This document shows, piece by piece, positions 1 to 64,000 of a stretch of DNA of 64,000 bases. The position numbers and the translations under genes are program-made. The stretch lies in assembly GCF_016907715.1 (NCBI RefSeq), contig NZ_JAFBCM010000001.1, positions 5,208,001 through 5,272,000 of the forward strand, written 5' to 3'. Under the pieces are notes generated by a model. The model saw nothing but the letters and a program-made list of their open reading frames with translations. It was not told where the DNA came from and did not search any database. This DNA comes from Tenggerimyces flavus. GTDB taxonomy: Bacteria > Actinomycetota > Actinomycetes > Propionibacteriales > Actinopolymorphaceae. Positions within the stretch are counted from its first letter, which is position 1. Each line of letters begins with the position of its first letter.

Positions 1-1
1 G

Positions 2-583
2 TACCGGCACGGCAACGTCGTCGCGGGCGTTCTCCTCCCCTATCTGCGGTCTCGCGGCTGCGTGCTTTCCGAGGCGGAGATCCGTGCGGCGTACCGGTCG
101 TGCACGCTCGGGCGGATCTCGACGTGGGAGCTCTGGGCCGCGCTCGGGGTCGCCGACTCGGCCAGCGACGAGGACTACTGCCAGCGGCACGAGCTGACTC
201 CGGGGGCTCCCAAGCTGCTGGGACGGTTGCGTTCCTCGGGTGTTCGGCTGTTGGCGCTCTCGAACGACGCGGCCGCGTGGTCCGCGTTGCTGCGGGCCCG
301 GTTCGGGCTGGACTCGTACATCGACCGCTGGTTGATCAGCTCCGACCTCGGTGCGCGCAAGCCCGATCCCGCGACCTATCAGGCGGCGATCGCGGCCGCC
401 GGCACACCGGCGTCCGAGATCGTGCTGGTGGACGACCGGCCGACCAACCTCCTTGCCGGCCATGCTGAGGGCCTACGGCCGGTGCTGTTCCACAGTGAGG
501 ACACCGCCGCCAACCCCGCACCGGACCTGGACGCTCCCTCGGCGCACGGGATGGCGGAGCTGTACGAGGTGCTCGCGAGGTAG
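2..583 (+). CDS. HAD-family hydrolase, 5' end cut by the window
   Basis: The reading frame is already open at base 2 and continues in plausible protein through a GTG at 62, so the true start and the nucleophile motif I (DxD) lie outside the window. Visible HAD motifs are the motif II serine in LALSNDAAAW, the motif III lysine in ARKPDP and the motif IV acidic pair in LVDDRPTN. This fits a cytosolic haloacid-dehalogenase-like phosphatase or hydrolase with a helical cap. The substrate cannot be told. It stands alone on the plus strand with 62 bases to the next gene. Confidence 0.85.
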   Translation, partial: YRHGNVVAGVLLPYLRSRGCVLSEAEIRAAYRSCTLGRISTWELWAALGVADSASDEDYCQRHELTPGAPKLLGRLRSSGVRLLALSNDAAAWSALLRARFGLDSYIDRWLISSDLGARKPDPATYQAAIAAAGTPASEIVLVDDRPTNLLAGHAEGLRPVLFHSEDTAANPAPDLDAPSAHGMAELYEVLAR

Positions 584-645
584 CTTGTGACGTACCGGCC
601 GAGGCCAGCACGCCTGCGGCTCCATCCCGTTGTGGAAGGAGTGGC

Positions 646-957
646 GTGCTACCTACCTCTTGGGACGCTTCACAGCTGCTTCGGCGGCTCGGCGTCGATG
701 CCGTGGACATCGCCGACACGCTCGCGGCGCGGCCGTCTGCTGATGACCCGGTCGTGACATGGCTGGTCGAGGAGACGATCGCCTCGATGGGTGTCGCCGT
801 CTCGATCGCTGGTCACCGCGGCTGGCCTGGGCAGCCCGACACTCCCGTGGGGCGACACGTGCCGGTGTGGGCGTATCTCGCGCTGGTGCCGTACGTGCTG
901 GAGTTCCACCGCTCTCGGCGGACGAGTGCGGCGCCTCGCTGGCTCGCCGCCGTTTGA
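646..957 (+). CDS. small protein of unknown function
   Basis: A 103-residue protein that I do not recognise. The GTG start at 646 has a purine-rich GGAAGGAG about six bases upstream. The product is mixed alpha-helical and soluble, with no signal peptide and one hydrophobic stretch (VWAYLALVPYVLEF) near the C-terminus, which could be a buried helix. Its stop codon is the first triplet of palindromic repeat A1. Codon use looks like the neighbours, which supports a real gene, but no function is proposed. Confidence 0.5.
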   Translation: MLPTSWDASQLLRRLGVDAVDIADTLAARPSADDPVVTWLVEETIASMGVAVSIAGHRGWPGQPDTPVGRHVPVWAYLALVPYVLEFHRSRRTSAAPRWLAAV

Positions 958-1005
958 ATGAAGGGCACCTTCATTCGAACCTATTGAATGAAGGTGCCCT
1001 TCATT
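956..1005. repeat. palindromic repeat family A, copies A1 and A2 in opposite orientation
   Basis: A1 (956-976) has arms GAATGAAGG and CCTTCATTC around GCA. A2 (986-1005) has arms AATGAAGG and CCTTCATT around TGC, and is the same element in reverse, followed by AAAAA. The two copies can also pair with each other into one longer stem. The pair begins at the stop codon of the small upstream gene, so it may end that transcript, and it lies 3' of dop on the other strand. Confidence 0.8.
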
Positions 1006-1069
1006 AAAAACGTGGCGGGGTGGCTGTTGTCGAGGGTGGTCCGTGGAGACGGTGTGGCGGGACTTGGCT

Positions 1070-1120
1070 GGGTCGGAGGCACCCTGGTCCGAACCTTTGG
1101 GACCAGGGTGCCCCCGACCC
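1070..1120. repeat. palindromic repeat family B, copy B1
   Basis: A 21-bp inverted repeat with one mismatch: left arm 1070-1090 (GGGTCGGAGGCACCCTGG...) and right arm 1100-1120, around a 9-base loop. It lies between repeats A2 and A3, in the gap downstream of dop. A degenerate second copy is at 5185-5238. No poly-T tract follows, so a termination role is only inferred. Confidence 0.75.
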
Positions 1121-1165
1121 AAACCCACCGGGCACGTTCACGGCCCCAAGCGATGCACCGGACGT

Positions 1166-1190
1166 TTGGATGAAGGGCACCTTCATCCAA
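1166..1190. repeat. palindromic repeat family A, copy A3
   Basis: Perfect 11-bp arms TTGGATGAAGG and CCTTCATCCAA around GCA, with the same ATGAAGGGCACCTTCAT core as A1. It ends 15 bases beyond the dop stop codon on the dop transcript side, so it may act as the dop terminator. Confidence 0.8.
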
Positions 1191-1205
1191 CCGGGCTGCG
1201 GTGGG

Positions 1206-2717
1206 TCAGCCGCCGGTGATGGTGCGGACGAGCTCGTCGGCGGTGCGGCAGCGGTCGAGGAGGTCGCCGACGTGGGCCTTCGTGCCCCGCAGCGGTTCCA
1301 GGGTCGGGACGCGCTGCAGGGACTCGTGGCCTGGCAGGTCGAAGATCACCGAGTCCCACGACGCCGCGGCGATGTGCTCGGCGTACTGGGCCAGGCAGCG
1401 GCCGCGGAAGTATGCGCGGGTGTCCTCCGGGGGACGGGTGATCGCGTGCACGATCTCGGTCTCTGTCAGCAGCCGGTCCATCCGTCCGCGCTCGGCGAAG
1501 CGCTGGTACAGCCCCTTCTCCGGCCGCAGGTCGGTGTACTGCAGGTCGATCAGCTGCAGCTTCGGGCTCCCCCAGTCCAGCGAGTCGCGGGTCCGGTACT
1601 GCTCCAGCACCGAGAGCTTGGCCACCCAGTCCAGCTCCCGCGCCAACGACATCGGATCGGACTCGAGCCGCGACAGCACCGACTCCCAGCGGTCGAGTAC
1701 GTCGCGCGTCTGCGCGTCGGTGTCCGCGCCGGTCCGGTCCTCGACGTACTTGCGCGCCTGCTCGAGGTACTCCAGCTGCACCTGCACCGCTGTGAGCTTC
1801 CGCCCGTTCTTCAACGTCAGCAGGTGCTTCAGCGTCGGGTCGTGTGACACCTCGTGCAGCGACGTCACCGGGTGCTCGATGGACAGGTCCGAGGTCAGGA
1901 AACCGTCCTCGATCATCGACAGCACCAGCGCGGTCGTACCGGCCTTGAGGTACGTCGCGATCTCGGACAGGTTGGCGTCGCCGATGATGACGTGCAGCCG
2001 CCGGTACTTGTCCGGATCGGAGTGCGGCTCGTCGCGGGTGTTGATGATCGGCCGCTTCAACGTGGTCTCGAGGCCCACCTCGACCTCGAAGAAGTCGGCC
2101 CGCTGGGACAGCTGGAAGCCGTGCCGGCTGCCGTCCTGCCCCATCGACACCCTGCCGGCGCCGGCGAACACCTGGCGGGTCACGAAGAACGGCGTCAGAT
2201 GGCGCACGATGTCCGCGAACGGGGTCGAGCGATTCATCAGGTAGTTCTCGTGGCAGCCGTACGAAGCGCCCTTGCTGTCGGTGTTGTTCTTGTGCAGCAG
2301 GATCGGCACCGACAGCGGCGGCTCGGCGGCACGCCGCGCCGCCTCGGCCATGATCCGTTCGCCCGCCTTGTCCCACTTCACCAGGTCACGCGGGTTGGTG
2401 ACCTCCGGAGTGGAGTACTCCGGGTGCGCGTGGTCGACGTACAGCCGCGCGCCGTTGGTGAGGATCGCGTTCGCGAGGCCCACGTCCTCGTCGGTCAGCT
2501 GGCTGTCGTCGGCCAGGTCCCGCGCGAGGTCGAAGCCGCGGGCGTCGCGGAGCGGGTTCTCCTCCTCGAAGTCCCAGCGTGCCCGCCGGGACCGGATCGC
2601 CTGGCCGGCGTACGCGTTCACCACCTGCGAGGACGACAGCATGGGGTTCACCGTGGGCTGACCGGCTACCGAGATGCCGTACTCGGTCTCGATACCCATC
2701 ACCCGGCGCACACTCAT
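1206..2717 (-). CDS. dop: Pup deamidase/depupylase Dop
   Basis: Dop converts the C-terminal Gln of the ubiquitin-like protein Pup to Glu and removes Pup from tagged proteins in the cytosol. The 503-residue product opens with [16 protein letters not shown], the Dop signature (PafA differs here), and carries the glutamine-synthetase-like fold of the carboxylate-amine ligase family. ATG 2717 is chosen over GTG 2729 because GAGGAG lies just before it. The C-terminus [10 protein letters not shown] is intact. In mycobacteria and streptomycetes dop is followed by pup, prcB and prcA. Here it is followed by repeats and then by unrelated genes on the opposite strand. Confidence 0.96.
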
Positions 2718-2779
2718 GGGTCTCCTCACCGCTACATCGCCGACCCGCGAGGGGCCGTTACTTCATCGAGCGTACGCGG

Positions 2780-2785
2780 GTTATA
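2780..2785 (-). promoter_or_regulatory. candidate -10 box for dop
   Basis: Minus-strand TATAAC inside the near-palindrome GGGTATAACCC (2778-2788), about 60 bases upstream of the dop start. The same GGGTATAACC occurs upstream of arc at 4891-4900. No convincing -35 box was found, so this is suggestive only. Confidence 0.35.
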
Positions 2786-2881
2786 CCCGTCCGCACGGCG
2801 CCGACCGCCGAATCCGCCCTGGAAAGCAACGAGAGCCGCACGAACCCGGCGGTGGCCGAAGGCCACACAAAACGGCACGGC

Positions 2882-2934
2882 CCAAGACCGACGGGCGCAG
2901 GTGACGATAGTCACCAAGCGCCCGTCAGCCTTGG
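2882..2934 (-). terminator. strong hairpin downstream of arc
   Basis: Nested inverted repeat: CCAAG...CTTGG outside, GACGGGCGC...GCGCCCGTC in the middle and GGTGAC...GTCACC inside around a 4-base loop. It lies 32 bases past the arc stop and before the proposed dop promoter. This suggests arc transcripts end here and dop is transcribed separately. There is no U-tract, as is common in high-G+C actinobacteria. Confidence 0.65.
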
Positions 2935-2965
2935 TCGCGAGGCCTCGCGGCTCTCGTGGACTGCT

Positions 2966-4717
2966 TTACAGGTACTGGCCGGTGTTCGCGATCGTGTCGA
3001 TCGAACGGCCAGCCTCCGCGCCTTGCTTGCCGGAGATGAGCGTACGGATGAACACGATCCGCTCGCCCTTCTTGCCCGAGATCCGCGCCCAGTCGTCGGG
3101 GTTGGTCGTGTTGGGCAGGTCCTCGTTCTCCTTGAACTCGTCGACGCACGCCTGCAGCAGGTGCTGGATGCGAACGCCGCGCTGGTCCAGGTCGAGGTAG
3201 TCCTTGATGGCCATCTTCTTGGCCCGGTTGACGATGTTCTCGATCATCGCGCCGGAGTTGAAGTCCTTGAAGTACAGGACCTCCTTGTCGCCGTTGGCGT
3301 ACGTGACCTCGAGGAAGCGGTTCTCCTCCAGCTCGGAGTACATCCGCTCGACGGTCCGCTGGATCATGCCCTGGACCGTCGCGTCCGGGTTGCCACCGAA
3401 CTCGGCCAGGTCAGCCTCGTGCAGCGGCAGCGACGACAGCAGGAACTTCGAGAAGATGTCCCGCGCCGCCTCGGCGTCCGGTCGCTCGATCTTGATCTTC
3501 ACGTCCAGTCGGCCAGGCCGCAGGATCGCGGGGTCGATCATGTCCTCGCGGTTGGAGGCACCGATCACGATGACGTTCTCGAGGCCCTCGACACCGTCGA
3601 TCTCGCTCAGCAGCTGCGGAACGATGGTGTTCTCCACGTCGGAGGAGACGCCGGAGCCGCGGGTGCGGAACAGCGAGTCCATCTCGTCGAAGAACACGAT
3701 GACCGGCGTGCCCTCGTCGGCCTTCTCCCGCGCCCGCTGGAACACGAGCCGGATGTGCCGTTCGGTCTCACCGACGTACTTGTTCAGCAGCTCGGGGCCC
3801 TTGATGTTGAGGAAGTAGCTCTTCCCCTCCGTCTTGGCGTCCCGCTTCGCGACCTGCTTGGCCAGCGAGTTCGCGACTGCCTTGGCGATCAGCGTCTTGC
3901 CGCAGCCGGGCGGGCCGTACAGCAGGATGCCCTTGGGCGCCTTGAGCTGGTGCTCCTTGAACAGGTCGGCGTGCAGGTACGGCAGCTCGACCGCGTCGCG
4001 GATCTGCTCGATCTGCCCCGGCAGACCGCCGATGTCCTCGTAGCTGATGTCCGGGACCTCTTCGAGGACGAGCTCCTCGACCTCGGACTTCGGAATGCGT
4101 TCGTAGACGTACCCGGACCGCGGCTCGAACAGCAGCGCGTCGCCAGCCCGGATCGGGATGTCCCGCAGCGGCTCGGCGAGCCGTGCGATGCGTTCGTCGT
4201 CGGTGTGCCCGATGACGAGCGCGCGTTCGCCGTCCTCGAGCACCTCCTTTAGCGTGACGACCTCGCCGACCTCTTCGAAGCCGAGCGCGCGCACCACGTT
4301 GAAGGACTCGTTGAGCATGACCTCCTGGCCGCGCCGCAGCTCGTCCAGGTCGATGCTCGGGCTGACGGTGACGCGGAGCTTCCGCCCACCGGTGTAGACG
4401 TCCACGCTCTCGTCGTCGTTGCGCTCGATGAAGATGCCGAAGCTCGCTGGCGGCTGGGCCAGTCGGTCGACCTCTTCCTTGAGCGTGACGATCTGCTCGC
4501 GGGCCTCTCGTAGGGTCGCGGCCAAACGCTCGTTCTGGGCCGTGACATTGGCGAGCATGGCTTGAGCTTCGGCGAGCCTCTGCTCGAGCTGCCGGCCCTC
4601 TCGTGGCTGCTCGGCGAGTCTCCGCCGGAGTGCCGCTACCTCTTCTTCAAGGTACGTGACTTGGCTGGCGAGCTCGGCAGCCGAGCGCGACCCGCGTCGG
4701 TCATCGTGTGCGGGCAC
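2966..4717 (-). CDS. arc: proteasome-activating AAA ATPase Arc/Mpa
   Basis: Hexameric ring ATPase that recognises Pup-tagged proteins through its N-terminal coiled coil, unfolds them and threads them into the 20S proteasome. The 583-residue product shows the coiled coil (about 15-90), OB domains (about 95-240), Walker A GPPGCGKT, Walker [10 protein letters not shown] and an arginine-rich second region of homology. It ends in GQYL, a hydrophobic-Tyr-X motif for docking to the core particle. GTG 4717 is preferred to GTG 4726 because it has GGGGAGG at proper spacing and gives MPAHDD, like streptomycete Arc. The intact tail implies that prcBA exist elsewhere in the genome. Confidence 0.96.
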
Positions 4718-4892
4718 CTTCCTCACCTCCCCGGTCCTCGTGCCGTCGGTCGCGGCGGGCGTCGTCGTGCCTGGTGATTCAGTGCTCGACGCGAGCCGCT
4801 CCTCGACCCAGTTCTGACCCTATATCCCGGACCCACCCAAAGGTCCACGTCTGTGTACACGGAACGAGACGCGTCGAACACGAAACACTGTG

Positions 4893-4898
4893 GTTATA
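4893..4898 (-). promoter_or_regulatory. candidate -10 box for arc
   Basis: Minus-strand TATAAC within GGGTATAACC, the same sequence as upstream of dop. It would give a 5' leader of about 165-170 bases. The stretch 4718-5299 holds no gene I can support. It contains this box and the repeats D1 and B2. The short plus-strand frames there have poor composition. Confidence 0.3.
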
Positions 4899-5086
4899 CC
4901 CAGGAGCACGGACTGGAACGTGTATGCGTTCGTTACGGTGTTGGAACGAAACCCGCGTGTCGCCCTCGATGCCCGCGGATCACAGCTCCCATCCCCTGGC
5001 GTGCGGAATCACCGTGGCGCGCTGCGAATGCTGCGGAATGACGCCGCTGGGATTCAGCTATGAGCGGACAGAGCCAGAGCCCATGC

Positions 5087-5166
5087 CCGTGATCATGAAC
5101 GTGATCATGAAGCTGAACTGGTCGTATACGACGGGTTTGCCTTCATGATCACGTACATGATCACGG
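5087..5166. repeat. long palindromic repeat family D, copy D1
   Basis: 26-bp arms (5087-5112 and 5141-5166) with one mismatch. Each arm holds two tandem copies of GTGATCATG-like sequence. The 28-base centre contains GTCGTATACGAC, itself palindromic. It sits between the recB-like gene (3' side) and the arc leader. A second copy with perfect arms is at 41638-41712. Confidence 0.85.
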
Positions 5167-5184
5167 ACAGGTGGCCGCGGAGGT

Positions 5185-5238
5185 TGGGGTGAGGGGCGCC
5201 CTGGTCCCATAGGTTCGGACAAGGGTGCCCCCGACCCA
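5185..5238. repeat. palindromic repeat family B, degenerate copy B2
   Basis: The right part, GGGTGCCCCCGACCC, is identical to B1. The left arm has drifted (GGGGCGCCCTGGTCC), so the hairpin is imperfect. It lies 3' of the recB-like gene, whose stop is at 5300, next to repeat D1. Confidence 0.6.
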
Positions 5239-5299
5239 GGCTCGCGTGCGGTCGCCGCGGCGGGTGGCGGCGGAGCAGGTCGCGGGCAGCGGGTTTGGG

Positions 5300-6205
5300 T
5301 CAGAGGTCGACGGCGGAGGCGCGGGGTGAGGGGGCTTCGGAGTCCACATCGGCCACGTCGGTCTGCTCCGGCAGCGGCGGCGGCGTCCCGCCGAACGACG
5401 GGCAGCGGACCTTGTGGTCGCACCAGTCGCACAGGGCACTGGGGCTCGAGCGCCACTCCCCGGTCGACCGAGCCCGGTCGATCGCCTTCCACACCGCGTG
5501 CAGCTTGCGCTCCGTCGCGAGCAGATCCGCCTCGTCAGGCTCGTACCGCAATACGTGCCCGCTGCCCAGATAGACCAGCTGCAACAGCTTCGGCACCGTC
5601 CCACGCAGCCGCCACAGGACAAGGGCGTAGAAGCGCATCTGGAACATCGCGCGCTGCTCGTACCCCTCCCTCGGCGCCTTGCCAGTCTTGTAGTCCACCA
5701 CCCGGACCGCACCGTTCGGCGCCACGTCCAGGCGGTCGACGTAGCCGCGCAGCAACAGGCCGGAGTCCAGCAGCGACTCGACGTACAGCTCCCGCTCGGC
5801 CGGCTCCAGTCGGGTCGGGTCCTCCAGCGTGAAGTAACCCGAGAGCAACTCCCGCGCCCGAGCGAGGAACGAGTCCACCGTCGTCGAATCGTCGTCGAAC
5901 AGACCCGCCAACTCCGGCTCAGCCTCGACCAGCGCGTCCCACTGCGGCACGAGCAGCTGGTCCGCCTCGTCGAACGTCCGCGACGCCGCCGGCAGGTCGA
6001 ACAGCCGCTCCAGCACCGCGTGCACGACCGTTCCCCGCGCTGCCTCCGGGCTCGGCTTCTCCGGGATCTTGTCGATGACCCGGAACCGATACTTCAGCGG
6101 ACAGCTCAGGAAGTCGCTCGCTCGCGACGGCGACAGCACGCCGAGCACGTCGGGCCGCTCGACCGGGTCGATGGCGGTCCGATGCTCCACGTGTGTCAGG
6201 CCCAT
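5300..6205 (-). CDS. RecB-family PD-(D/E)XK nuclease with a probable Fe-S cluster
   Basis: A 301-residue single-domain nuclease of the RecB/Cas4-like PD-(D/E)XK superfamily. The catalytic region is GYVDRLD...VRVVDYKTGKAP (motifs II-III, Asp and the QxxxY-type helix). One cysteine near the N-terminus (FLSCPLKYRF) and three at the C-terminus (CDWCDHKVRC) match the four-Cys 4Fe-4S arrangement of AddB/Cas4-type nucleases. It is the positional equivalent of the RecB-like gene next to arc and trmI in other actinobacteria. ATG 6205 is chosen because the family motif starts soon after; no clear ribosome-binding site is seen. Its cellular role is unknown, with DNA repair a guess. Confidence 0.85.
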   Translation of the reverse strand: MGLTHVEHRTAIDPVERPDVLGVLSPSRASDFLSCPLKYRFRVIDKIPEKPSPEAARGTVVHAVLERLFDLPAASRTFDEADQLLVPQWDALVEAEPELAGLFDDDSTTVDSFLARARELLSGYFTLEDPTRLEPAERELYVESLLDSGLLLRGYVDRLDVAPNGAVRVVDYKTGKAPREGYEQRAMFQMRFYALVLWRLRGTVPKLLQLVYLGSGHVLRYEPDEADLLATERKLHAVWKAIDRARSTGEWRSSPSALCDWCDHKVRCPSFGGTPPPLPEQTDVADVDSEAPSPRASAVDL

Positions 6206-6332
6206 GTCGACGACTGTAAGGGAGCAAACCGACACAGCCGCGCCTATCCACAGGGAACGCGGCAGGTGTCGGATAGCGTTGCTCGGAATACCAGCGGTAT
6301 TCAGCAGCACACCTCGAGGAGTTCCGACCACC

Positions 6333-7541
6333 GTGGCAGAGCCGCAGCGCTCCGACCAGCCGAGCCCGAGCCCGCAGAACCAGCAGAACCAGCAGGGCGA
6401 CTCGGGTCAGCAGGGCGAGCAGCCCCCGCAGCGTCGCTTCGGCGCGCTCAAGATCGCGCGGATCGCCGGCGTGCCCGTGTACGTCAACGTCTCCTGGATC
6501 TTCGTCGCGCTGCTGATCGCCTACGCGTTCACCGAGCCGGTGCTGAGCGCCATGCCCGAGCTCGGGCCGTGGGCCTACGCCGCCGCCTTCTTCTTCGCGA
6601 TCCTGCTGTACCTCTCGGTGCTCGTCCACGAGATCTCGCACGTGCTCGCCGCCCGCGCGTTCGGGCTGCCCGTGCGCAGCATCACGCTGCAGTTCCTCGG
6701 CGGCGTCTCCGAGATCGAGCGGGAGCCCGACACTCCCTGGCGCGAGTTCGCGGTCGCGGTCGTCGGGCCGCTGACCTCGCTCGCGATCGGCGTGGTCGCG
6801 TACATCGGCCAGAACGTCTTCACCGATCCCCCGCTGCTCTTTCTCATGATCAGCATGCTCGCGACCGCGAACTTCCTCATCGGCTTCTTCAACCTGCTCC
6901 CCGGACTCCCCCTCGACGGCGGCCGGATCCTGCGCGCGATCATCTGGGCGATCAGTCGCAAGCCGCACCTCGGCACGCTCATCGCCGGCTGGGCCGGCCG
7001 CGTCGTCGCCGTCCTGGTCCTGGCGGTGCCGTGGATCTGGTTCGCCGGAACGAACGGGATGCCCAGCATCCTGCACATCGTCTGGAGCGTGCTGATCGCG
7101 ACGTTCCTCTGGGCCGGCTCGACGCAAGCCCTGGTCTCGGCGCGCGTACGCAAGAAGCTCCCCGCCCTGCAGGCGCGGCAGCTGGCCAGGCGCGGCGTCC
7201 CCGTTCCTCCCGAGCTCCCCCTGTCCGAGGCGATCAGGCGCGCCCAGGAGGCGCAGTCTGGCGGACTGGTCGTGGTCGACCCGGGCGGAAGGCCGGTCGG
7301 ACTGGTCAGCGAGGCGGCCGTCCTCGCGACCCCAGAGCACCGCCGCCCGTGGGTCGCGGTCGGCGACGTGGCGCGGCGGATCGAGCCCGGACTCGTGATC
7401 AGCGCCGACCTCACCGGCGAGGCGCTGATCCAGGCGATGAGTGGCACGCCGAACTCGGAGTACCTCCTGGTGGAGCCCGACGGACAGGTGTACGGCATCC
7501 TCGCCTCGGGCGACGTCGACAAGGCGTTCGCCAAAGCCTGA
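6333..7541 (+). CDS. site-2 protease family (M50) membrane metalloprotease with CBS pair
   Basis: A 402-residue intramembrane zinc protease. After a polar, Gln-rich N-terminus come several membrane helices. The zinc motif is HEISH (about residue 98) and the third ligand lies in LPLDGGRIL. The C-terminal third looks like a tandem CBS domain (GLVVVDPGGRPVGLVSE and YLLVEPDGQVYGILASGD), which in this family binds nucleotides and gates activity. GTG 6333 has GAGGAG upstream; the frame extends further but overlaps the divergent nuclease gene. It is followed after 38 bases by trmI. The protein target is unknown. Confidence 0.9.
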   Translation: MAEPQRSDQPSPSPQNQQNQQGDSGQQGEQPPQRRFGALKIARIAGVPVYVNVSWIFVALLIAYAFTEPVLSAMPELGPWAYAAAFFFAILLYLSVLVHEISHVLAARAFGLPVRSITLQFLGGVSEIEREPDTPWREFAVAVVGPLTSLAIGVVAYIGQNVFTDPPLLFLMISMLATANFLIGFFNLLPGLPLDGGRILRAIIWAISRKPHLGTLIAGWAGRVVAVLVLAVPWIWFAGTNGMPSILHIVWSVLIATFLWAGSTQALVSARVRKKLPALQARQLARRGVPVPPELPLSEAIRRAQEAQSGGLVVVDPGGRPVGLVSEAAVLATPEHRRPWVAVGDVARRIEPGLVISADLTGEALIQAMSGTPNSEYLLVEPDGQVYGILASGDVDKAFAKA

Positions 7542-7579
7542 GCCAAGGCCGAGCCCGCACCACCGCTAGGAGTCGTTCG

Positions 7580-8455
7580 TTGTCTGATCGTTCTCGCCTG
7601 CTCGAAGCCGGGGATCAGGTCCGCCTGGAGGACCCGAAGGGCAAGCGGCACCTGATCACGCTGGTCCCGGGGAAGATCTTCCATACCCACAAGGGCGGCA
7701 TCGCGCTCGACGACCTGATCGGCAAGCCGGACGGCATCGTCGCGAAGTCGACCGGTGGCGTCGAGTACCTGGTGATAAGACCGCTGCTCGCCGACTACGT
7801 CGTCGCGATGCCGCGCGGCGCGGCCGTGATCTACCCCAAGGACGCCGCGCAGATCCTGGTCATCGCGGACATCTTCCCCGGCGCGCACGTCATCGAGGCC
7901 GGCGCGGGATCGGGCGGGCTGACGTCGTACCTGCTCCGCGCCGTCGGCCCGTCAGGACGGGTCACGTCGTACGAACGGCGCGAGGACTTCGCCGCGATCG
8001 CCAAGAAGAACGTCGAGCGCTTCCTGCACGGCGAGCAGCCGCACTGGTCCCTCGTGGTGGGCGACCTGGTGGAGTACGAGGGCGACGCGGCCGCCGACCG
8101 GGTGATCCTCGACATGGTCGATCCGTGGAACTGCGTCGAGTGGGCCGCCGGGGTACTGGTGCCGGGTGGCGTGCTGTGCGCGTACGTCGCGACGACCACG
8201 CAGATGGCGAGGTTCGTCGAGACCGTTCGCGTACACAACGGCTTCACCGAGCCGCACGCCGAGGAGACCATGGTCCGCTCCTGGCACGTCGAAGGGCTGG
8301 CGGTCCGTCCCGACCACCGGATGATCGGGCACACCGGATTTCTCGTGATCACCAGGAGGCTCGCGCCGGGCTTCATCGCGCCGCGCAAGAAGCGGCGCCC
8401 CGCCCCCGGCGCGTACGGCGAGCAGTACACCGGACCGCGGCCCTCTGGCGAGTAA
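7580..8455 (+). CDS. trmI: tRNA (adenine-58-N1)-methyltransferase TrmI
   Basis: Methylates N1 of A58 in the T-loop of tRNA with S-adenosylmethionine. The 291-residue product has the N-terminal beta domain and a Rossmann domain with the SAM loop VIEAGAGSGGLTSYLL (about residue 103) and the motif DMVDPW. The tail is basic and Arg/Pro-rich. The start is TTG 7580, preceded at seven bases by TAGGAG. Actinobacterial trmI commonly lies beside the arc-dop proteasome genes, as here. Confidence 0.94.
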   Translation: MSDRSRLLEAGDQVRLEDPKGKRHLITLVPGKIFHTHKGGIALDDLIGKPDGIVAKSTGGVEYLVIRPLLADYVVAMPRGAAVIYPKDAAQILVIADIFPGAHVIEAGAGSGGLTSYLLRAVGPSGRVTSYERREDFAAIAKKNVERFLHGEQPHWSLVVGDLVEYEGDAAADRVILDMVDPWNCVEWAAGVLVPGGVLCAYVATTTQMARFVETVRVHNGFTEPHAEETMVRSWHVEGLAVRPDHRMIGHTGFLVITRRLAPGFIAPRKKRRPAPGAYGEQYTGPRPSGE

Positions 8456-8474
8456 CCCATCCTCGCGCTGTGAC

Positions 8475-9017
8475 CTACGTGGTCGTGAACTGCAGCCAGG
8501 TGTCCGGCGGGCGACCCTCGACCGGCGGATCGTCGTACGTCGTCCACGCGTCGCCGACGAAGTCCGACGCCACCTGGGTCCAGAAGCGCTCCACGCCGGG
8601 GTTGTAGCGCTGGTAGGCGATCCGCCAGCGGCCAGGGAACTTGGCGATGGCCTGGCGCGCGGCCTCGCGGCCGACGCCGGTACGGCGAAGTGCGCGGACG
8701 ACGAAGAAGTCGTCGATCGTCATGCTCCCGTCTTCGTGCGGGTCGGTCATGACGAAGCCGCCGAGGCTGCCGGCGGCGGTGATCAGCCAGGCGCGGTGCT
8801 CGGGCTTCGCGCCGGTGCGGAACTCGTCGAGGCGCCGGTTGTTGAACGTGCCATCGGGATTCGGCATCAGGCCGTACGCCTCGGACATGTCGTAGCGGTA
8901 CAGCTGGCCCAGGTTCTCCAGGACGGCTCGGTCGTGGCGGCTCGCGGAAACGAGCTCGACCGGGGACGAAGGCGGGCGGGCAGGTTGGGTGATCATCTCT
9001 GCGGGCACGTCCGCCAT
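8475..9017 (-). CDS. GNAT-family acetyltransferase
   Basis: A 180-residue protein with a GNAT acetyl-CoA-binding signature (FVVRALRRTGVGREAARQAI, with RxxGVG at the pyrophosphate loop) followed by a beta strand and a helix typical of the fold. Most similar in layout to predicted acetyltransferases of unknown substrate. ATG 9017 is used; an internal ATG at 8996 is possible. It converges on trmI with a 19-base gap and has no partner gene. Confidence 0.8.
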   Translation of the reverse strand: MADVPAEMITQPARPPSSPVELVSASRHDRAVLENLGQLYRYDMSEAYGLMPNPDGTFNNRRLDEFRTGAKPEHRAWLITAAGSLGGFVMTDPHEDGSMTIDDFFVVRALRRTGVGREAARQAIAKFPGRWRIAYQRYNPGVERFWTQVASDFVGDAWTTYDDPPVEGRPPDTWLQFTTT

Positions 9018-9056
9018 CTTGTCAGCGGACGCGCCCGTGTCCCATTGGATATCCGG

Positions 9057-9461
9057 TCAGCTGAGCTGCGCGAACAGGCTGGCCATGTCCGAGCAGATCC
9101 ACTCCTCGGCGATCAGCCCGTTGTCGTTCACGCGGTAGAGCTCGTTGCTCTCGTACGTCACCGTGCGCCCCGTCGCCGGGATGCCCTGGAACTCCCCCGT
9201 GTGCGTCCCGGTGAACGTCAGCCGGACGGCCACCCGGTCGCCCGAGCCGAAGGCGTCCTCGACCGTCGCCTTCATGTCCGGGAACGCCTGCTTGAAGTAG
9301 TCGACGCCGAGCTTCCAGGTGTCGATCCCCGTACGCTGCGGCACACCGGCGATGTTGATGATGAACTCGGGCTCCATGCGAGCCATGCAGGTCTCCAGAT
9401 CGCCCGCGTTCAATGCGTCCACGGTCGACCGGAGCAGCTCCACGTTCTGATTGGTTTCCAT
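9057..9461 (-). CDS. SnoaL-like / ester cyclase-type NTF2-fold protein
   Basis: A 134-residue protein of the SnoaL-like NTF2 fold: an N-terminal helix pair (VELLRSTVDALNAGDLE), then FTGTHTGEFQGIPATGRTV, the typical ester-cyclase strand region, and a C-terminal EEWICSDMASLFAQL. Such proteins include polyketide cyclases and small isomerases; no substrate is implied here. ATG 9461 has GGAGGTGAG six bases upstream. It is divergent from the MarR gene, which suggests it is that regulator's target. Confidence 0.8.
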   Translation of the reverse strand: METNQNVELLRSTVDALNAGDLETCMARMEPEFIINIAGVPQRTGIDTWKLGVDYFKQAFPDMKATVEDAFGSGDRVAVRLTFTGTHTGEFQGIPATGRTVTYESNELYRVNDNGLIAEEWICSDMASLFAQLS

Positions 9462-9488
9462 TCCGCTCACCTCCATTGGTGGTGAGCG

Positions 9489-9509
9489 TACAACATTGTG
9501 TAGTAGCCT
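9489..9509. promoter_or_regulatory. putative MarR operator and -10 box between the divergent genes
   Basis: An imperfect 14-bp palindrome, TACAACATTGTGTA (9489-9502, 10 of 14 positions symmetric), lies in the 54-base gap between the SnoaL-like gene and marR. Next to it, TAGCCT (9504-9509) sits six bases before the MarR ATG, as a -10 box for a leaderless transcript. Binding there would block both promoters. Confidence 0.45.
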
Positions 9510-9515
9510 CACTAT

Positions 9516-9971
9516 ATGACTTCCGACACGCCAGCCACCGCGGTCCTCGGGCTCCTGCAGGGGATCAGCATGGTGCTCGCGGAGGACCTGGCCGAGTTCG
9601 CCGAACGCGAGGGCATGACGCCGGCGCGCGTCCACCTGCTGTGGGCGCTCGGCGAAGAGGGCGCGATGCCGTCGCATCGGTTGGCGAAACGGCTCGACGT
9701 CACGCCGCGTACGGTCACCGGCCTGGTCGACCGACTCGCCGAGAGCGGGCACGTCACCAGGTCCGCGCATCCCGACGACCGGCGCTCCACGCTGGTAACG
9801 CCCACCAAGAAGGGCGACGCCTTCACGGCCCGACTCCAGGCGATGCAGGACGAGCTCCTCCGCGACCTGTTCACCGACTTCCCCGCCGAACGCCTCGAGC
9901 CGCTCCGCATCGACCTCACCCGACTGTTCGAACGCATGCAAGAGCTCGTCGCCGCCGCCAAGCAGCACTGA
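9516..9971 (+). CDS. MarR-family transcriptional regulator
   Basis: A 151-residue winged-helix repressor. The recognition helix region is SHRLAKRLDVTPRTVTGLVDRL and the wing is GHVTRSAHPDDRRSTLVTPT, whose DxRS arginine contacts DNA in the family. Terminal helices would form the dimer. There is no ribosome-binding site, but TAGCCT lies six bases before the ATG, pointing to a leaderless mRNA. It probably represses itself and the divergent SnoaL-like gene. Confidence 0.9.
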   Translation: MTSDTPATAVLGLLQGISMVLAEDLAEFAEREGMTPARVHLLWALGEEGAMPSHRLAKRLDVTPRTVTGLVDRLAESGHVTRSAHPDDRRSTLVTPTKKGDAFTARLQAMQDELLRDLFTDFPAERLEPLRIDLTRLFERMQELVAAAKQH

Positions 9972-10012
9972 CCCCGCTCCTCCGGGATTGTCAACTGCCT
10001 CTCGACGTCCTC

Positions 10013-10037
10013 GTTTTAGTCGTCTAGACTAAAACGA
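10013..10037. promoter_or_regulatory. perfect inverted repeat upstream of the VWA operon, candidate NrtR-type operator
   Basis: Arms CGTTTTAGTC and GACTAAAACG are exact inverse complements around GTCTA. It is AT-rich in a G+C-rich setting and ends 24 bases before the first gene of an operon whose third gene is an NrtR-like regulator. TAGTC/GACTA half-sites are in keeping with palindromic sites of Nudix-related regulators. Autoregulation is inferred. Confidence 0.6.
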
Positions 10038-10061
10038 CGCCAACCAAGTGGAGGGGACACC

Positions 10062-10970
10062 ATGGGATACGGACACTGGGACGACGACACGTACACCGCG
10101 GCACGCACGTACCGCAGAGCCCGCGGCCTCGACGACTTCGGCTACACCGCCGATCTGCGCGACCTGCCCAGCTCGGCGTGGGCAGTCCACCCGTCGCTCG
10201 ACCCGAAGGACGCCTTCCGGGAGAGCCGCGACTCCGACGACCACGCCCACTCGCTGCCGATCGCGGTGCTGTTCGACGTCACCGGCTCGATGGGGCGCGT
10301 GCCGCGCGTCATGCAGAGCAAGCTCGGCAAGCTGCACGGTCTGCTGGTCGACAAGGGGTACGCCGACGACCCGCAGATCCTGTTCGGCGGGATCGGCGAC
10401 GCCGACAGCGACCGCGTGCCGCTGCAGATCGGTCAGTTCGAGTCCGACAACCGGATGGACGAGCAGCTGCGCACGATCTTCCTGGAGGGCAACGGTGGCG
10501 GGCAGAAGTCGGAGAGCTACGAGCTCGCCGCGTACTTCATGGCGCGCCACATCGCCACCGACGCGTGGGAGAAGCGGCAGAAGAAGGGCTATCTGTTCAT
10601 CATCGGCGACGAGCTGAACAAGCCGCGGCTGGCGCGGCGACACGTGCGCGCGGTGATCGGCGACGACCTTCCGCAGGACGTCTCGGTCCCGTCGATCTAC
10701 GCCACGCTCGAGGAGCGCTGGCACGTCACGTACATCCTGCCCGGTGGGTCGAGCTACTACGACCACCTGGACATCGAGGACCACTGGCAGCGGCTGCTCG
10801 GCGAGCGGTTCGTGAAGCTGCCGGACCCGGCCGCGGTGTGCGAGCTCATCGCGCTGATCGTCGGCGTCGGTGAGGACCGCATCGACGTACGTACCGGGCT
10901 CGCCGACCTCGGCGACATCGGTTCGGGCGACGAGGCCGCCGCGGTACGGAAGGCGCTGGCGACCCGATGA
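10062..10970 (+). CDS. VWA-domain protein, first gene of the PurA-like/NrtR operon
   Basis: A 302-residue soluble protein with a von Willebrand A-like domain. LPIAVLFDVTGSMG (about residue 67) carries a DxTGSM metal-ion adhesion motif, and LFIIGDELNKP is a later acidic strand end. There is no signal peptide or membrane segment, so it acts in the cytosol, probably as a metal-dependent scaffold. ATG 10062 has GGAGGGG upstream. Its stop overlaps the start of the PurA-like gene by 4 nt (ATGA), so the two are translationally coupled. The biochemical role is not known. Confidence 0.75.
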   Translation: MGYGHWDDDTYTAARTYRRARGLDDFGYTADLRDLPSSAWAVHPSLDPKDAFRESRDSDDHAHSLPIAVLFDVTGSMGRVPRVMQSKLGKLHGLLVDKGYADDPQILFGGIGDADSDRVPLQIGQFESDNRMDEQLRTIFLEGNGGGQKSESYELAAYFMARHIATDAWEKRQKKGYLFIIGDELNKPRLARRHVRAVIGDDLPQDVSVPSIYATLEERWHVTYILPGGSSYYDHLDIEDHWQRLLGERFVKLPDPAAVCELIALIVGVGEDRIDVRTGLADLGDIGSGDEAAAVRKALATR

Positions 10971-12133
10971 ACGTCATCGTCGTCGACCTCGGTTTCGGCG
11001 ACGCCGGCAAGGGCGCGACCGTCGACTGGCTGTGCGCCACCCGGCCCGTCGCCGCGGTCGTCCGGTTCAACGGTGGCGCCCAGGCCGCGCACAACGTGGT
11101 CGCCGAGGGTCGGCACCACACGTTCTCCCAGTTCGGGTCGGGCACCTTCTCGGGGGTGCCCACCCTGCTGTCCGAGCACATGTTGGTCGAGCCGATCGCG
11201 CTCGCGGCCGAGGCCCGCGCGCTCGAGGCGCTGGGCGTCGCCGATCCGTTGGCGCTTGTCTCGGTACACGAACGGGCGCTGCTCACCACCCCGATCCACG
11301 TCGCCGCCAACCGGGCGCGCGACGAGACCCGCCGGCACGGCTCGTGCGGCAAGGGGATCGGCGAGACGGCGTCGTACGCACTGACCCGCGAGGCGCCACA
11401 GGTCGCGGACTGCCGCGACCCGGGCCGGCTCCGGCGGCAGCTCGAGGAACTCGCCAGGCACTACGAGCCGCTGGTCGGACCCAGCTCGGTCGATGAGCTC
11501 GTCGCGCTCTATCGCGAGTTCGCCTCGGCGGTACGGATCGTCGACTCTCTGCCGAGCGGGCGGCTCGTCTTCGAGGGCGCGCAAGGAGTGTTGCTGGACG
11601 AGTGGCGTGGGTTTCATCCGCACACGACGTGGTCGACCGTGGAGCCACGGAACGCCCGCCGGCTGGGTGGCACGTACGTGCTCGGCGTCGTGCGGACATA
11701 CCAAACCAGGCATGGCGCGGGTCCGTTCCCGACCGAGGATCCGACGCTGCGCCATCCCGAGCCGCACAACGCCACCGGCGAGTTCCAGGGGGCGTTCCGG
11801 CTCGGGCACTTCGACCCGATCCTGCTGCGGTACGCGATCGCTTCCTGCGGCGGTGTCGACGGGCTCGCGGTCACGCATCTGGACGTCGCTCCCGGGCAGG
11901 CGGCCGCGGCGTACCTCACCGAGGAGGGGCTGGTCGACGAGTTGCCCTGCGGTCCGTGGCAGGACCTCGCCTACCAGGAGCGGCTCACCAAGCTGCTGAC
12001 CACCGCGGAGCCCGTGCTCACGTCGATGCCGGCCGATCCGGTGCCGTGGATCGAGGAGCAGCTGGGCGTCCCGGTGGTCCTCACCGCCTACGGTCCGGAC
12101 CGCGCCGACCGCAGGAGCAGGGTTGCGGCATGA
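10967..12133 (+). CDS. divergent adenylosuccinate synthetase-like enzyme
   Basis: 388 residues, shorter than housekeeping PurA (about 425-430). It keeps the general PurA layout: GDAGKG for canonical GDEGKGK with the catalytic Asp kept, a His in the GGAQAAHN segment where PurA has NAGHT, GSCGKGIGE in place of the TTGRGIGP loop, FEGAQGVLLD, and TRHGAGPFPTED. The usual QWGDEGKGK signature and the TSSN segment are altered (FGDAGKGA, TWSTVEPRN). I infer a nucleotide ligase related to PurA but acting on another substrate. It differs from phage PurZ, which loses the catalytic Asp. Start overlaps the VWA stop. Confidence 0.8.
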   Translation: MNVIVVDLGFGDAGKGATVDWLCATRPVAAVVRFNGGAQAAHNVVAEGRHHTFSQFGSGTFSGVPTLLSEHMLVEPIALAAEARALEALGVADPLALVSVHERALLTTPIHVAANRARDETRRHGSCGKGIGETASYALTREAPQVADCRDPGRLRRQLEELARHYEPLVGPSSVDELVALYREFASAVRIVDSLPSGRLVFEGAQGVLLDEWRGFHPHTTWSTVEPRNARRLGGTYVLGVVRTYQTRHGAGPFPTEDPTLRHPEPHNATGEFQGAFRLGHFDPILLRYAIASCGGVDGLAVTHLDVAPGQAAAAYLTEEGLVDELPCGPWQDLAYQERLTKLLTTAEPVLTSMPADPVPWIEEQLGVPVVLTAYGPDRADRRSRVAA

Positions 12134-12142
12134 TCGCTGATC

Positions 12143-12781
12143 GTGGAGCTCGATCAGTCCGCCGTCTCGATCGACGTCGTCGCGCTGCGATTCTGGCCTG
12201 ACGACGGGCAGGTCACGTTCGGCATCGCGCGGCGCCCGCGTGGCCCGTACGAGGGTCGGCGCGCGCTGCCCGGCGTCCTGCTCGGGCTCGGTGCGCGGCT
12301 CGAGGGCGACGCGCGGCGCGCGGTGACGGAGAAGCTCGGCGTTCCCGCTGACCACATCCTGGCGGTCGGGCAGCTCGTCACGTTCGACGAACCGAACCGG
12401 GACCCGCGCGGCCCGACCCTGTCGATCGCGATGTGGGCGGTGATCGGCCAGTACGACGGCGACACGCTCGCGCAGTGGGTGCCGTTCGACGACCACCCGA
12501 GGCTGGCGTTCGACCACGACCAGATCGTCGCCACCTCGCGGGGTCTCTTGGCGGGGAAGCTGTGGAGGGACCTGGCGTTCACGCGGGCACTCACCGGCGA
12601 GGCGTTCCCGGCGACCCGGGCGGTCTCGCTTACGGCCACGCTGACCGCCACGCGACCCGACCCCGGCAACCTGAACCGGACGCTGGCGGGCATCGAGGGC
12701 CTGGAACGTACCGACGAACGCACCCGGGTGCGCGCCACCGGACGTCCTGCGGCGGTGTGGCGGTGGGTCACTCCCCCGTAG
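12143..12781 (+). CDS. NrtR-like Nudix-winged-helix transcriptional regulator
   Basis: 212 residues: an N-terminal Nudix-like domain (about 1-130) whose catalytic box is degenerate (GALPGVLLGLGARLEGDARRAVTEKL has no REUXEE glutamates), then a C-terminal winged helix ending TGRPAAVWRW, which is typical of NrtR regulators. NrtR proteins bind ADP-ribose or related NAD metabolites through the Nudix domain and release DNA. GTG 12143 follows the PurA-like stop by nine bases. It probably controls its own operon through the palindrome at 10013-10037. Confidence 0.8.
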   Translation: MELDQSAVSIDVVALRFWPDDGQVTFGIARRPRGPYEGRRALPGVLLGLGARLEGDARRAVTEKLGVPADHILAVGQLVTFDEPNRDPRGPTLSIAMWAVIGQYDGDTLAQWVPFDDHPRLAFDHDQIVATSRGLLAGKLWRDLAFTRALTGEAFPATRAVSLTATLTATRPDPGNLNRTLAGIEGLERTDERTRVRATGRPAAVWRWVTPP

Positions 12782-12832
12782 GTCGGAGCCGATCTCACCT
12801 GCACGGATGAGTCCGCACGCGCCGAGGCGCCA

Positions 12833-12838
12833 TAGGCT
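12833..12838 (+). promoter_or_regulatory. -10 box for a probable leaderless sensor-kinase transcript
   Basis: TAGGCT ends six bases before the GTG start at 12845, and no ribosome-binding site is present. The same box and spacing occur at several other genes in the window. Confidence 0.45.
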
Positions 12839-12844
12839 CGGTTC

Positions 12845-14071
12845 GTGCAGGAGCAACGTGGAGCGCGACCGCTGTTCTGGTTCCGCGCCCACCTGCAGAA
12901 GATCGACATCGGATTCGCGGTCGTCGTCACGATCGCCAACCTGCTCGGGCTGCTGGTCCGCGACTATGGCGCCGGCGCGCCCCCGTTCCGGGACCCGGAC
13001 TTCTGGGCGGTGCTCTTCGCCCTCGCCGCCGGCGCGCCGCTGGCGGTGCGACGCCGGTACCCGGTGCTGGTCGCGCTCGCCGTCGGCGCTGGGTACTACC
13101 TCGCCGGCTTCCTCGGCTACAGCTCGCTGGGCGGCTCGTTCGCCGTTCTCGTCGCGACGTACACGCTCGGCATGCACGCGGCGCTGCTGCCTGGGCTGCT
13201 CATCGTCGCCGCGTCGACGGGCGGCTCGCTGGTCTACGCGTTCATGCACCAGGAGTCGTTCGCCGCGCAGGGCCAGGCGCTCGGGCCGGAGGTGCTCGGC
13301 GCGATCGTCATCCAGTTCATCGGGCTGTGGGCCGTCGGCCGAACGCTGCGTGCGCGCCGGATCTATCTCGACGACCTCGAGGACCGCGCGGACCGGTTGG
13401 AACGTACGGCCGCCGCGGAGGTCCGTGCCGCGCTGGCGGAGGAACGGACGCGCGTGGCGCGGGAGCTGCACGACGTCGTCGCCCACCACGTGAGCGTGAT
13501 GACCGTTCAGGCGGCGGCCGCCCGGCGCACGGTGAAGCGGGCGCCGGATCGCAGCATCGAGGCGATGCAGGCGGTCGAGGAGACCGGGCGGGAGGCGCTC
13601 GCCGAGATGCGCCGGATCGTCGGCGCTTTGCGCGAGACCGACGAGGGTACGGAGGCGCGCGAGCTGGCGCCGCAGGCTGGCGTCTCCGAGCTCGACCATC
13701 TGCTGGAGCGGGCTCGCGAGGCTGGTCTGGAGGTCGACTTCACGGTGGTCGGCTCGGAGCGTCCGTTGCCGTCGAGCGTGGACCTGGCGATCTTCCGGGT
13801 CGTCCAGGAGTCGCTCACGAACACGTTGAAGCACGCCGGGCCGACGCGCGCGGCCGTGCTGTTGCGGTACGAGCCGGACGCCGTGGTGGTCGCGGTGACG
13901 GACGACGGTGGTCGCGGCCGGCCTGCTACTCCCGGGCGGCGTCCGGGGCATGGGTTGGTCGGGATGCGGGAGCGGGTCACGTTGAACGGAGGAACGTTGG
14001 AGACACGACCGCGTTCGGTCGGCGGCTTCGAGGTCGTCGCACGGCTGCCGCTCGACCGGGTGGCATCGTGA
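12845..14071 (+). CDS. two-component sensor histidine kinase (NarL/LuxR-partner type)
   Basis: A 408-residue membrane kinase: four to six hydrophobic segments in residues 20-165, a short linker helix, then a HisKA_3 dimerisation domain with the phospho-acceptor in ELHDVVAHH (about residue 211) and an HATPase_c domain (QESLTNTLKHAG, DDGGRGRPA, GHGLVGMRERV). With no periplasmic sensor domain it probably senses within the membrane. It overlaps the response regulator by 4 nt. The signal is unknown. Confidence 0.93.
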   Translation: MQEQRGARPLFWFRAHLQKIDIGFAVVVTIANLLGLLVRDYGAGAPPFRDPDFWAVLFALAAGAPLAVRRRYPVLVALAVGAGYYLAGFLGYSSLGGSFAVLVATYTLGMHAALLPGLLIVAASTGGSLVYAFMHQESFAAQGQALGPEVLGAIVIQFIGLWAVGRTLRARRIYLDDLEDRADRLERTAAAEVRAALAEERTRVARELHDVVAHHVSVMTVQAAAARRTVKRAPDRSIEAMQAVEETGREALAEMRRIVGALRETDEGTEARELAPQAGVSELDHLLERAREAGLEVDFTVVGSERPLPSSVDLAIFRVVQESLTNTLKHAGPTRAAVLLRYEPDAVVVAVTDDGGRGRPATPGRRPGHGLVGMRERVTLNGGTLETRPRSVGGFEVVARLPLDRVAS

Positions 14072-14757
14072 CCACACCTGCGACGCCGGTTCGGGTACTG
14101 CTCGTCGACGACCAGCCGTTGCTGCGTACCGGCTTCAAGATGATCCTCGAGTCCGAGCCGGACATCGCCGTGGTCGGCGAGGCAGGCGACGGCGAGAAGG
14201 CGGTCAGTGAGGCGCGGGCGCTGCAGCCGGACGTGGTCCTGATGGACATCCGGATGCCGCGGATGGACGGCGTCGAGGCCACCCGGCAGATCACGGGCAC
14301 GGACCGTTCGAGCTCGGTGAAGGTGCTCGTGCTGACGACGTTCGACCTCGACGAGTACATCGTCGAGGCGTTGAAGGCCGGAGCGTCGGGCTTCCTGCTG
14401 AAGGACGTACCGCCTGACGACCTCGTCGAAGCCATCCGCATCGTCGCCCGCGGCGACGCCGTCGTCGCCCCCGGCGTCACTCGGCGACTGCTCGACCGCT
14501 TCGCGCAGAACCTGTCGAGTCCGAACGAGAAGGTCAACGATCTCGTTGCCCGCTTGACCGAACGCGAACGCGAAGTCCTGCGGCACGTGGCACGCGGCCT
14601 GTCCAACAACGAGATCGCGGGCGAGCTGTTCGTGTCGGAGACGACCGTGAAGACCCACGTGGGCAACGTGCTCGCCAAGTTGGGCTTGCGCGATCGCGTC
14701 CAGGCCGTGGTCTTCGCCTACGAGAGCGGCCTCACCCGCCCCGGCGGCGCGACCTAG
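14068..14757 (+). CDS. NarL/FixJ-type response regulator
   Basis: 229 residues: receiver domain with acidic pocket VDDQ, phospho-Asp in VVLMDIRMPRMDG (about residue 59), Thr in LTTFD and Lys in LLKDV, then a LuxR-type helix-turn-helix (LTEREREVLRHVARGLSNNEIAGELFVSE). GTG 14068 overlaps the kinase stop (GTGA), so the pair is co-translated. Repeat C1 lies just downstream and may end the transcript. Confidence 0.94.
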   Translation: MTTPATPVRVLLVDDQPLLRTGFKMILESEPDIAVVGEAGDGEKAVSEARALQPDVVLMDIRMPRMDGVEATRQITGTDRSSSVKVLVLTTFDLDEYIVEALKAGASGFLLKDVPPDDLVEAIRIVARGDAVVAPGVTRRLLDRFAQNLSSPNEKVNDLVARLTEREREVLRHVARGLSNNEIAGELFVSETTVKTHVGNVLAKLGLRDRVQAVVFAYESGLTRPGGAT

Positions 14758-14792
14758 GTCGCGCCGCGCGCCGCCAACGATCAGGTTTACAC

Positions 14793-14865
14793 GGCCAGTG
14801 GCCCCTCTACCTGGCGTCCACCCCACGCAAAGTGGCCAATGATCATGTCAACATGATCATTGGCC
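14793..14865 (-). repeat. palindromic repeat family C, copy C1
   Basis: 73-bp element, here in reverse orientation. Its 32-bp end palindrome has perfect 15-bp arms GGCCAATGATCATGT and ACATGATCATTGGCC around CA (14834-14865). The body reads GTGGGGTGGACGCCAGGTAG on the minus strand, as in C2 and C3. It lies between the converging response regulator and dppF-like gene, where it may stop both transcripts. A partial extra copy of the palindrome sequence is visible at 14773-14792. Confidence 0.88.
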
Positions 14866-14897
14866 CGGGATGCCGTGAGGCTCGGCGCGAGAGGCGA

Positions 14898-16199
14898 TCA
14901 GTACAGGTGGCAGGCGACGTCGACGGTGTTGGAGAGGCGGAGCTCGGGGTCGGTGCCCGGGTCGAAGTCGATCTGCACCTCGTTCGGCCGCGTCTCGACA
15001 CCGCGCACGCCACGCCACAGGGGCTCGTCAGGATCAGCAGCGCGCACGCGGTCGAGGAGCGCCTGAACGTCCTCCGACGCGAAGCCGCGACCGGGGCGGA
15101 GCACCGCGGTGTGGCTGGCGGCGTCGAGGTCGTCGAGGTTGCCGACGATCGCCCGCTCCGACTCGTACTCCTCCTCCGGCATCGCCACCCAGTGCTGCTC
15201 CAGCAGCGCGCGCAGGTCGCGGGTCTCCCATCCGCACGCGTCGAACGCGACCGGGCAGCGCGGATGGAACGAGCAGCCCAGCGGCGGCGCTGCGGCGTCG
15301 GGGATCTCGCCGCGCGGCAGGTCGCGGGCCACCGACTTCGACGGGTCCGGCTCGGGAACGGCCTTCAGCAACGCCTTCGTGTACGGGTGCTTGGGATCGG
15401 CGAAGATCTCCGCCGTCGGCCCGATCTCGACCACTCGGCCGAGGTAGCAGATCGCGATCCGGTCGCAGAAGAACTTCGCGGTCGCCAGGTCGTGCGTGAT
15501 GTAGACGTACGTGAGATCCAGGTCGCTCTTCAGCTCCAGCATCAGCTCGAGGATCTTCGCCCGCACCGACATGTCCAGCATCGACACCGGCTCGTCCGCG
15601 ACCAGCAACTCCGGCCGCATGATGATCGCCCGCGCCAGCACCGCCCGCTGCTTCTGCCCACCGGACAGGTCGCTCGGGTACTTCGTCAGGAACCGCTCGA
15701 CCGGGGACAGCCCCACCCGTTCCAGCGCCTCGGAGACCTTGGCCAGACGCTCGGCCTTCGACGAGACCGCCTTGTGGATCACCAGCGGATGCCCGACCGC
15801 GGTCTCGATGTCCATCGACGGGTTCAGCGCAGCGGACGGGTCCTGGAACACCATCTGCAGGTTCTTCCGGAACGGGCGCAGCTCCTTCTCGGAAAGCTTG
15901 GAAAGGTCCTGCCCGCGATAGAGCAGCTGCCCACCCGTCGGCTGAACGAGACCGAGCACGGCCCGCCCGAGCGTGGTCTTGCCACTGCCCGACTCCCCCA
16001 CGATGCCGAGCACCTCACCGCGGTGGAGCTGGAACGAGACCCCGTCGACGGCCTTGACCACTCCCCCGCCGGCACCGAAGACGCGGCCCAACGACCCACC
16101 ACGCAAGGCGAAATGGACCTCGAGATCGCGCGCCTCGATGATGACCTCACGGTCGTCAGAGGCAGACACAGAGGCGGAGGCCTCAGGCTTCGTCGGCAA
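14898..16199 (-). CDS. peptide/nickel ABC transporter ATP-binding protein (DppF/OppF type), extended
   Basis: ATPase subunit of the importer encoded by the five genes up to 20976. Walker A is GESGSGKTT, the signature LSGGQKQRA and Walker B LLVADEPVSMLD. The oligopeptide-type zinc/Cys region near the C-terminus (CSFHPRCPVAFDACG) is followed by about 95 further residues ending TVDVACHLY, making the protein 433 residues against about 330 usual. The start is TTG 16199, supported by GAGAGGAG seven bases upstream, and overlaps the dppD stop by 17 nt. The function of the tail is unknown. Confidence 0.92.
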   Translation of the reverse strand: MPTKPEASASVSASDDREVIIEARDLEVHFALRGGSLGRVFGAGGGVVKAVDGVSFQLHRGEVLGIVGESGSGKTTLGRAVLGLVQPTGGQLLYRGQDLSKLSEKELRPFRKNLQMVFQDPSAALNPSMDIETAVGHPLVIHKAVSSKAERLAKVSEALERVGLSPVERFLTKYPSDLSGGQKQRAVLARAIIMRPELLVADEPVSMLDMSVRAKILELMLELKSDLDLTYVYITHDLATAKFFCDRIAICYLGRVVEIGPTAEIFADPKHPYTKALLKAVPEPDPSKSVARDLPRGEIPDAAAPPLGCSFHPRCPVAFDACGWETRDLRALLEQHWVAMPEEEYESERAIVGNLDDLDAASHTAVLRPGRGFASEDVQALLDRVRAADPDEPLWRGVRGVETRPNEVQIDFDPGTDPELRLSNTVDVACHLY

Positions 16200-17211
16200 C
16201 GTCGATCTCCTCTCGCACCAGCCGCGCGCGCCCACCCGACGGGATCTCGGCCTCCGGCCCGTGCAGCCAGCACGTCACCCGCTGGCCCTGTGGCGTCATG
16301 ACCTCGATCGGATCCTGTTTGGAGCACACCTCCATCGCGTCCGGGCAACGCGGATGGAACCGGCACCCCGACGGCGGCTCGACCAGGTCCGGCGGCGAGC
16401 CCGGGATGTAATGCAGTCCCGTGGTCTGCAAGGAGATCGTCGACCGCAGCAGCTCCCGCGTGTACGGGTGCTGCGGCGCACCGAACACCTCGCGCGCGTC
16501 GCCCTCCTCGACGATGCCGCCGGCGTACATCACCGCGACCCGGTCGCACGCCTCCGCGACGATGCCCAGGTTGTGCGTGATCAGCAGCAGCGCGGTGTCG
16601 AAGTTGCGGCGCAGGTCGGCGAGGATCCGGATGATCTGCGCCTCGACCAGAACGTCCAACGCGGTCGTCGGCTCGTCGGCGACGATGAACGCCGGCCGCA
16701 GCACCAATGCCAGCGCGATCATGATGCGCTGCCGCATGCCGCCGGAGAACTCGTGCGGGAACGCGCGGTACCGCGTCGGCGGGATGCCCATCCGGCGCAG
16801 CGTGTCGATCGAGCGCCGCCGGGTCTCGTCCTTGCCGATGCTCGGCTCGTGCGTCCGGAGCGTCTCCTCGAAGTGCTCGGAGATCCGCATCAACGGATTG
16901 AGCCGGGTCAGCGGCTCCTGGAAGATCATCCCGAGCTCGGGCCCGCGCAGATCCTCGAGCTCGCGGCGGCCGACGCCGAGCAGGTCGGTGCCCTTGAAGT
17001 CGATCTCGCCGTCCGCCTTCGCCCCGGCGGGCAGCAGACCCAGCACGCCGCGGCCGAGGGTCGACTTGCCGCAGCCAGATTCGCCAACCAGGCCTAGGGT
17101 TTCGCCGGCGTGCAGGTTGAACGACACGCCATCGACAGCCCGGACAGGTCCACGCTCGGTGCCGTACCAGACCCGCAGGTCCGAGACCGACAGAACCCGT
17201 TCGCCGCTCAT
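16183..17211 (-). CDS. peptide ABC transporter ATP-binding protein (DppD/OppD type)
   Basis: 342-residue ATPase partner of the preceding protein: Walker [10 protein letters not shown], signature FSGGMRQRI, Walker [13 protein letters not shown], and the C-terminal oligopeptide motif ([14 protein letters not shown]) with two cysteine pairs. ATG 17211 overlaps the permease stop by 4 nt (ATGA). It energises import together with the DppF-like subunit. Confidence 0.94.
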
Positions 17212-18233
17212 CGGCCGCTCCCTTCCGCGGCGGCGGCCTTCGGCTTGCGTGGTGGCAGCACGACCGGCAGCAGCCTCCGTACGCGCAGCGTCGGGTTCAA
17301 CGTCTCGTTCAGCCCCTCACCGACCAACGTCAGACCGACGACCAGTACAACGATCGCGAGGCCGGGGAACGCGCCGGTCCACCAGATGCCGACCGACGCG
17401 TCGTCGACCGCGCGGTTGAGGTCGTAGCCCCACTCCGACGCCTCGGTCGCCTGGATGCCGTAGCCGAGGAACCCCAACGCGGCAAGGGTTCCCACCGCGT
17501 CGGCGGCGTTCAGCGTCGCGATCACCGGCACGCTCTGCACGACGTTCGTGAACAGGTAGCGCATCATGATCGTCAACGGTGGCGCGCCAATCGCTCGCGC
17601 GGCTTCGACGTACGTCGCCTCCTTCGCGCTCACCGTGCTGTTGCGCACGACGCGGAAGTACTGCGGTACGTACACCACGGTCACCGACACCGCCGCCGTG
17701 ACGATGCCGCTGCCGAGCTTGCCTGCCAGCAGGAACGACACCACGATCGCCAACAGCAGATAGGGAAACGCGAACAACGCGTCCATGATCAACACGAGCA
17801 CGCGGTCCAGCCAGCCGCCGACGAAGCCGGAAACGAGGCCGAGCAGGACGCCCACGACGATGGTCAACGCCAGCGACAGCAGCACGACCTTGAGCTCGGT
17901 CTGCGCGCCCCACACCACACGGGAGAACACGTCGAACGTCTGCACGTTCGTTCCGAACCAGTGCTCGCCGGACGGCGGTGCCTGCTTGGCGAAACGCTGC
18001 CCGTCGTCGCCGGCGACCTGGTCGAAGTCGTACGGCGCGATCAACGGCGCGAAGACCGCGAGGATGATCATCAGGCCGGTGAGAACGGTGCCCGCGATGA
18101 GCATGCCGCGCGCGATGCCGGCGGACTGCCGGTACGGCGTCGCGACGGCCAGCGCCAACCGGACCAGCCAGGAGCGCCGTCGATCGCCCGCGTGGATCGG
18201 TTCGCCTGGTTCGACGGTGGGTGTGATCGCCAT
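17208..18233 (-). CDS. peptide ABC transporter permease (DppC type)
   Basis: 341-residue inner-membrane permease with about six helices and a long soluble loop after the first (residues 70-100). The EAA-type cytoplasmic loop that docks the ATPases is [21 protein letters not shown]. The N-terminus is cytoplasmic and has no signal sequence. It follows DppB by 15 bases. Confidence 0.93.
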
Positions 18234-18248
18234 CAGTCCAAACTCCCC

Positions 18249-19256
18249 TCAGTACCGCACTCGCGGGTCGATGAGTGCGTTGACGAGGTCGATGAGGAAG
18301 CTGATGAGGGTGACGGCGAGCGCCACCATCGTCATGATGCCCTGGACCGCGACATAGTCACGGGCGTTGATGTAGCGGACCAGCTCCGAGCCGACGCCCG
18401 GCCAGCTGAACGTCGACTCGGTGAGGATCGCGCCGGACAGGAGCAGCGCGACCTGCAGGCCGAGCACGGTGACGAACGGGACCATCGCGTTGCGGAACGC
18501 GTGGTGGAAGACGACGCGGCGTTCCGGAATGCCACGGGCGCGGGCGGCCTCGACGTAGTCGTCGCGCAGCGTCTGCGCCACGTTCACCCGGATCATGCGC
18601 ACCAGCACGCCCATCACCAGTAACCCGAGCGTGACCGCCGGCATGATGATGTGCTCGACGCCGTCGACGAACGCCTCGCCGTTGCCGGCGAGTAACGCGT
18701 CCAGCAGGAAGATGTTGGTCTTCGCCTCGACCGTGGCCTGGTAGATCGGCCCGGCCTGCTGGCCGGACGGCAGCCAGCCGAGCATGCCGGTGAAGATGGT
18801 GATCGCGATGACACCGACGAAGAACACCGGCGCCGCGTACGTGAGGATGCCGAAGATCCGGACCACGACGTCGAACACCGAGTTCCGGTAGCGGGCCGCC
18901 AGCAGACCGAGCGGGAGCCCGATGACGATCGCGATGATGATCGCGGAGACCGCGAGGCTGATCGTGGCGCCGCCGTTGATCGAGAGGATCGTCGTCACGG
19001 GCCGGTTGTCGCTGACCGCCGTACCGAGGTCGAAGCGAAGCACGTCGCCGAGATAGTCGAAGTACTGCACGATGAGCGGTCGGTCGTACCCGGCCGCGGC
19101 CCGACGTTCGGCGAGAACCTCGGGAGGGAGCCGGCCGCCGAGGGCCGCCGAGATCGGGTCACCCGGAGCGACCCGCAGCAGCAGGAACACCAACGTGAGC
19201 AGGACGAAGATGTTCGGGATGACCAGGCCTAGCCGGACCAGCAGGTACTGACGCAT
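18249..19256 (-). CDS. peptide ABC transporter permease (DppB type)
   Basis: 335-residue permease starting MRQYLLVRLGLVIPNIFVLL, the usual DppB N-terminus, which favours ATG 19256 over a GTG at 19277. It has six predicted helices and the EAA loop YVEAARARGIPERRVVFHHAFRN. It would form the channel with the DppC-like subunit. A strong hairpin separates it from the binding-protein gene upstream. Confidence 0.93.
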   Translation of the reverse strand: MRQYLLVRLGLVIPNIFVLLTLVFLLLRVAPGDPISAALGGRLPPEVLAERRAAAGYDRPLIVQYFDYLGDVLRFDLGTAVSDNRPVTTILSINGGATISLAVSAIIIAIVIGLPLGLLAARYRNSVFDVVVRIFGILTYAAPVFFVGVIAITIFTGMLGWLPSGQQAGPIYQATVEAKTNIFLLDALLAGNGEAFVDGVEHIIMPAVTLGLLVMGVLVRMIRVNVAQTLRDDYVEAARARGIPERRVVFHHAFRNAMVPFVTVLGLQVALLLSGAILTESTFSWPGVGSELVRYINARDYVAVQGIMTMVALAVTLISFLIDLVNALIDPRVRY

Positions 19257-19311
19257 GGACCCCGAACCTGCCGCCACCTTCTGAACCGTCCTTCCCCGGT
19301 CGTGAACAACA

Positions 19312-19341
19312 GTGGGGCTCCGCTCGTACGCGGAGCCCCAC
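19312..19341 (-). terminator. intercistronic hairpin between binding-protein and permease genes
   Basis: A perfect 12-bp stem, GTGGGGCTCCGC with GCGGAGCCCCAC, around a 6-base loop. It lies 12 bases past the binding-protein stop and about 55 bases before the permease start. This is a common arrangement in ABC importer operons. It lets most transcripts stop, or protects the upstream mRNA, so the binding protein is made in excess. Confidence 0.75.
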
Positions 19342-19353
19342 TCAGGTCAACTG

Positions 19354-20976
19354 CTACTTCGCCTTGCTGGTGTCGACGAGCCAGAACCGGAACGTGTACA
19401 GCGGGTCGAAGGTCTCCTCGACTCCGGTGATACCGTCGCGCACTGCCGCGATCATCTTGTCCTGCCAGATCGGGATCATCGGCGCGACGTCGGCCTCGTA
19501 CTTCTGCAGCTCTTCCATCGTGGTCTTGCGCTTCGCCGGGTCCTGCTCGGTCTTCTCCGACGTCAGCAGCTCGTCTGCCTTCGGGTCGGAGTAGCCGAGG
19601 CCGTCACCGATGAAGTTGTTCGTCGCGTAGAACGGGGACAGGTAGTTGTCCGGGTCCGGGAAGTCCGGGTACCAGCCGAGTTGGAACGCCTGGAACGCGC
19701 CGGCCGCGTACTGCTCCTTGTACTGCTCCCACGCGATCGTCTTGAGCTCGATGTCGAACAGCCCGCCGGCCTCGAGCTGCCGCTCGATCTCCTGGTACAT
19801 GTCCGCGGACGCCTCGCCGTAGTGGTCGGGGCTGTACCACATCTGCACCTTGAGCGGCGTGGTCACGCCGGCCGTCTGCAGCAGCGTCTTCGCCTTCGCG
19901 GGGTCGGGCTTGTCGCCGTAGAGGTCCTTGAACGCCTCGACGTGCCCGTCCATGCCCTTCGGCACCATCGTGTAGAGCGGCTGCACGGTGTCGTTGTACG
20001 CCAGCTTGGCGATCGTGGTCCGGTCGAGGAGCGCGGCGGCGGCCTGCCGTACTTCCTTCTTGTCGAACGGAGCCTTCTTGTTGTTGAACACCAAATAGCT
20101 GATGCCGGTGCCGTCGCCGGTGACGACCTTCACGCCCTTGGCGGCGCCGTTGTCCTGCAGGTCCTTGATCAGCGTCGGGTTCAGGCTGCGGTACGCGACC
20201 TGGATGTCGCCGCTCTCGACCGCGGTCTTCAGCGAGGCCTCGTCCTTGAAGAGCTGGATGAGGACCTTGCTGTTCTTGCGCTCCTTGGAGCCCTGGTAGT
20301 TCTCGTTCGGCGCCAGAATGATCTGCTGCGAGGGGTCGTACTTCTCGATCTTGTAGACGCCGGACAGGATGACCGTCTCGGGCGTGCTCTCCTGCAGCTT
20401 GTCCTGCGCGTACTCCGACGGGACGATCGTCGCCGCGGCGGTGGTGAGGCGGTACGGCCACGTGGTGTCGGCGATCTTCAGCTTGAACGTCACCGTGGTC
20501 GCGTCCGTCGCCTCGACGGTCTCGAGCTGGTCGGCGAAGATGCTGGACGGACCGTTCGGGTCGGCGATCTTGATCATCCGGTCGAACGTCGTCTTGACGT
20601 CGGCACTGTCGAGCGCGCTGCCGTCGGAGAACTTCAGGCCGGCGCGCAGCGTGCAGACGTACGTCTTCGGGTCGCTGAAGTCGCACTTCTCCGCGGCGTC
20701 GGGCTCGGGTTGCGTGCCCTTCGGCGGGATGGCGAGCAGCGTCTGCCCGGTGTTGTAGAGGATCTCCCAACCCGGGTTGTCGTAGGAGCCCGCGGGGTCG
20801 ACCGTGCCGAACGCGTCTGTCGTACCGAACACCAGGGGCTTTTGCTCACCGCCGCTCGAGCCGCTCGTCGGCGCGGCGCCTCCCCCGTTTCCGTCGCCAC
20901 CGCAGGCGGCGAGGGCCAGTGCGAGCGCACTTCCCGCCGCGAGCACCATGGCCTTACGGCCCCAGCTCAGTCGCAT
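19354..20976 (-). CDS. peptide-binding lipoprotein of the ABC importer (SBP family 5)
   Basis: 540-residue extracellular solute-binding protein. ATG 20976 gives a lipoprotein signal: MRLSWGRK, a hydrophobic core and the lipobox LAAC (about residue 25), then a Gly/Ser-rich linker. The body matches the DppA/OppA type (LVFGTTDAFGTVDPAG, FKLKIADTTWPYRLTTAAA). GGTGGGAG precedes the start. It is the first gene of the five-gene operon. Ligand could be a peptide, nickel chelate or other small solute; the sequence does not decide. Confidence 0.94.
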   Translation of the reverse strand: MRLSWGRKAMVLAAGSALALALAACGGDGNGGGAAPTSGSSGGEQKPLVFGTTDAFGTVDPAGSYDNPGWEILYNTGQTLLAIPPKGTQPEPDAAEKCDFSDPKTYVCTLRAGLKFSDGSALDSADVKTTFDRMIKIADPNGPSSIFADQLETVEATDATTVTFKLKIADTTWPYRLTTAAATIVPSEYAQDKLQESTPETVILSGVYKIEKYDPSQQIILAPNENYQGSKERKNSKVLIQLFKDEASLKTAVESGDIQVAYRSLNPTLIKDLQDNGAAKGVKVVTGDGTGISYLVFNNKKAPFDKKEVRQAAAALLDRTTIAKLAYNDTVQPLYTMVPKGMDGHVEAFKDLYGDKPDPAKAKTLLQTAGVTTPLKVQMWYSPDHYGEASADMYQEIERQLEAGGLFDIELKTIAWEQYKEQYAAGAFQAFQLGWYPDFPDPDNYLSPFYATNNFIGDGLGYSDPKADELLTSEKTEQDPAKRKTTMEELQKYEADVAPMIPIWQDKMIAAVRDGITGVEETFDPLYTFRFWLVDTSKAK

Positions 20977-21287
20977 GCTCCCACCTCGGTTGTCCGTGAG
21001 TGGCCCGATCCGGACCTGACCCCGCACGATAGCTCCCCCGACTCTCAGCCGGAACTTGTTCGCCATCCTCACCGGGTCGCGATTCTTTAACGATCGGCGA
21101 GATTGGCAGCAATTCCTCGCGCTGTCGAGTTCGCCGGCCGGAAGTGCGTGGTGAACTGTCCGATACGTACGATTCTCGCTGCGGCCTCGGGCTCGCTACC
21201 GTCGGGTAACCTTAATGGCGGGGACCTGACGTGGATCCGCGGGGGTGGGCGGCGCGGAGTGGAAGTCGCGAGGGAGATCGCACGACG
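20977..21287. other. divergent intergenic region with no gene seen
   Basis: 311 bases between the ABC-importer operon and the thioesterase gene. It must hold two divergent promoters, but I see no clear -10/-35 pair, palindrome or coding frame in it. Confidence 0.5.
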
Positions 21288-21713
21288 ATGAGCAAGCCGT
21301 TCACGGTCCGGATCGGGGTCCGCGGGTACGAGGTCGACACCCAGGGACATCTCAACCAGGCCGTCTATCTGCAGTACGGGGAACACGCGCGCTGGGAGTT
21401 CATGCGCGCGATCGGGGTCCCGCAGGACAAGCTGATCGCTTCGGGCGTGGGCCCGGTGGCTCTGGAGACGACCATCCGGTTCCTGCGCGAGCTGCGCTCT
21501 GGCGACGAGGTGGACGTGTCGTGCGTGTTCGAGTGGCCCGGCGGGAAGACGTTCCGGGTGCGGCAGGAGTTCCACCGGGTATCCGACGGCGTGCTGTCGG
21601 CGGAGCTGACCGCTGTGGTCGGGATCCTGGATCTGGAGCAGCGTCGGCTGGTCGCGGATCCGGCTGAGCGATTCCGTTCGCTGGCGACGAATCTCGAGCT
21701 GCTCGACCTCTAG
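21288..21713 (+). CDS. acyl-CoA thioesterase, hotdog fold (4HBT/YbgC type)
   Basis: 141 residues with the 4-hydroxybenzoyl-CoA-thioesterase pattern: YEVDTQGHLNQAVYLQYGEHARWEF at the N-terminus, where Asp and the following Asn/Gln region and a long central helix form the active site, then FLRELRSGDEVDVSC. ATG 21288 has AGGGAG upstream. It probably hydrolyses an acyl-CoA in the cytosol; chain specificity is unknown. Single gene, followed by repeat C2. Confidence 0.88.
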   Translation: MSKPFTVRIGVRGYEVDTQGHLNQAVYLQYGEHARWEFMRAIGVPQDKLIASGVGPVALETTIRFLRELRSGDEVDVSCVFEWPGGKTFRVRQEFHRVSDGVLSAELTAVVGILDLEQRRLVADPAERFRSLATNLELLDL

Positions 21714-21762
21714 CCTCGATCGTTCGCCCGGCCGTTGGTTCGCCCGGTCCGGGCCGACCTGG

Positions 21763-21836
21763 GGCCAACGATCATGTTTACATGATCATTTAGCCGCTTT
21801 ACGTGGGGTGGACGCCAGGTAGAGCGGTCATTGGCC
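21763..21836 (+). repeat. palindromic repeat family C, copy C2
   Basis: 74-bp element bounded by GGCCAA and TTGGCC. It begins with a GATCATGT/ACATGATC palindrome and continues CGCTTTACGTGGGGTGGACG, then CCAGGTAGAG, as in C3. It lies between two converging genes. Its right end supplies the stop codon and last codons of the lipoprotein gene on the minus strand (TGA at 21828-21830). Confidence 0.88.
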
Positions 21837-22754
21837 GGGTAAGGCGACCAAGGCGATCGTTCCGGCCGTTCGCACCGCTCGCGACCAGTCCTCGGCGAGC
21901 TCGGCGAGCGAACGGCGTTCAGCTTCCGGCAGCGCGTTCGCCATGCGCCGCTTCTCGTCGAGCACCAGCCGCACGACGCCGCCTTCGCGCGCACAGTCGG
22001 CGTCCGCGACCGCGACGGCGATCTCCTGTTCGAGCAGCCGGTCGCTCTTGCCCGCCCGATAGCGGTTGGTCAGGTCCGCCTGCGCCTCCGCGGGTGACGC
22101 GTAGCGATGTCCGCGACGTGCCATGCAGGCACTCCATCCGCGCATCGTCCGCAGATAGGCGGGCGCGCTCGTGACGGAACCACCGAGCCTGTTGTTGAGC
22201 GCCTCGGGCACATACGTGACGCGCGCCCAGGTGAGGATGTCCCCGTAGATCTCCTGCTGGGCCTCGAAAAGACATCCTTCGCCAGGAAAGGTGACCGGTC
22301 CCGTTCCGGCCACCTCGATCGCACGCCTGTTGTCCTCAGCGCCGAACAAGGCGCGGGCGAACGCCTGCTGTCGCTCCGCCGACAGACCACGCACCTGTCG
22401 ATCCATGGCCGGAACACCATCATCGGCGCCGAGCGACAATCCGTACCCGGTACGGCGGCGCTCCTCGGTCCGCAGCGCGCGGTCCTCGTCCGTCCGGTGA
22501 TCCAGGGGCGGAAGCCTCGTCGGATAGTCCTGGCCCGCAGCTCGCATGCAGGTACCAACGAGAGTCTCCTCGGCCACCTTGACCGCATGCTGCCGGCGGT
22601 GGAAGGACCCTGACTGAGTCACCAGGTCGAGGGCAGTGGCATCGAGAGTGGGGGCATCGAGGTCGGCAGCTGGCGGGCTGCTCGCCGGGCCGCAGGCACC
22701 GCACCCGGCGAGCAGCAACGTCGCGACGACCGTCCACGCGAAGAGGCGCCGCAT
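21828..22754 (-). CDS. lipoprotein of unknown function
   Basis: 308 residues with a lipoprotein signal (MRRLFAWTVVATLLLAGCGA, lipobox LAGC). The mature part is alpha-helical and charged, with cysteine pairs (GTCMRAAGQ, GCLFEAQ, SACMARRG, DADC) that could form disulfides outside the membrane. The pattern of a conserved Cys-Met near repeated helical segments resembles actinobacterial surface lipoproteins of no known role. The last codons and the stop lie inside repeat C2. It follows the I36-type gene by 12 bases on the same strand. Confidence 0.75.
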   Translation of the reverse strand: MRRLFAWTVVATLLLAGCGACGPASSPPAADLDAPTLDATALDLVTQSGSFHRRQHAVKVAEETLVGTCMRAAGQDYPTRLPPLDHRTDEDRALRTEERRRTGYGLSLGADDGVPAMDRQVRGLSAERQQAFARALFGAEDNRRAIEVAGTGPVTFPGEGCLFEAQQEIYGDILTWARVTYVPEALNNRLGGSVTSAPAYLRTMRGWSACMARRGHRYASPAEAQADLTNRYRAGKSDRLLEQEIAVAVADADCAREGGVVRLVLDEKRRMANALPEAERRSLAELAEDWSRAVRTAGTIALVALPGQ

Positions 22755-22766
22755 GGTGAGGACGCT

Positions 22767-23201
22767 CTAGCACCAGCTGTTGGAGCTGATCACTCGGTTC
22801 CACCCGTAGTACCAGAGGATTGGCCGGTTTCCGCCGCGCTCGATCGGGTGACGAGCGCCGCCGTAGTCGACGTCGGAGTACACGATGGCCGTACACGAAG
22901 TCCCGCGGTTCTTGGCCGACTGAGCACAGTCGTTCCAGGTGCCACGTGGGCAGGCCGGCTGCGAGAAGGCGCCCCACCACTTGTTGTTGCCCGCGACCTT
23001 GCCCTTTGCTCCTTGGTAGTCGTCCTCGGTCCAGAAGCAGAGGTAGCCGGGTTCACAGGTGGATGCTGCCGGTTCCGCGGGCGCGGCGACCTCGGGTGCG
23101 AGTGATGCCGCGGACTCGGAGGAGTCGGTCGCGCCGGCCGTCGGTGCGAACGCCACCGCCGCAACGATCGCGGCCAGGACGACGATGAGCCTTCTGAGCA
23201 T
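22767..23201 (-). CDS. secreted peptidase-inhibitor family I36-type protein
   Basis: 144 residues with a cleavable signal peptide (MLRRLIVVLAAIVAAVAFAPTAGA). The mature domain has the I36 / beta-gamma-crystallin look: CEPGYLCFWTEDDYQGAKG, later WWGAF, CTAIVYSDVDYGG and a terminal Cys, with six cysteines for disulfides. The family includes the Streptomyces metalloproteinase inhibitor SMPI, but most members have no proven target. Probably co-transcribed with the lipoprotein gene downstream. Confidence 0.8.
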   Translation of the reverse strand: MLRRLIVVLAAIVAAVAFAPTAGATDSSESAASLAPEVAAPAEPAASTCEPGYLCFWTEDDYQGAKGKVAGNNKWWGAFSQPACPRGTWNDCAQSAKNRGTSCTAIVYSDVDYGGARHPIERGGNRPILWYYGWNRVISSNSWC

Positions 23202-23300
23202 CGTGGTACCCCCGGTTCCACGAGTCCCGGCGGATCCGGGATCTCCACGGTGCGAGGGTAAATCGCCCCACTTGCGCCGTACTTGCGTCGTCCTTGCGCC

Positions 23301-23954
23301 TCAGCCGACTCGGCTCTGCAGGAGCGGAAGGTCGATCTCTTCCAGGCTCGTCAGGATCAGGCGGCCCGGGGACTCCGGCAACGGCTGCTGGCTGGGGATG
23401 CCGATCACGTGGCAGCCGGCTCCCTCTGCTGACGCGATGCCGGTCGGGGAGTCCTCGATCGCCACGCAGCGCTCCGGCTCCAGGCCCAGGCGTTTGGCTC
23501 CCAGCAGGTAGCTCTCCGGGTGCGGTTTGCCCTGGCTCACGTCGTTCCCCGACACCGTCGTCTGGAACGTTCCGGCCGGCAGGTGGGACCTCACCGCGTC
23601 GACAATCGGCTGGTACGAAGCCGTCACCAGGCCCACCGGCACCCTCGCCGCGTTCAACGACGCCAACAGCGACACCGCTCCGGGGCGCCAGATCACCGAC
23701 GAACGCAGCAGGCCCGAGATCTCGACAACGACTTCGTTCAGCAGGTACTCACCGCTCAGGTCGGCGCGACCGACCGCCCGCTGGAGGGCTTCGCCGATCT
23801 TCGGCAGGTTGACGCCCAGCAGCTTGGTCGAGCTGTCGGAGGTCCAGACCGCGCCGTGCCGTTCGATCACCGTACGGCCGACCTCGAACCACAGCGGCTC
23901 ACTGTCGACCAGCGTGCCGTCGAGGTCGAACAGCACTCCCTGCAACGCGTTCAC
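23301..23954 (-). CDS. HAD-family phosphatase (beta-phosphoglucomutase-like)
   Basis: 217 residues. All HAD motifs are present: nucleophile DLDGTLVDSEP, motif II LVTASY, Lys in GKPHPESYL and the acidic pair in VAIEDSPTG. This is subfamily IA with an alpha-helical cap, which acts on sugar phosphates and similar small molecules. GTG 23954 is 16 bases after the M1 peptidase stop, so it is probably the last gene of the NRPS-peptidase operon. Confidence 0.9.
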   Translation of the reverse strand: MNALQGVLFDLDGTLVDSEPLWFEVGRTVIERHGAVWTSDSSTKLLGVNLPKIGEALQRAVGRADLSGEYLLNEVVVEISGLLRSSVIWRPGAVSLLASLNAARVPVGLVTASYQPIVDAVRSHLPAGTFQTTVSGNDVSQGKPHPESYLLGAKRLGLEPERCVAIEDSPTGIASAEGAGCHVIGIPSQQPLPESPGRLILTSLEEIDLPLLQSRVG

Positions 23955-23970
23955 AGGCCCTCAGTCTGCC

Positions 23971-25305
23971 TCACGCACCGGGCTGCGGCAGCACGGGCAG
24001 CTTCGGCGCGAACAGCCACGCGTCGAACAGCGACTTCAGCGACCGCCCCGCGTGCCGTTCGGCCAGCGCGACGAAGTCCGCGGTCGTCGCCACCGAGTCC
24101 CGGTACGTCGCCACCCAGTCGCGCAGCAAGGCGAAGAACGGTCCGTCGTCCAGCACCACGCGCAGCGCGTGCACCGTCAACGCACCGCGTCGGTAGACCC
24201 GGTCGTCGAACATCCGCGCCGCACCGGGATCGGCCAGCACCAGGTCCTGTGGCAACGTTGCCAGCCGGGCCCGTACGCGCGCCGCGTGGGCGCCCGCCGA
24301 GTCGCCGCCGGAGCGTTCCGACCACAGCCACTCCGAGTACGCGGCGAAGCCCTCGTTCAGCCAGATGTCCCGCCACGACCCGAGCGTCACGCAGTTGCCG
24401 AACCACTGGTGCGCGAGCTCGTGCGCGATCAGCCGTTCCGACCCGCGGTGCCCGTCGACATGGTTGCGCCCGAAGATCGACAGCCCGTGCGCCTCGACTG
24501 GCACGTCCAGGTCCTCGTCGACGATCACGACCGCGTACTCGCCGAACGGGTACGGCCCGAACAGCTCCTCGAACGTCTCCATCATCGCCGGCTGGTCGGC
24601 GAAGTCGTGCCGGAACCGCTTCATCAACCCCGCCGGCACTGCCGCCCGCTGCGGCACCGATCCCCCGTGCGACCTGAACGGCACCAGCTCGTACGGCCCG
24701 ATCTGCACGGTCGCGAGGTACGTCGGCATCGGCGACGCGTGCTCGTACACCCACGTCGTCGCGCTCGCGCCGACCCGCCGCGAGACCAGCTTGCCGTTCG
24801 CGACGACCGTGTACGGCGTCGCCGTCGTGACCGCGATCCGGTACGTCGCCTTGTCCGATGGGTGGTCGTTGCAGGGGAACCACGACGGCGCGCCGGTCGG
24901 CTGGCTCGCCACCAGCGCGCCCTCGTCGAGCTGCTCCCAGCCGAGGTCGCCCCACGTGCTGCGGACCGGACGTGGCGTGCCGACGTACCGCACGTCGACC
25001 ACGAACTCCGCGCCCGAATGCACCGCGCGTGCGGGGTGGACGTGCAGCTTGCCGGACCGGAGCGAGAACTTCGCCGGCTTCCCGTTCACCGCCACGCGCG
25101 CGACGCGGAACTGCTCCAGGTCCAGCGTGAACGACGGCAGCGTCTGCGTCGCCACGGCCGTGATCCGCGCGCGACCGTCGAGCCGCCCGGGCAGCGGCTT
25201 GTAGTCGAGCTCGAGGTCGTAGTGAGCGACCCGGTACCCGCCGTTGCCGTGCTGGGGGAAGTACGGGTCGTCCGACCGCGCCGCTCCCCCGTGCCGCGAG
25301 CTCAC
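23971..25305 (-). CDS. M1-family zinc aminopeptidase
   Basis: 444 residues. It has the M1 zinc motif HELAHQ (about residue 295) with the distant Glu in NEGFAAYSE, and an N-terminal beta domain. The exopeptidase GAMEN segment is replaced by VEAHGLSIFG. There is no clear signal peptide. GTG 25305 overlaps the NRPS stop by 4 nt (GTGA), so the two are translationally coupled. The pairing suggests it trims or degrades the product of the NRPS-like enzyme; polylysine producers have a zinc aminopeptidase of this general role. It is shorter than full-length M1 enzymes. Confidence 0.9.
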   Translation of the reverse strand: MSSRHGGAARSDDPYFPQHGNGGYRVAHYDLELDYKPLPGRLDGRARITAVATQTLPSFTLDLEQFRVARVAVNGKPAKFSLRSGKLHVHPARAVHSGAEFVVDVRYVGTPRPVRSTWGDLGWEQLDEGALVASQPTGAPSWFPCNDHPSDKATYRIAVTTATPYTVVANGKLVSRRVGASATTWVYEHASPMPTYLATVQIGPYELVPFRSHGGSVPQRAAVPAGLMKRFRHDFADQPAMMETFEELFGPYPFGEYAVVIVDEDLDVPVEAHGLSIFGRNHVDGHRGSERLIAHELAHQWFGNCVTLGSWRDIWLNEGFAAYSEWLWSERSGGDSAGAHAARVRARLATLPQDLVLADPGAARMFDDRVYRRGALTVHALRVVLDDGPFFALLRDWVATYRDSVATTADFVALAERHAGRSLKSLFDAWLFAPKLPVLPQPGA

Positions 25306-28300
25306 CGCCAGGCGGCGATCGGGTTCCCCAACCACCGGGTCGCGGCCGGAACGGTCTCACCGCGCATCACCAACGACGCCGGGCCGATCGTCGTCCGCGC
25401 ACCGATGCGCACGCCCGGCAGAGCGATGCCGTGCGGCCCGAGCGTCGCGCCCTCGTCCAGAACCAACGTGTCCATTCGCATGATTCGATCATGGAACAGG
25501 TGGGTCTGCACCACGCACCCTCGGTTCACGGTCGCGCCGGCCCCGATCGAGATCAGATCCGCCTCGGGCAGCCAGTACGACTCGTTCCACGAACCGCGGC
25601 CGATCTTCGCGCCGAGCCCGCGCAGCCACACGTTCATCACCGGGCTGCCGCCGACCGCGCCGATCAGCCACGGCACCGCGAGGACCTCGACGAACGTGTC
25701 GGCGAGCTCGTTGCGCCAGATGAACGCGCTCCACAGCGGCTTCTCGCTGGTGCGGAACCGCCCGACCAGCAGCCACTTCGCGGCGATCGCCAGCAGACAC
25801 GCCACCAGCCCGCCGCCCAGCAGGATCCCGCCGGAGACGAGCCCGGCGACCAGGAAGCCGTACGTGTTCGCCACGGCCTCCAACGCACCGACCGCCAGCA
25901 CCGCGATCGCGAGTGTCGCCATCACCGGAACGATGCGCGCTAACTCGACGAACGCCCGCGCGACCCGCAGTCGAGTCGGCGGTGCAAACGTCCGCGACTG
26001 GTCCGCCTCCTCCGCCGAACGCGGCAGCTTGATCGGCGGCATGCCCAGATACGAGGTGCCCTTCTTCGCTCGCTTCGGCGCCGCGGACAGCACGCCGACC
26101 AGGCCGCGGTTCGGGACCGAACGGCCCGCCGCGGTCATGCCGGAGTTGCCGAGGAACGCCTTCTTGCCGACGCGCGCGGCCTCGATCCGCAGCCAGCCGC
26201 CGCCGAGCTCGTACGACGCGACCATCGTGTCGTCGGCGAGGAACGCGCCGTCGCCGACCGTCGTCATCGACGGCAGCGCCAGCACGGTCGACGCTTCGAC
26301 GTCGCGGCCGACCTTCATCCCGAGCGCGCGCAGCCAGGTCGGGGTGAACGAGCTTGCGTACAAGGGGAAAAGCCCGGTCCGCGCCATGTTCATCAGGCGC
26401 TCGGTCGCCCACGCCTGCCAGGCGACCCGGCCGTGCACGGGGTGGTAGCCGCCGCGCAGCCCGGTCCCGAACAGCCTGACGCCGAGCAGGATCAGCCCCG
26501 CGTACGTCACCATCCAGGCGATCGTCGCGAACGGTACGGCGAGCAGCGCGCTCACGACGGCGTCGCTGAGGTTCGGCGCGCCGGTGACGAAGGAGGCGAG
26601 GACGAGCAGCGCCGGGACCCCGGCGATCGCGGGCAGCAGGTCGAGCAGGAGCGCGGCGAACCCGTACGCGAACGTCCAGCGCCGCGTCCGGGCCGGCCGC
26701 ACCTCGGGCCAGCGGTGCGGCTTGCCGGTCTTCGTCGCGGGGACACCGGACCAGCGCTCGCCGGCGGGAACCGAACCGGTCACGCACGAGCCGGGGGCGA
26801 TCTCCGCACGCTTGCCGACGCGGGCACCGGGCAGCAACGTGCTGCGCGCGCCCACGGTCGCACCGGCTCCGACGCGGATCCGGCCGAGGTGCAGCCGGTC
26901 GCCGTCCAGCCAGTGACCGGCCAGGTCGACCTCGGGCTCGATGGCCGATCCCCTGCCCAGCTTGAGCATTCCGGTCACCGGCGGCAACGCGTGCAGGTCG
27001 GCGTCCTCGCCGATCCTCGCGCCGAGCGCGCGGGCGTAGTAGGTGAGGAACGCGCCGGACAGGTTCGTCGCACCGGACAGCTCGGCGAGTCGTTCGGCGG
27101 TCCAGAGCCGCAGGTGCACGCTGCCGCCACGCGGGTAGGTGCCGGGCCGTACGCCACGCAGCAGCAGCCGCGCGCCGCCCGCCGCGATGGCGATTCGTCC
27201 CACGGGGCTGAGGAAAGCAGCCCAGCCGGCGAGCACCCACCACCACGAGACGGTTGGCGCGAACGTGTAGGTGCCGGTCCACGCGAGCACGTTGTTCAGC
27301 GCGGCGAGGACGACGGTCCAGCGCAGCCCGACGACGGTGAAGAGCGGGAGCATCAGCAACGTCTGCAGGATGCCAGCCCGACGGGGTGTCGGCGCGTTCT
27401 CGCGAACGGCGGTGGTGAGCTCGCTGAGCTCGTCCAGCTTGGCCGCGAGCGCCTCGAGCGTCGGGCGCTGGTAGATGTCGCTGACCGAGACGGTCGGGAA
27501 CTGCGTACGCACGAGCGAGACCAACCGCGCGGCGGACAGGCTCGAGCCGCCGCTGGCGAAGAAGTCGGCGGTCGGGTTGGCCGGCGGGATGCCGATCACG
27601 TCGGCCCACTGCTCCGACAGCCAAGCCTGCGTGCCGGTGAGCCCGGTCGCGGTCGCGGCGATGTCGAACTGCGCGAGCGGCCAGGGCAGCGCGTTGCGGT
27701 CGACCTTGCCGGACGTCCTGGTCGGCAACGTGTCCACGACCGCGATCAGCGGGACGAGCGCGGCCGGGAGGCTGTCGCGAAGAGCGGCGACGGCGGCGGC
27801 CTGGTCGAAGTCGCCGGCCGGGACGACGTACCCGACCAGCAGCTGGCTGCCGGACTTCGTCAGCTTCACCGCGGCCGCGGCGCCGGCGACGTTCGGCAGT
27901 GCCTGCAGCGCCGCGTCGACCTCGCCAAGCTCGATCCGGCGACCGCCGAGCTTCACCTGCTCGTCGGCGCGGCCGACGAAGATCAGCCCCTCGGCTTCGG
28001 CACGTACGACGTCGCCGCTGCGGTAGGCGCGGTCCCAGCCGAGCGCTTCGAGCGGCGCGAACTTCTCCGCGTCCTTGACCGGGTCGAGGTAACGGGCGAG
28101 GCCGACGCCGCCGATGACCAACTCGCCTTCCTCGCCCAGCTGGGCCAGCGCGCCATCCTTGCCCACGACGGCGAGCTCCCAGCCGTCGAGCGGGAGGCCG
28201 ATGCGGATCGGGCCCTCACCGGTGAGCTGCGTTGCGCAGGCGACGACAGTGGCCTCGGTGGGACCGTAGGTGTTCCAGACCTCACGTCCCTCGACGGCCA

Positions 28301-29177
28301 TCCGTTCGGCCAGCTCGGGTGGGCACGCCTCGCCACCGAAGATCAGGAGCCGTACGTCGTCGAGCGCCTCGATCGGCCAGAGTGCTGCGAGCGTGGGCAC
28401 GGTCGAGACGACGGTGATGCGCTGCTCGACCAGCCAGGGGCCGAGGTCCATGCCGGTGCGGACGAGGCTGCGCGGTGCGGGAACGAGGCAGCCGCCGTGG
28501 CGCCAGGCGAGCCACATCTCTTCACAGGAGGCGTCGAACGCGACGCTCAGGCCGGCGAGGACGCGGTCGCTCGGGTTGACCGGCTCGTCCTGCAGGAAGA
28601 GGTCGGCCTCGGCGTCGACGAACGCGGCCGCGCTGCGATGGGTGACCGCGACGCCCTTGGGCTTGCCGGTCGAGCCGGAGGTGAAGATGATCCACGCGTC
28701 GTCGTCCGGGCCGGGGCGCCGGCTGGTCTCGCCGGTCGGCGTGCTCTTGGGCTCGATCGTGTGCCGGTCGCCGATCACGGCGACGACGCCGGCCTCTTCC
28801 CAGACCAACTGCGCGCGCTCGTCGGGGTCCTCGGCGTCGACCGGGACGTACGCCGCACCGGCCGCGAGAGTGCCGAGGATCGCGGTGTAGAGGTCCGTCG
28901 TACCCGAGGGAACGCGGATGCCCACGCGGTCGCCCGTACCGATGCCCATGCTCCGCAGCCGCGCCTCGACGACGCGGATCTCGGCGGCGAGCTGGCGGTA
29001 GGTGAGGACGGTGCGGCCGTCGTCGATCGCGTCCGCGGTGGGGTGCCGGCGGATGGTGTCGTCGAGGATGTCGAGCAGCGTCCGCGGCGTCGGGGCGTCG
29101 CCAGCGGTGAAGACGGCGGGGTCGAGCAGTAGCTTTTCGGGCGCAAGCGGGAATGGCTCGTGAACGGCAGCGGTCAA
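25302..29177 (-). CDS. Pls/PosA-type membrane NRPS (A-PCP-membrane-hexapeptide domains)
   Basis: 1291 residues. An adenylation domain (about 30-500) with FTSGSTGKPKGVAVTH, FDAS, YGPTEAT and the catalytic Lys in TRTSGKVDR is followed by a carrier domain with the phosphopantetheine serine in GGSSL (about 544). There is no condensation domain. Then come six or so membrane helices interleaved with three left-handed beta-helix (hexapeptide) blocks at about 725-820, 945-1030 and 1185-1290. This is the layout of epsilon-poly-lysine synthetase and related enzymes that polymerise one amino acid. The pocket residues read by eye (DAESIGTVV) keep the amino-group Asp and have Glu where a basic side chain could bind. 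Start is TTG 29177 with GGGAG upstream. Confidence 0.92.
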   Translation of the reverse strand: MTAAVHEPFPLAPEKLLLDPAVFTAGDAPTPRTLLDILDDTIRRHPTADAIDDGRTVLTYRQLAAEIRVVEARLRSMGIGTGDRVGIRVPSGTTDLYTAILGTLAAGAAYVPVDAEDPDERAQLVWEEAGVVAVIGDRHTIEPKSTPTGETSRRPGPDDDAWIIFTSGSTGKPKGVAVTHRSAAAFVDAEADLFLQDEPVNPSDRVLAGLSVAFDASCEEMWLAWRHGGCLVPAPRSLVRTGMDLGPWLVEQRITVVSTVPTLAALWPIEALDDVRLLIFGGEACPPELAERMAVEGREVWNTYGPTEATVVACATQLTGEGPIRIGLPLDGWELAVVGKDGALAQLGEEGELVIGGVGLARYLDPVKDAEKFAPLEALGWDRAYRSGDVVRAEAEGLIFVGRADEQVKLGGRRIELGEVDAALQALPNVAGAAAAVKLTKSGSQLLVGYVVPAGDFDQAAAVAALRDSLPAALVPLIAVVDTLPTRTSGKVDRNALPWPLAQFDIAATATGLTGTQAWLSEQWADVIGIPPANPTADFFASGGSSLSAARLVSLVRTQFPTVSVSDIYQRPTLEALAAKLDELSELTTAVRENAPTPRRAGILQTLLMLPLFTVVGLRWTVVLAALNNVLAWTGTYTFAPTVSWWWVLAGWAAFLSPVGRIAIAAGGARLLLRGVRPGTYPRGGSVHLRLWTAERLAELSGATNLSGAFLTYYARALGARIGEDADLHALPPVTGMLKLGRGSAIEPEVDLAGHWLDGDRLHLGRIRVGAGATVGARSTLLPGARVGKRAEIAPGSCVTGSVPAGERWSGVPATKTGKPHRWPEVRPARTRRWTFAYGFAALLLDLLPAIAGVPALLVLASFVTGAPNLSDAVVSALLAVPFATIAWMVTYAGLILLGVRLFGTGLRGGYHPVHGRVAWQAWATERLMNMARTGLFPLYASSFTPTWLRALGMKVGRDVEASTVLALPSMTTVGDGAFLADDTMVASYELGGGWLRIEAARVGKKAFLGNSGMTAAGRSVPNRGLVGVLSAAPKRAKKGTSYLGMPPIKLPRSAEEADQSRTFAPPTRLRVARAFVELARIVPVMATLAIAVLAVGALEAVANTYGFLVAGLVSGGILLGGGLVACLLAIAAKWLLVGRFRTSEKPLWSAFIWRNELADTFVEVLAVPWLIGAVGGSPVMNVWLRGLGAKIGRGSWNESYWLPEADLISIGAGATVNRGCVVQTHLFHDRIMRMDTLVLDEGATLGPHGIALPGVRIGARTTIGPASLVMRGETVPAATRWLGNPIAAWR

Positions 29178-29414
29178 GCGGAGGCTCCCTGATCTCTCTC
29201 ATTGGCGCGTCTCGGCTCGCTGCAGTTTCGCGCCGACGGCATCAACGTTTCCGTTGGACGTCAGTACCTGCTGCTTTGCGAGCCAAGCCGCGCGGGTGTG
29301 GGGGGTTCGGCACGCTGCCGACCCAGCAGTTTACCTCGCCGTAACCTTCCGTGTCCCAATGTGGTGACGGGACTCACAGCGTGTGATCGCGCCCGTTGGG
29401 GGCACGATGGAGGC

Positions 29415-30404
29415 ATGGCTTCCACGGGTGAGTACAAGCGCGACTCGAACTACATCACCGACCGCATCACCGCCGACGGCGACGACTGGCCCGTCGAGGC
29501 TGGTCGGTATCGGCTGGTCGTGAGCCGGGCCTGTCCGTGGGCGAGCCGGGCGGTGATCGTTCGGCGGCTGCTCGGGCTGGAGTCCGTGCTGTCCATGGGG
29601 ATCGCGGGGCCGACGCACGATGAGCGTTCCTGGACGTTCGACCTGGATCCCGATGGGCGCGACCCGGTGCTCGGCATCGAACGTTTGCAGGAGGCGTTCT
29701 TCGCGCGCTTCCCGGACTACCCGCGTGGGATCACGGTGCCTGCTGTCGTGGACGTGCCGAGTGGTCAGGTGGTGACGAACGACTACGCGCAGATCACGCT
29801 CGACCTGTCGACGGAGTGGACTGCCTTTCACCGTCCCGGGGCGCCTTCGTTGTATCCGAAGGAACTGCGCGACGAGATCGACGAGATCAACGACGTCGTC
29901 TTTCGGGACGTGAACAACGGCGTGTATCGCGCCGGCTTCGCGAGCTCGCAGTCCGCGTATGAGGATGCCTATGGTCCGTTGTTCTCGCGGCTGGACTGGC
30001 TGTCTGCGCGGCTGTCGTCGCAGCGGTACCTGGTCGGCGACACGATCACCGAGGCGGACATCCGGCTGTTCACGACGCTGGTCCGCTTCGACCCGGTCTA
30101 CCACGGACATTTCAAGTGCAACCGTTCGAAGCTGACGGAGCTGCCGGTGTTGTGGGCGTACGTGCGGGATCTCTACCAGACGCCGGGCTTCGGGGACACG
30201 GTCGACTTCGACCACATCAAGCGGCACTACTACGTGGTGCACACGTCGATCAACCCGACGCAGATCGTGCCGGTTGGTCCTGAGCTGTCCGGCTGGCTCC
30301 TGCCGCACGGCCGTGAGGCCTTGGGTGGCCGCCCGTTCGGCGACGGCACGCCTCCCCCGCCTCCGCCGGCCGACGAGGTCGTGCCGGCTTCCCACCAGCC
30401 TTAG
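29415..30404 (+). CDS. glutathionyl-hydroquinone reductase-type GST-fold protein
   Basis: 329 residues of the Xi-class GST family (YqjG/ECM4). The catalytic cysteine is in SRACPWASR, and the C-terminal helical domain carries YEDAYGPLFSRLDWL and TEADIRLFTTLVRFD. Actinobacteria of this type make mycothiol rather than glutathione, so the natural thiol may differ. ATG 29415 has GATGGAGG directly upstream. A Pro-rich tail (TPPPPPPADEV) is an unusual extension. It converges on a lipoprotein gene with a 4-nt stop overlap. Confidence 0.9.
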   Translation: MASTGEYKRDSNYITDRITADGDDWPVEAGRYRLVVSRACPWASRAVIVRRLLGLESVLSMGIAGPTHDERSWTFDLDPDGRDPVLGIERLQEAFFARFPDYPRGITVPAVVDVPSGQVVTNDYAQITLDLSTEWTAFHRPGAPSLYPKELRDEIDEINDVVFRDVNNGVYRAGFASSQSAYEDAYGPLFSRLDWLSARLSSQRYLVGDTITEADIRLFTTLVRFDPVYHGHFKCNRSKLTELPVLWAYVRDLYQTPGFGDTVDFDHIKRHYYVVHTSINPTQIVPVGPELSGWLLPHGREALGGRPFGDGTPPPPPPADEVVPASHQP

Positions 30405-31621
30405 GACTTCGCGTCGGTGGGGCGGCGCCACGTCCAGGTCGAGACGTCGATGTGGAACGGCGTGCTCACCATGACCGCGCCCAGCCGGTCGTCGCCTTGC
30501 GCCGCGATGGCCTCGATCGACCAGTCGAGCTGACCGACAAGATCCGCCTGGTCGCTCGCGATCCACTCACCGTCGTCGTTCCGGGCATGCACGAACGGCC
30601 GCCAGGTGTCGTTCTGGACCGTCGAACCGGCGACGACGAGCCGGTCGTCGACGGTTGCCGCGCTCTTGAGGTCGAGGGACTGACCCTCGGCGCCGGCGAT
30701 GGTGCCGAGGTCGGTCAGCTTCCCGTCGTCGAAGCGCCACACCTTGGCTTCTTGGGCTCGCCCCTGGTCGGCCCAGGCGACCAACGCCGAACCGTCGACG
30801 AGCGGCGCGAGGAGCTCGAGCTCAGCCATGCCCTTGGGCAGCGTGCCCTCTTGCGGCTTCCAGGCGTTCCCGTCGGCAGACGTCCACAGCTTTGCGTCGC
30901 CGTCTCTGGTCGTGCCGGCGAGTACGAGCCCGTTCGCTCCGGCGCCGACGATGGCGGCCGTGTTCAGCGGAAGGCGGGTGCCAAGGTCGGGCTCGGTGCG
31001 CTTCCACGCGCCTGTGGTCGTCCCGTTCCGGTCGATCGTGGCGGTCCACAGGATCAGCCGCGACGCCTCGGGCAGGCCCTTCGCGCCCGGCGACGCCACA
31101 CCGGTGAGCGCCAGCACCGCCGCCGTGGTGCGCGACCTGCCTGCGGCCAGCGTGCGCGAGACGACCTGCCCGTCGGGCAGTTCGAGAGTGGTGGGCACCT
31201 CCGACGTACGGGAGGCGCCAGACCAGACCGCGACGTCGGTGGTGAGGTCGCCCTTCGGCCGCACCTCGGCGACCGCCGTCCACCCCACGTTGTCGACCGC
31301 GATCGCGGCGGGGATCAGCTCCTGCCCGGTGACGCCCTCGGGGAGGTCGAGCTCCTGATGCTCCGTGCGGTCGGACGGCCCCCACGCGGACACGCTCAAT
31401 AGATCGGTCACCCCGCGGGACCGCGTCAACCAAGCCGCCAGCTGCCCATTGCTCCCGACCGCGACCCGGTCGTACTCGACCACGTCCCGATGGCTGTAGA
31501 GCTCAGCCCGCTCCCACCCTCGCACCTCGTCAGGCACAGCGGCACCGCCTGTGCTGCAAGCGGAAATCGCGACGGCGAGCAGGCCGAGGCCCACGACGAA
31601 GATGGGGCGAAAGGGGCTCAT
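30401..31621 (-). CDS. lipoprotein, probable beta-propeller-like, function unknown
   Basis: 406 residues with a lipoprotein signal (MSPFRPIFVVGLGLLAVAIS, lipobox ISAC). The mature part consists of repeated short strands with Trp/Asp-rich turns (AVGSNGQLAAW, VWRFDDGKLTDLG, IVGAGANGLVLAG), which suggests a beta-propeller. It is exported and anchored to the outer face of the membrane. It lies 43 bases upstream of metH's end on the same strand with an AGGATG before its start, so it may be co-transcribed with metH. Confidence 0.75.
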   Translation of the reverse strand: MSPFRPIFVVGLGLLAVAISACSTGGAAVPDEVRGWERAELYSHRDVVEYDRVAVGSNGQLAAWLTRSRGVTDLLSVSAWGPSDRTEHQELDLPEGVTGQELIPAAIAVDNVGWTAVAEVRPKGDLTTDVAVWSGASRTSEVPTTLELPDGQVVSRTLAAGRSRTTAAVLALTGVASPGAKGLPEASRLILWTATIDRNGTTTGAWKRTEPDLGTRLPLNTAAIVGAGANGLVLAGTTRDGDAKLWTSADGNAWKPQEGTLPKGMAELELLAPLVDGSALVAWADQGRAQEAKVWRFDDGKLTDLGTIAGAEGQSLDLKSAATVDDRLVVAGSTVQNDTWRPFVHARNDDGEWIASDQADLVGQLDWSIEAIAAQGDDRLGAVMVSTPFHIDVSTWTWRRPTDAKS

Positions 31622-31664
31622 CGACCGACATCCTGTCAGGCAGAGATGAGACCGCCGCCCGGGG

Positions 31665-34600
31665 TCAGGTGTTGAAGTACTTCGCCTCGGGGTGGTGGAT
31701 GACGATCGCGTCCGTCGACTGCTCAGGGTGCAGCTGGAACTCCTCCGACAGCGTCACGCCCAGGCGTTCCGGCTTCAACAGGTCGACGATCTTCGCCCGG
31801 TCCTCGAGGTTGGGGCATGCGCCGTACCCCAACGAGAAGCGCGCTCCTCGGTAACCCAGCTTGAGGATGTCGTCCAGCTCCGACGAGTCCTCCGCACCGA
31901 AGCCCAGCTCCGCCCGGATCCGCGCGTGCCAGTACTCGGCCAGCGCCTCGGCCAGCTGCACCGACAACCCGTGCAGCTCCAGGTACTCGCGATAGGAGTT
32001 GGACGCGAACAGCTTCGCGGTCTCCTCCGAGATCCGCGACCCGACCGTCACGATCGTGAAGCCCACGACGTCGACCTCGCCCGACTCCTCCGGCCGGAAG
32101 AAGTCCGCCAGGCACAGGTGCCGGTCGCGCCGCTGCCGCGGGAACGTGAAGCGACAACGCTCCGCGCCCGACTCCGACAGCACGATCAGATCGTCACCCT
32201 TCGACACGCACGGGAAGTAGCCGTAGACCACGCCGGACTGCAGCAGGTTCTCGGTCTGCATCCGGTCCAGCAACGTACGCAGCCGCGGCCGGCCCTCGGT
32301 CTCGACGAGCTCCTCGTACGAAGGCCCGTCCGACCCACGACCCGCGCGCAGGCCCCACTGGCCCATGAACGTCGCCCGCTCGTCCAGCATCGACGCATAA
32401 TCCCCGAGCGGGATGCCCTTCACGATCCGGTCGCCCCAGAACGGCGGCGTCGGCACCGGGTTGTCGACGGCCACGTCCGACCGCGCGGGTATGTCCGACA
32501 CCGGCGTCTCGCGCAGCTGCGTCGTCCGTACGCGCCGCTGTCGCAGCTCTGGCAACGCGGCACCGGGCACGCCGCGCTTCACGTTCATCACCGCGTCCAT
32601 CAGTCGCAGTCCCTCGAACGCGTCCCGCGCGTACCGCACCTCGCCGTCGTAGACCCGCGCGAGATCCTCCTCGACGTACGCTCGCGTCAGCGCCGCGCCT
32701 CCCAGCAGTACGGGGAAGCGCGTGGCCGTGCCGCGAACGTTGATCTCCTCGAGGTTCTCCTTCATGATCACGGTGCTCTTCACCAGCAGCCCGGACATGC
32801 CGATCGCGTCCGCGCGGTGTTGCTCGGCGGCGTCGAGGATGTGGTTGATCGGCTGCTTGATGCCGAGGTTGACGACGTTGTAGCCGTTGTTGGTGAGGAT
32901 GATGTCGACGAGGTTCTTGCCGATGTCGTGCACGTCGCCCTTGACGGTCGCCAGCACGATCGTGCCCTTGCCGTCGTCGTCGGTCTTCTCCATGTGGGGT
33001 TCGAGGAACGCCACCGCGGTCTTCATCACCTCGGCGCTCTGCAGGACGAACGGCAGCTGCATCTCGCCGCGACCGAAGAGCTCGCCGACGGTCTTCATCC
33101 CGTCGAGCAAGTCGTCGTTGACGATGTCGAGCGCGGGCCGTCCGTTCCCCAACGCCTCGGAGAGGTCGGCCTCCAACCCGTTCGCCTCGCCGTCGATGAT
33201 GCGGCGGCGCAGCCGTTCGCCCAACGGGAGTGCGGCAAGCTCCTGTTGACGCGACGCCTTCGTGTCGGCCGTCTTCACATCGGCGAAGATCTCCAGCAAC
33301 GCCTGCAGTGGGTCGTACCCCTCGCGCCGCCGGTCGTAGACGAGGTCGAGCGCGACCTGCCGTTGCTCGTCGGGGATGCGCGAGATCGGCAGGATCTTGC
33401 TCGCGTGCACGATGGCCGAGTCGAGTCCGGCCTTCACACACTCGGCGAGGAACACCGAGTTCAGCACCTGCCGCGCCGCGGGGTTGAGGCCGAACGAGAT
33501 GTTGCTGAGGCCGAGCACGGTCTGGACGTTCGGGTGCTCCTGCTTGAGCTTGCGGATCGCCTCGATCGTCTCGATGCCGTCGCGCCGGCTCTCCGCCTGC
33601 CCCGTCGCGAGCGTGAACGTGAGCGTGTCGACGAGGATGTCACTCTCGTCCATCCCCCACTGCCCCGTCAGCGTCTCGATCAGCCGGTGGGCGATCGCGA
33701 CCTTGGTGTCGGCCGTACGGGCCTGGCCCTCCTCGTCGATCGTCAGCGCGACGACCGCGGCACCGTGCTCACGCACGATCGGCATCACCTGCGCGAACCG
33801 GCTCTCCGGCCCCTCGCCGTCCTCGAAGTTGACCGAGTTGATCGCGCACCGGCCGCCGAACATCTCCAACCCGGCTTCGATCACGGGCGGTTCGGTCGAG
33901 TCGAGCATGATCGGCAGCGTGCTCGCGGTCGCGAGTCGCGCCGCGGCTTCGCGCATGTCGGCGACGCCGTCGCGACCGACGTAGTCGACGCACAGGTCGA
34001 GAACATGCGAGCCGTCGCGGATCTGCGCGCGGGCGATGTCGACGCAGTCGTCCCAGCGGCCGGCGATCATCGCCTCGCGGAACGCCTTGCTGCCGTTGGC
34101 GTTCGTCCGTTCGCCGATCGCGAGGTAGGAGATGTCCTGCCGGAACGGCACGTGCTGGTAGAGGCTCGACGCACCCGGCTCGTGCCGCGGCTTGCGTCGG
34201 GTGATCTCGCGGCCGCCGACGCGTTCGACGACGAGCCGCAGGTGCTCGGGCGTCGTACCGCAGCAGCCGCCAACGAGGCTGAGGCCGTAGTCGCGGGTGA
34301 ACTGGTCGTGCGCGTCGGCGAGCTCCTGCGGGCTGAGCGGGTAGCGGGCGCCGTCGCTGGTGAGCTCGGGCAGGCCGGCGTTCGGCATGCAGGACAGCGG
34401 GACGCGCGCGTGCTTGGCGAGGTAGCGCAGGTGCTCGCTCATCTCGGCCGGGCCGGTCGCGCAGTTCAGGCCGATCAGGTCGATGCCGATCGGCTCGAGC
34501 GCGGTGAGAGCGGCGCCGATCTCGCTGCCGAGCAGCAGCGTGCCGGTGGTCTCGACGGTGACCGAGACGATCAGCGTGATCTCCTCGTCAGCGGCCTTGA

Positions 34601-35123
34601 TCGCCCGCTTGGCGCCGATCACGGCGGCCTTGGCCTGGAGCAGGTCCTGGGCGGTCTCGACGATGACCGCGTGGACTCCCCCGTCGATCAGTCCGCGGAC
34701 CTCTTCCTGGTACGCGTCGCGCAACGTGGCGAACGGCACGTGGCCGAGCGTCGGCAGCTTCGTTCCCGGGCCGATCGAGCCGAGCGCCCACTTGCCGTAC
34801 TCGTCGGCGACCTCGCGGGCCAGCCGGGCGCCGGACTCGGAGAGCTCGTAGATGCGGTCGGTGATGCCGTACTCGGCTAGGTTGGCGAGGTTCGCCCCGA
34901 AGGTGTTGGTTTCGACCAGATCGACGCCGACGTCGAAGTAGGCGCGGTGGATGGCCTTCACGACGTCGGGGCGGGTGACGTTCAGGATCTCGTTGCAGCC
35001 CTCGTGGCCCTCGAAGTCGTCCAGGCCGAGGTCGTACGCCTGCAACATGGTGCCCATCGCGCCGTCCGCCACGACGACGCGCTCAGTGAGCGCCCGACGG
35101 AGTTCGGCAGCTGTGGCAGGCAC
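31665..35123 (-). CDS. metH: cobalamin-dependent methionine synthase
   Basis: Transfers the methyl group of methyltetrahydrofolate to homocysteine through cobalamin. The 1152 residues hold four modules in order: the homocysteine/zinc domain (NCATGP and GCCGTTPEH, zinc cysteines), the pterin-binding domain, the cobalamin domain (GDVHDIGKNLV, with the cobalt-binding His, about residue 729) and the SAM-dependent reactivation domain. GTG 35123 is favoured over TTG 35153 because GAGGGGAG lies eight bases before it. No cobalamin riboswitch was seen in the upstream 200 bases. Confidence 0.97.
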   Translation of the reverse strand: MPATAAELRRALTERVVVADGAMGTMLQAYDLGLDDFEGHEGCNEILNVTRPDVVKAIHRAYFDVGVDLVETNTFGANLANLAEYGITDRIYELSESGARLAREVADEYGKWALGSIGPGTKLPTLGHVPFATLRDAYQEEVRGLIDGGVHAVIVETAQDLLQAKAAVIGAKRAIKAADEEITLIVSVTVETTGTLLLGSEIGAALTALEPIGIDLIGLNCATGPAEMSEHLRYLAKHARVPLSCMPNAGLPELTSDGARYPLSPQELADAHDQFTRDYGLSLVGGCCGTTPEHLRLVVERVGGREITRRKPRHEPGASSLYQHVPFRQDISYLAIGERTNANGSKAFREAMIAGRWDDCVDIARAQIRDGSHVLDLCVDYVGRDGVADMREAAARLATASTLPIMLDSTEPPVIEAGLEMFGGRCAINSVNFEDGEGPESRFAQVMPIVREHGAAVVALTIDEEGQARTADTKVAIAHRLIETLTGQWGMDESDILVDTLTFTLATGQAESRRDGIETIEAIRKLKQEHPNVQTVLGLSNISFGLNPAARQVLNSVFLAECVKAGLDSAIVHASKILPISRIPDEQRQVALDLVYDRRREGYDPLQALLEIFADVKTADTKASRQQELAALPLGERLRRRIIDGEANGLEADLSEALGNGRPALDIVNDDLLDGMKTVGELFGRGEMQLPFVLQSAEVMKTAVAFLEPHMEKTDDDGKGTIVLATVKGDVHDIGKNLVDIILTNNGYNVVNLGIKQPINHILDAAEQHRADAIGMSGLLVKSTVIMKENLEEINVRGTATRFPVLLGGAALTRAYVEEDLARVYDGEVRYARDAFEGLRLMDAVMNVKRGVPGAALPELRQRRVRTTQLRETPVSDIPARSDVAVDNPVPTPPFWGDRIVKGIPLGDYASMLDERATFMGQWGLRAGRGSDGPSYEELVETEGRPRLRTLLDRMQTENLLQSGVVYGYFPCVSKGDDLIVLSESGAERCRFTFPRQRRDRHLCLADFFRPEESGEVDVVGFTIVTVGSRISEETAKLFASNSYREYLELHGLSVQLAEALAEYWHARIRAELGFGAEDSSELDDILKLGYRGARFSLGYGACPNLEDRAKIVDLLKPERLGVTLSEEFQLHPEQSTDAIVIHHPEAKYFNT

Positions 35124-35325
35124 CTTGGTTCTCCCCTCGCGGACATGCGACAAGCGTTCAGCGTACCCAGCCTGTCCGGCTATTGGACGCCAGTCTTGGC
35201 ACGCGAGATGCGTGTCCCAGGGGCTGGGCGGCCCGGTTCGTGCGGCGATGTGGGGACGGGCACGTAGGCTGAGCGGAGCGGTCCCGCTCTCCGCGGGGTC
35301 GAGGGCAGTGGAAGGGGACGATCAC

Positions 35326-36174
35326 GTGGCCGAACTCGAGGGTTCGCCAGAGCTCGAGGACCCGGTGCTCATCGCAGCCTTCGAGGGCTGGAATGACGCC
35401 GCGGACGCTGCCAGTGCGGCCCTCGACCACCTGGTGGACGCCTGGGAGGCCAAGCCGGTCGCCGAGATCGACCCCGACGACTACTACGACTTCCAGGTCA
35501 ACCGACCGACCGTGTCGATGGAGGAGGACGGCGTCCGTTCGATCGCCTGGCCGACCAGCCGGGTCCTGATCGCACGGCGCCCGGCCGCCCCGCGCGACGT
35601 GGTGCTCGTCCGCGGCATCGAGCCGAACATGAGGTGGCGGCAGTTCTGCGCGGAGATCCTCACCGAGGCGTCGCGGTACAAGGTGCGGATGGCCGTTCTG
35701 CTCGGTGCGTTGCTCGCGGACTCGCCGCACAGCCGGCCGATCCCGGTGACCTCGTCGGCGACCGACCCGGAGCTGGCGAAGGCGCTGGGGCTGGAGGCCT
35801 CGCGGTACGAGGGGCCGACCGGTGTGCTCGGCGTACTGCAGGACGCCTGCCAACAGCGCGGGCTGCCGGCGGTGTCGCTGTGGGCGGCGGTGCCGCACTA
35901 CGTGGGCCAGCCGCCGAACCCGAAGGCGACGCTGGCGCTGCTGCGACAGTTGGAGGACCTGCTCGACCTGTCCGTTCCGCTGGGCGAGCTGCCCGAGGAG
36001 GCGCGCGCCTGGGAGCGCGGTGTCGACGATCTGGCGCGGGACGACTCCGAGGTGGCGGAGTACGTACGGTCGCTGGAGGAGGCGCGCGACGCGGCCGACC
36101 TGCCGGAGGCGACGGGCGAGGCGATCGCGCGGGAGTTCGAGCGGTATCTGAAGCGCCAGCGCCCGGAGAGCTGA
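35326..36174 (+). CDS. PAC2-family protein
   Basis: 282-residue cytosolic protein with the PAC2 domain (PVLIAAFEGWNDAADAASAALDHL, VLVRGIEPNMRWRQF, VPHYVGQPPNPKATLALL). Eukaryotic PAC2 proteins chaperone proteasome assembly. The bacterial counterpart is of unproven role but lies beside metH and near the arc/dop genes in actinobacteria, as it does here. The divergent start from metH and the GTG 35326 with GAAGGGGA upstream fit; an earlier in-frame GTG at 35308 cannot be ruled out. Confidence 0.9.
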   Translation: MAELEGSPELEDPVLIAAFEGWNDAADAASAALDHLVDAWEAKPVAEIDPDDYYDFQVNRPTVSMEEDGVRSIAWPTSRVLIARRPAAPRDVVLVRGIEPNMRWRQFCAEILTEASRYKVRMAVLLGALLADSPHSRPIPVTSSATDPELAKALGLEASRYEGPTGVLGVLQDACQQRGLPAVSLWAAVPHYVGQPPNPKATLALLRQLEDLLDLSVPLGELPEEARAWERGVDDLARDDSEVAEYVRSLEEARDAADLPEATGEAIAREFERYLKRQRPES

Positions 36175-36178
36175 GTTC

Positions 36179-36787
36179 TTGCTGGACGACGCTGAGTTCT
36201 ACCGCTGGTACGGGCCATGGACGCCGCCCTCACCTGTCGGGGTGGCCTCGCTGCTGGCTGGGCTGCCGGTGCGGTGGTGGATCGTCGGTGGCTGGACCAT
36301 CGAGGCGTTCACCGGCGTCGAGCGGGAGCACGAGGACATCGACGTCTCGATCCTGCGTTCGGACCTTGCTGGCCTACTGTCCCACGTGGGCTCCTCGCTC
36401 TGCGTGTGGACGAACGTGGCCGGCTCTATCCGGCCGCTGCGATCGGCGTCGGACCTGCCGGACGAGTGCCGGCAGCTCTGGGTCCGGCGGGACGGCTCGA
36501 GCCCGTGGCTGTTCGACCTGCTGCTGACGCCGCACGAGGGGTCGACGTGGCTCTGCATCCGGGACCACGCCGTACGGCTGCCGATGGCTGGGGTGCTGTT
36601 CGAGCACGACGGGATCACGTACCAGCGTCCCGAGATCACCCTGCTGCTGAAGGCGCACCTGGACCGTGAGAAGGACCGCGCGGACCTCGCCGTCACCTTG
36701 CCGCTGCTGGAACCGTCCCGCCGATCCTGGCTGCGCAAGACCCTGGAGCAGCTCCAACCAGGTCACCCCTGGCTGGCCGAGATCTAG
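36179..36787 (+). CDS. nucleotidyltransferase-fold protein (aminoglycoside adenylyltransferase-like)
   Basis: 202 residues. RWWIVGGWTIEAFTG followed by HEDIDVSIL is the GG(W)...DxD pattern of the polymerase-beta-like fold, as in ANT(2'')-type and related proteins. The substrate is not known, and resistance should not be assumed. Start is TTG 36179, four bases after the PAC2 stop, with GGAGAG upstream; no better start was found. It converges on the amidohydrolase with overlapping stops. Confidence 0.7.
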   Translation: MLDDAEFYRWYGPWTPPSPVGVASLLAGLPVRWWIVGGWTIEAFTGVEREHEDIDVSILRSDLAGLLSHVGSSLCVWTNVAGSIRPLRSASDLPDECRQLWVRRDGSSPWLFDLLLTPHEGSTWLCIRDHAVRLPMAGVLFEHDGITYQRPEITLLLKAHLDREKDRADLAVTLPLLEPSRRSWLRKTLEQLQPGHPWLAEI

Positions 36788-38175
36788 GCGAGCAGGTCCC
36801 TTGCGCGGAAGAGCCTTCCGTCCTTCGCCACCTGGTCGACGAAGTGCAGGTTCGCGATGGACTGCAAGGGGTTCGCGTTCAGCACCACCAGGTCGGCGAG
36901 CTTGCCGGGGGCCAACGAGCCGCGCTCGTAGCCTCTGCCCAGCATGCGAGCCGCGCCCAACGTCGCTCCGCGGAGGATCTCGTGGGGGCGCAGGCCGGCG
37001 GACTCGTGGACGGCGAGCTCGAGGTGGCTCGACACACCCAGCGCTTGGCTGAACGTCCCACCGTCCGAGCCGAACGTCGCGTTCGCGCCGCTGGAGAACA
37101 GCCGCCGGGAGTTCGCCCGCAGCATCGGCAGGTGCTTCGCCACCACCGAAGGGTCTACGAAGGCCTCGATCGCGGCGATCGCCTCGGGACTGCGCAAGGC
37201 GTCGTACACCGACGAGGGATAGAGACCCAACCGGTCGAAGGCCTGCTGCCGCCCCACGTACGACACCACGTCGCCCAACGTCTCGAACAACGAGAACGTC
37301 TCCAACGCCGACGCATCGGAACGCCGCAGCAGCCGGAGGAACGACCGGTCCAGCGGCGCGTCGACGATCCCGTGCAACAGCCCGCGCGCCCCAGCCCGCA
37401 AGGCCTGCGTGGCCAGCCGCAGCGAAGGCGCGTGGAAGAACACCCGCAGCCGATGCCGCCGGGCCGCGGCCACGATCGCGACCTGGACGTCCTCGGGCAT
37501 CTCGGCAGCAGATCCGCCGCCCCACAAGACGTTGTCGTTCGCCACCTTGATCGCGTCCGCCCCATGAGCGGCGAACTCGGCAACGATCGAAGCGGCGGCC
37601 GAAGAGGACGGCACGACCCGCGTCTCCGGCGTCCCGAAGTCGCCCCACCCACCGGGCGTCCCGAGCATCGGCCCCGTGCCGAAGTAGCGCGGGTACGGCG
37701 CGTCGACAGACTCCGCAAAGCCCTTCAGCGCAACGAGATCCGGCAACGACACTGCCGGATCGAAGATCGTCGTGTAGCCGAACGCCAACAGCTGCCGCAG
37801 GTTCGCCGCCCGCTCCTCCAGCGACGTCCCACCGAGATGGTGGTGCATGTCGACCAGCCCCGGGATGACGTACTTCCCATGCCCGTCGATCACGGTCGTG
37901 CCCGGCGGCAGTACGACGTCGCGCCGCCGTCCGACCCGCGCGAGCCGGTTGCCGTGCACGAGGACCGTGGCATCGACCAGCGGAGACGAACGCACCGAGT
38001 CGATCACCGTGGCGCCGACGAGAGCCCACGTCCGCCCCAGAGCTCGCGGCGCGGCCTGGGCCACGGCCGACAACGCCAAGGCGGCGACCGACCCACCGGC
38101 CCCGACCAGCAACGCGCGCCGACCAAGCCGGTCAGGCGACGGCACACTCGTCCCGCCGCCATGGAACTGGCACAT
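36784..38175 (-). CDS. Tat-exported amidohydrolase
   Basis: 463 residues. The N-terminus has a twin-arginine motif (DRLGRRALLVGAG) and hydrophobic stretch, so it is probably exported folded. The catalytic barrel shows the metal motif GLVDMHHHLGG and a late Asp in TFGSDGGTFS, and ends LAPGKLADLVVLNANPL as do imidazolonepropionase-like enzymes. ATG 38175 is preceded by a GGGGGAGG with good spacing. The substrate is unknown. Gap of 38 bases to mshC on the same strand, so it could be read through from the mshC operon. Confidence 0.86.
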   Translation of the reverse strand: MCQFHGGGTSVPSPDRLGRRALLVGAGGSVAALALSAVAQAAPRALGRTWALVGATVIDSVRSSPLVDATVLVHGNRLARVGRRRDVVLPPGTTVIDGHGKYVIPGLVDMHHHLGGTSLEERAANLRQLLAFGYTTIFDPAVSLPDLVALKGFAESVDAPYPRYFGTGPMLGTPGGWGDFGTPETRVVPSSSAAASIVAEFAAHGADAIKVANDNVLWGGGSAAEMPEDVQVAIVAAARRHRLRVFFHAPSLRLATQALRAGARGLLHGIVDAPLDRSFLRLLRRSDASALETFSLFETLGDVVSYVGRQQAFDRLGLYPSSVYDALRSPEAIAAIEAFVDPSVVAKHLPMLRANSRRLFSSGANATFGSDGGTFSQALGVSSHLELAVHESAGLRPHEILRGATLGAARMLGRGYERGSLAPGKLADLVVLNANPLQSIANLHFVDQVAKDGRLFRARDLLA

Positions 38176-38213
38176 GCGTTCAGCCTCCCCCGAGGTCGAT
38201 CAAGTCGATCAAG

Positions 38214-39446
38214 CTAGAGCGCGACACCGAGCAAAGAGTCACACACGGAACGAACGACCGCCGGTGCCTCAGCGTCCCCGGCGGAGCCGCTTCCGGCCAG
38301 CGTCGCGTCCACCCACCCGTCGACGACAGCGACGGCTGCCGGCGCGTCCAGGTCCGAGGCCAGCGCGTCCCGTACGCCAGGGAGGACCTTCGACGCGTCC
38401 GCACCGGAAGGCAAACCAACGGCCGCACGCCACCGAGCGAGCCGCGAAGTCCCCGCCTCGAGGTCCGACGGGAACCACTCCCAGGGCGACCGGTAGTGGT
38501 GCGTCAGCAAGACCAACCGGATAGCCATCGGGTCCACACCGTCAGCACGCAGCTTCGACGAGAACACCAGATTGCCCTTGGACTTCGACATCTTCTCGCC
38601 GTCCAGCGCCACCATCGCCTGGTAGACGTACGAGTGCGCGAACGGCTTCTCCCCGGTGAGCACCTGCGCCTCCGACGCGCACATCTCGTGGTGCGGGAAC
38701 GTGAGGTCCGACCCGCCACCCTGGATGTCGAAGCTCATCCCCAGGTGTTCCAGCGCGATCGCCGAGCACTCCACATGCCACCCCGGACGGCCCCTGCCCA
38801 ACGACGACGACCAGGCCGGCTCGCCCGGCCGCTGGAGCAGCCACAGGAGGCAGTCGAGCGGGTCCCGCTTGCCCACGCGGTCCGGGTCGCCGCCACGCTC
38901 GGCGAAGACCTCGAGCATGGTCGAACGAGAAAGCCCGGACACCGCACCGAAGTCGGGATCGGACCCGACCGGGAAGTACAGGTCGCCGTCGACCGAGTAC
39001 GCCGCGCCCTTGCCGCGCAGCCCCTCGACGAAGTCCACGACCAGTGGGATCGCCTCGACCGCGCCGATGTACTGCGCCGGCGCGACCACGCGCAGCGCGG
39101 ACATGTCGCCCCGGAACAGCTCGGTCTGCCGTTCGGCCAGCCCCGCCCAGTCCTCGCCGTCACGGGTGGCGCGCTCGAGCAGCGGGTCGTCGATGTCGGT
39201 GACGTTCTGGACGTACGTCACGTCCAGCCCGGCGTCGCGCCAGGCCCGGTTGAGCAGGTCGAACGCGACGTAGGTGGCGGTGTGCCCGATGTGCGTCGCG
39301 TCGTACGGCGTGATGCCGCAGACGTACATCCGCGCCTGCTGGCCGGTCGCGCTGGGGCGGAGCGAGCCGCTCCCCACGTCGAAGATCTGTGGTACCTGTC
39401 CCGCTCCGGGCAGCCGGGGGACGTCTGGAGAGGACCAGGATTTCAT
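38214..39446 (-). CDS. mshC: cysteine:glucosaminyl-inositol ligase MshC
   Basis: Third enzyme of mycothiol synthesis: joins L-cysteine to GlcN-Ins using ATP, in the cytosol. A class I aminoacyl-tRNA-synthetase-like fold related to CysS: zinc-binding Cys in [16 protein letters not shown], which also gives the HIGH-type motif, and KMSKSKGN. The 410-residue length is typical of MshC and lacks the CysS anticodon domain. ATG 39446 has a TAGGCT box seven bases before it, so it may have its own leaderless transcript besides the operon. Neighbours match mycobacterial and streptomycete order. Confidence 0.96.
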
Positions 39447-39453
39447 GCCTAGA

Positions 39454-39459
39454 AGCCTA
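39454..39459 (-). promoter_or_regulatory. -10 box for a possible leaderless mshC transcript
   Basis: Minus-strand TAGGCT, seven bases before the mshC ATG and overlapping the end of the preceding intergenic space. No ribosome-binding site is present. Confidence 0.4.
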
Positions 39460-39466
39460 TCGGGCG

Positions 39467-40267
39467 TCAGAAAACCGGCCAGGGAATCGATGGCCAGCCC
39501 TCGCCACCGCTCTCGGGGAACACCGGATAGAGCCGGAGCCGCTGGATCCTGGTCCGCAGCGCGTCCAGCTCGTCGCGGTGGATCAGCTTCCGCAGTCCCC
39601 CGCCGACGGCGCCGGCCAGGTCGCACTCGAGCTTCTCCAGCACCTCGGCGTACTCGGGCGGCATGGCCTCGCCCGCCCAGCCCCAGAGCACGGTGCGGAG
39701 CTTGTCCTCCTCGTGGAAGCACAGCCCGTGGTCGACCGCGAACACCCGCTGCAGCTCGTCGACGAGCACGTGCCCGCCCTTGCGGTCGGCGTTGTTGACC
39801 ACCGAGTCGAACACCGCGAGCCGGCGCAGGTCCTCGTTCTCCGCGTGCACCAGGCTGATCTCGTCACCGTCGGAGTCGAACGCGTCGAGGACGTGCCGCC
39901 AGCCGGGCTTCACCTCGGAGCGAGGCACGATGTCGATCATCTCGACGTCGGTCGCCGGCTCGATCCACAGCTGTGCCATGCCCTCGCCGAGCGGCCCGTC
40001 GCGCAGCACAGTCGGTGGGACGAGGTTCCAACCGGAGGCCGTGGACAGCAGGTACGTCGCCACCTCGCGCTGCGCGAGCGTGCCGTTCGGGAAGTCCCAA
40101 AGCGGCCGCTCGCCGCGTACAGGCTTGTAGACGGCGGCGGCCTGCACGCCGTCCATCGTCAGCGAGCAGTAGAACGTCGCGTTCGACGCCGCGACCAGGC
40201 GCCCCTCGATCGAGAGGTCGCCCTGCTGCAGCAGGCGCAGTGCGTCCGCCTGGTCCAGGGATTCCAT
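39467..40267 (-). CDS. PI3/4-kinase-like conserved protein (SCO1662 family)
   Basis: 266 residues. A kinase-like fold with [33 protein letters not shown] (catalytic loop, with Asp-Arg-Lys) and [17 protein letters not shown] (DHG metal loop). Phosphatidylinositol-kinase-like proteins of this kind lie beside mshC in streptomycetes and mycobacteria. The substrate is not known. It is 20 bases from mshC and 10 from the DUF3090 gene. Confidence 0.85.
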
Positions 40268-40277
40268 CGCCGGTTCG

Positions 40278-40853
40278 TTACAGCTCGGTCCGGCGGTAGC
40301 CGTTCTGCCGCGGGCACAGGTGCCCGTCGGGGTCGAGCGGCCCGCCGCAGAACGGGCACGGCGGCCGGCCCTGCGAGATGAGGGCGAGCGACCGGCGTAC
40401 GAACGCGCGGGCCTGGGCTCCGGTGATGCGGACGACCAGCGTCTCCGGTCCCTCGGCGTCGGGGTCCTCCTCCACCGGGGGCGGCGGGTCGGACTCCTCC
40501 TCGGTGACCTCGTACGCCTCGATCACGACCTTCTCGGTGTCGCTGTCCCAGGCCAGCCGCAGCGTGCCGACGCGGAACTCCTCGATGATCGGCTGCTCGA
40601 GCGGCTTGTCGTCGTCGAGGTCGGTCGGCACGATCGCGGGGATCACAGCCTTGCCGCCGGTGAGGCGTAGCACCTCGTCGAGCATCGCGTCGACGCGCTC
40701 GGCGAGGATGCTGACCTGCTCCTTCTCCAGCGCGACCGTGGTGATCTGGTCGCTCGAGCGGGCCTGCAGATAGAAGCTACGTTGCCCCGGCGCTCCGACC
40801 GTTCCGGCCACGAAGCGCTCGGGCATCTCGTGTAGGTGGACGACGCGCGCCAT
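40278..40853 (-). CDS. DUF3090-family protein
   Basis: 191-residue conserved actinobacterial protein. The N-terminus (VHLHEMPERFVAGTVGAPGQR) and C-terminal zinc-ribbon-like segment (CPFCGGPLDPDGHLCPRQNG) are typical of the family. The function is unknown. It is always close to the PI-kinase-like protein and the histidine phosphatase, so the three may act together. Intergenic gaps are 10 bases on each side. Confidence 0.88.
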   Translation of the reverse strand: MARVVHLHEMPERFVAGTVGAPGQRSFYLQARSSDQITTVALEKEQVSILAERVDAMLDEVLRLTGGKAVIPAIVPTDLDDDKPLEQPIIEEFRVGTLRLAWDSDTEKVVIEAYEVTEEESDPPPPVEEDPDAEGPETLVVRITGAQARAFVRRSLALISQGRPPCPFCGGPLDPDGHLCPRQNGYRRTEL

Positions 40854-40863
40854 GGATACGACC

Positions 40864-41583
40864 CTACGCGGTCCCGGCTCCGCCGCCGACCGGCGCGTCC
40901 GAATCTCGGCTCGGCGCCTTGGCGCGGCGTTTCCGGGGCTTCTTGGGGACGAGGGCGGTGAGGTCGCTGCCGGTGTCGTTGACCTTGATCACGAACGGAC
41001 GAAGCGGCGTATAGCGGACGATCGAGACCGAGCAGGGATCGACCATGATCCGCTGGAACTGGTCCAGGTGCAGCCCGAGCGCGTCGGCGACGATCGCCTT
41101 GATCACGTCGCCGTGGCTGACCGCGGCCCAGATCGCGTCCGGGCCGTGCTCCGCCTCGACCTTGGCGTCCCACTCGCGGACGGCGTCGACCGAGCGGTCC
41201 CACATCGTGCGGAGCGACTCTCCGCCCTCGCCGGGGAACACGACGCCGCTGGGGTTCTGCTGCACGACCTTCCAGAGCGGATCCTTGGCGAGCTTGCTGA
41301 GCTTCTCGCCCTGCCAGTCGCCGTACTTCGCCTCGCCGAGCCGCTCGTCGGTCACCGGTTCGGGGCGGCCGTCGAGGCCGCCCAGGGCCTTCGCGGTCTC
41401 CTGGCAGCGGTCCAACGGGCTCACGATGAGGGCAGCCAACGGGATGCTCGCGAGCCTCGTCGCGAGGGTCTCGGCCTGCCCGCGGCCGAGGTCGTCCAGC
41501 CCGACACCGGGCGTCCATCCAGCCAGCACACCATCGGCGTTGGCCTTCGTCCGACCGTGGCGGACGAGCAGCAACGTCGCCAT
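40864..41583 (-). CDS. histidine-phosphatase family protein (MSMEG_4193 type)
   Basis: 239 residues of the phosphoglycerate-mutase-like fold. Catalytic histidine and Arg in LLVRHGRT, Glu in DERLGEAKYGDWQ and a second His in AVSHGDVIKA. The C-terminal tail is basic and Ser-rich. It belongs to the actinobacterial clade co-located with DUF3090 and mshC. ATG 41583 has no ribosome-binding site but a TAGGCT box seven bases upstream. It heads the operon that runs to mshC. The substrate is unknown. Confidence 0.9.
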   Translation of the reverse strand: MATLLLVRHGRTKANADGVLAGWTPGVGLDDLGRGQAETLATRLASIPLAALIVSPLDRCQETAKALGGLDGRPEPVTDERLGEAKYGDWQGEKLSKLAKDPLWKVVQQNPSGVVFPGEGGESLRTMWDRSVDAVREWDAKVEAEHGPDAIWAAVSHGDVIKAIVADALGLHLDQFQRIMVDPCSVSIVRYTPLRPFVIKVNDTGSDLTALVPKKPRKRRAKAPSRDSDAPVGGGAGTA

Positions 41584-41590
41584 GACCGCG

Positions 41591-41596
41591 AGCCTA
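41591..41596 (-). promoter_or_regulatory. -10 box of the mshC operon, leaderless
   Basis: Minus-strand TAGGCT, seven bases before the histidine-phosphatase ATG at 41583, with no Shine-Dalgarno sequence. Confidence 0.5.
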
Positions 41597-41637
41597 CCCA
41601 CGTCCGCCAACCGCACCGGCCCAGCGCACCCCGCGGC

Positions 41638-41712
41638 GTGATCATGTACGTGATCATGAAGCCGAACCGGTCATATACGCCGGTTTCCCTTCATGATCAC
41701 GTACATGATCAC
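41638..41712. repeat. long palindromic repeat family D, copy D2
   Basis: Perfect 24-bp arms (41638-41661 and 41689-41712), each with two GTGATCATG-type units, around a 27-base centre that itself pairs (AACCGG with CCGGTT). The centre matches that of D1 (GTATACG core). It lies between the divergent histidine-phosphatase and corA genes, close to both starts, so it may be regulatory there rather than a terminator. Confidence 0.88.
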
Positions 41713-41770
41713 CGGCGCGATCGGCGTGGGGTCAGCGGCTTGCTCAGGGACGGTCGACCACAATGGGGAC

Positions 41771-42745
41771 GTGATCGTGGACTCCGGGGTCTACCTCGAC
41801 GGCAGGCGGGTCGAGACCGCGCCCGACGTCCGGAGTGCCGTCGCGCGGATCGAGCAGTCCGACGACGCGTTCTGCTGGATCGGCCTGGTCGAGCCCACCG
41901 AGGACGAGCTGGACGAGGTCGCGCGGGCGTTCGACCTGCACCGGCTGGCGGTCGAGGACGCCATGCACGCGCGGGAACGGCCGAAGCTCGACCTGTACGA
42001 CGACATGATGCTGCTGTCGCTCAAGACGCTCTGGTACGACCCGGGCCACTCCACGGTCGAGAACGGCGAGCTCTACATCTTCATGGGCGCCAACTTCATC
42101 GTCACCGTTCGCCACGGCGAGGGCAGCCAGCTCGGCGACATCCGCGCCGACCTCGAACAGAAGGCGAGCCTGCTCGGCCACGGCCCGGCCGGCATCCTGT
42201 ACGCGATCTGCGACCACGTCGTCGACTCCTACGGCGACGTCACGCTCGAGCTGGAGACCGATGCCGACGACGTCGAGCAGTCGGTCTTCTCCAACGAACG
42301 CACCGACAACGCGAACGCGATCTACCGTGTCAAGCGCGAGTTGCTCCGCTTCCGCAAGGCGTCCCGCCCGCTGGTCGAGCCCATGACGCGGCTCGCTGAC
42401 GGCAGCGTCAACCTGGTGCCGGACAACGCCGCACCGTTCTTCCGCAGCGTCTCCGAGCACATCCAGAAGCTCGCGGAGTACGCCGAGTCGCTCGACGAGC
42501 TGCTCACCTCCGCTCTCTCCGCCCACCTCGCCCGCGTCGGCGTCCAGCAGAACGAGGACGTCCGCAAGATCTCCGCGGCGGCCGCGATCGTCGCCGTACC
42601 CACGATGATCGCCGGCGTCTACGGCATGAACTTCGTGCACATGCCCGAGCTCCAGTGGCGCCTCGGCTACCCGCTCGTGATGGTCGCGATGGTGGTCGCC
42701 TGTTACGGCGTCTACCGCTACTTCAAGGCCAAGAAGTGGCTGTGA
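41771..42745 (+). CDS. corA: CorA-type magnesium/divalent-cation channel
   Basis: 324 residues: an N-terminal cytoplasmic alpha-beta domain, a long helical stalk and two C-terminal membrane helices with the YGMNF signature that forms the pore mouth. The frame runs further upstream into repeat D2, so GTG 41771 (GGGGAC before it) is preferred; GTG 41777 is also possible. It overlaps the ABC gene by 4 nt (GTGA) and is probably the first gene of that operon. The family moves magnesium, cobalt or nickel. Confidence 0.9.
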   Translation: MIVDSGVYLDGRRVETAPDVRSAVARIEQSDDAFCWIGLVEPTEDELDEVARAFDLHRLAVEDAMHARERPKLDLYDDMMLLSLKTLWYDPGHSTVENGELYIFMGANFIVTVRHGEGSQLGDIRADLEQKASLLGHGPAGILYAICDHVVDSYGDVTLELETDADDVEQSVFSNERTDNANAIYRVKRELLRFRKASRPLVEPMTRLADGSVNLVPDNAAPFFRSVSEHIQKLAEYAESLDELLTSALSAHLARVGVQQNEDVRKISAAAAIVAVPTMIAGVYGMNFVHMPELQWRLGYPLVMVAMVVACYGVYRYFKAKKWL

Positions 42746-43707
42746 TCGAGCTCGCCGACGTGCACCGCACGTTCGACACCAAGGGGCGCGCCCAGAACGG
42801 CGTCGTGCGCGCCGTCGACGGGGTCACGCTGTCGATCGAACGCGGCGAGGTGCTCGGCCTGCTCGGCCACAACGGCGCGGGCAAGACAACGGTCGTCCGC
42901 CTCATCGCCGGCGTCCTCACGCCGACGAAGGGCAAGGTGCGCGTCGACGGGCAGGACCCGGTCGCCGACGGCGTGTCCGTACGCCGCCGGCTCGGCGTGC
43001 TGCCCACCGGCCCGTTCCTCGACCTGCGGCTCACCGCGCGGGCCAACCTGCGCTTCGCGGCCGAGCTGTTCGGCGTCCCGCGCGACGGGCTGACCGAACG
43101 CATCGAACGTTCGCTCGCCGAGTTCGACCTGACCGACCGCGCCGAGGACCGGGTCGAGGGCTTCAGCGCCGGCATGCGGCAGCGCCTCGCGCTCGCCCGC
43201 GTCCTGCTCCCGGAGCCGGAGGTCCTGCTGCTCGACGAGCCGTCGGCACAGCTGGATCCCCTTGCGGTACGGATGGTTCGCGAGCTGATCGCCCGGCTGT
43301 CCCGCGAGGCCGGGCGGACCGTCGTGCTCTGTACGCACGACCTGGTCGAGGCGCAGCTGCTGTGCGACCGGGTCGTCGTCCTCGACCACGGGCGGGTCGC
43401 TGCCGCCGGCACTCCCGCCGAGCTCAGCGCGCAGCTCGCGGCCGCGGCGGTCGAGGTGGAGGTCGCCCGCGAGGACGCCGAGACCGCGCGGGACATCCTC
43501 GCGAAGGCCGTCGGTGCCGACGCGATCGAGGTGGTGCCCGGTCCGAACGGCAGCACCGTGCTTCGCGGCCGAGGGCTCCCCCGTCACCAGCTGCCCGAGC
43601 TCGTCGGCTCGCTCGCCGCGGCGCACGTACGCATCTACGGGGTCCGCCCGTTCGAGCCCAGCCTCGAGGACGTCTACCTCGCGCTCTACGCGGGACGGCC
43701 GGCATGA
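42742..43707 (+). CDS. ABC transporter ATP-binding protein (exporter type)
   Basis: 321 residues. Walker A GHNGAGKTT, signature FSAGMRQRL, Walker B VLLLDEPSAQLD, H-loop CTHD. About 80 extra C-terminal residues follow the nucleotide-binding domain, as in NatA-like/drug-exporter subunits. It pairs with the adjacent permease of the ABC-2 type. GTG 42742 overlaps corA by 4 nt and its stop overlaps the permease start by 4 nt. Confidence 0.93.
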   Translation: MIELADVHRTFDTKGRAQNGVVRAVDGVTLSIERGEVLGLLGHNGAGKTTVVRLIAGVLTPTKGKVRVDGQDPVADGVSVRRRLGVLPTGPFLDLRLTARANLRFAAELFGVPRDGLTERIERSLAEFDLTDRAEDRVEGFSAGMRQRLALARVLLPEPEVLLLDEPSAQLDPLAVRMVRELIARLSREAGRTVVLCTHDLVEAQLLCDRVVVLDHGRVAAAGTPAELSAQLAAAAVEVEVAREDAETARDILAKAVGADAIEVVPGPNGSTVLRGRGLPRHQLPELVGSLAAAHVRIYGVRPFEPSLEDVYLALYAGRPA

Positions 43708-44507
43708 ACTGGCGAGCGATCCGGGCGATCGTGCGCCGCGACCTCGCCGTCGTCGCGCGCAGCAAGGCGGTCATCGTGCCGATGATCGTGATGCCGGTGC
43801 TGTTCGTGCTCGTCATGCCCGTCCTGGCGGGCCTCATCGCCCAGCTCGAGCTGCCGCCGCGCGACCTCGCCGACCTGCTCCGCACGGTGCCGCAGGAGAT
43901 CGTCCGCGACCTGCCGGAGGAGTCAGGCCCCAGACTCGCCGGCCTCGTGCTCGGCTCGCTGCTGCCCCCGTTGACGCTCGTCGTCCCGCTGATCGTCGCG
44001 CAGGTCATCGCCACCGACGCGGTCGCCGGCGAACGAGAACGCGGCACACTCGAAGGCCTGCTACTCGCCCCGGTGAGCGACCGCGACCTGCTCGTGGCGA
44101 AGCTGCTCGTCGCGCTGATCCCCGCGTACGTCGTGCTGTTCGGCGGCACGCTGGTCTACGCGATCGTCACCGACGTCATGCTGTGGTCCGCGATCGGCGG
44201 ACCGTTCCTGCCCACTGTCAACTGGCTCTTGCTGGTGCTGTGGCTCGGCCCGTCGCTGGCCGGTGCCGCGCTCGCGTTGTCGTTGGTGATCTCGGCCCGG
44301 ACGCGGACGATCCAGGGCGCGCAGCAGATCGCCGGCGTCTCCGTTCTGCCGTTGGTGTTCATCATCGTCGGGCAGTTCTCCGGGCTGGTGTTCCTCAACC
44401 GGCTGCTGGTCATCGTCGTCGGCGTCGTGTTGTGGTGCCTGGCGGTGCTGTTCGTGTGGATCGGGTCGCGCTCGCTCGCGCGGGAGCGGCTGGGGTCGCG
44501 GCTGTGA
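43704..44507 (+). CDS. ABC-2 type permease
   Basis: 267 residues with about six membrane helices and the ABC-2 pattern AGERERGTLEGLLLAPVSDRDLLVAKLL, a cytoplasmic coupling helix. It forms an exporter with the preceding ATPase. ATG 43704 overlaps the ATPase gene (ATGA), and its stop overlaps the fusion gene. Substrate unknown, possibly the lipid or pigment made by the next gene. Confidence 0.9.
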   Translation: MNWRAIRAIVRRDLAVVARSKAVIVPMIVMPVLFVLVMPVLAGLIAQLELPPRDLADLLRTVPQEIVRDLPEESGPRLAGLVLGSLLPPLTLVVPLIVAQVIATDAVAGERERGTLEGLLLAPVSDRDLLVAKLLVALIPAYVVLFGGTLVYAIVTDVMLWSAIGGPFLPTVNWLLLVLWLGPSLAGAALALSLVISARTRTIQGAQQIAGVSVLPLVFIIVGQFSGLVFLNRLLVIVVGVVLWCLAVLFVWIGSRSLARERLGSRL

Positions 44508-46678
44508 GGGTGCCCGAGGAGTTCGACCGGGCGGCGGCCGCGTACGACCGGCTGGTGGGCGCCAACCCCGGCTACCACGAGCATCTGCGGCTGTCCGCGC
44601 GGCGGCTCGGCCTGTCCGGTGATGGATCGGGGCTGCGCCTGCTGGATCTCGGCTGCGGAACCGGCGCGTCGACGGCGGCGCTGCTCGCCGTCGCTCCGCA
44701 GGCGGAGATCGTCGCGGTGGATGCGTCGGCCGGGATGCTGGCGCAGGCGCGCGCCAAGTCGTGGCCGGCGAACGTGCGGTTCGTGCACGCCCGCGCCGAA
44801 GGGCTGGCCGCGGCCGGCGTCCGCGGCCCGTTCGACGGGATCTTCGCGGCGTACCTGATCCGCAACGTCCCCTCGGCCGACCAGGTGCTCGGCTCGCTCC
44901 ACGCCCTGCTGAAGCCCGGTGCCGCGCTCGCGATCCACGAGTACTCCGTCGCGGACTCCCTGGTGGCCAAGGCGATCTGGAACGCGATCTGCTGGAGCGT
45001 GATCATCCCGGCCGGCGCGGCGTTGTCGGGCGACGCGACGTTGTACCGGTACCTCTGGCGGAGCGTGCTCGCGTTCGACGGCGCTTCGGCGTTCGCGTCG
45101 CGGCTCCGGCGTTCTGGCTTCGGCGACGTGCGGGTGTTGCCGGTCACGGGGTGGCAGCGCGGGATCGTGCACACGTTCCTCGGCCGGCGACCGGTCGAGG
45201 AACGTGCGGTGCCGCTGGTCCGGGACGAGCGGCGGGACCGGAAGGCCGTGCTGCTGCCGGCCGCGCCGGGACGTGCTCGGGCCTCGGTCGACGGACGTCC
45301 GCGCGTCGCCGTGGTGGGCGGCGGGATCGCCGGGCTGTCCGCCGCCGTGGCACTGGCCGAACGCGGCGTCGCCGTCTCGCTGTACGAGCGGGAGGCGTAC
45401 CTCGGCGGCCGCGCGGGCGGCTGGCCGACGACGCTGCGGGACGGCTCGGTCGTCACGATGACGCGCGGGTTCCACGCGTTCTTCCGCCAGTACTACAACC
45501 TGCGGGCGCTGCTGCGGCGCGTCGATCCGGCGCTCGACCAGCTCGTCGCGGTGGCCGACTACCCGTTGCTGCACGCGAACGGGACGCGGGACAGCTTCGC
45601 CAAGCTGCCGCGCGTGCCGCCGCTGAACGCTGCCGCGTTCATGGCCTCGAGCCCGACCGTGTCGGCGCGTGACCTGCTCGGGTTGCGGCCGCGGAACGCG
45701 CTGCCCCTCGTGGACGTGTCGGTGCCGGCGGTGTACGAGCGGTACGACGCGCTGTCGGCCGACGAGTTCCTGAAGCGGATCGGATTCCCTGCCGCTGCGA
45801 GGGAGCTGGCGTTCTCGGTGTTCTCGCGGAGCTTCTTCGCCGAACCGGACGTCCTGTCGGCGGCGGAGCTCGTGACGATGTTCCACCTGTACTTCCTCGG
45901 CTCGTCCGAGGGTCTGCTGTTCGACGTTCCGGCCGAGCCGTTCCCGTGGTGGTCGCGGCTCGGCACGTACCTCGAGGGACTCGGCGCTCAGGTGCACACC
46001 GGGACCGCGGTCTCGTCGGTCTCGTCGCTGGACGCCGACGCGGTGGTGGTCGCGGCGGACGTCGCGGGGCTTCGGTCGATGGATCCTGGGGCTTGGCAAC
46101 CTCGGGTTGACAGTCTGCGTTCCGCTCCCCCGTTTCTCGTTTCGCGTTACTGGCTTGATCGTCCGGTGTCGCGCGAGCCGTTCGTCGGGACGGCCGGCTA
46201 CGGGCCGTTGGACAACGTGTCGGTGCTGAACCAGTACGAGGGCGAGGCGCGCCGCTGGGCGGAGGCGACAGGCGGCTCGGTCGTCGAGCTGCACGCGTAC
46301 GCGTTGCCGTACGACCACGACCTGCCCTCGGTGCAGCGTTCCCTGCTGGACGCGCTGCACCGGGTGTATCCCGAGACGGCCGCGGCGCGGATCGTCGACG
46401 AACGGCACGAGCTGCGCGCGGACTGCCCGCTGTTCGCGGTCGACGGGTTCGCGCACCGGCCGTCGATCACGACCCCCGACCCGCGCGTGCTGCTCGCCGG
46501 CGACCATGTACGCGTCGATCTCCCCGTGGCGCTGATGGAACGCGCGGCGACGAGTGGCCTGCTCGCCGCCAACACGCTCCTCGCCCGCTGGGACCTGCGC
46601 GGCCACCCGGTGTGGACCGTTCCCAACCACGGCCGCTCCCGGCTGCTTCGCACCCTCAGCCGGCAGTTCGCGACGTAG
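44504..46678 (+). CDS. fusion of SAM methyltransferase and CrtU-like FAD-dependent carotenoid ring enzyme
   Basis: 724 residues in two parts. Residues about 1-235 are a class I methyltransferase (LLDLGCGTGASTAALL at about 46, IVAVDASAGM). From about 267 a FAD-binding desaturase-like domain begins (VAVVGGGIAGLSAAVALAER, then GGRAGGW) and continues FHAFFRQYYNLRALL, FSVFSRSFFA, FLGSSEGLLFDVP and LAGDHVRVDLPVALMERAATSG, as in isorenieratene/phi-ring synthases (CrtU). In Streptomyces griseus crtT (methyltransferase) and crtU are adjacent genes. GTG 44504 overlaps the permease stop by 4 nt. I infer a pigment- or quinone-related step. crtY, crtE, crtI and crtB are not in the window. Confidence 0.8.
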   Translation: MRVPEEFDRAAAAYDRLVGANPGYHEHLRLSARRLGLSGDGSGLRLLDLGCGTGASTAALLAVAPQAEIVAVDASAGMLAQARAKSWPANVRFVHARAEGLAAAGVRGPFDGIFAAYLIRNVPSADQVLGSLHALLKPGAALAIHEYSVADSLVAKAIWNAICWSVIIPAGAALSGDATLYRYLWRSVLAFDGASAFASRLRRSGFGDVRVLPVTGWQRGIVHTFLGRRPVEERAVPLVRDERRDRKAVLLPAAPGRARASVDGRPRVAVVGGGIAGLSAAVALAERGVAVSLYEREAYLGGRAGGWPTTLRDGSVVTMTRGFHAFFRQYYNLRALLRRVDPALDQLVAVADYPLLHANGTRDSFAKLPRVPPLNAAAFMASSPTVSARDLLGLRPRNALPLVDVSVPAVYERYDALSADEFLKRIGFPAAARELAFSVFSRSFFAEPDVLSAAELVTMFHLYFLGSSEGLLFDVPAEPFPWWSRLGTYLEGLGAQVHTGTAVSSVSSLDADAVVVAADVAGLRSMDPGAWQPRVDSLRSAPPFLVSRYWLDRPVSREPFVGTAGYGPLDNVSVLNQYEGEARRWAEATGGSVVELHAYALPYDHDLPSVQRSLLDALHRVYPETAAARIVDERHELRADCPLFAVDGFAHRPSITTPDPRVLLAGDHVRVDLPVALMERAATSGLLAANTLLARWDLRGHPVWTVPNHGRSRLLRTLSRQFAT

Positions 46679-46681
46679 GCT
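46676..46681 (+). promoter_or_regulatory. -10 box for the small membrane-protein gene
   Basis: TAGGCT six bases before ATG 46688, overlapping the stop codon of the fusion gene. It suggests a separate leaderless transcript. Confidence 0.4.
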
Positions 46682-46687
46682 GACGCC

Positions 46688-46981
46688 ATGAGCGGGTGGG
46701 GTGTGGTCGCGATCGTGGTGGGTGTCGTCGCGGTCCTGCTGGTGTTCCCGCTGCTCAGCTGGCTGATGCAGCACGCCAAACCCTCCGAGACCGGCGGCGG
46801 GGTCGGCACGGCGCTCGAGGGAATCGACGCGATCTTCAACCCGGGCAAGCAGCGGGAGCTCGACCAGCGCCAGCACGAGGCCGAGGCGCCAGTGGAGAAC
46901 CCGGACGGCGCGCCCCCGCGCAGCAAGGTCGACCTCTCCGACGGCACCGCCGTCATCCGGCTCCCACCCAAGGAGCGCTAG
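46688..46981 (+). CDS. small single-span membrane protein (DUF6191-like)
   Basis: 97 residues: an N-terminal membrane helix (VVAIVVGVVAVLLVFPLLSWL), then a polar, acidic tail containing IDAIFNPGKQRELDQRQHEAE. This is a short actinobacterial membrane protein family with no known function. The ATG follows the fusion gene by nine bases, with a TAGGCT box at that overlap. Confidence 0.65.
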   Translation: MSGWGVVAIVVGVVAVLLVFPLLSWLMQHAKPSETGGGVGTALEGIDAIFNPGKQRELDQRQHEAEAPVENPDGAPPRSKVDLSDGTAVIRLPPKER

Positions 46982-46988
46982 GCCGCGG

Positions 46989-47019
46989 TTGACTCTGACA
47001 CGGTGTCAGGGCCTACAAC
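46989..47019 (+). promoter_or_regulatory. MerR-type promoter with 19-bp spacer and operator palindrome
   Basis: -35 TTGACT (46989-46994), spacer of 19 bp and -10 TACAAC (47014-47019). The spacer holds the perfect palindrome CTGACAC-G-GTGTCAG (46995-47009). This over-long spacer is the hallmark of MerR-activated promoters. The -10 box ends seven bases before the ATG, so the transcript is leaderless. Confidence 0.85.
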
Positions 47020-47026
47020 TGGTCTC

Positions 47027-47848
47027 ATGTTCAGCATCGGCGACTTCGCCCGACACGGCCGTGTGTCGGTGCGGATGCTCAGGCACTACGACGCGATCGG
47101 GCTGCTGCAGCCCGCGTACACCGATCCGGTCACGGGCTACCGGTCGTACGAGGCCGACCAGCTCGCGCGGCTCAACCGGGTCGTGGCGCTGAAGGATCTC
47201 GGGTTCACCCTCCAGCAGGTGCAGAGCATCCTCGACGACCACGTCAGCGTGGCGGAGCTGCGCGGCATGCTCAAGCTGCGGCAGGCCGAGCTCGCCCAGC
47301 GGATCGCGGACGACCAGACCCGCCTACTCAGCGTCGACGCGCGCCTCGCGTCGATCGAGCAGGAGGGCGCGATGTCGGCGGACGAGGTCGTGCTGAAGGA
47401 CGTTCCGCCGGTACGGGTTGCCGAGCTCACCGGTGCGGCCTCCGACTTCTCGCCGGAGTCCATCACCTCGGTGATCCGGCCGCTGCTGGGCGACCTCGGC
47501 GGCCGGCTGCACGCGGCAGGCGTCCGACCGATGGGGCTGCCGATCGCGATGTACGAGGACGCCGACGACGGCGGCGTCCTGGTCCGCGCGGCGATGCCGG
47601 TCGCCGTCGACCACGGCCCTGACTTCGCCGTACGCGACCTGCCGGCTCTCACCGGCGCGGCCACGATCCTGCATCGCGGGTCGATGGACCACGTCCTCAC
47701 CACCGTGCACCGGCTCGCCCGCTGGGTCGACGCGCACGGCTACCGCGCGCTCGGCTATCCCCGGGAGCACACCATCGAATGCCCGGCCGACCGGATCGAC
47801 GCGTGGGTCACCGAGCTGCAGCTGTCGATCGAAGGACACCGTTCATGA
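47027..47848 (+). CDS. MerR-family regulator with GyrI-like effector domain
   Basis: 273 residues. A MerR helix-turn-helix (SIGDFARHGRVSVRMLRHYDAIGLL) is followed by a dimer helix and a GyrI/AraC-effector-like ligand domain (about 125-270, VVLKDVPPVRVAELTG ...), which binds hydrophobic small molecules in BmrR-like proteins. No metal-binding cysteine set. ATG 47027 sits at the predicted transcription start. The stop overlaps the amidase start (ATGA), so the amidase is the likely regulated partner. Confidence 0.93.
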   Translation: MFSIGDFARHGRVSVRMLRHYDAIGLLQPAYTDPVTGYRSYEADQLARLNRVVALKDLGFTLQQVQSILDDHVSVAELRGMLKLRQAELAQRIADDQTRLLSVDARLASIEQEGAMSADEVVLKDVPPVRVAELTGAASDFSPESITSVIRPLLGDLGGRLHAAGVRPMGLPIAMYEDADDGGVLVRAAMPVAVDHGPDFAVRDLPALTGAATILHRGSMDHVLTTVHRLARWVDAHGYRALGYPREHTIECPADRIDAWVTELQLSIEGHRS

Positions 47849-49212
47849 CCGAGCTCTGCGACCTGACCGCCTCCGAGCTGGCTCGCCGCATCCGTACCCG
47901 CGAGGCGTCGGCTCGCGAGGTGCTCGACGCCCAGCTGGCGCGGATCGACGAGGACAACCCGTCGGTGAACGCGGTCGTCTCGCTCGACCCAGAGGTGGCC
48001 CGCGCTCAGGCCGAGGAGGCCGACAAGGCGGTCGCGCGCGGCGACACCTTGGGCGCGCTGCACGGCGTACCGATGACGTTGAAGGACGCGCTCGACGTTG
48101 CCGGCCTGCGGACGACGGTCGGGACGCCCGACCTCGACCGCATCGCCGCGGCGGACGGTACGGTCGCGGCCCGCCTCCGAGCCGCCGGCGCGAACCTGAT
48201 CGGGCACACCAACGTGCCTACGTACCTAGCGGACTACCAGACCGGGAACGAGCTCTTCGGCCGTACGAACAACCCGTGGGACCTCACCCGCTCGCCGGGT
48301 GGCTCGAGTGGTGGCGCGACTGCCGCGGTCGCCACCGGCATGACGCCGCTGGAGTACGGCTCCGACCTCGCCGGCTCGATCCGGCTGCCGGCCGCGTTCT
48401 GCGGTGTGTACGGGCTCAGGCCCACCGAGCACCGCGTCTCGGTCACGGGCTTCTTCGCGCCGCCTGGTGGTCCGGCCCGGACCGTACGGATCATGAACTC
48501 CCTCGGACCGCTCGCCCGCAGCCTGGACGACCTGCACCTCGCGCTCCGTCTGACCGCTGGACCGGACGGCTTGGATGGCGACGTTTCGCCCGTACCGGTT
48601 GAGGATCGGGCCGTGCGCTCGCTCGGGTCATTGCGGCTGGCGTTCACACCGGCGCTGGCGGGAGCGAAGGTGGCGAACGTCGTCCGCGAGCAGGTCTCGC
48701 GCGTCGCCGCCGCAGCGTCCTCGGCCGGCGCGGAGGTCGAGGAACGCGAGCCGGCGCTGGACTGGGACGCGATGTACGAGCTGTTCAACGGGCTGCTCGA
48801 CACCATCACCGGCGGCGTGGAGAACCAGTCGCTCGCCTGGTACTTCGAGGCGTTGTCGCAGCGCGACCGGATCGTCGCGGTCTGGGAGACGTTCTTCGCC
48901 GACGTGGACGCGCTCCTGCTGCCGGCGGCGATGACGCTGCCGTTCCCGCACGTCGACGGCTACGGGACGGTGGACGTGGACGGGGAGCAGGTGTCGTACC
49001 TCGAGTCAGGCAGCCAGCTCGTCTTCGCCAGCCTCGCCGGCCTCCCAGGCCTCGTCGTCCCCGCCGGCGTCATCGACGGCCTCCCGTCGGCCGTCCAGCT
49101 CGTCGGCCCGCGCTGGTCCGAAACCAAGCTCCTCGACATCGCCGCCGCCCTCGAGCAGTCGGGCGCCCTACCCGGTCAGCTCGGCAGCCGACCGGTGGTG
49201 CGGAGCTCGTAG
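47845..49212 (+). CDS. amidase-signature family hydrolase
   Basis: 455-residue serine amidase with the Ser-cisSer-Lys triad: Lys in TLKDALDV, the GGSSGG loop and the nucleophile in DLAGSIRLPAAFCG. It belongs to the amidase/GatA-like superfamily, but there are no GatB or GatC neighbours, so it is not the tRNA amidotransferase. Co-translated with MerR. It hydrolyses an unknown amide in the cytosol. Its 3' end overlaps the Rieske gene tail by 37 bases in convergence. Confidence 0.9.
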   Translation: MTELCDLTASELARRIRTREASAREVLDAQLARIDEDNPSVNAVVSLDPEVARAQAEEADKAVARGDTLGALHGVPMTLKDALDVAGLRTTVGTPDLDRIAAADGTVAARLRAAGANLIGHTNVPTYLADYQTGNELFGRTNNPWDLTRSPGGSSGGATAAVATGMTPLEYGSDLAGSIRLPAAFCGVYGLRPTEHRVSVTGFFAPPGGPARTVRIMNSLGPLARSLDDLHLALRLTAGPDGLDGDVSPVPVEDRAVRSLGSLRLAFTPALAGAKVANVVREQVSRVAAAASSAGAEVEEREPALDWDAMYELFNGLLDTITGGVENQSLAWYFEALSQRDRIVAVWETFFADVDALLLPAAMTLPFPHVDGYGTVDVDGEQVSYLESGSQLVFASLAGLPGLVVPAGVIDGLPSAVQLVGPRWSETKLLDIAAALEQSGALPGQLGSRPVVRSS

Positions 49213-50183
49213 CGGCGTTCGGCGTAGGCGAGGTCGTCCTTCCACAGCCGGGCTGCCGCGAAGCGCATCGCTGGCCTCAGCAAGGGGGCGGCGGTGCGGG
49301 CCAGGGCGAAGCCGCGGCGGTCGGAGAACGCGATGGTGGCCTCGATCACCGCCGTACGCGGGCGGCCGAACGGGTCGGCGTCCAGCGGCGTCGCGTGCGT
49401 CTCGACCACGCTCGTCGCGCCCTCGCCGGACAGGATGTGCATCACGACCGTGCGCGGCTCGGGGCAGCTGAACGCCACCTGGACCGGCACACCCACCCGG
49501 CCCGCCACCTTGAACGTCACCTCGACCGTGAACCGATCGTCCTCCGGCAACGGATCAACCGGCGCCTCGAGCACGTCCAGATGCGCGAACGAGTACGGGT
49601 GGAACCACGCGCCGTGCCAGGGGTCGAGCCGGTTCGCGACCACGTCGGTGGGCTCGCACGTTCCGACCGCCGTCATCACGGCCGCCACGCTCGTGGACAA
49701 CGCCGGCCGGGGCGGGATCACCGGCGCGGGCAGCGGTTCCTCGCCGCCGACCGAGTCCAGCCGTACCCAGGCCAGGACGCCGTCGTCGTACGCCGGGTAC
49801 GGGTCCCAACCCGGGAAGCCCTTGGAGGACAGCGAAAGCCCATGCCACCGGCACACCAGCCGGCCCTCGTCGACCGCCGCGAGGCAGAGCGGCGCGCCGA
49901 GGTGCGGGCAGGCGCCTGGCCCGACGTGCAACGCGCCGTCCTGCGTACGCCACGCCACCAGCTCGATCCCCGCGACGGTCCGCCCGAACGGCCGGTCCGC
50001 ACGGACCTCCGACGAAGCGGCGAGCACGAACCAGTTGCCGGACGGCCGCGCCTCGGCCCGTTTGAGCGCACCCTCGATCAGCCCGGGCCGCGCCTCCCGC
50101 CAGGTCGGCGTCTGCCGCGCCCAGTTGACGCGCGGCATGCGACGCAGCGGGATTCGCGGTCGTCGGTTCGGTGAGCCTCGCAC
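49176..50183 (-). CDS. Rieske 2Fe-2S protein, DUF5914 type
   Basis: 335 residues. The Rieske motif is CPHLG ... CRWHG (CPHLGAPLCLAAVDEGRLVC, then RWHG). The C-terminal half looks like DUF5914, a non-haem iron oxygenase-like partner domain found near actinobacterial carotenoid genes. GTG 50183 has TACGGT exactly six bases upstream, which supports that start over others. It probably oxidises a hydrophobic substrate. The CrtU-like fusion lies 2.5 kb away on the other strand. Confidence 0.85.
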   Translation of the reverse strand: MRGSPNRRPRIPLRRMPRVNWARQTPTWREARPGLIEGALKRAEARPSGNWFVLAASSEVRADRPFGRTVAGIELVAWRTQDGALHVGPGACPHLGAPLCLAAVDEGRLVCRWHGLSLSSKGFPGWDPYPAYDDGVLAWVRLDSVGGEEPLPAPVIPPRPALSTSVAAVMTAVGTCEPTDVVANRLDPWHGAWFHPYSFAHLDVLEAPVDPLPEDDRFTVEVTFKVAGRVGVPVQVAFSCPEPRTVVMHILSGEGATSVVETHATPLDADPFGRPRTAVIEATIAFSDRRGFALARTAAPLLRPAMRFAAARLWKDDLAYAERRYELRTTGRLPS

Positions 50184-50189
50184 CCGCTC

Positions 50190-50195
50190 ACCGTA
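50190..50195 (-). promoter_or_regulatory. -10 box for a leaderless Rieske transcript
   Basis: Minus-strand TACGGT (TANNNT), six bases before GTG 50183. Confidence 0.4.
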
Positions 50196-50199
50196 GCCG

Positions 50200-51414
50200 T
50201 CAGCGGACGAACTCCACATCCGGATGCCGCGGCGACTGTCCCCACAGCACCGGCCGCGGAATGTCACGCAGGTGTTGGTCGAAGAACGCCGTCACGTAGA
50301 CGCGTTCCGACGCGAGGACCCGCGCCGGGTATCGCACGGTGCCGTTGAGCTGCTCGGCGATCTGTGGCGACACGACGCCCTTCGCCACCAGCTGCGGCAT
50401 CACCGCGATCGTGTCGGTGAAGGTGAAGTGCTCCCCCGCGGGGACGTTCAGGTCGAGCTTCCAGCCGGTCGAGTTCTCGTAGAACGCCTTCCAGGACTGG
50501 TGCGCGAGGTGCGTAGTCGCGCCGGCGCCGAAAAGCAGGAACGGCCGGCGCACACCGGTCTGGGCGACGGGCATCAGGTCGTTCCCCGCGTCCCAGGCGA
50601 ACGTCCCGTCCAGATTGATCCCCGCGTCCACCCGCCTGTCCTCGTCCATGGTCTGCGCGGCAGCGATACCACCGGCGGAGTGGCCGAACATGCCCACCCG
50701 AAACAGGTCCATCGAGCGCCCGAGACCGCGTGGCAGAGTCCGCTGCTCGGCGTCGGCGTTGCCGCCGCGGCGCAGAACTGCGAGCTGGTCGAGCACGTAC
50801 CTGTTGTCGGCGATCCGGGTCGCCTGGACCTTCTTCAGCACGTCGGTCGTGAGGTCCGGAACCGCCCCGACCTCGACCCGTCCACCGGGGAACTCCACCT
50901 CGGACGCGTCATGGGTGTGATCGATGCTGACCACGACGTACCCGCGGCTGGCGAGCTCCTCCACCAGAACCGTGCCGAGCGTACGAGGAACGCCGAAGCC
51001 CGGCGAGAAGACGACGACCGGGCGCTTGCCCGGCAAGGCCGGCGCACCGACGCGGGACCACGCGCGGGTGCCGGCCCAGTCGATCGTGCCGGGCTCGATA
51101 CCGAAGCCCGGCGAGGTGTTCTGGTCGAAGTGCGCGGCAGCTGCGGCGGGCATCCAGGCCGCGCGCTCGTACCCCTGCACCCGCGCCGCGGGGTACGTGA
51201 CGCTGACCATCAGCTCGCGCCGCTTGCCTGGGACCCACGGGTCCTCGCGGGAGGAGTCGACGAGGTGCAGCTCGGTCGTGCCGGTCCGGTATGGGCCGGT
51301 GGGCTTCGGGATGGTGAACGTCGTCGGGGCGTCGGCGGAGGCGACCGGTGCCAGTCCCACCGTCGCGGCGAGGGCGACGCCCAACCCGGCCGCGATCAGG
51401 CGTTTCGGTGTCAT
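50200..51414 (-). CDS. secreted alpha/beta hydrolase (PAF-acetylhydrolase-like)
   Basis: 404 residues with a Sec signal peptide (MTPKRLIAAGLGVALAATVG, ending ASA). The nucleophile is in MFGHSAGGIAAAQ (GxSxG), and the oxyanion region reads PVVVFSPGFGVPR. It is like platelet-activating-factor acetylhydrolase II and dienelactone-hydrolase-like esterases. The substrate is unknown. ATG 51414 is the only start that keeps the signal peptide; GGAGG lies directly before it with short spacing, and AAAGG nine bases back may be used instead. Confidence 0.85.
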   Translation of the reverse strand: MTPKRLIAAGLGVALAATVGLAPVASADAPTTFTIPKPTGPYRTGTTELHLVDSSREDPWVPGKRRELMVSVTYPAARVQGYERAAWMPAAAAAHFDQNTSPGFGIEPGTIDWAGTRAWSRVGAPALPGKRPVVVFSPGFGVPRTLGTVLVEELASRGYVVVSIDHTHDASEVEFPGGRVEVGAVPDLTTDVLKKVQATRIADNRYVLDQLAVLRRGGNADAEQRTLPRGLGRSMDLFRVGMFGHSAGGIAAAQTMDEDRRVDAGINLDGTFAWDAGNDLMPVAQTGVRRPFLLFGAGATTHLAHQSWKAFYENSTGWKLDLNVPAGEHFTFTDTIAVMPQLVAKGVVSPQIAEQLNGTVRYPARVLASERVYVTAFFDQHLRDIPRPVLWGQSPRHPDVEFVR

Positions 51415-51528
51415 GCCTCCCAGCCTTTCGGCTGGTCGGCGCGGAAGCATCGGCTGTTCGGACGAACGACAACTCCTCCCCCGGGCTGGTGCTAGGTCCG
51501 CGTGGGGACGAGGTGCTTGACTGGCGCC

Positions 51529-51960
51529 GTGGCTGACTTGCGGATCGAACGGCTGACGACCGACGAGATGCTCGAGGACTGGCGGCACGTGCACAACGTG
51601 ATCGTCCCGCCGGCGGCACTGTCGCTGGCGGAGGTGCGGGAACGTGCGCACCGGAACGTGCTGGAGGTCGCGTACCTCGACGACGTCCTCGTCGGCTGCA
51701 CGACCATCCGCGCGCCGGACGAGGACGGCGCGGTCACGGTGATCGCGCGGGTCCTGCCGGAGCATCGGCGGCAAGGCATCGGCGGCCGGCTGTACGCCCG
51801 TGCGCTCGAGCAGGCGGCCGGCGCGCGGGTCGTGGAGACCGTGGTGCTGGAGAGCAACGCGGACGGGCTCGCGTTCGCGCTGAAGCACGGCTTCGTCGAG
51901 GTGGAGCGCTACGCGCTACCGGGCGAGACCGCTCGGTGGATCGACCTGCGGCTCAGCTGA
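51529..51960 (+). CDS. GNAT-family N-acetyltransferase
   Basis: 143 residues. The acetyl-CoA motif is RVLPEHRRQGIGGRLYARAL (QxxGxG/A loop) with the N-terminal strands and helix pattern of GNAT (VIVPPAALSLAEVRE). GTG 51529 is chosen because homologous starts are short; an upstream GTG at 51502 is possible. It has no operon partner and converges on uppP with an 8-base overlap. The substrate is unknown. Confidence 0.82.
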   Translation: MADLRIERLTTDEMLEDWRHVHNVIVPPAALSLAEVRERAHRNVLEVAYLDDVLVGCTTIRAPDEDGAVTVIARVLPEHRRQGIGGRLYARALEQAAGARVVETVVLESNADGLAFALKHGFVEVERYALPGETARWIDLRLS

Positions 51961-52792
51961 ACGGCTGGATCACGCCGAGCGCCAGCAGCGAGAGCACGGC
52001 GGCGCCGAGGATCGCGCGGTACACGACGAACGGCTTGAAGTTGTGCGACGAGATGTACTTCATGAACTGCGCGACGACCACGTACCCGATCCCGAACGAC
52101 ACGATCGTCGCGAGGATCGTCGGCCCCCACGCCGGCGCGTTCTCGCCACCGATGTCGAGCAGCTCGAGCAGCCCCGAGCCGAGGACGGCCGGAATCGCCA
52201 ACAGGAACGAGTACTTCGCCGCTGCCTCGCGTGTGTAGCCGAGCAGCAGCCCCATCGTCGTCGTACCGCCGGACCGCGACACCCCGGGCACGAGCGCCAT
52301 CGCCTGGGCGAGCCCGAACAGCAACGCGTGCACCCAGGTGAGCTGGGTCAGCGGCTTGGCGTTCTTGGCGAACGAGTCCACGATGCCGAGGATCACGCCG
52401 AACACGATCAGCGTGGTGCCGATGTACACCAACGAGCGCAGCGCGGTCTCGATCGTGTCCTGGAACAGCAGGCCCAGGATGACGATCGGCAGCGTGCCGA
52501 TGATGATGAACCAGCCCATGCGGGCGTTCGGATCGCGCTGGAGCTCACGCCGGAACAGCGCGAGCGTCCAGGTCTTGATGATCGCCCAGATCTCCTTGCG
52601 GAAGTACAGGACCACCGCCGCCTCGGTGCCGAGCTGGATCACCGCGGTGAACGCGGCACCGGGGTCGCCCCACGACGGGACGAGCGCGCCGGCGATGCGG
52701 ATGTGCGCGCTCGACGAGATCGGCAGAAACTCCGTAAGACCTTGCAAAACGCCGTAGACCAGCGCCTCGAACCACCCGACCGTGTGCTGCAC
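51953..52792 (-). CDS. uppP: undecaprenyl-diphosphate phosphatase UppP
   Basis: Recycles the lipid carrier undecaprenyl diphosphate for cell-wall synthesis at the membrane. 279 residues, about eight helices, with both signature loops: LQGLTEFLPISSSAHI near the N-terminus and PGVSRSGGTTTMGLLLG. GTG 52792 has GGGGGAG seven bases upstream and the gene follows the LLM gene by four bases, so they are co-transcribed. BacA-type homologues confer bacitracin tolerance. Confidence 0.95.
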   Translation of the reverse strand: MQHTVGWFEALVYGVLQGLTEFLPISSSAHIRIAGALVPSWGDPGAAFTAVIQLGTEAAVVLYFRKEIWAIIKTWTLALFRRELQRDPNARMGWFIIIGTLPIVILGLLFQDTIETALRSLVYIGTTLIVFGVILGIVDSFAKNAKPLTQLTWVHALLFGLAQAMALVPGVSRSGGTTTMGLLLGYTREAAAKYSFLLAIPAVLGSGLLELLDIGGENAPAWGPTILATIVSFGIGYVVVAQFMKYISSHNFKPFVVYRAILGAAVLSLLALGVIQPFS

Positions 52793-52796
52793 TCGC

Positions 52797-53846
52797 CTAC
52801 TCCCCCACGCCGGACGCGTCGAGCGCCTCGGCCATCTTCCGTAGCGTGTCGAGCTTCGTCTGCTGGTCCCCGAAGAACGGCGTGATCGACAGCGTGGTGA
52901 CGCCGGCTGCCGCATACTCCTGGAGCCGTTCGGTGATGCGCTCGATCGGGCCGAGCAGCGCGGTGCGGTCGAGGAACTCGAACGGCACCGCCGCGGCGGC
53001 CTCGCGGTGCTGGCGGTCCAGGTAGAGGTCCTGAACGGTCTTGGCCGCCTCCTCGTAGCCCATGCGGACGGCGAGGCGGTTGTAGAAGTTCTGCTCGCGG
53101 CTGCCCATGCCGCCGACGTAGAGCGCGGCGTACCAGCGGACGGGCTCGGCGCACTGCTGGAGGTCTTCGCCGATGACGACGGGCATGTTCGCGACCACGT
53201 CGAAGCCTTCGAGGTCCTTGCCGGCCTTGGCCCGTCCGGCGCCGAGCTGGGTGAGCAGCTCGGGGGTGAACTCCGGCGCGACGAAGATGCCGAGCCAGCC
53301 GTCGGCGATCTCGCCGGTGAGCTCGAGGTTCTTCGGGCCGATCGCGGCGATGTAGAGCGGCAGGTTGTCGCGGACCGGCGTGAACAGCAGCCGCAGCGCC
53401 TTGCCCGGGCCGCCGGGAAGGGGCAGCTTGATGTGCTCGCCGTCGTACTCGAGCTTCTGCCGGCCGAGCACCTTGCGGATCACGTCGACGTACTCGCGGG
53501 TGCGGGCGAGCGGCTTGGCGAACGGGACGCCGTACCAGCCCTCGGAGACCTGCGGCCCGGACACGCCGAGGCCGAGCCGGAACCTGCCGCCGGACAGCGC
53601 GTCGAGCGTGGCGGCGGCCATCGCGGTGGCGGCGGGCGTCCGCGCCGGGATCTGGAACACGGCGGCGCCGACGTCGATCCGCTCGGTGTGCGCCGCGACC
53701 CAGGTCAGGACGGTGAGCGCGTCGGAGCCGTACGCCTCGGCCGCCCACACGCTCGAGTAGCCCAGCCGGTCCGCCTCGACGGCGAGGGCGAGGTTGTCCG
53801 CGTGGCCTTCGGAGGCCCAGTAACCGAGGTTGAGCCCTAGGCGCAT
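52797..53846 (-). CDS. LLM-class F420-dependent oxidoreductase
   Basis: 349 residues of the luciferase-like monooxygenase TIM-barrel family. MRLGLNLGYWASEG starts the barrel and later EGWYGVPFAKPLARTREYVDVIRKVL gives the family pattern. In actinobacteria this clade commonly uses reduced coenzyme F420. Reaction unknown. It is the upstream gene of uppP, which is also seen in mycobacterial relatives. Confidence 0.88.
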   Translation of the reverse strand: MRLGLNLGYWASEGHADNLALAVEADRLGYSSVWAAEAYGSDALTVLTWVAAHTERIDVGAAVFQIPARTPAATAMAAATLDALSGGRFRLGLGVSGPQVSEGWYGVPFAKPLARTREYVDVIRKVLGRQKLEYDGEHIKLPLPGGPGKALRLLFTPVRDNLPLYIAAIGPKNLELTGEIADGWLGIFVAPEFTPELLTQLGAGRAKAGKDLEGFDVVANMPVVIGEDLQQCAEPVRWYAALYVGGMGSREQNFYNRLAVRMGYEEAAKTVQDLYLDRQHREAAAAVPFEFLDRTALLGPIERITERLQEYAAAGVTTLSITPFFGDQQTKLDTLRKMAEALDASGVGE

Positions 53847-53926
53847 GCGCGAGCGACTCCCTGCGTGTGTCGTCTGTGGGTGAGTGGCCTGGCGAGCCTA
53901 CTGGCCGCGGCTGGGCGCCGTTCCAG

Positions 53927-53932
53927 TAGCCT
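53927..53932 (+). promoter_or_regulatory. -10 box for leaderless aldo/keto reductase
   Basis: TAGCCT, seven bases before GTG 53940, with no ribosome-binding site. Confidence 0.45.
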
Positions 53933-53939
53933 CTCGTCG

Positions 53940-54884
53940 GTGGAGCAGCGCTATCTCGGTCGAACCGGTCTCAAGGTGTCCCGGTTGGCGCTCGGCACCA
54001 TGACCTGGGGCCGCGACACCGACGAGCACGAGGCGCGCGACCAACTGCTCGCGTTCGTCGACGCGGGCGGGACGCTCGTGGACACGGCCGCCGGGTACGC
54101 CGACGGTGACAGCGAACGGGTGCTGGGCTCGTTCATCGGCGATCTCGTACCGCGCGACCTGCTCGTGGTGGCGACGAAGTCCGGCATCTCCCGGCGTACG
54201 GGCACCCGCGTGGTCGACGTGTCGCGGCGGACGCTGCTCGCCGATCTGGAGGGATCGCTGCGGCGGCTGCGGCTGGAGTGCGTGGACCTGTGGCAGGTGC
54301 ACACGTGGAGCGACGCGGCACCGTTGGAGGAGACGCTGTCGGCGTTGGACTACGCGGTGTCGTCGGGCCGGGCGCGGTACGTGGGGGTGTCGAACTACTC
54401 GGGCTGGCAGACGGGCCGGGCGGTGACGTACCAGCAGGCGTGGCCCGGTCGGGCGCCGATCGTGTCGACGCAGGTGGAGTACTCGCTGCTGCAGCGCGGG
54501 ATCGAACGCGAGGTGCTGCCGGCGGCTGCTTCGTTGGGCCTCGGGGTCCTGCCGTGGTCGCCGCTGGGGCGGGGCGTGCTGACCGGGAAGTACCGGTCCG
54601 GGACGCCGGCCGACTCGCGGGCCGCGTCGCCGCACTTCGAACGCTTCGTCGGGATCTACCTGGACAAGCGCTCGCACCGCGTGGTGGACGCGGTGGTCCG
54701 GGCGGCGGACGGCCTGGGCCTGGCGCCGTTGGAGGTGGCGTTGGCCTGGGTCCGCGACCGCCCCGGCGTGACGGCCCCGGTGGTGGGCGCCCGGACGGCC
54801 GCCCAGCTCCGCGGGTCCCTGACTGTGGAAGACGTCACCCTTCCGCCCGAGATCACCGCCGCCCTGGACGACGTCTCCGCCTGA
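53940..54884 (+). CDS. aldo/keto reductase
   Basis: 314 residues, NADPH-dependent TIM-barrel reductase. Starts MEQRYLGRTGLKVSRLALGTMTWG, the usual beginning of the YajO/YghZ-type clade. The catalytic Asp-Tyr-Lys-His set is visible as DTAAGY, ATKSGI and LWQVHTW. The start at GTG 53940 has a TAGCCT box seven bases upstream. The cytosolic substrate is unknown. Confidence 0.92.
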   Translation: MEQRYLGRTGLKVSRLALGTMTWGRDTDEHEARDQLLAFVDAGGTLVDTAAGYADGDSERVLGSFIGDLVPRDLLVVATKSGISRRTGTRVVDVSRRTLLADLEGSLRRLRLECVDLWQVHTWSDAAPLEETLSALDYAVSSGRARYVGVSNYSGWQTGRAVTYQQAWPGRAPIVSTQVEYSLLQRGIEREVLPAAASLGLGVLPWSPLGRGVLTGKYRSGTPADSRAASPHFERFVGIYLDKRSHRVVDAVVRAADGLGLAPLEVALAWVRDRPGVTAPVVGARTAAQLRGSLTVEDVTLPPEITAALDDVSA

Positions 54885-54930
54885 CCACCGCGCGCCCATC
54901 CGCCAGCAGCACCGACCTATGCATCGGGTT

Positions 54931-55446
54931 CTAGCTGCCGAGCTTCTCGATCACCTTGAGCGCGACCTTCTTCGCGGTCTCGGTCTGGGCGGCATCGTCT
55001 TCGCCGGGGGCGTCGACGTAGATGCTGGTGGTTCCCTTGCGGGCGAACAGCAACGCACGTTGGACGTACGCCTGGTCGCCGACTCCTTCGACGACGTCGT
55101 AGCCGTCGGCCTCGTCCTTGAACAATGACTCGGAGGTGACGCCGAGCTCGACGACGAGGTGCTTCAGGCCGAGGGTCCATTCGTAACCCCGCTTGCCGTC
55201 CTCGTCGCTCGGCGCCTGGTCCTCGACGGTCAGGCCGGTGAGCGACTTCACCTCGTCCGCAGTCAGCAGCTGACAGGTCTGCGGCAGCGCGGTCGGGTCG
55301 GCCGTGGGTCCGGTGCTGGTAGTTGCGCTCGGTCCCGGCGACGCCGTGTTCGAGTCGAGGACGCCGCAGCCGCTGACGGCGAGCAGAGCGACGAGCAGAA
55401 CGGATGCGACCGCGCCGAGGCGGGTGGCGCGCGAAACAGCAGGCAC
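54931..55446 (-). CDS. small lipoprotein of unknown function
   Basis: 171 residues. GTG 55446 (GGAG eight bases upstream) gives a lipoprotein signal (lipobox AVSGC) and then a Thr/Ser/Pro-rich linker before a compact domain starting LPQTCQLLTADEVKSLTG and ending VALKVIEKLGS. It resembles the DUF3558-like small lipoproteins of actinobacteria. An earlier start would add an implausible Arg-rich leader. The function is unknown. Confidence 0.8.
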   Translation of the reverse strand: MPAVSRATRLGAVASVLLVALLAVSGCGVLDSNTASPGPSATTSTGPTADPTALPQTCQLLTADEVKSLTGLTVEDQAPSDEDGKRGYEWTLGLKHLVVELGVTSESLFKDEADGYDVVEGVGDQAYVQRALLFARKGTTSIYVDAPGEDDAAQTETAKKVALKVIEKLGS

Positions 55447-55543
55447 GTAAGGACTCCGTGGGTTCGAGAGGTGATCGGCGCCGTGCCCGCGCTCGCAGCC
55501 TCGCAAAGCTAGCAAGTCCCGCGCCCGTTCCGCCCCCACAGCA

Positions 55544-55573
55544 CTGAACGGGCAACGATCGTTGCCCGTTCAG
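55544..55573 (-). terminator. perfect 30-bp palindrome, probable terminator
   Basis: Arms of 15 bp, CTGAACGGGCAACGA and its exact complement, with no loop. It lies 21 bases past the stop of the small membrane-protein gene and before the lipoprotein gene. It could end the upstream transcript or serve as an operator for the lipoprotein. Confidence 0.6.
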
Positions 55574-55594
55574 CTCCCCTCCATGCGACCCGGC

Positions 55595-55819
55595 CTACGC
55601 AGCCGAGGCCCGCCGCTTCTTGCCCACCGCGTCGCCCAGCAGGAGCAGGAGGCCACCGATGATCAGCGCGCCGATCGAGGCCCCGATCTGCAGGCCCTCC
55701 GGCAGATGGCTGACCAGCTGCCAACCGCTGAGGTTCTTGTCGAGCACGTTCAGAATGATCGGCACCAGCCCCTGCGGCACCGCGATGATCACGCCGATGA
55801 TCTGGAGAAAGTCCTTCAT
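55595..55819 (-). CDS. small two-helix membrane protein
   Basis: 74 residues: hydrophobic segments at about 5-25 (IIGVIIAVPQGLVPIIL) and 45-63 (IGASIGALIIGGLLLLLGD) with a basic tail KKRRASAA. ATG 55819 has AAAGGAC eight bases upstream. It follows the next gene by 11 bases, so both are in one operon. No known family. Confidence 0.65.
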   Translation of the reverse strand: MKDFLQIIGVIIAVPQGLVPIILNVLDKNLSGWQLVSHLPEGLQIGASIGALIIGGLLLLLGDAVGKKRRASAA

Positions 55820-55830
55820 GGGTTGTCCTT

Positions 55831-56427
55831 TCAGCGTTCAGAGGTAGCGGGTTGGCGAGGCGGGCTGAGCAACACCCACAGCGGACCGACGACGAACCAG
55901 ATGCCGAGCACGATGGTCAGCCGCGGGATCCAGCCCCACGGCCACTCCCAGAAGACCCGCGTCTGCTCGTTCATGCCGAAGATCGCGACGAGGATGCCCA
56001 TGATTCCGCAGGCGATCGCCCAAGCCAGCAAGGCTTTCAGCCATTCGCGCCACTCGCGCTTGACCTTCTCCGCGCCGTACTTCGGCGGCTTCACCGGCGC
56101 CGGCCCACCGGCGAACCTGTGCGCGAACCGTACGTCCGCCCAGCGGATCATGCTGTGACCGAACGCCACGCTGAAGCCGAGGTACGTCGCCGCGAGCCCG
56201 TGCGTGATGTCCGCGCTGCCGCCGCTTCGCAGATCGATCACCGTGGCGACCAGCATCACGACGTCGATCAACGGAACGCAGATCAGCAGTGCCGCGCCGA
56301 GCTTCTTCTTCAGCAGCAGGTAGCGAGCCGAGAGTCCCAGTGCGATGAAGACCCAGAACGCGACCTCCGCGCCCACGATCACCGCGACGAGCGGGTTGTC
56401 CCTGAGGAGTTCGATGAGGTTCGTCAC
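55831..56427 (-). CDS. integral membrane protein, unknown
   Basis: 198 residues with about five membrane helices, including a well-formed C-terminal one (LTIVLGIWFVVGPLWVLL). A basic amphipathic stretch (AEKVKREWREWLKALL) lies between helices. It resembles the YmcC-type membrane proteins by composition only. GTG 56427 has no clear ribosome-binding site. It is co-transcribed with the small membrane protein downstream. Confidence 0.65.
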   Translation of the reverse strand: MTNLIELLRDNPLVAVIVGAEVAFWVFIALGLSARYLLLKKKLGAALLICVPLIDVVMLVATVIDLRSGGSADITHGLAATYLGFSVAFGHSMIRWADVRFAHRFAGGPAPVKPPKYGAEKVKREWREWLKALLAWAIACGIMGILVAIFGMNEQTRVFWEWPWGWIPRLTIVLGIWFVVGPLWVLLSPPRQPATSER

Positions 56428-56487
56428 GACTAAGAGCCTCGCGCCGAACCCCCTTCGGCCGCGTCAGTGAGCCGTACGACTAGCGGG

Positions 56488-57150
56488 TCATCCTTTCGAA
56501 GGACCCGAGGTGAGCCCGAGCTCCTGCGCGAGGATCGCGGCCTGTACGCGCGACTGGAGGTCCAGCTTCGCCAGCACTCGCGACACGTGCGTCTTCACCG
56601 TCGTCTCGCCGATGAACAGGGCCTTGCCGATCTGCTGGTTCGACATGCCCTCGCCGAGACAGACGAGCACGTCTCGTTCGCGGTCGGTGAGGTCGTCCAG
56701 TCCTGGTGGGGCGGCGACGGGCTCGGGCGCCTGGGTGGCGAACGTGGTCAGCAGCCGCCGGGTCACGCTCGGCTCGATCACCCCGTCGCCCGCAGCCACG
56801 CGTCGTACGGAGTCGACCAGCCGTGCCGCGTCGACCGACTTCAGCAGGAACCCGGCCGCCCCGGCGCGCAACGCCCCGTAAACGACGTCGTCGAGGTCGA
56901 ACGTGGTGAGGATCAGCACCTCGCACACGCGGTCCGCCACGAGCTCGCGGGTGGCCTCGATCCCATCCATGCCGGGCATGCGTACGTCCATCAGCACCAG
57001 GTCGGGCCGCAACGCTCGGGCCATCGAGACCGCGGAAGCGCCGTCGGAAGCCTCGCCGACGACCTCGATATCCTCGGCCCCGTTGAGAATCATCACCAGG
57101 CCGACGCGGATCGCGGCGTGGTCGTCGGCGACCAACACCTTGGTGGTCAA
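56488..57150 (-). CDS. NarL/FixJ-type response regulator (second system)
   Basis: 220 residues: receiver with DDH, phospho-Asp in LVLMDVRMPGMDG, Thr in LTTFD and Lys in LLKSV, then LuxR-type helix-turn-helix (LTDRERDVLVCLGEGMSNQQIGKALFIGE). TTG 57150 is in a TTGA overlap with the kinase stop and has GGGAGG five bases upstream. It pairs with the kinase next to it. Confidence 0.93.
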   Translation of the reverse strand: MTTKVLVADDHAAIRVGLVMILNGAEDIEVVGEASDGASAVSMARALRPDLVLMDVRMPGMDGIEATRELVADRVCEVLILTTFDLDDVVYGALRAGAAGFLLKSVDAARLVDSVRRVAAGDGVIEPSVTRRLLTTFATQAPEPVAAPPGLDDLTDRERDVLVCLGEGMSNQQIGKALFIGETTVKTHVSRVLAKLDLQSRVQAAILAQELGLTSGPSKG

Positions 57151-58352
57151 GGGTTCCTCCCTTCCACGGGAAGCTCGGCGCGTACCTGCCAGCGGTCGCC
57201 CAGCTTGCCAGCCGCCAGCGTTCCTCCCACTGCCTGGGCGCGTTCTCTTAGATGGAGCAGCCCGAGCCCGGAGCCGTTCGAGGACGCGGGAACGTTCCGC
57301 GCCAGTGGGTTCACGACCTCGACGATGAGGGCGTCGTCTTCGCGTTTGACGCTCACCCGAACGGTCGATCCGGGCGCGTGCTTGAGCGCGTTCGTCAACG
57401 CCTCTTGAACGATCCGGTACGCCGCGAGGTCGACGGCCGTCGCCAACGGCCCGCCAACGTCCACGTCGGTCTGGACGTCGAGACCACCGGCACGGGCGGA
57501 GTCGAGCAGCCTGGACAGCTCGCTCAACCGCGGCGGCGAGGTGTGCGGGTCGACGTCCTCGCCGGTGTCCTCGGCGCGGAGAAGGCCGACCATCGTGCGC
57601 ATCTCGTTCAACGAGGACACGGAGTTCTGGCGTACTGACTCGAGCACGGTGCGGAAGTTCGGCGGCACCCCGTTCGCGCCGGTGCTGAGCAGCGCCTCGG
57701 CCTGGATCGCGATCGCGGACAGCTGGCCCGCGATGACGTCGTGCAGGTCGCGCGCCATCCGCGCGCGTTCGGCCGCGACGGCTGCCCGCCGGTCGAGCTC
57801 GGCGATCTGGACAGCCTGCTCGGCGCGAATGCGTTCGGCGTCGGCGATGTCGCGGTGCTGGCGTACGTTCAACGCCCACCAGACCGGGATCAGCGGCACG
57901 GTGGCGACCTGCAGGAAGGTCACGAGCGCGTTGCGCCAGTCGGGAACCTGGGTCGCGATCGCCACCGCCGTGGTGACCGACGTGACCGCGGTGAGGACGA
58001 CGACGACCCGCGCGAACTCGCGCCGGCCGTACAGGACCACGCAGTACAGCAGGTCGCCGATCACCAGGAACATGGGGAACGTGGGCCCGAGCAGCACGTC
58101 GACGGCCAGCACGACGACGCCGCCCACGAACGCGACCTGCGGACGGCTCGCCCGCCAGAACTGCAGGGCGCAGGCGACCGCGAAGATCGCGAACCGCCAG
58201 CCGACCGGGAGGTCGGCGAGCCGGCTGGGAACGACGGCGTAGAGGTTCGAGGAGTAGATCAGGGCGCCGATGAGCAGCGTGAGCACCAGCGCCAACCGAT
58301 CACGCCACGGTGGTGTCCGCCACCAGGTGCCGAGGAACGTCGCTACCCACAC
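57147..58352 (-). CDS. two-component sensor histidine kinase (second system)
   Basis: 401 residues. Several membrane helices in the first 160 residues, then a HisKA_3 domain with acceptor His in DLHDVIAGQLSA (about residue 208) and an HATPase_c with QEALTNALKHAPG and GLGLLHLRER. It matches the first system in type but not in sequence. The signal is unknown. Adjacent membrane-protein genes may be regulated. Confidence 0.92.
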   Translation of the reverse strand: MWVATFLGTWWRTPPWRDRLALVLTLLIGALIYSSNLYAVVPSRLADLPVGWRFAIFAVACALQFWRASRPQVAFVGGVVVLAVDVLLGPTFPMFLVIGDLLYCVVLYGRREFARVVVVLTAVTSVTTAVAIATQVPDWRNALVTFLQVATVPLIPVWWALNVRQHRDIADAERIRAEQAVQIAELDRRAAVAAERARMARDLHDVIAGQLSAIAIQAEALLSTGANGVPPNFRTVLESVRQNSVSSLNEMRTMVGLLRAEDTGEDVDPHTSPPRLSELSRLLDSARAGGLDVQTDVDVGGPLATAVDLAAYRIVQEALTNALKHAPGSTVRVSVKREDDALIVEVVNPLARNVPASSNGSGLGLLHLRERAQAVGGTLAAGKLGDRWQVRAELPVEGRNP

Positions 58353-58665
58353 GGAGCCATCTCAGCACAACGGCCGCCAAGCCGGCGTCCTCCGAACGAT
58401 CGACCCGCCGTCACCTTGCCCGGATCATGACCCGCCCCAGCCTTCCGGCCCAGACTGTCTGGCGCCACATCTCCCGACCAGCTGTCGAAATCACTGACTC
58501 GCGGGACATGAGCGACACTCTGCGGGTGCCGGGGCCAACGACCATGTTTTACATGATCATTGGCCGCTTTACGTGGGGTGGGCGCCAGGTAGAGGGGTTG
58601 TTGGCCGTGTGGGGTGACAGTTGGCGATTTGGCCACGCGCAACACTCGCCGCCCCGGCCGCCGCT
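58353..58665. other. intergenic region containing repeat C3
   Basis: 313 bases between the second sensor kinase and the HNH gene. Apart from repeat C3 (58533-58606) I see no coding frame, promoter or other structured element. Confidence 0.5.
58533..58606 (+). repeat. palindromic repeat family C, copy C3
   Basis: 74 bp, bounded by GGCCAA and TTGGCC, with ACATGATCAT and then CGCTTTACGTGGGGTGGGCG, CCAGGTAGAG. It differs from C2 at few positions. It lies 60 bases from the 3' end of the HNH gene on the minus strand, again beside a gene end. Confidence 0.88.
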
Positions 58666-59919
58666 CTAGGCGGCCGGGGTGAGGCGGTGGTTGCGGAGTG
58701 GTTGTTGGTGGGGGTCGATCCAGTCCGGGGGTAAGAACTCGGGTAATCCGTCGAGTGCGATGCGGACCTGCCACGCGCCTTGATGAATCAGTCGGTGGTG
58801 GTAGCCGCAGAGCAGAACCCCGTTGTCGCGAGTGGTGGGTCCACCCTTACTCCACGGAACCACGTGGTGGGCGTGGCACCAGCCGGGTGGCCGGTCACAT
58901 CCGGGGAACGCGCAGCCACCGTCTCGGAGCTCGAGCAACCGGCGCAGCTTCCCTTGGAAGAGTCGCTGCTGGGTGTCGGTCAGCAGTGTGACTCTGCCGG
59001 GCTGGTCCTCGGGCTTCACCAGGTAGGTGAGGTCCGCTTCGCACATCAGCTGGTCGACGAGTTTGCGCGAGAGTTCGATCCCGGTGTGCAGCGTCCGCCC
59101 ACCAGTCTGAGTGACGGTCACGACCAGCTGGGTCGGGTTCCCACCATGGGAAGGCACCAACCGCTCAGCCAACAACCGACGGCAGGCCTCATCAAGAGCA
59201 TCGACGTTGCGCTGTTCGGGGAACCGGGTGTCACGTCCGTCGGGTCCGGGCTGCGGCGCCGCCAACGGGTCGAGAACCAGTTTGAGGCGTTCCCCGACCA
59301 TCTTGGGGAGCCGGGCGGTGACCCGCCACGTCCCTGACGTGGCGTCGAAGGACATACGCAGGAACCGGTCCCGCTCAGCGCTGGCCTCTTCCTGTTTGAG
59401 CTTCAACTCCAGGACCTGGTCAGCAAGATCCGGCGCGACGGTCTCCAAGAGCCTGTTCCCGACCTTCGACAAGACCTTCGGGTCGAAGATGGCGGCGTTC
59501 TTCAGCAGGGTCGCCTCCACCTCGGAGCGGAGTTCCGGGGTGGCGATGTGGGAGGGCAGCATCGTCACGACCCGGGAGATCACTCGTGCGTGCGGAACCG
59601 AGATCTCGCCGCTAGCTAACGCTTGCGCGGTGGCGGGCAACTCGGTGTCGAGGTGGCTGGCGAGCTTCACCATCGCACCGGCCTCAGCTGTCGGGACCCG
59701 AAGGACGCCGGCGACCCATTGCGCGGTGTTCGCCGCACCCGCCGACACGGCGAGGTTCCGGGCGTCGGCTTCGCGGATGAGCTCGAGCCGCCGGCCCTGG
59801 AGTTGGTTCAGCTCGGTGGCGTTGTCGAGGAGCGCGGTGGTGAGTTGGTCATCGGACATCGACCACGCCGACACACCATCGGCGGTGCCGATGGTGTTCG
59901 AGCAGGTGGTCGATTCCAT
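58666..59919 (-). CDS. DUF222-HNH endonuclease (13E12-repeat family)
   Basis: 417 residues. The N-terminal DUF222 helices lead to a C-terminal HNH domain, CAFPGCDRPPGWCHAHHV...NGVLLCGYHHRLIHQG (zinc cysteines and the HH-N-H catalytic set). Such genes are multi-copy in many actinobacteria and include REP13E12 elements, known attachment sites for the mycobacterial prophage phiRv1. ATG 59919 has no ribosome-binding site, but TAGAAT lies six bases before it. The nuclease target is unknown. Confidence 0.92.
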   Translation of the reverse strand: MESTTCSNTIGTADGVSAWSMSDDQLTTALLDNATELNQLQGRRLELIREADARNLAVSAGAANTAQWVAGVLRVPTAEAGAMVKLASHLDTELPATAQALASGEISVPHARVISRVVTMLPSHIATPELRSEVEATLLKNAAIFDPKVLSKVGNRLLETVAPDLADQVLELKLKQEEASAERDRFLRMSFDATSGTWRVTARLPKMVGERLKLVLDPLAAPQPGPDGRDTRFPEQRNVDALDEACRRLLAERLVPSHGGNPTQLVVTVTQTGGRTLHTGIELSRKLVDQLMCEADLTYLVKPEDQPGRVTLLTDTQQRLFQGKLRRLLELRDGGCAFPGCDRPPGWCHAHHVVPWSKGGPTTRDNGVLLCGYHHRLIHQGAWQVRIALDGLPEFLPPDWIDPHQQPLRNHRLTPAA

Positions 59920-59925
59920 AGCGCA

Positions 59926-59956
59926 ATTCTACCAGCCGAATCAGGCTAATGCCCAA
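59926..59956 (-). promoter_or_regulatory. promoter of the HNH gene, leaderless
   Basis: Minus-strand -10 TAGAAT (59926-59931), six bases before the ATG, with TTGGGC (59951-59956) as a weak -35 at 19-bp spacing. Confidence 0.45.
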
Positions 59957-60100
59957 CCCGGCAAGGGAAATCCCCGACATCATCGCCACCACAAGAGACC
60001 GGGGGCTCCACAAGAAGCCGCAACACGGCAACAGACCCAAGGCGCAGGCAGGCCTGTCCCGGGACACTGTTCCGGGGGTAGGGGCGGCGCGTATGAAACT

Positions 60101-60209
60101 GGTGGCCGGGCCGGGGCGAGTCAAGGGCCGCTACGCGGTCGCGAAGCGACGCCTCTCCTCCGCGAAGCGCCCCAGAGAGGCGCCCTTGACGCGCCCCGGA
60201 CCGGCCACC
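60101..60209. repeat. long imperfect inverted repeat with structured loop
   Basis: 28-base arms, GGTGGCCGGGCCGGGGCGAG... (60101-60128) and its near-complement (60182-60209), pair at 26 of 28 positions. The 53-base loop has further short inverse pairs (CCTCTC with GAGAGG). It is non-coding in all frames that I can support and lies 25 bases ahead of the 44-bp tandem repeat. It could be a structured RNA or a decayed mobile element end. Confidence 0.55.
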
Positions 60210-60226
60210 ACAATCGACCGCCGCCA

Positions 60227-60402
60227 CAGCCCGACCAGCCAGCCCGCGCAAGCACAGCAAGGCAAAGCAACAGCCCGACCAGCCAGCCCGCGCAAGCACA
60301 GCAAGGCAAAGCAACAGCCCGACCAGCCAGCCCGCCCAAGCACAGCAAGGCAAAGCAACAGCCCGACCAGCCAGCCCGCCCAAGCACAGCAAGGCAAAGC
60401 AA
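60227..60402. repeat. 44-bp tandem repeat, four units (minisatellite)
   Basis: Four contiguous 44-bp units (60227-60270, 60271-60314, 60315-60358, 60359-60402). Units 1 and 2 carry GCGCAAGC where units 3 and 4 carry GCCCAAGC; otherwise they look identical. 44 is not a multiple of 3, so the frame rotates and it is not a coding repeat. It has no spacers, so it is not a CRISPR. A likely site of copy-number variation. Confidence 0.9.
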
Positions 60403-60520
60403 CAGCAGGGAGCTAACACCGTAAGTGAGCCGGAACCCCAACCAATAACGAAGTCCCGAGGCCACGCGGAGGCGCGAGAGCTTCGGCGATCTCGTCCAGT
60501 TGGGCGCCGCGACGCAGGGG

Positions 60521-60573
60521 GCCGCGACCCCCTGCGCCGCGACCCCCTGCGCCGCGGCGCAGGGGGTCGCGGC
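60521..60573. repeat. direct repeat plus 17-bp perfect hairpin
   Basis: GCCGCGACCCCCTGC occurs twice head-to-tail (60521-60535 and 60536-60550). The second copy extends into a 17-base arm (60536-60552) that pairs exactly with 60557-60573 around a 4-base loop. The stem is very stable. It may be a terminator or a decayed element; no gene uses it clearly. Confidence 0.7.
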
Positions 60574-60600
60574 AATCAGCCGCCTCTGAACGCGAGGCGC

Positions 60601-60734
60601 GTGCATCTCCCAGGAGCGGATCATCCGGTGAACGTCGTCCCAGGGCGCGATCGCGTTGACGCGGATCCCCTCCGCCGGCCCACTCCGGTGACGAACGCGA
60701 CCTTGCCCGTAAGCAATCCTTCGTCAGTAGTCAT
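60601..60734 (-). pseudogene. remnant of a short-chain dehydrogenase/reductase gene
   Basis: From ATG 60734 the minus strand reads LLTGKVAFVTGVGR, the SDR N-terminal NAD-binding strand, and then in another frame GIRVNAIAPW (60669-60640), the SDR motif normally about 150 residues further on. The middle of the gene is missing and the two parts are in different frames, so this is a deleted, non-functional SDR. A divergent XRE regulator remnant lies beside it. Confidence 0.6.
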
Positions 60735-60736
60735 CC

Positions 60737-60985
60737 GTCGAGCCTCCGCCGCACCGACGAGGCCATCCGCGCAGACGGACGCCCGGGCTGAGGCGCGAGC
60801 AAGTCGCGCAACTCGCCTTCGTCTCCGCCGACTACTACACCGGCTCGAGCGGGCGCGCGGCCCGCATCCGTCCCGGGACGTGGCGCGGCGCCACCACAGC
60901 GCTGCGCCTCCTCGGCGTCATCGGCACCCAGGAAGGCGAGTGTTTCTCACTCCCCAAGCACCGACGGGGCATGCTAGGCCGGTGA
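60737..60985 (+). pseudogene. remnant of an XRE/MmyB-like regulator gene
   Basis: One frame reads RRRTPGLRREQVAQLAFVSADYYT, closely like the helix-turn-helix of MmyB-type XRE regulators. The expected continuation RLERARGPHPS is in a different frame a base away, and ALRLLG...ECFSLPKH returns to the first. No start codon is available and at least two frameshifts are needed, so the gene is dead. It ends where uraD begins. Confidence 0.65.
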
Positions 60986-61485
60986 ACGCGACTCTTGAAC
61001 GCTTCAACGAGCTGCCACCGAGCGAGGCGAGGCAGGAATTGCTCGCCTGCTGTGCCTCGGCGAGCTGGGCTGGCCAGCTGGCCGCGCGCCGGCCGTACGT
61101 CAACGTCGACGACCTGAGAACGGTCTCCGCGACGATCTTCGACGACCTCGGCTGGAACGACGTCCTCGAAGGCCTCAGCGCCCACCCCCGGATCGGCGAT
61201 CGCGCGAAGGGCGCCGGCACCGAGGCCGCCTGGTCGAAACAGGAGCAGAGTGCCGCCGCGACGTCCGAGCAGACCGAACGGGATGAGCTGATTGCCCGAA
61301 ACGTCGAATACGAGGAGCGGTTCGGGCACGTCTTCCTGATCTTCGCGACAGGCAAGTCAGCGGCTGAGATTCTGGCGAACGTGCGTGCCAGGCTCACCAA
61401 CGACGAGGAAACCGAGCGCGAGGTCGTCCGAGACGAGCTCCGCAAGATCGCCGACCTCCGACTCACGAAATGGTTCGAGCAATGA
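60982..61485 (+). CDS. uraD: OHCU decarboxylase
   Basis: Decarboxylates 2-oxo-4-hydroxy-4-carboxy-5-ureidoimidazoline to S-allantoin, the last step of urate oxidation. 167 residues, with catalytic His in SAHPRIGD and helical-bundle pattern. GTG 60982 has no good ribosome-binding site; a CATGCT -10-like box lies six bases upstream, so it may be leaderless. Its stop overlaps uraH by 4 nt (ATGA). Confidence 0.92.
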   Translation: MNATLERFNELPPSEARQELLACCASASWAGQLAARRPYVNVDDLRTVSATIFDDLGWNDVLEGLSAHPRIGDRAKGAGTEAAWSKQEQSAAATSEQTERDELIARNVEYEERFGHVFLIFATGKSAAEILANVRARLTNDEETEREVVRDELRKIADLRLTKWFEQ

Positions 61486-61805
61486 GCCTCAGCACCCACG
61501 TTCTCGACACCGCCCGCGGCGCACCGGCCGTCGGCGTCGAGGTCCATCTCGAGACCCACACGCCGGACGGCTGGCAGCGCCGGGACACGCACCACACCGA
61601 CGGCGACGGCCGCATCCGCGCCTGGCACACCGACGTCGAGGACGGCCTGCACCGCCTCGTCTTCGACACCGGCGGCTACCTCGGCGAGGACGCGTTCTTC
61701 CCCGAGGTCACGGTCACCTTCCGCATCGCCGACAGCGAGCACCAGCACTTCCACGTGCCACTGTTGCTCAGCCCGTTCGGCTACTCCACCTACAGGGGGA
61801 CCTAA
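61482..61805 (+). CDS. uraH: 5-hydroxyisourate hydrolase
   Basis: Transthyretin-like enzyme, second step of urate breakdown. 107 residues, with the STHVLD N-terminal motif and a C-terminal YRGT, close to the family YRGS. ATG 61482 overlaps uraD, and its stop overlaps the uricase start (TAATG). Confidence 0.94.
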   Translation: MSLSTHVLDTARGAPAVGVEVHLETHTPDGWQRRDTHHTDGDGRIRAWHTDVEDGLHRLVFDTGGYLGEDAFFPEVTVTFRIADSEHQHFHVPLLLSPFGYSTYRGT

Positions 61806-62662
61806 TGGCCATCGCGCTGGGTCCCAACCAGTACGGCAAGGCCGAGACGCGCGTCGTCCGCATCGACCGCGACTCCCCTGTGCACCGGATCACCGACCTG
61901 AACGTGAGCACGTCGCTGTCCGGCGATCTCATCGACACACACCTCACCGGCGACAACGCGAAGGTGCTGCCGACGGACACGCAGAAGAACACCGTCTACG
62001 CGTTCGCCCGCGAGGGCATCGGCGAGATCGAGGCGTTCGCGCTGCGGCTCGCCCGGCACTTCGTCGACACCCAGGAGCCGATCCACCGCGCGCGGATCCG
62101 CGTCGAGCAGTACGCCTGGCAGCGCATCGGCGACGCGCCGCACTCGTTCGCCCGCGGCGAGGCGGCGGTCCGTACGACGACCGTCACCTACGACGGCACG
62201 AACACCCACGTCGTCTCCGGCGTCGAGGGACTCGTCGTGCTGAACTCGACCGACTCGGAGTTCTGGGGCTTCCCGCGCGACGAGTACACCACGCTCGGCG
62301 AGACCCAGGACCGGATCCTCGCGACCGCGGTCAACGCGCACTGGCGGCACGGCACCCACTCCGAGGACTGGGGCGCGTCGTACGCACAGGCGAGGCAAGC
62401 GCTGCTTGACGCGTTCGTCGGTACGTACAGCTACTCGCTCCAGCAGACGCTCTACGCCATGGGACAGCAAGTCCTCGAGCGTCAACCCACCCTTGCCGAG
62501 ATCCGGCTCTCGCTACCGAACAAGCACCACTTCGTCATGGACCTCGAACCCTTCGGGCTCACCAACCCCGGTGAGGTGTTCCACGCCGACGACCGACCGT
62601 ACGGGCTGATCCAGGGCACGGTCCAGCGCGACGGATTCCCCTCCGCAGAAGACGCCTGGTAA
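61805..62662 (+). CDS. urate oxidase (uricase)
   Basis: Oxidises urate to 5-hydroxyisourate without a cofactor. 285 residues, tunnel-fold domain pair. Conserved segments are YGKAETRVVRI, the Thr-Asp region PTDTQKNTVY, and HHFVMDLEPFG near the end. ATG 61805 has AGGGGGA nearby. With uraD and uraH it converts urate to allantoin. Confidence 0.95.
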   Translation: MAIALGPNQYGKAETRVVRIDRDSPVHRITDLNVSTSLSGDLIDTHLTGDNAKVLPTDTQKNTVYAFAREGIGEIEAFALRLARHFVDTQEPIHRARIRVEQYAWQRIGDAPHSFARGEAAVRTTTVTYDGTNTHVVSGVEGLVVLNSTDSEFWGFPRDEYTTLGETQDRILATAVNAHWRHGTHSEDWGASYAQARQALLDAFVGTYSYSLQQTLYAMGQQVLERQPTLAEIRLSLPNKHHFVMDLEPFGLTNPGEVFHADDRPYGLIQGTVQRDGFPSAEDAW

Positions 62663-62671
62663 GGAGCCGCT

Positions 62672-64000
62672 TTGAGCAACGACACCCCAAAGCCCACGAA
62701 GGCACAGGTCGACCAGGTGCCGCCGTGGGGGCAGCTCGCTGCTCTCGGATTCCAGCACGTGCTCGCGATGTACGCCGGTGCGGTCGCCGTTCCGCTGATC
62801 GTCGGCGGCGCGATGAAGCTCCCGAGCGCCGACCTCGCGTACCTGATCAACGCCGACCTGCTCATCTCGGGCATCGCGACGTTGATCCAGTGCATCGGCG
62901 TCTGGCGGTTCGGCGTACGCATGCCGCTCATGCAGGGCTGCACGTTCGCCGCGGTCAGCCCGATGGTGATCATCGCGACGACCGGCGGCGGGCTGCCGGC
63001 GATCTACGGGGCGGTGATCCTGTCCGGAGTGATGGTGGTGATCCTCGCGCCGGTCTTCGGGCGGCTGCTGAGATTCTTCCCGCCGCTCGTGACCGGCACG
63101 ATCATCCTCATCATCGGGATCAGCCTGCTGCCGGTGGCCGTCAACTGGGCCGGTGGCGGGGTCGGTGCGCCGACGTTCGGCGCTCCCCGCAACCTCGCGC
63201 TGGCGGCCGGCGTGCTGCTCGTCGTCCTGCTGCTGCAGCGGTTCGCGCCGCCGTTCCTCAGCCGCGTCTCGGTCCTGCTCGGCATCGTGATCGGCACGCT
63301 GGTCGCGATCCCGCTTGGCTTCACCGACTTCTCCAAGGTGGGCGACGCGCCGCTGTTCGGCATCAGTACGCCGTTCCACTTCGGTCTGCCCACGTTCGAG
63401 CTCGGCGCGATCGTGGCGATGATGATCGTCATGCTCGTCACGATGACCGAGACGAGCGGATCGATCCTCGCGATCGGCGACCTCGTCGACAAGAAGGTCG
63501 ACCGGGTCGTGCTCGCCGACGGGCTGCGGGCGGACGGGCTGTCGACGGTCCTCGGCGGCATCTTCAACACGTTCCCGTACACCGCGTTCGGCCAGAACGT
63601 CGGGCTGATCGGGCTCACCAAGGTGCGCAGCCGGTTCGTGGTCGCGGCCGGCGGCGCGATCCTCGTGCTGCTCGGGCTGGTGCCGGTGCTCGGCGAGGTC
63701 GTGGCGGCCGTGCCGCTGCCCGTCCTGGGCGGCGCGGGGATCGCGATGTTCGGCACCGTGGCGGCGTACGGCGTGCGCACGCTGTCGCAGGTGTCGTTCA
63801 AGGACAACTCGAACTTCTTCATCGTGGCCGTCGCGCTCGGCATCGGGCTCGTCCCGGTCGGCGCGCCGACGATCTACGAGGCGTTCCCGACCTGGTTCCG
63901 TACGGTGATGGACTCCGGCATCGCGGCCGGCTCGATCGCGGCGATCCTGTTGAACCTGCTGTTCAACCACCTGCCGTCGAAGAACGGATCGGACGCCGAA
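62672..64000 (+). CDS. NCS2-family nucleobase/xanthine/urate permease, 3' end cut
   Basis: 443 codons are visible and the frame is still open at the window edge. Multi-helix membrane protein with the NCS2 signature regions (FQHVLAMYAGAVAVPLIVGG near the N-terminus, GSILAIGDLV, TFPYTAFGQNVGLI). The TTG start at 62672 has AAGGAG five bases upstream. Following the uricase, it probably imports urate or xanthine. Confidence 0.92.
   Translation, partial: MSNDTPKPTKAQVDQVPPWGQLAALGFQHVLAMYAGAVAVPLIVGGAMKLPSADLAYLINADLLISGIATLIQCIGVWRFGVRMPLMQGCTFAAVSPMVIIATTGGGLPAIYGAVILSGVMVVILAPVFGRLLRFFPPLVTGTIILIIGISLLPVAVNWAGGGVGAPTFGAPRNLALAAGVLLVVLLLQRFAPPFLSRVSVLLGIVIGTLVAIPLGFTDFSKVGDAPLFGISTPFHFGLPTFELGAIVAMMIVMLVTMTETSGSILAIGDLVDKKVDRVVLADGLRADGLSTVLGGIFNTFPYTAFGQNVGLIGLTKVRSRFVVAAGGAILVLLGLVPVLGEVVAAVPLPVLGGAGIAMFGTVAAYGVRTLSQVSFKDNSNFFIVAVALGIGLVPVGAPTIYEAFPTWFRTVMDSGIAAGSIAAILLNLLFNHLPSKNGSDAE

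Follow-up and report, generated by a model that had tools for sequence, protein, structure and literature searches.

Comparison with homologous loci showed that three co-directional plus-strand genes of Tenggerimyces flavus are a real operon, a single conserved gene unit that lies under a conserved predicted operator. The open reading frames occupy positions 10,062-12,781 of the window, the whole 64,000-nucleotide stretch of contig NZ_JAFBCM010000001.1 that was analyzed (forward-strand positions 5,208,001 to 5,272,000), and the features are as follows.

10011..10037, no strand: predicted operator palindrome, TCGTTTTAGTC-gtcta-GACTAAAACGA, a perfect 11-nt inverted repeat that is conserved
10062..10970, + strand: VWA/MIDAS protein P0001, 302 aa, phrog_2971 family, N-terminal Met-Gly, assigned from a fold model
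10967..12133, + strand: predicted PurA-like GTP-dependent ligase P0002, 388 aa, phrog_1211 family, assigned from Pfam, alignment, and tree
12143..12781, + strand: Nudix–winged-helix regulator P0003 of NrtR/AraR type, 212 aa, GTG start, Nudix glutamates lost

A conserved gene unit and its predicted operator

A first-pass annotation had described a VWA, PurA-like, and Nudix–winged-helix operon behind a palindrome, and this arrangement was confirmed by the coordinates, the 4-nt overlap between the VWA and PurA-like reading frames, the 9-nt gap between the PurA-like gene and the regulator, and the perfect inverted repeat. Neither a sigma-70-type promoter nor a terminator was found in positions 9960-12900. 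Phage homologues, a J-domain–pseudokinase partner, the VWA Met-Gly start, and changes in the ligase pocket, all described below, were absent from that annotation.

Among the best-scoring 80 of at least 443 bacterial loci, a sample in which Nocardia, Micromonospora, Amycolatopsis, and Actinoplanes are over-represented for that reason, 79 had a PurA-like gene downstream of the VWA gene at a distance of no more than 1.5 kb, 78 had a Nudix–winged-helix regulator, and 58 had a J-domain–pseudokinase gene, which is not in the window. In 80 viral loci, the PurA-like gene occurred in the same stretch as the VWA gene in 77 (within 1.5 kb in 69) and the J-domain–pseudokinase gene in 46, whereas the regulator was found in only 4. 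This conserved linkage bears out the proposals that the genes act as a unit and that PurA-like homologues keep VWA neighbors and, in bacteria, the regulator. The comparison identifies the VWA–PurA-like pair as the core of the predicted system; large phages carry this pair too, mostly without the regulator. VWA and PurA-like identity matrices were correlated across 157 loci (r 0.95), as they were in 72 viral loci when only pairs below 70% VWA identity were used (r 0.83), and none of 500 permutations reached as high a value in either case. Gene orders were interleaved in two loci (L115 and L111).

The palindrome has arms at 10011-10021 and 10027-10037 with a 5-nt spacer, and with up to two mismatches to TTTAGTC-N5-GACTAAA it is the only such site in the 8.5-Mb genome. 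Allowing three mismatches added 8 places, compared with 23 for a reversed control pattern. Upstream of orthologous operons the palindrome proved to be conserved, with a site of this type (at least 10 of 14 positions) ahead of the operon in 49 of 49 other loci that have the regulator downstream, which supports its assignment as the predicted operator of this operon. Where the regulator lies upstream (29 loci), a palindrome search gave no single clear motif; by eye, half-sites of the CTCA/TGAG type recur there. The mycobacterial NrtR site, given in an excerpt of PMC6800001 as GTTTTCGA-N7-TCGAAAAC, differs from the type found here.

A re-specialized relative of PurA

P0002 matched Pfam Adenylsucc_synt (E 5e-55), with PurA homology along its whole length. 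Against the NCBIfam PurA equivalog it scored 143.9 bits, far from the cut-off of 402, and a canonical PurA encoded elsewhere in the genome scored 605 bits. In the tree, a branch with an SH-aLRT value of 100 separated 58 family rows (every third row plus seven named rows) from 28 canonical PurA rows. Of 29 canonical loci, L202 and L206 were dropped because the script's rule on flanks excluded them, and L192 and L197 entered as part-length rows. The low score and the separate clade reject P0002 as a housekeeping PurA, in agreement with the first-pass claim. A third PurA of the genome, flanked by a TrmB-type regulator on one side and a periplasmic binding protein on the other, is apparently unrelated. 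Unannotated "phage" records matching at 27-30% appear to be contaminating bacterial PurA sequences and were left out.

Pocket residues were read off the columns of an alignment, with roles assigned as in the Escherichia coli enzyme. The alignment comprised 157 PurA-like members of 330-470 aa; L009, a copy of the window, and L010, a copy of L062, were dropped from it and from the residue counts. The catalytic positions of E. coli PurA (Asp13, Lys16, His41, Gln224, and Thr239) were invariant in 157 of 157 members, so the catalytic Asp is kept, as had been claimed. All 82 bacterial rows and 72 of the 75 viral rows have the GTP-side Asp. Elsewhere in the pocket, the E. coli N38 position was Gln in 155 members, V273 was His in all 157, T301 was Gln in 156, and R143, in a poorly aligned region, was Arg in only 8. 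P0002 lacks the aspartate-binding Thr301/Arg303 combination of E. coli PurA and has Ala at the R303 position. Because 13 of 82 bacterial rows still have Arg there, the aspartate site has not been lost uniformly. Amine- (aspartate-) and 5'-phosphate-pocket positions thus appear altered across the family, and comparison shows the protein to be a catalytically plausible, re-specialized member of the PurA superfamily, as judged from sequence. It shares with PurA (PF00709) its whole-length homology, the five catalytic positions, and the GTP-side Asp, and differs from it in its own clade, the changed pocket positions, and the VWA gene partner.

The VWA protein, the regulator, and nearby NAD-salvage genes

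Pfam gave no family for P0001 at E 1, its VWA model included, and a sequence search of solved structures gave no VWA relative, so identification as VWA is based on the fold model. This model (pLDDT 94.3) aligned with an integrin beta-I domain at Z 16.0 (rmsd 2.7, 187 aligned residues). The metal motif reads D72-V-T-G-S-M, and D72, T74, S76, and D183, which make up a DxTxS...D site, were kept in 66 of 66 aligned VWA rows. P0001 is modeled on these grounds as a VWA domain with a MIDAS that is predicted to bind metal.

Because Pfam also found no family in P0003, its assignment rests on the family profile, which matched solved AraR (5bs6, 4e-46) and NrtR (3gz5, 4e-40) over nearly the whole length, and on a Pfam NrtR_WHD match in a homologue (L017). 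The score against NCBIfam NF050029 was 26.2 bits, below the cut-off of 400. The alignment confirmed that the catalytic Nudix glutamates are missing (ARRAVTEKLG), and this degenerate Nudix box, joined to a winged helix, places P0003 among predicted NrtR/AraR-type regulators. The domain pair, the profile similarity, and the degenerate box are features in common with NrtR/AraR/NadQ, but the window's operon contains no NAD gene. AraR, the nearest solved regulator and ahead of NrtR, is an arabinose sensor, so ADP-ribose cannot be assumed as the ligand.

The neighbors of the phage copies bear on a link to NAD. Of 11 phage contigs that carry NAMPT, 5 had it no more than 5 kb from the VWA gene (expected 0.72, P 3e-4, with the limit chosen after viewing the loci), and 6 had it within 10 kb (expected 1.34, P 7e-4); L175, a near-copy of L174, was left out of this test. 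NAMPT was absent from 37 of 49 long viral contigs, and a NAMPT-cluster gene was found in 8 of 80 viral loci. The phage copy at L174 adjoins NAMPT-like and weakly Prs-like genes, recalling the phage NAD reconstitution pathway NARP1 (PMC12774641 and PMC13232231); the words PurA, VWA, and adenylosuccinate appear in neither text. The window's operon has no such gene, and by Pfam its three proteins include neither Adps plus Namat nor Nampt plus NMNAT, the combinations used to recognize NARP1/NARP2. No NAD gene was found among the four bacterial neighbor clusters scanned (HxlR regulator, SDR, ABC transporter, and RelA/SpoT). These recurrent clusters look like shared synteny or bystanders.

NAD-salvage genes near a minority of phage copies partly support an NAD/ADP-ribose link. 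Of the first-pass interpretation, the unit, the operator, and the non-housekeeping PurA stand; NAD or ADP-ribose sensing is retained in part, through the regulator type and the NAMPT clustering, and the proposed ligand stays a candidate, AraR being the closest solved regulator. Neither outcome that the annotation had named as refuting, clustering with housekeeping PurA or an absence of VWA/NrtR linkage, came about.

Proposed function and alternatives

Our favored reading, held tentatively and at somewhat short of an even chance, is a repressor-controlled module of a predicted ligase in NAD/ADP-ribose-linked nucleotide metabolism. The Nudix–winged-helix protein would bind the palindrome and release it once an NAD- or ADP-ribose-type metabolite fills its dead Nudix pocket. 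With GTP as phosphate donor, the ligase would phosphorylate a nucleotide of hypoxanthine or guanine type at its 6-oxo group, and a non-aspartate amine would then take the place of that group. The VWA protein, via its metal site, and the usually present J-domain–pseudokinase may present or receive the substrate, and the latter could recruit Hsp70. We consider it most likely that the module processes a purine nucleotide linked to NAD/ADP-ribose during stress or infection, to the benefit of cells and phages alike. In favor we count the linkage, both correlations, the conserved operator, the pocket changes, the separate clade, the NrtR/AraR type of the regulator, the NAMPT proximity, and the interleaved gene orders; against it count the long viral contigs without NAMPT, the lack of NAD genes in the four bacterial neighbor clusters scanned, AraR as nearest structure, the differing NrtR operator, and the surviving R303 residues.

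An unlikely alternative is anti-phage defense, in which the VWA and J-domain–pseudokinase proteins sense infection, the ligase makes a toxic or signaling nucleotide, and phage copies are decoys or stolen modules. The cassette is patchy, with 28 carriers among 296 genomes of the class (a count that includes the genome of the window), copies occur on plasmids, including proteobacterial plasmids, and the regulator and VWA protein resemble parts of the ARG-centered Nudix-TF/vWA conflict systems predicted in PMC9503650, which combine a Nudix-HTH repressor with a vWA protein. Those systems differ from ours, in whose three proteins and two flanking genes Pfam found no ADP-ribosylglycohydrolase or phosphatase (nor a DNA polymerase); its core enzyme is PurA-like, and it is also phage-carried. 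PADLOC 2023 assigned 0 families to the three proteins, rejecting a known defense system for them, and among ten homologues the J-domain proteins showed no more than generic similarity to kinase domains, the single other match being a weak one to a regulator. VWA and PurA-like genes in 188 and 189 mycobacteriophage records, respectively (not matched record by record), fit a phage-useful gene better.

Rather improbable is a protein-quality or assembly module, with VWA and J-domain proteins as chaperones and the PurA-like protein as a GTP switch instead of a ligase. The J-domain proteins, recognized by an HPD motif, model helices, and Pfam DnaJ matches below cut-off (the fold search covered the kinase part), have HPD in all 62 bacterial rows and the catalytic HRD Asp in none of them, counted with kinase rows under 270 aa dropped; this pattern and the invariant VWA metal site suit such a role. 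A mere switch, however, would not need the five catalytic positions that the whole family keeps, 22 of the best-scoring 80 of at least 443 bacterial loci gave no J-domain match, and a search for an orthologue in the window's genome found only kinase-domain matches (E 4e-4 or weaker).

A more specific reaction, which we regard as a long shot, is that the enzyme is a protein–nucleotide ligase joining a purine nucleotide via C6 to the alpha-amine of the VWA N-terminal glycine, the altered amine pocket taking this free glycine in place of aspartate. It builds on the family-wide Gln at the T301 position and on a Met-Gly start in 164 of 169 VWA rows (two of them copies of other rows); the other five were one cut row, two apparent wrong start calls, and two near-copies with Met-Ser. 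Starts were set by script as those nearest the profile's first position, in agreement with seven annotated records. Because of these script-chosen starts, and because Gly at position 4 (140) and an aromatic residue at position 6 (162) are frequent too, the start may be an ordinary N-terminal motif. If the reaction were real, the modified VWA protein would be a carrier or signal tied to the NAD/ADP-ribose state.

About as improbable is a PurZ-type base modification of phage or host, with the ligase making a modified purine deoxynucleotide for DNA. The PHROGs family name, "2-aminooxy adenylosuccinate synthetase," and similar names in phage annotations point that way, and PurZ of the dZ phage phiVC8 is likewise a phage-borne PurA relative. 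However, P0002 scored 35.2 of the 300 bits required by NCBIfam PurZ (NF038379), and phiVC8 PurZ and an Arthrobacter phage protein fell outside the family clade on long branches, which together reject P0002 as PurZ. The phiVC8 record has no gene annotated as VWA, and the operon and its two flanking genes lack a DNA polymerase. Ordinary purine salvage by a divergent but functional adenylosuccinate synthetase with an unrelated regulator, to which the clear PurA homology could lend itself, is most improbable given the canonical PurA in the same genome, the near-universal Gln at T301, and the replacement of R303 in most rows.

The cassette is apparently an undescribed system. No description of it was found in searches of open-licence PMC papers. 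Passages of PMC7824862, PMC7159879, and PMC13174449 deal with different systems of the vWA, DnaJ, or NADase kind and contain no PurA-like enzyme, and the genome announcement PMC9476963 uses "PurA-like" and "adenylosuccinate synthetase" once each. The family libraries searched gave no tested function for the VWA/PurA-like pair, which is absent from PADLOC. A purine-biosynthesis enzyme appears to have been re-specialized and coupled with a VWA protein that binds metal, and the two are spread over actinobacteria, proteobacterial plasmids, large phages, and nearly 190 mycobacteriophage records. Such conservation implies a distinct reaction or modification, and the mycobacteriophage copies make the pair testable in a standard laboratory host.

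Linkage and distribution of the VWA–PurA-like cassette

The operon in the window pairs a VWA gene with a PurA-like ligase gene and adds a Nudix–winged-helix regulator of the NrtR/AraR type. All three reading frames claimed in the first-pass annotation were confirmed, as was the perfect inverted repeat ahead of them.

10011-10037, perfect inverted repeat with 11-nt arms
10062-10970, + strand, VWA gene (ORF confirmed)
10967-12133, + strand, PurA-like gene (ORF confirmed)
12143-12781, + strand, Nudix–winged-helix regulator gene (ORF confirmed)

Among the best 80 of at least 443 bacterial loci, 79 have the PurA-like gene on the VWA gene's strand, starting no more than 1.5 kb past its end; in the exception (L077), the available sequence stops about 0.15 kb past the VWA gene. 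The regulator was present in 78 (49 downstream, 29 upstream). Among the best 80 of 134 viral loci, a PurA-like gene was found in 77 (within 1.5 kb in 69), and a regulator in 4, two of them weak. VWA and PurA-like identity matrices were correlated across 157 loci (r = 0.95) and across 72 viral loci using only pairs below 70% identity (r = 0.83).

A kinase-like gene was found in 58 of the 80 bacterial loci, just upstream in 57 of these, and in 46 of the 80 viral loci. Its product, whose fold matches that of a kinase (PknB, Z = 24.3), has a J-domain HPD motif in 62/62 bacterial rows; the HRD aspartate is present in 0/62 bacterial and 5/46 viral rows, making it a J-domain–pseudokinase. A search of the window's own genome found no clear ortholog. 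Where phages lack a matched J-domain gene, a Met-rich protein of 218 to 262 aa is encoded immediately or almost immediately ahead of VWA (L176, 6267-6977; L013, 6112-6822; and four others); neither of the two compared with Pfam had a match. Other phages have a second small family there, charged and 116 to 133 aa long (L170, 6591-6965; L177, 6461-6859; and three others).

A tblastn search of 50,697 phage records matched the VWA protein in 207 records and its PurA-like partner in 227. Counted separately and assigned by the first word of the record name, VWA and PurA-like matches numbered 188 and 189 for Mycobacterium, 10 and 10 for Rhizobium, and 6 and 6 for Vibrio. The PurA surplus includes unannotated records that resemble bacterial contamination (OR845472, OR846603, OR847116, and OR849538, matching at 27 to 30%). 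In annotated regions, Mycobacterium phage Loanshark, Rhizobium phage RHph_TM39, and Vibrio phage phiKT1024 carry the two genes next to each other or with one small gene between them, and plasmids of Rhodococcus, Tsukamurella, Acetobacter, and Agrobacterium carry them next to each other. Counting the window's own genome, the VWA gene occurred in 28 of 296 genomes of the host class and 2 of 57 relatives from the family and order.

PHROGs places the two proteins in separate families, the VWA family without a function; none of the seven proteins compared with PADLOC (four VWA, three PurA-like) had a match there, and no description of the cassette was found in open-licence PMC literature. The nearest printed idea encountered is that of ARG-centered Nudix-TF/vWA systems, which, unlike the cassette, are described without a PurA-like enzyme in section 31 of PMC9503650. 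We consider the makeup of the cassette to be categorically new.

A divergent ligase and its VWA partner

The expectation that the ligase is distinct from housekeeping PurA held: in a quick-search tree with long branches and SH-aLRT support only, the PurA-like clade was separate from 28 canonical PurA sequences, phiVC8 PurZ, an Arthrobacter phage protein, and a third PurA of the window's genome. Aligned against that genome's PurA, 157 family members retained the catalytic residues. Changes fell at positions that we take to bind aspartate or the 5'-phosphate in the Escherichia coli enzyme, whose numbering is used here: N38 is Gln in 155 members, V273 is His in all 157, and T301 is Gln in 156. 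At R303 most rows carry another residue, Arg surviving in 13 of the 82 bacterial rows and falling outside the four commonest letters in viral rows. R305 remains Arg in 152, and R143 is Arg in only 8, in a poorly aligned stretch. By eye, the PurA-like gene of phage locus L157 (3403-5922) has an intein-like insert directly after the catalytic His motif.

Within the window's genome, canonical PurA scored 605 bits versus 185 bits for the PurA-like copy. The third, short gene (2575307-2576338; L181, 5308-6339) has a TGRQRR loop resembling that of canonical PurA and carries Ala in place of the catalytic His. Its neighbors are a TrmB-type regulator on one side and a periplasmic binding protein on the other.

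The VWA protein was modeled confidently (pLDDT 94.3) with the fold of integrin beta-I domains (Z = 16.0), and its metal-site residues were invariant in 66/66 rows. Of 169 rows, 164 begin with Met-Gly, a start shared by seven annotated phage and plasmid copies, 140 have Gly at position 4, and 162 have an aromatic residue at position 6. The VWA gene of Mycobacterium phage Nappy (301-2082 of its locus, L213) has an intein-like insert just before the last metal residue, an Asp (Hint E = 1.6e-3, below Pfam's cutoff).

Operator, regulator kinds, and a possible NAD link

Comparing the palindrome upstream of orthologous operons, as had been proposed, showed that a TTTAGTC-N5-GACTAAA-type site precedes the first gene at 10 or more of 14 positions in 49/49 loci with a downstream regulator (at least 12 of 14 in 36). 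For 8 of these loci, one or more of 100 shuffles scored as high as the site. Sites lie mostly 22 to 50 bases ahead of the start, and half-sites vary symmetrically between genera (TTGAGTC…GACTCAA). In the 8.5-Mb genome, the window's repeat is the only such site at two or fewer mismatches. None of the 29 loci with an upstream regulator reached 10 of 14 positions. Among 24 aligned regulators, the Nudix glutamates were missing in 14/14 of the window's kind, and eight of another actinobacterial kind kept an R-E-L-x-E-E motif. Regulator-first loci (L066 to L097) encode this sister kind and have no AGTC/GACT operator; inspection by eye shows recurrent CTCA/TGAG-type half-sites upstream.

Because NAMPT genes lie near a minority of phage copies and the regulator is of the NrtR/AraR type, an NAD or ADP-ribose connection is our best guess for the cassette. 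A NAMPT-cluster gene occurred in 8 of the 80 viral loci, confirmed by Pfam in seven (L157, L111, L148, L163, L174, L175, and L176) and assigned by clustering only in L115. Among 49 viral contigs of at least 60 kb, 12 carried NAMPT and 37 had none. Leaving out one near-copy, NAMPT and the VWA gene lay no more than 5 kb apart in 5 of 11 contigs, versus 0.72 expected (P = 3e-4). In L115, the gene order is regulator, NAMPT, small ORF, VWA, PurA-like, kinase-like, and finally a gene weakly matching a nucleotidyltransferase; in L111, it is regulator, VWA, Nudix, NAMPT, PurA-like, and kinase-like; in L174, NAMPT and a weakly Prs-like gene stand ahead of the PurA-like gene.
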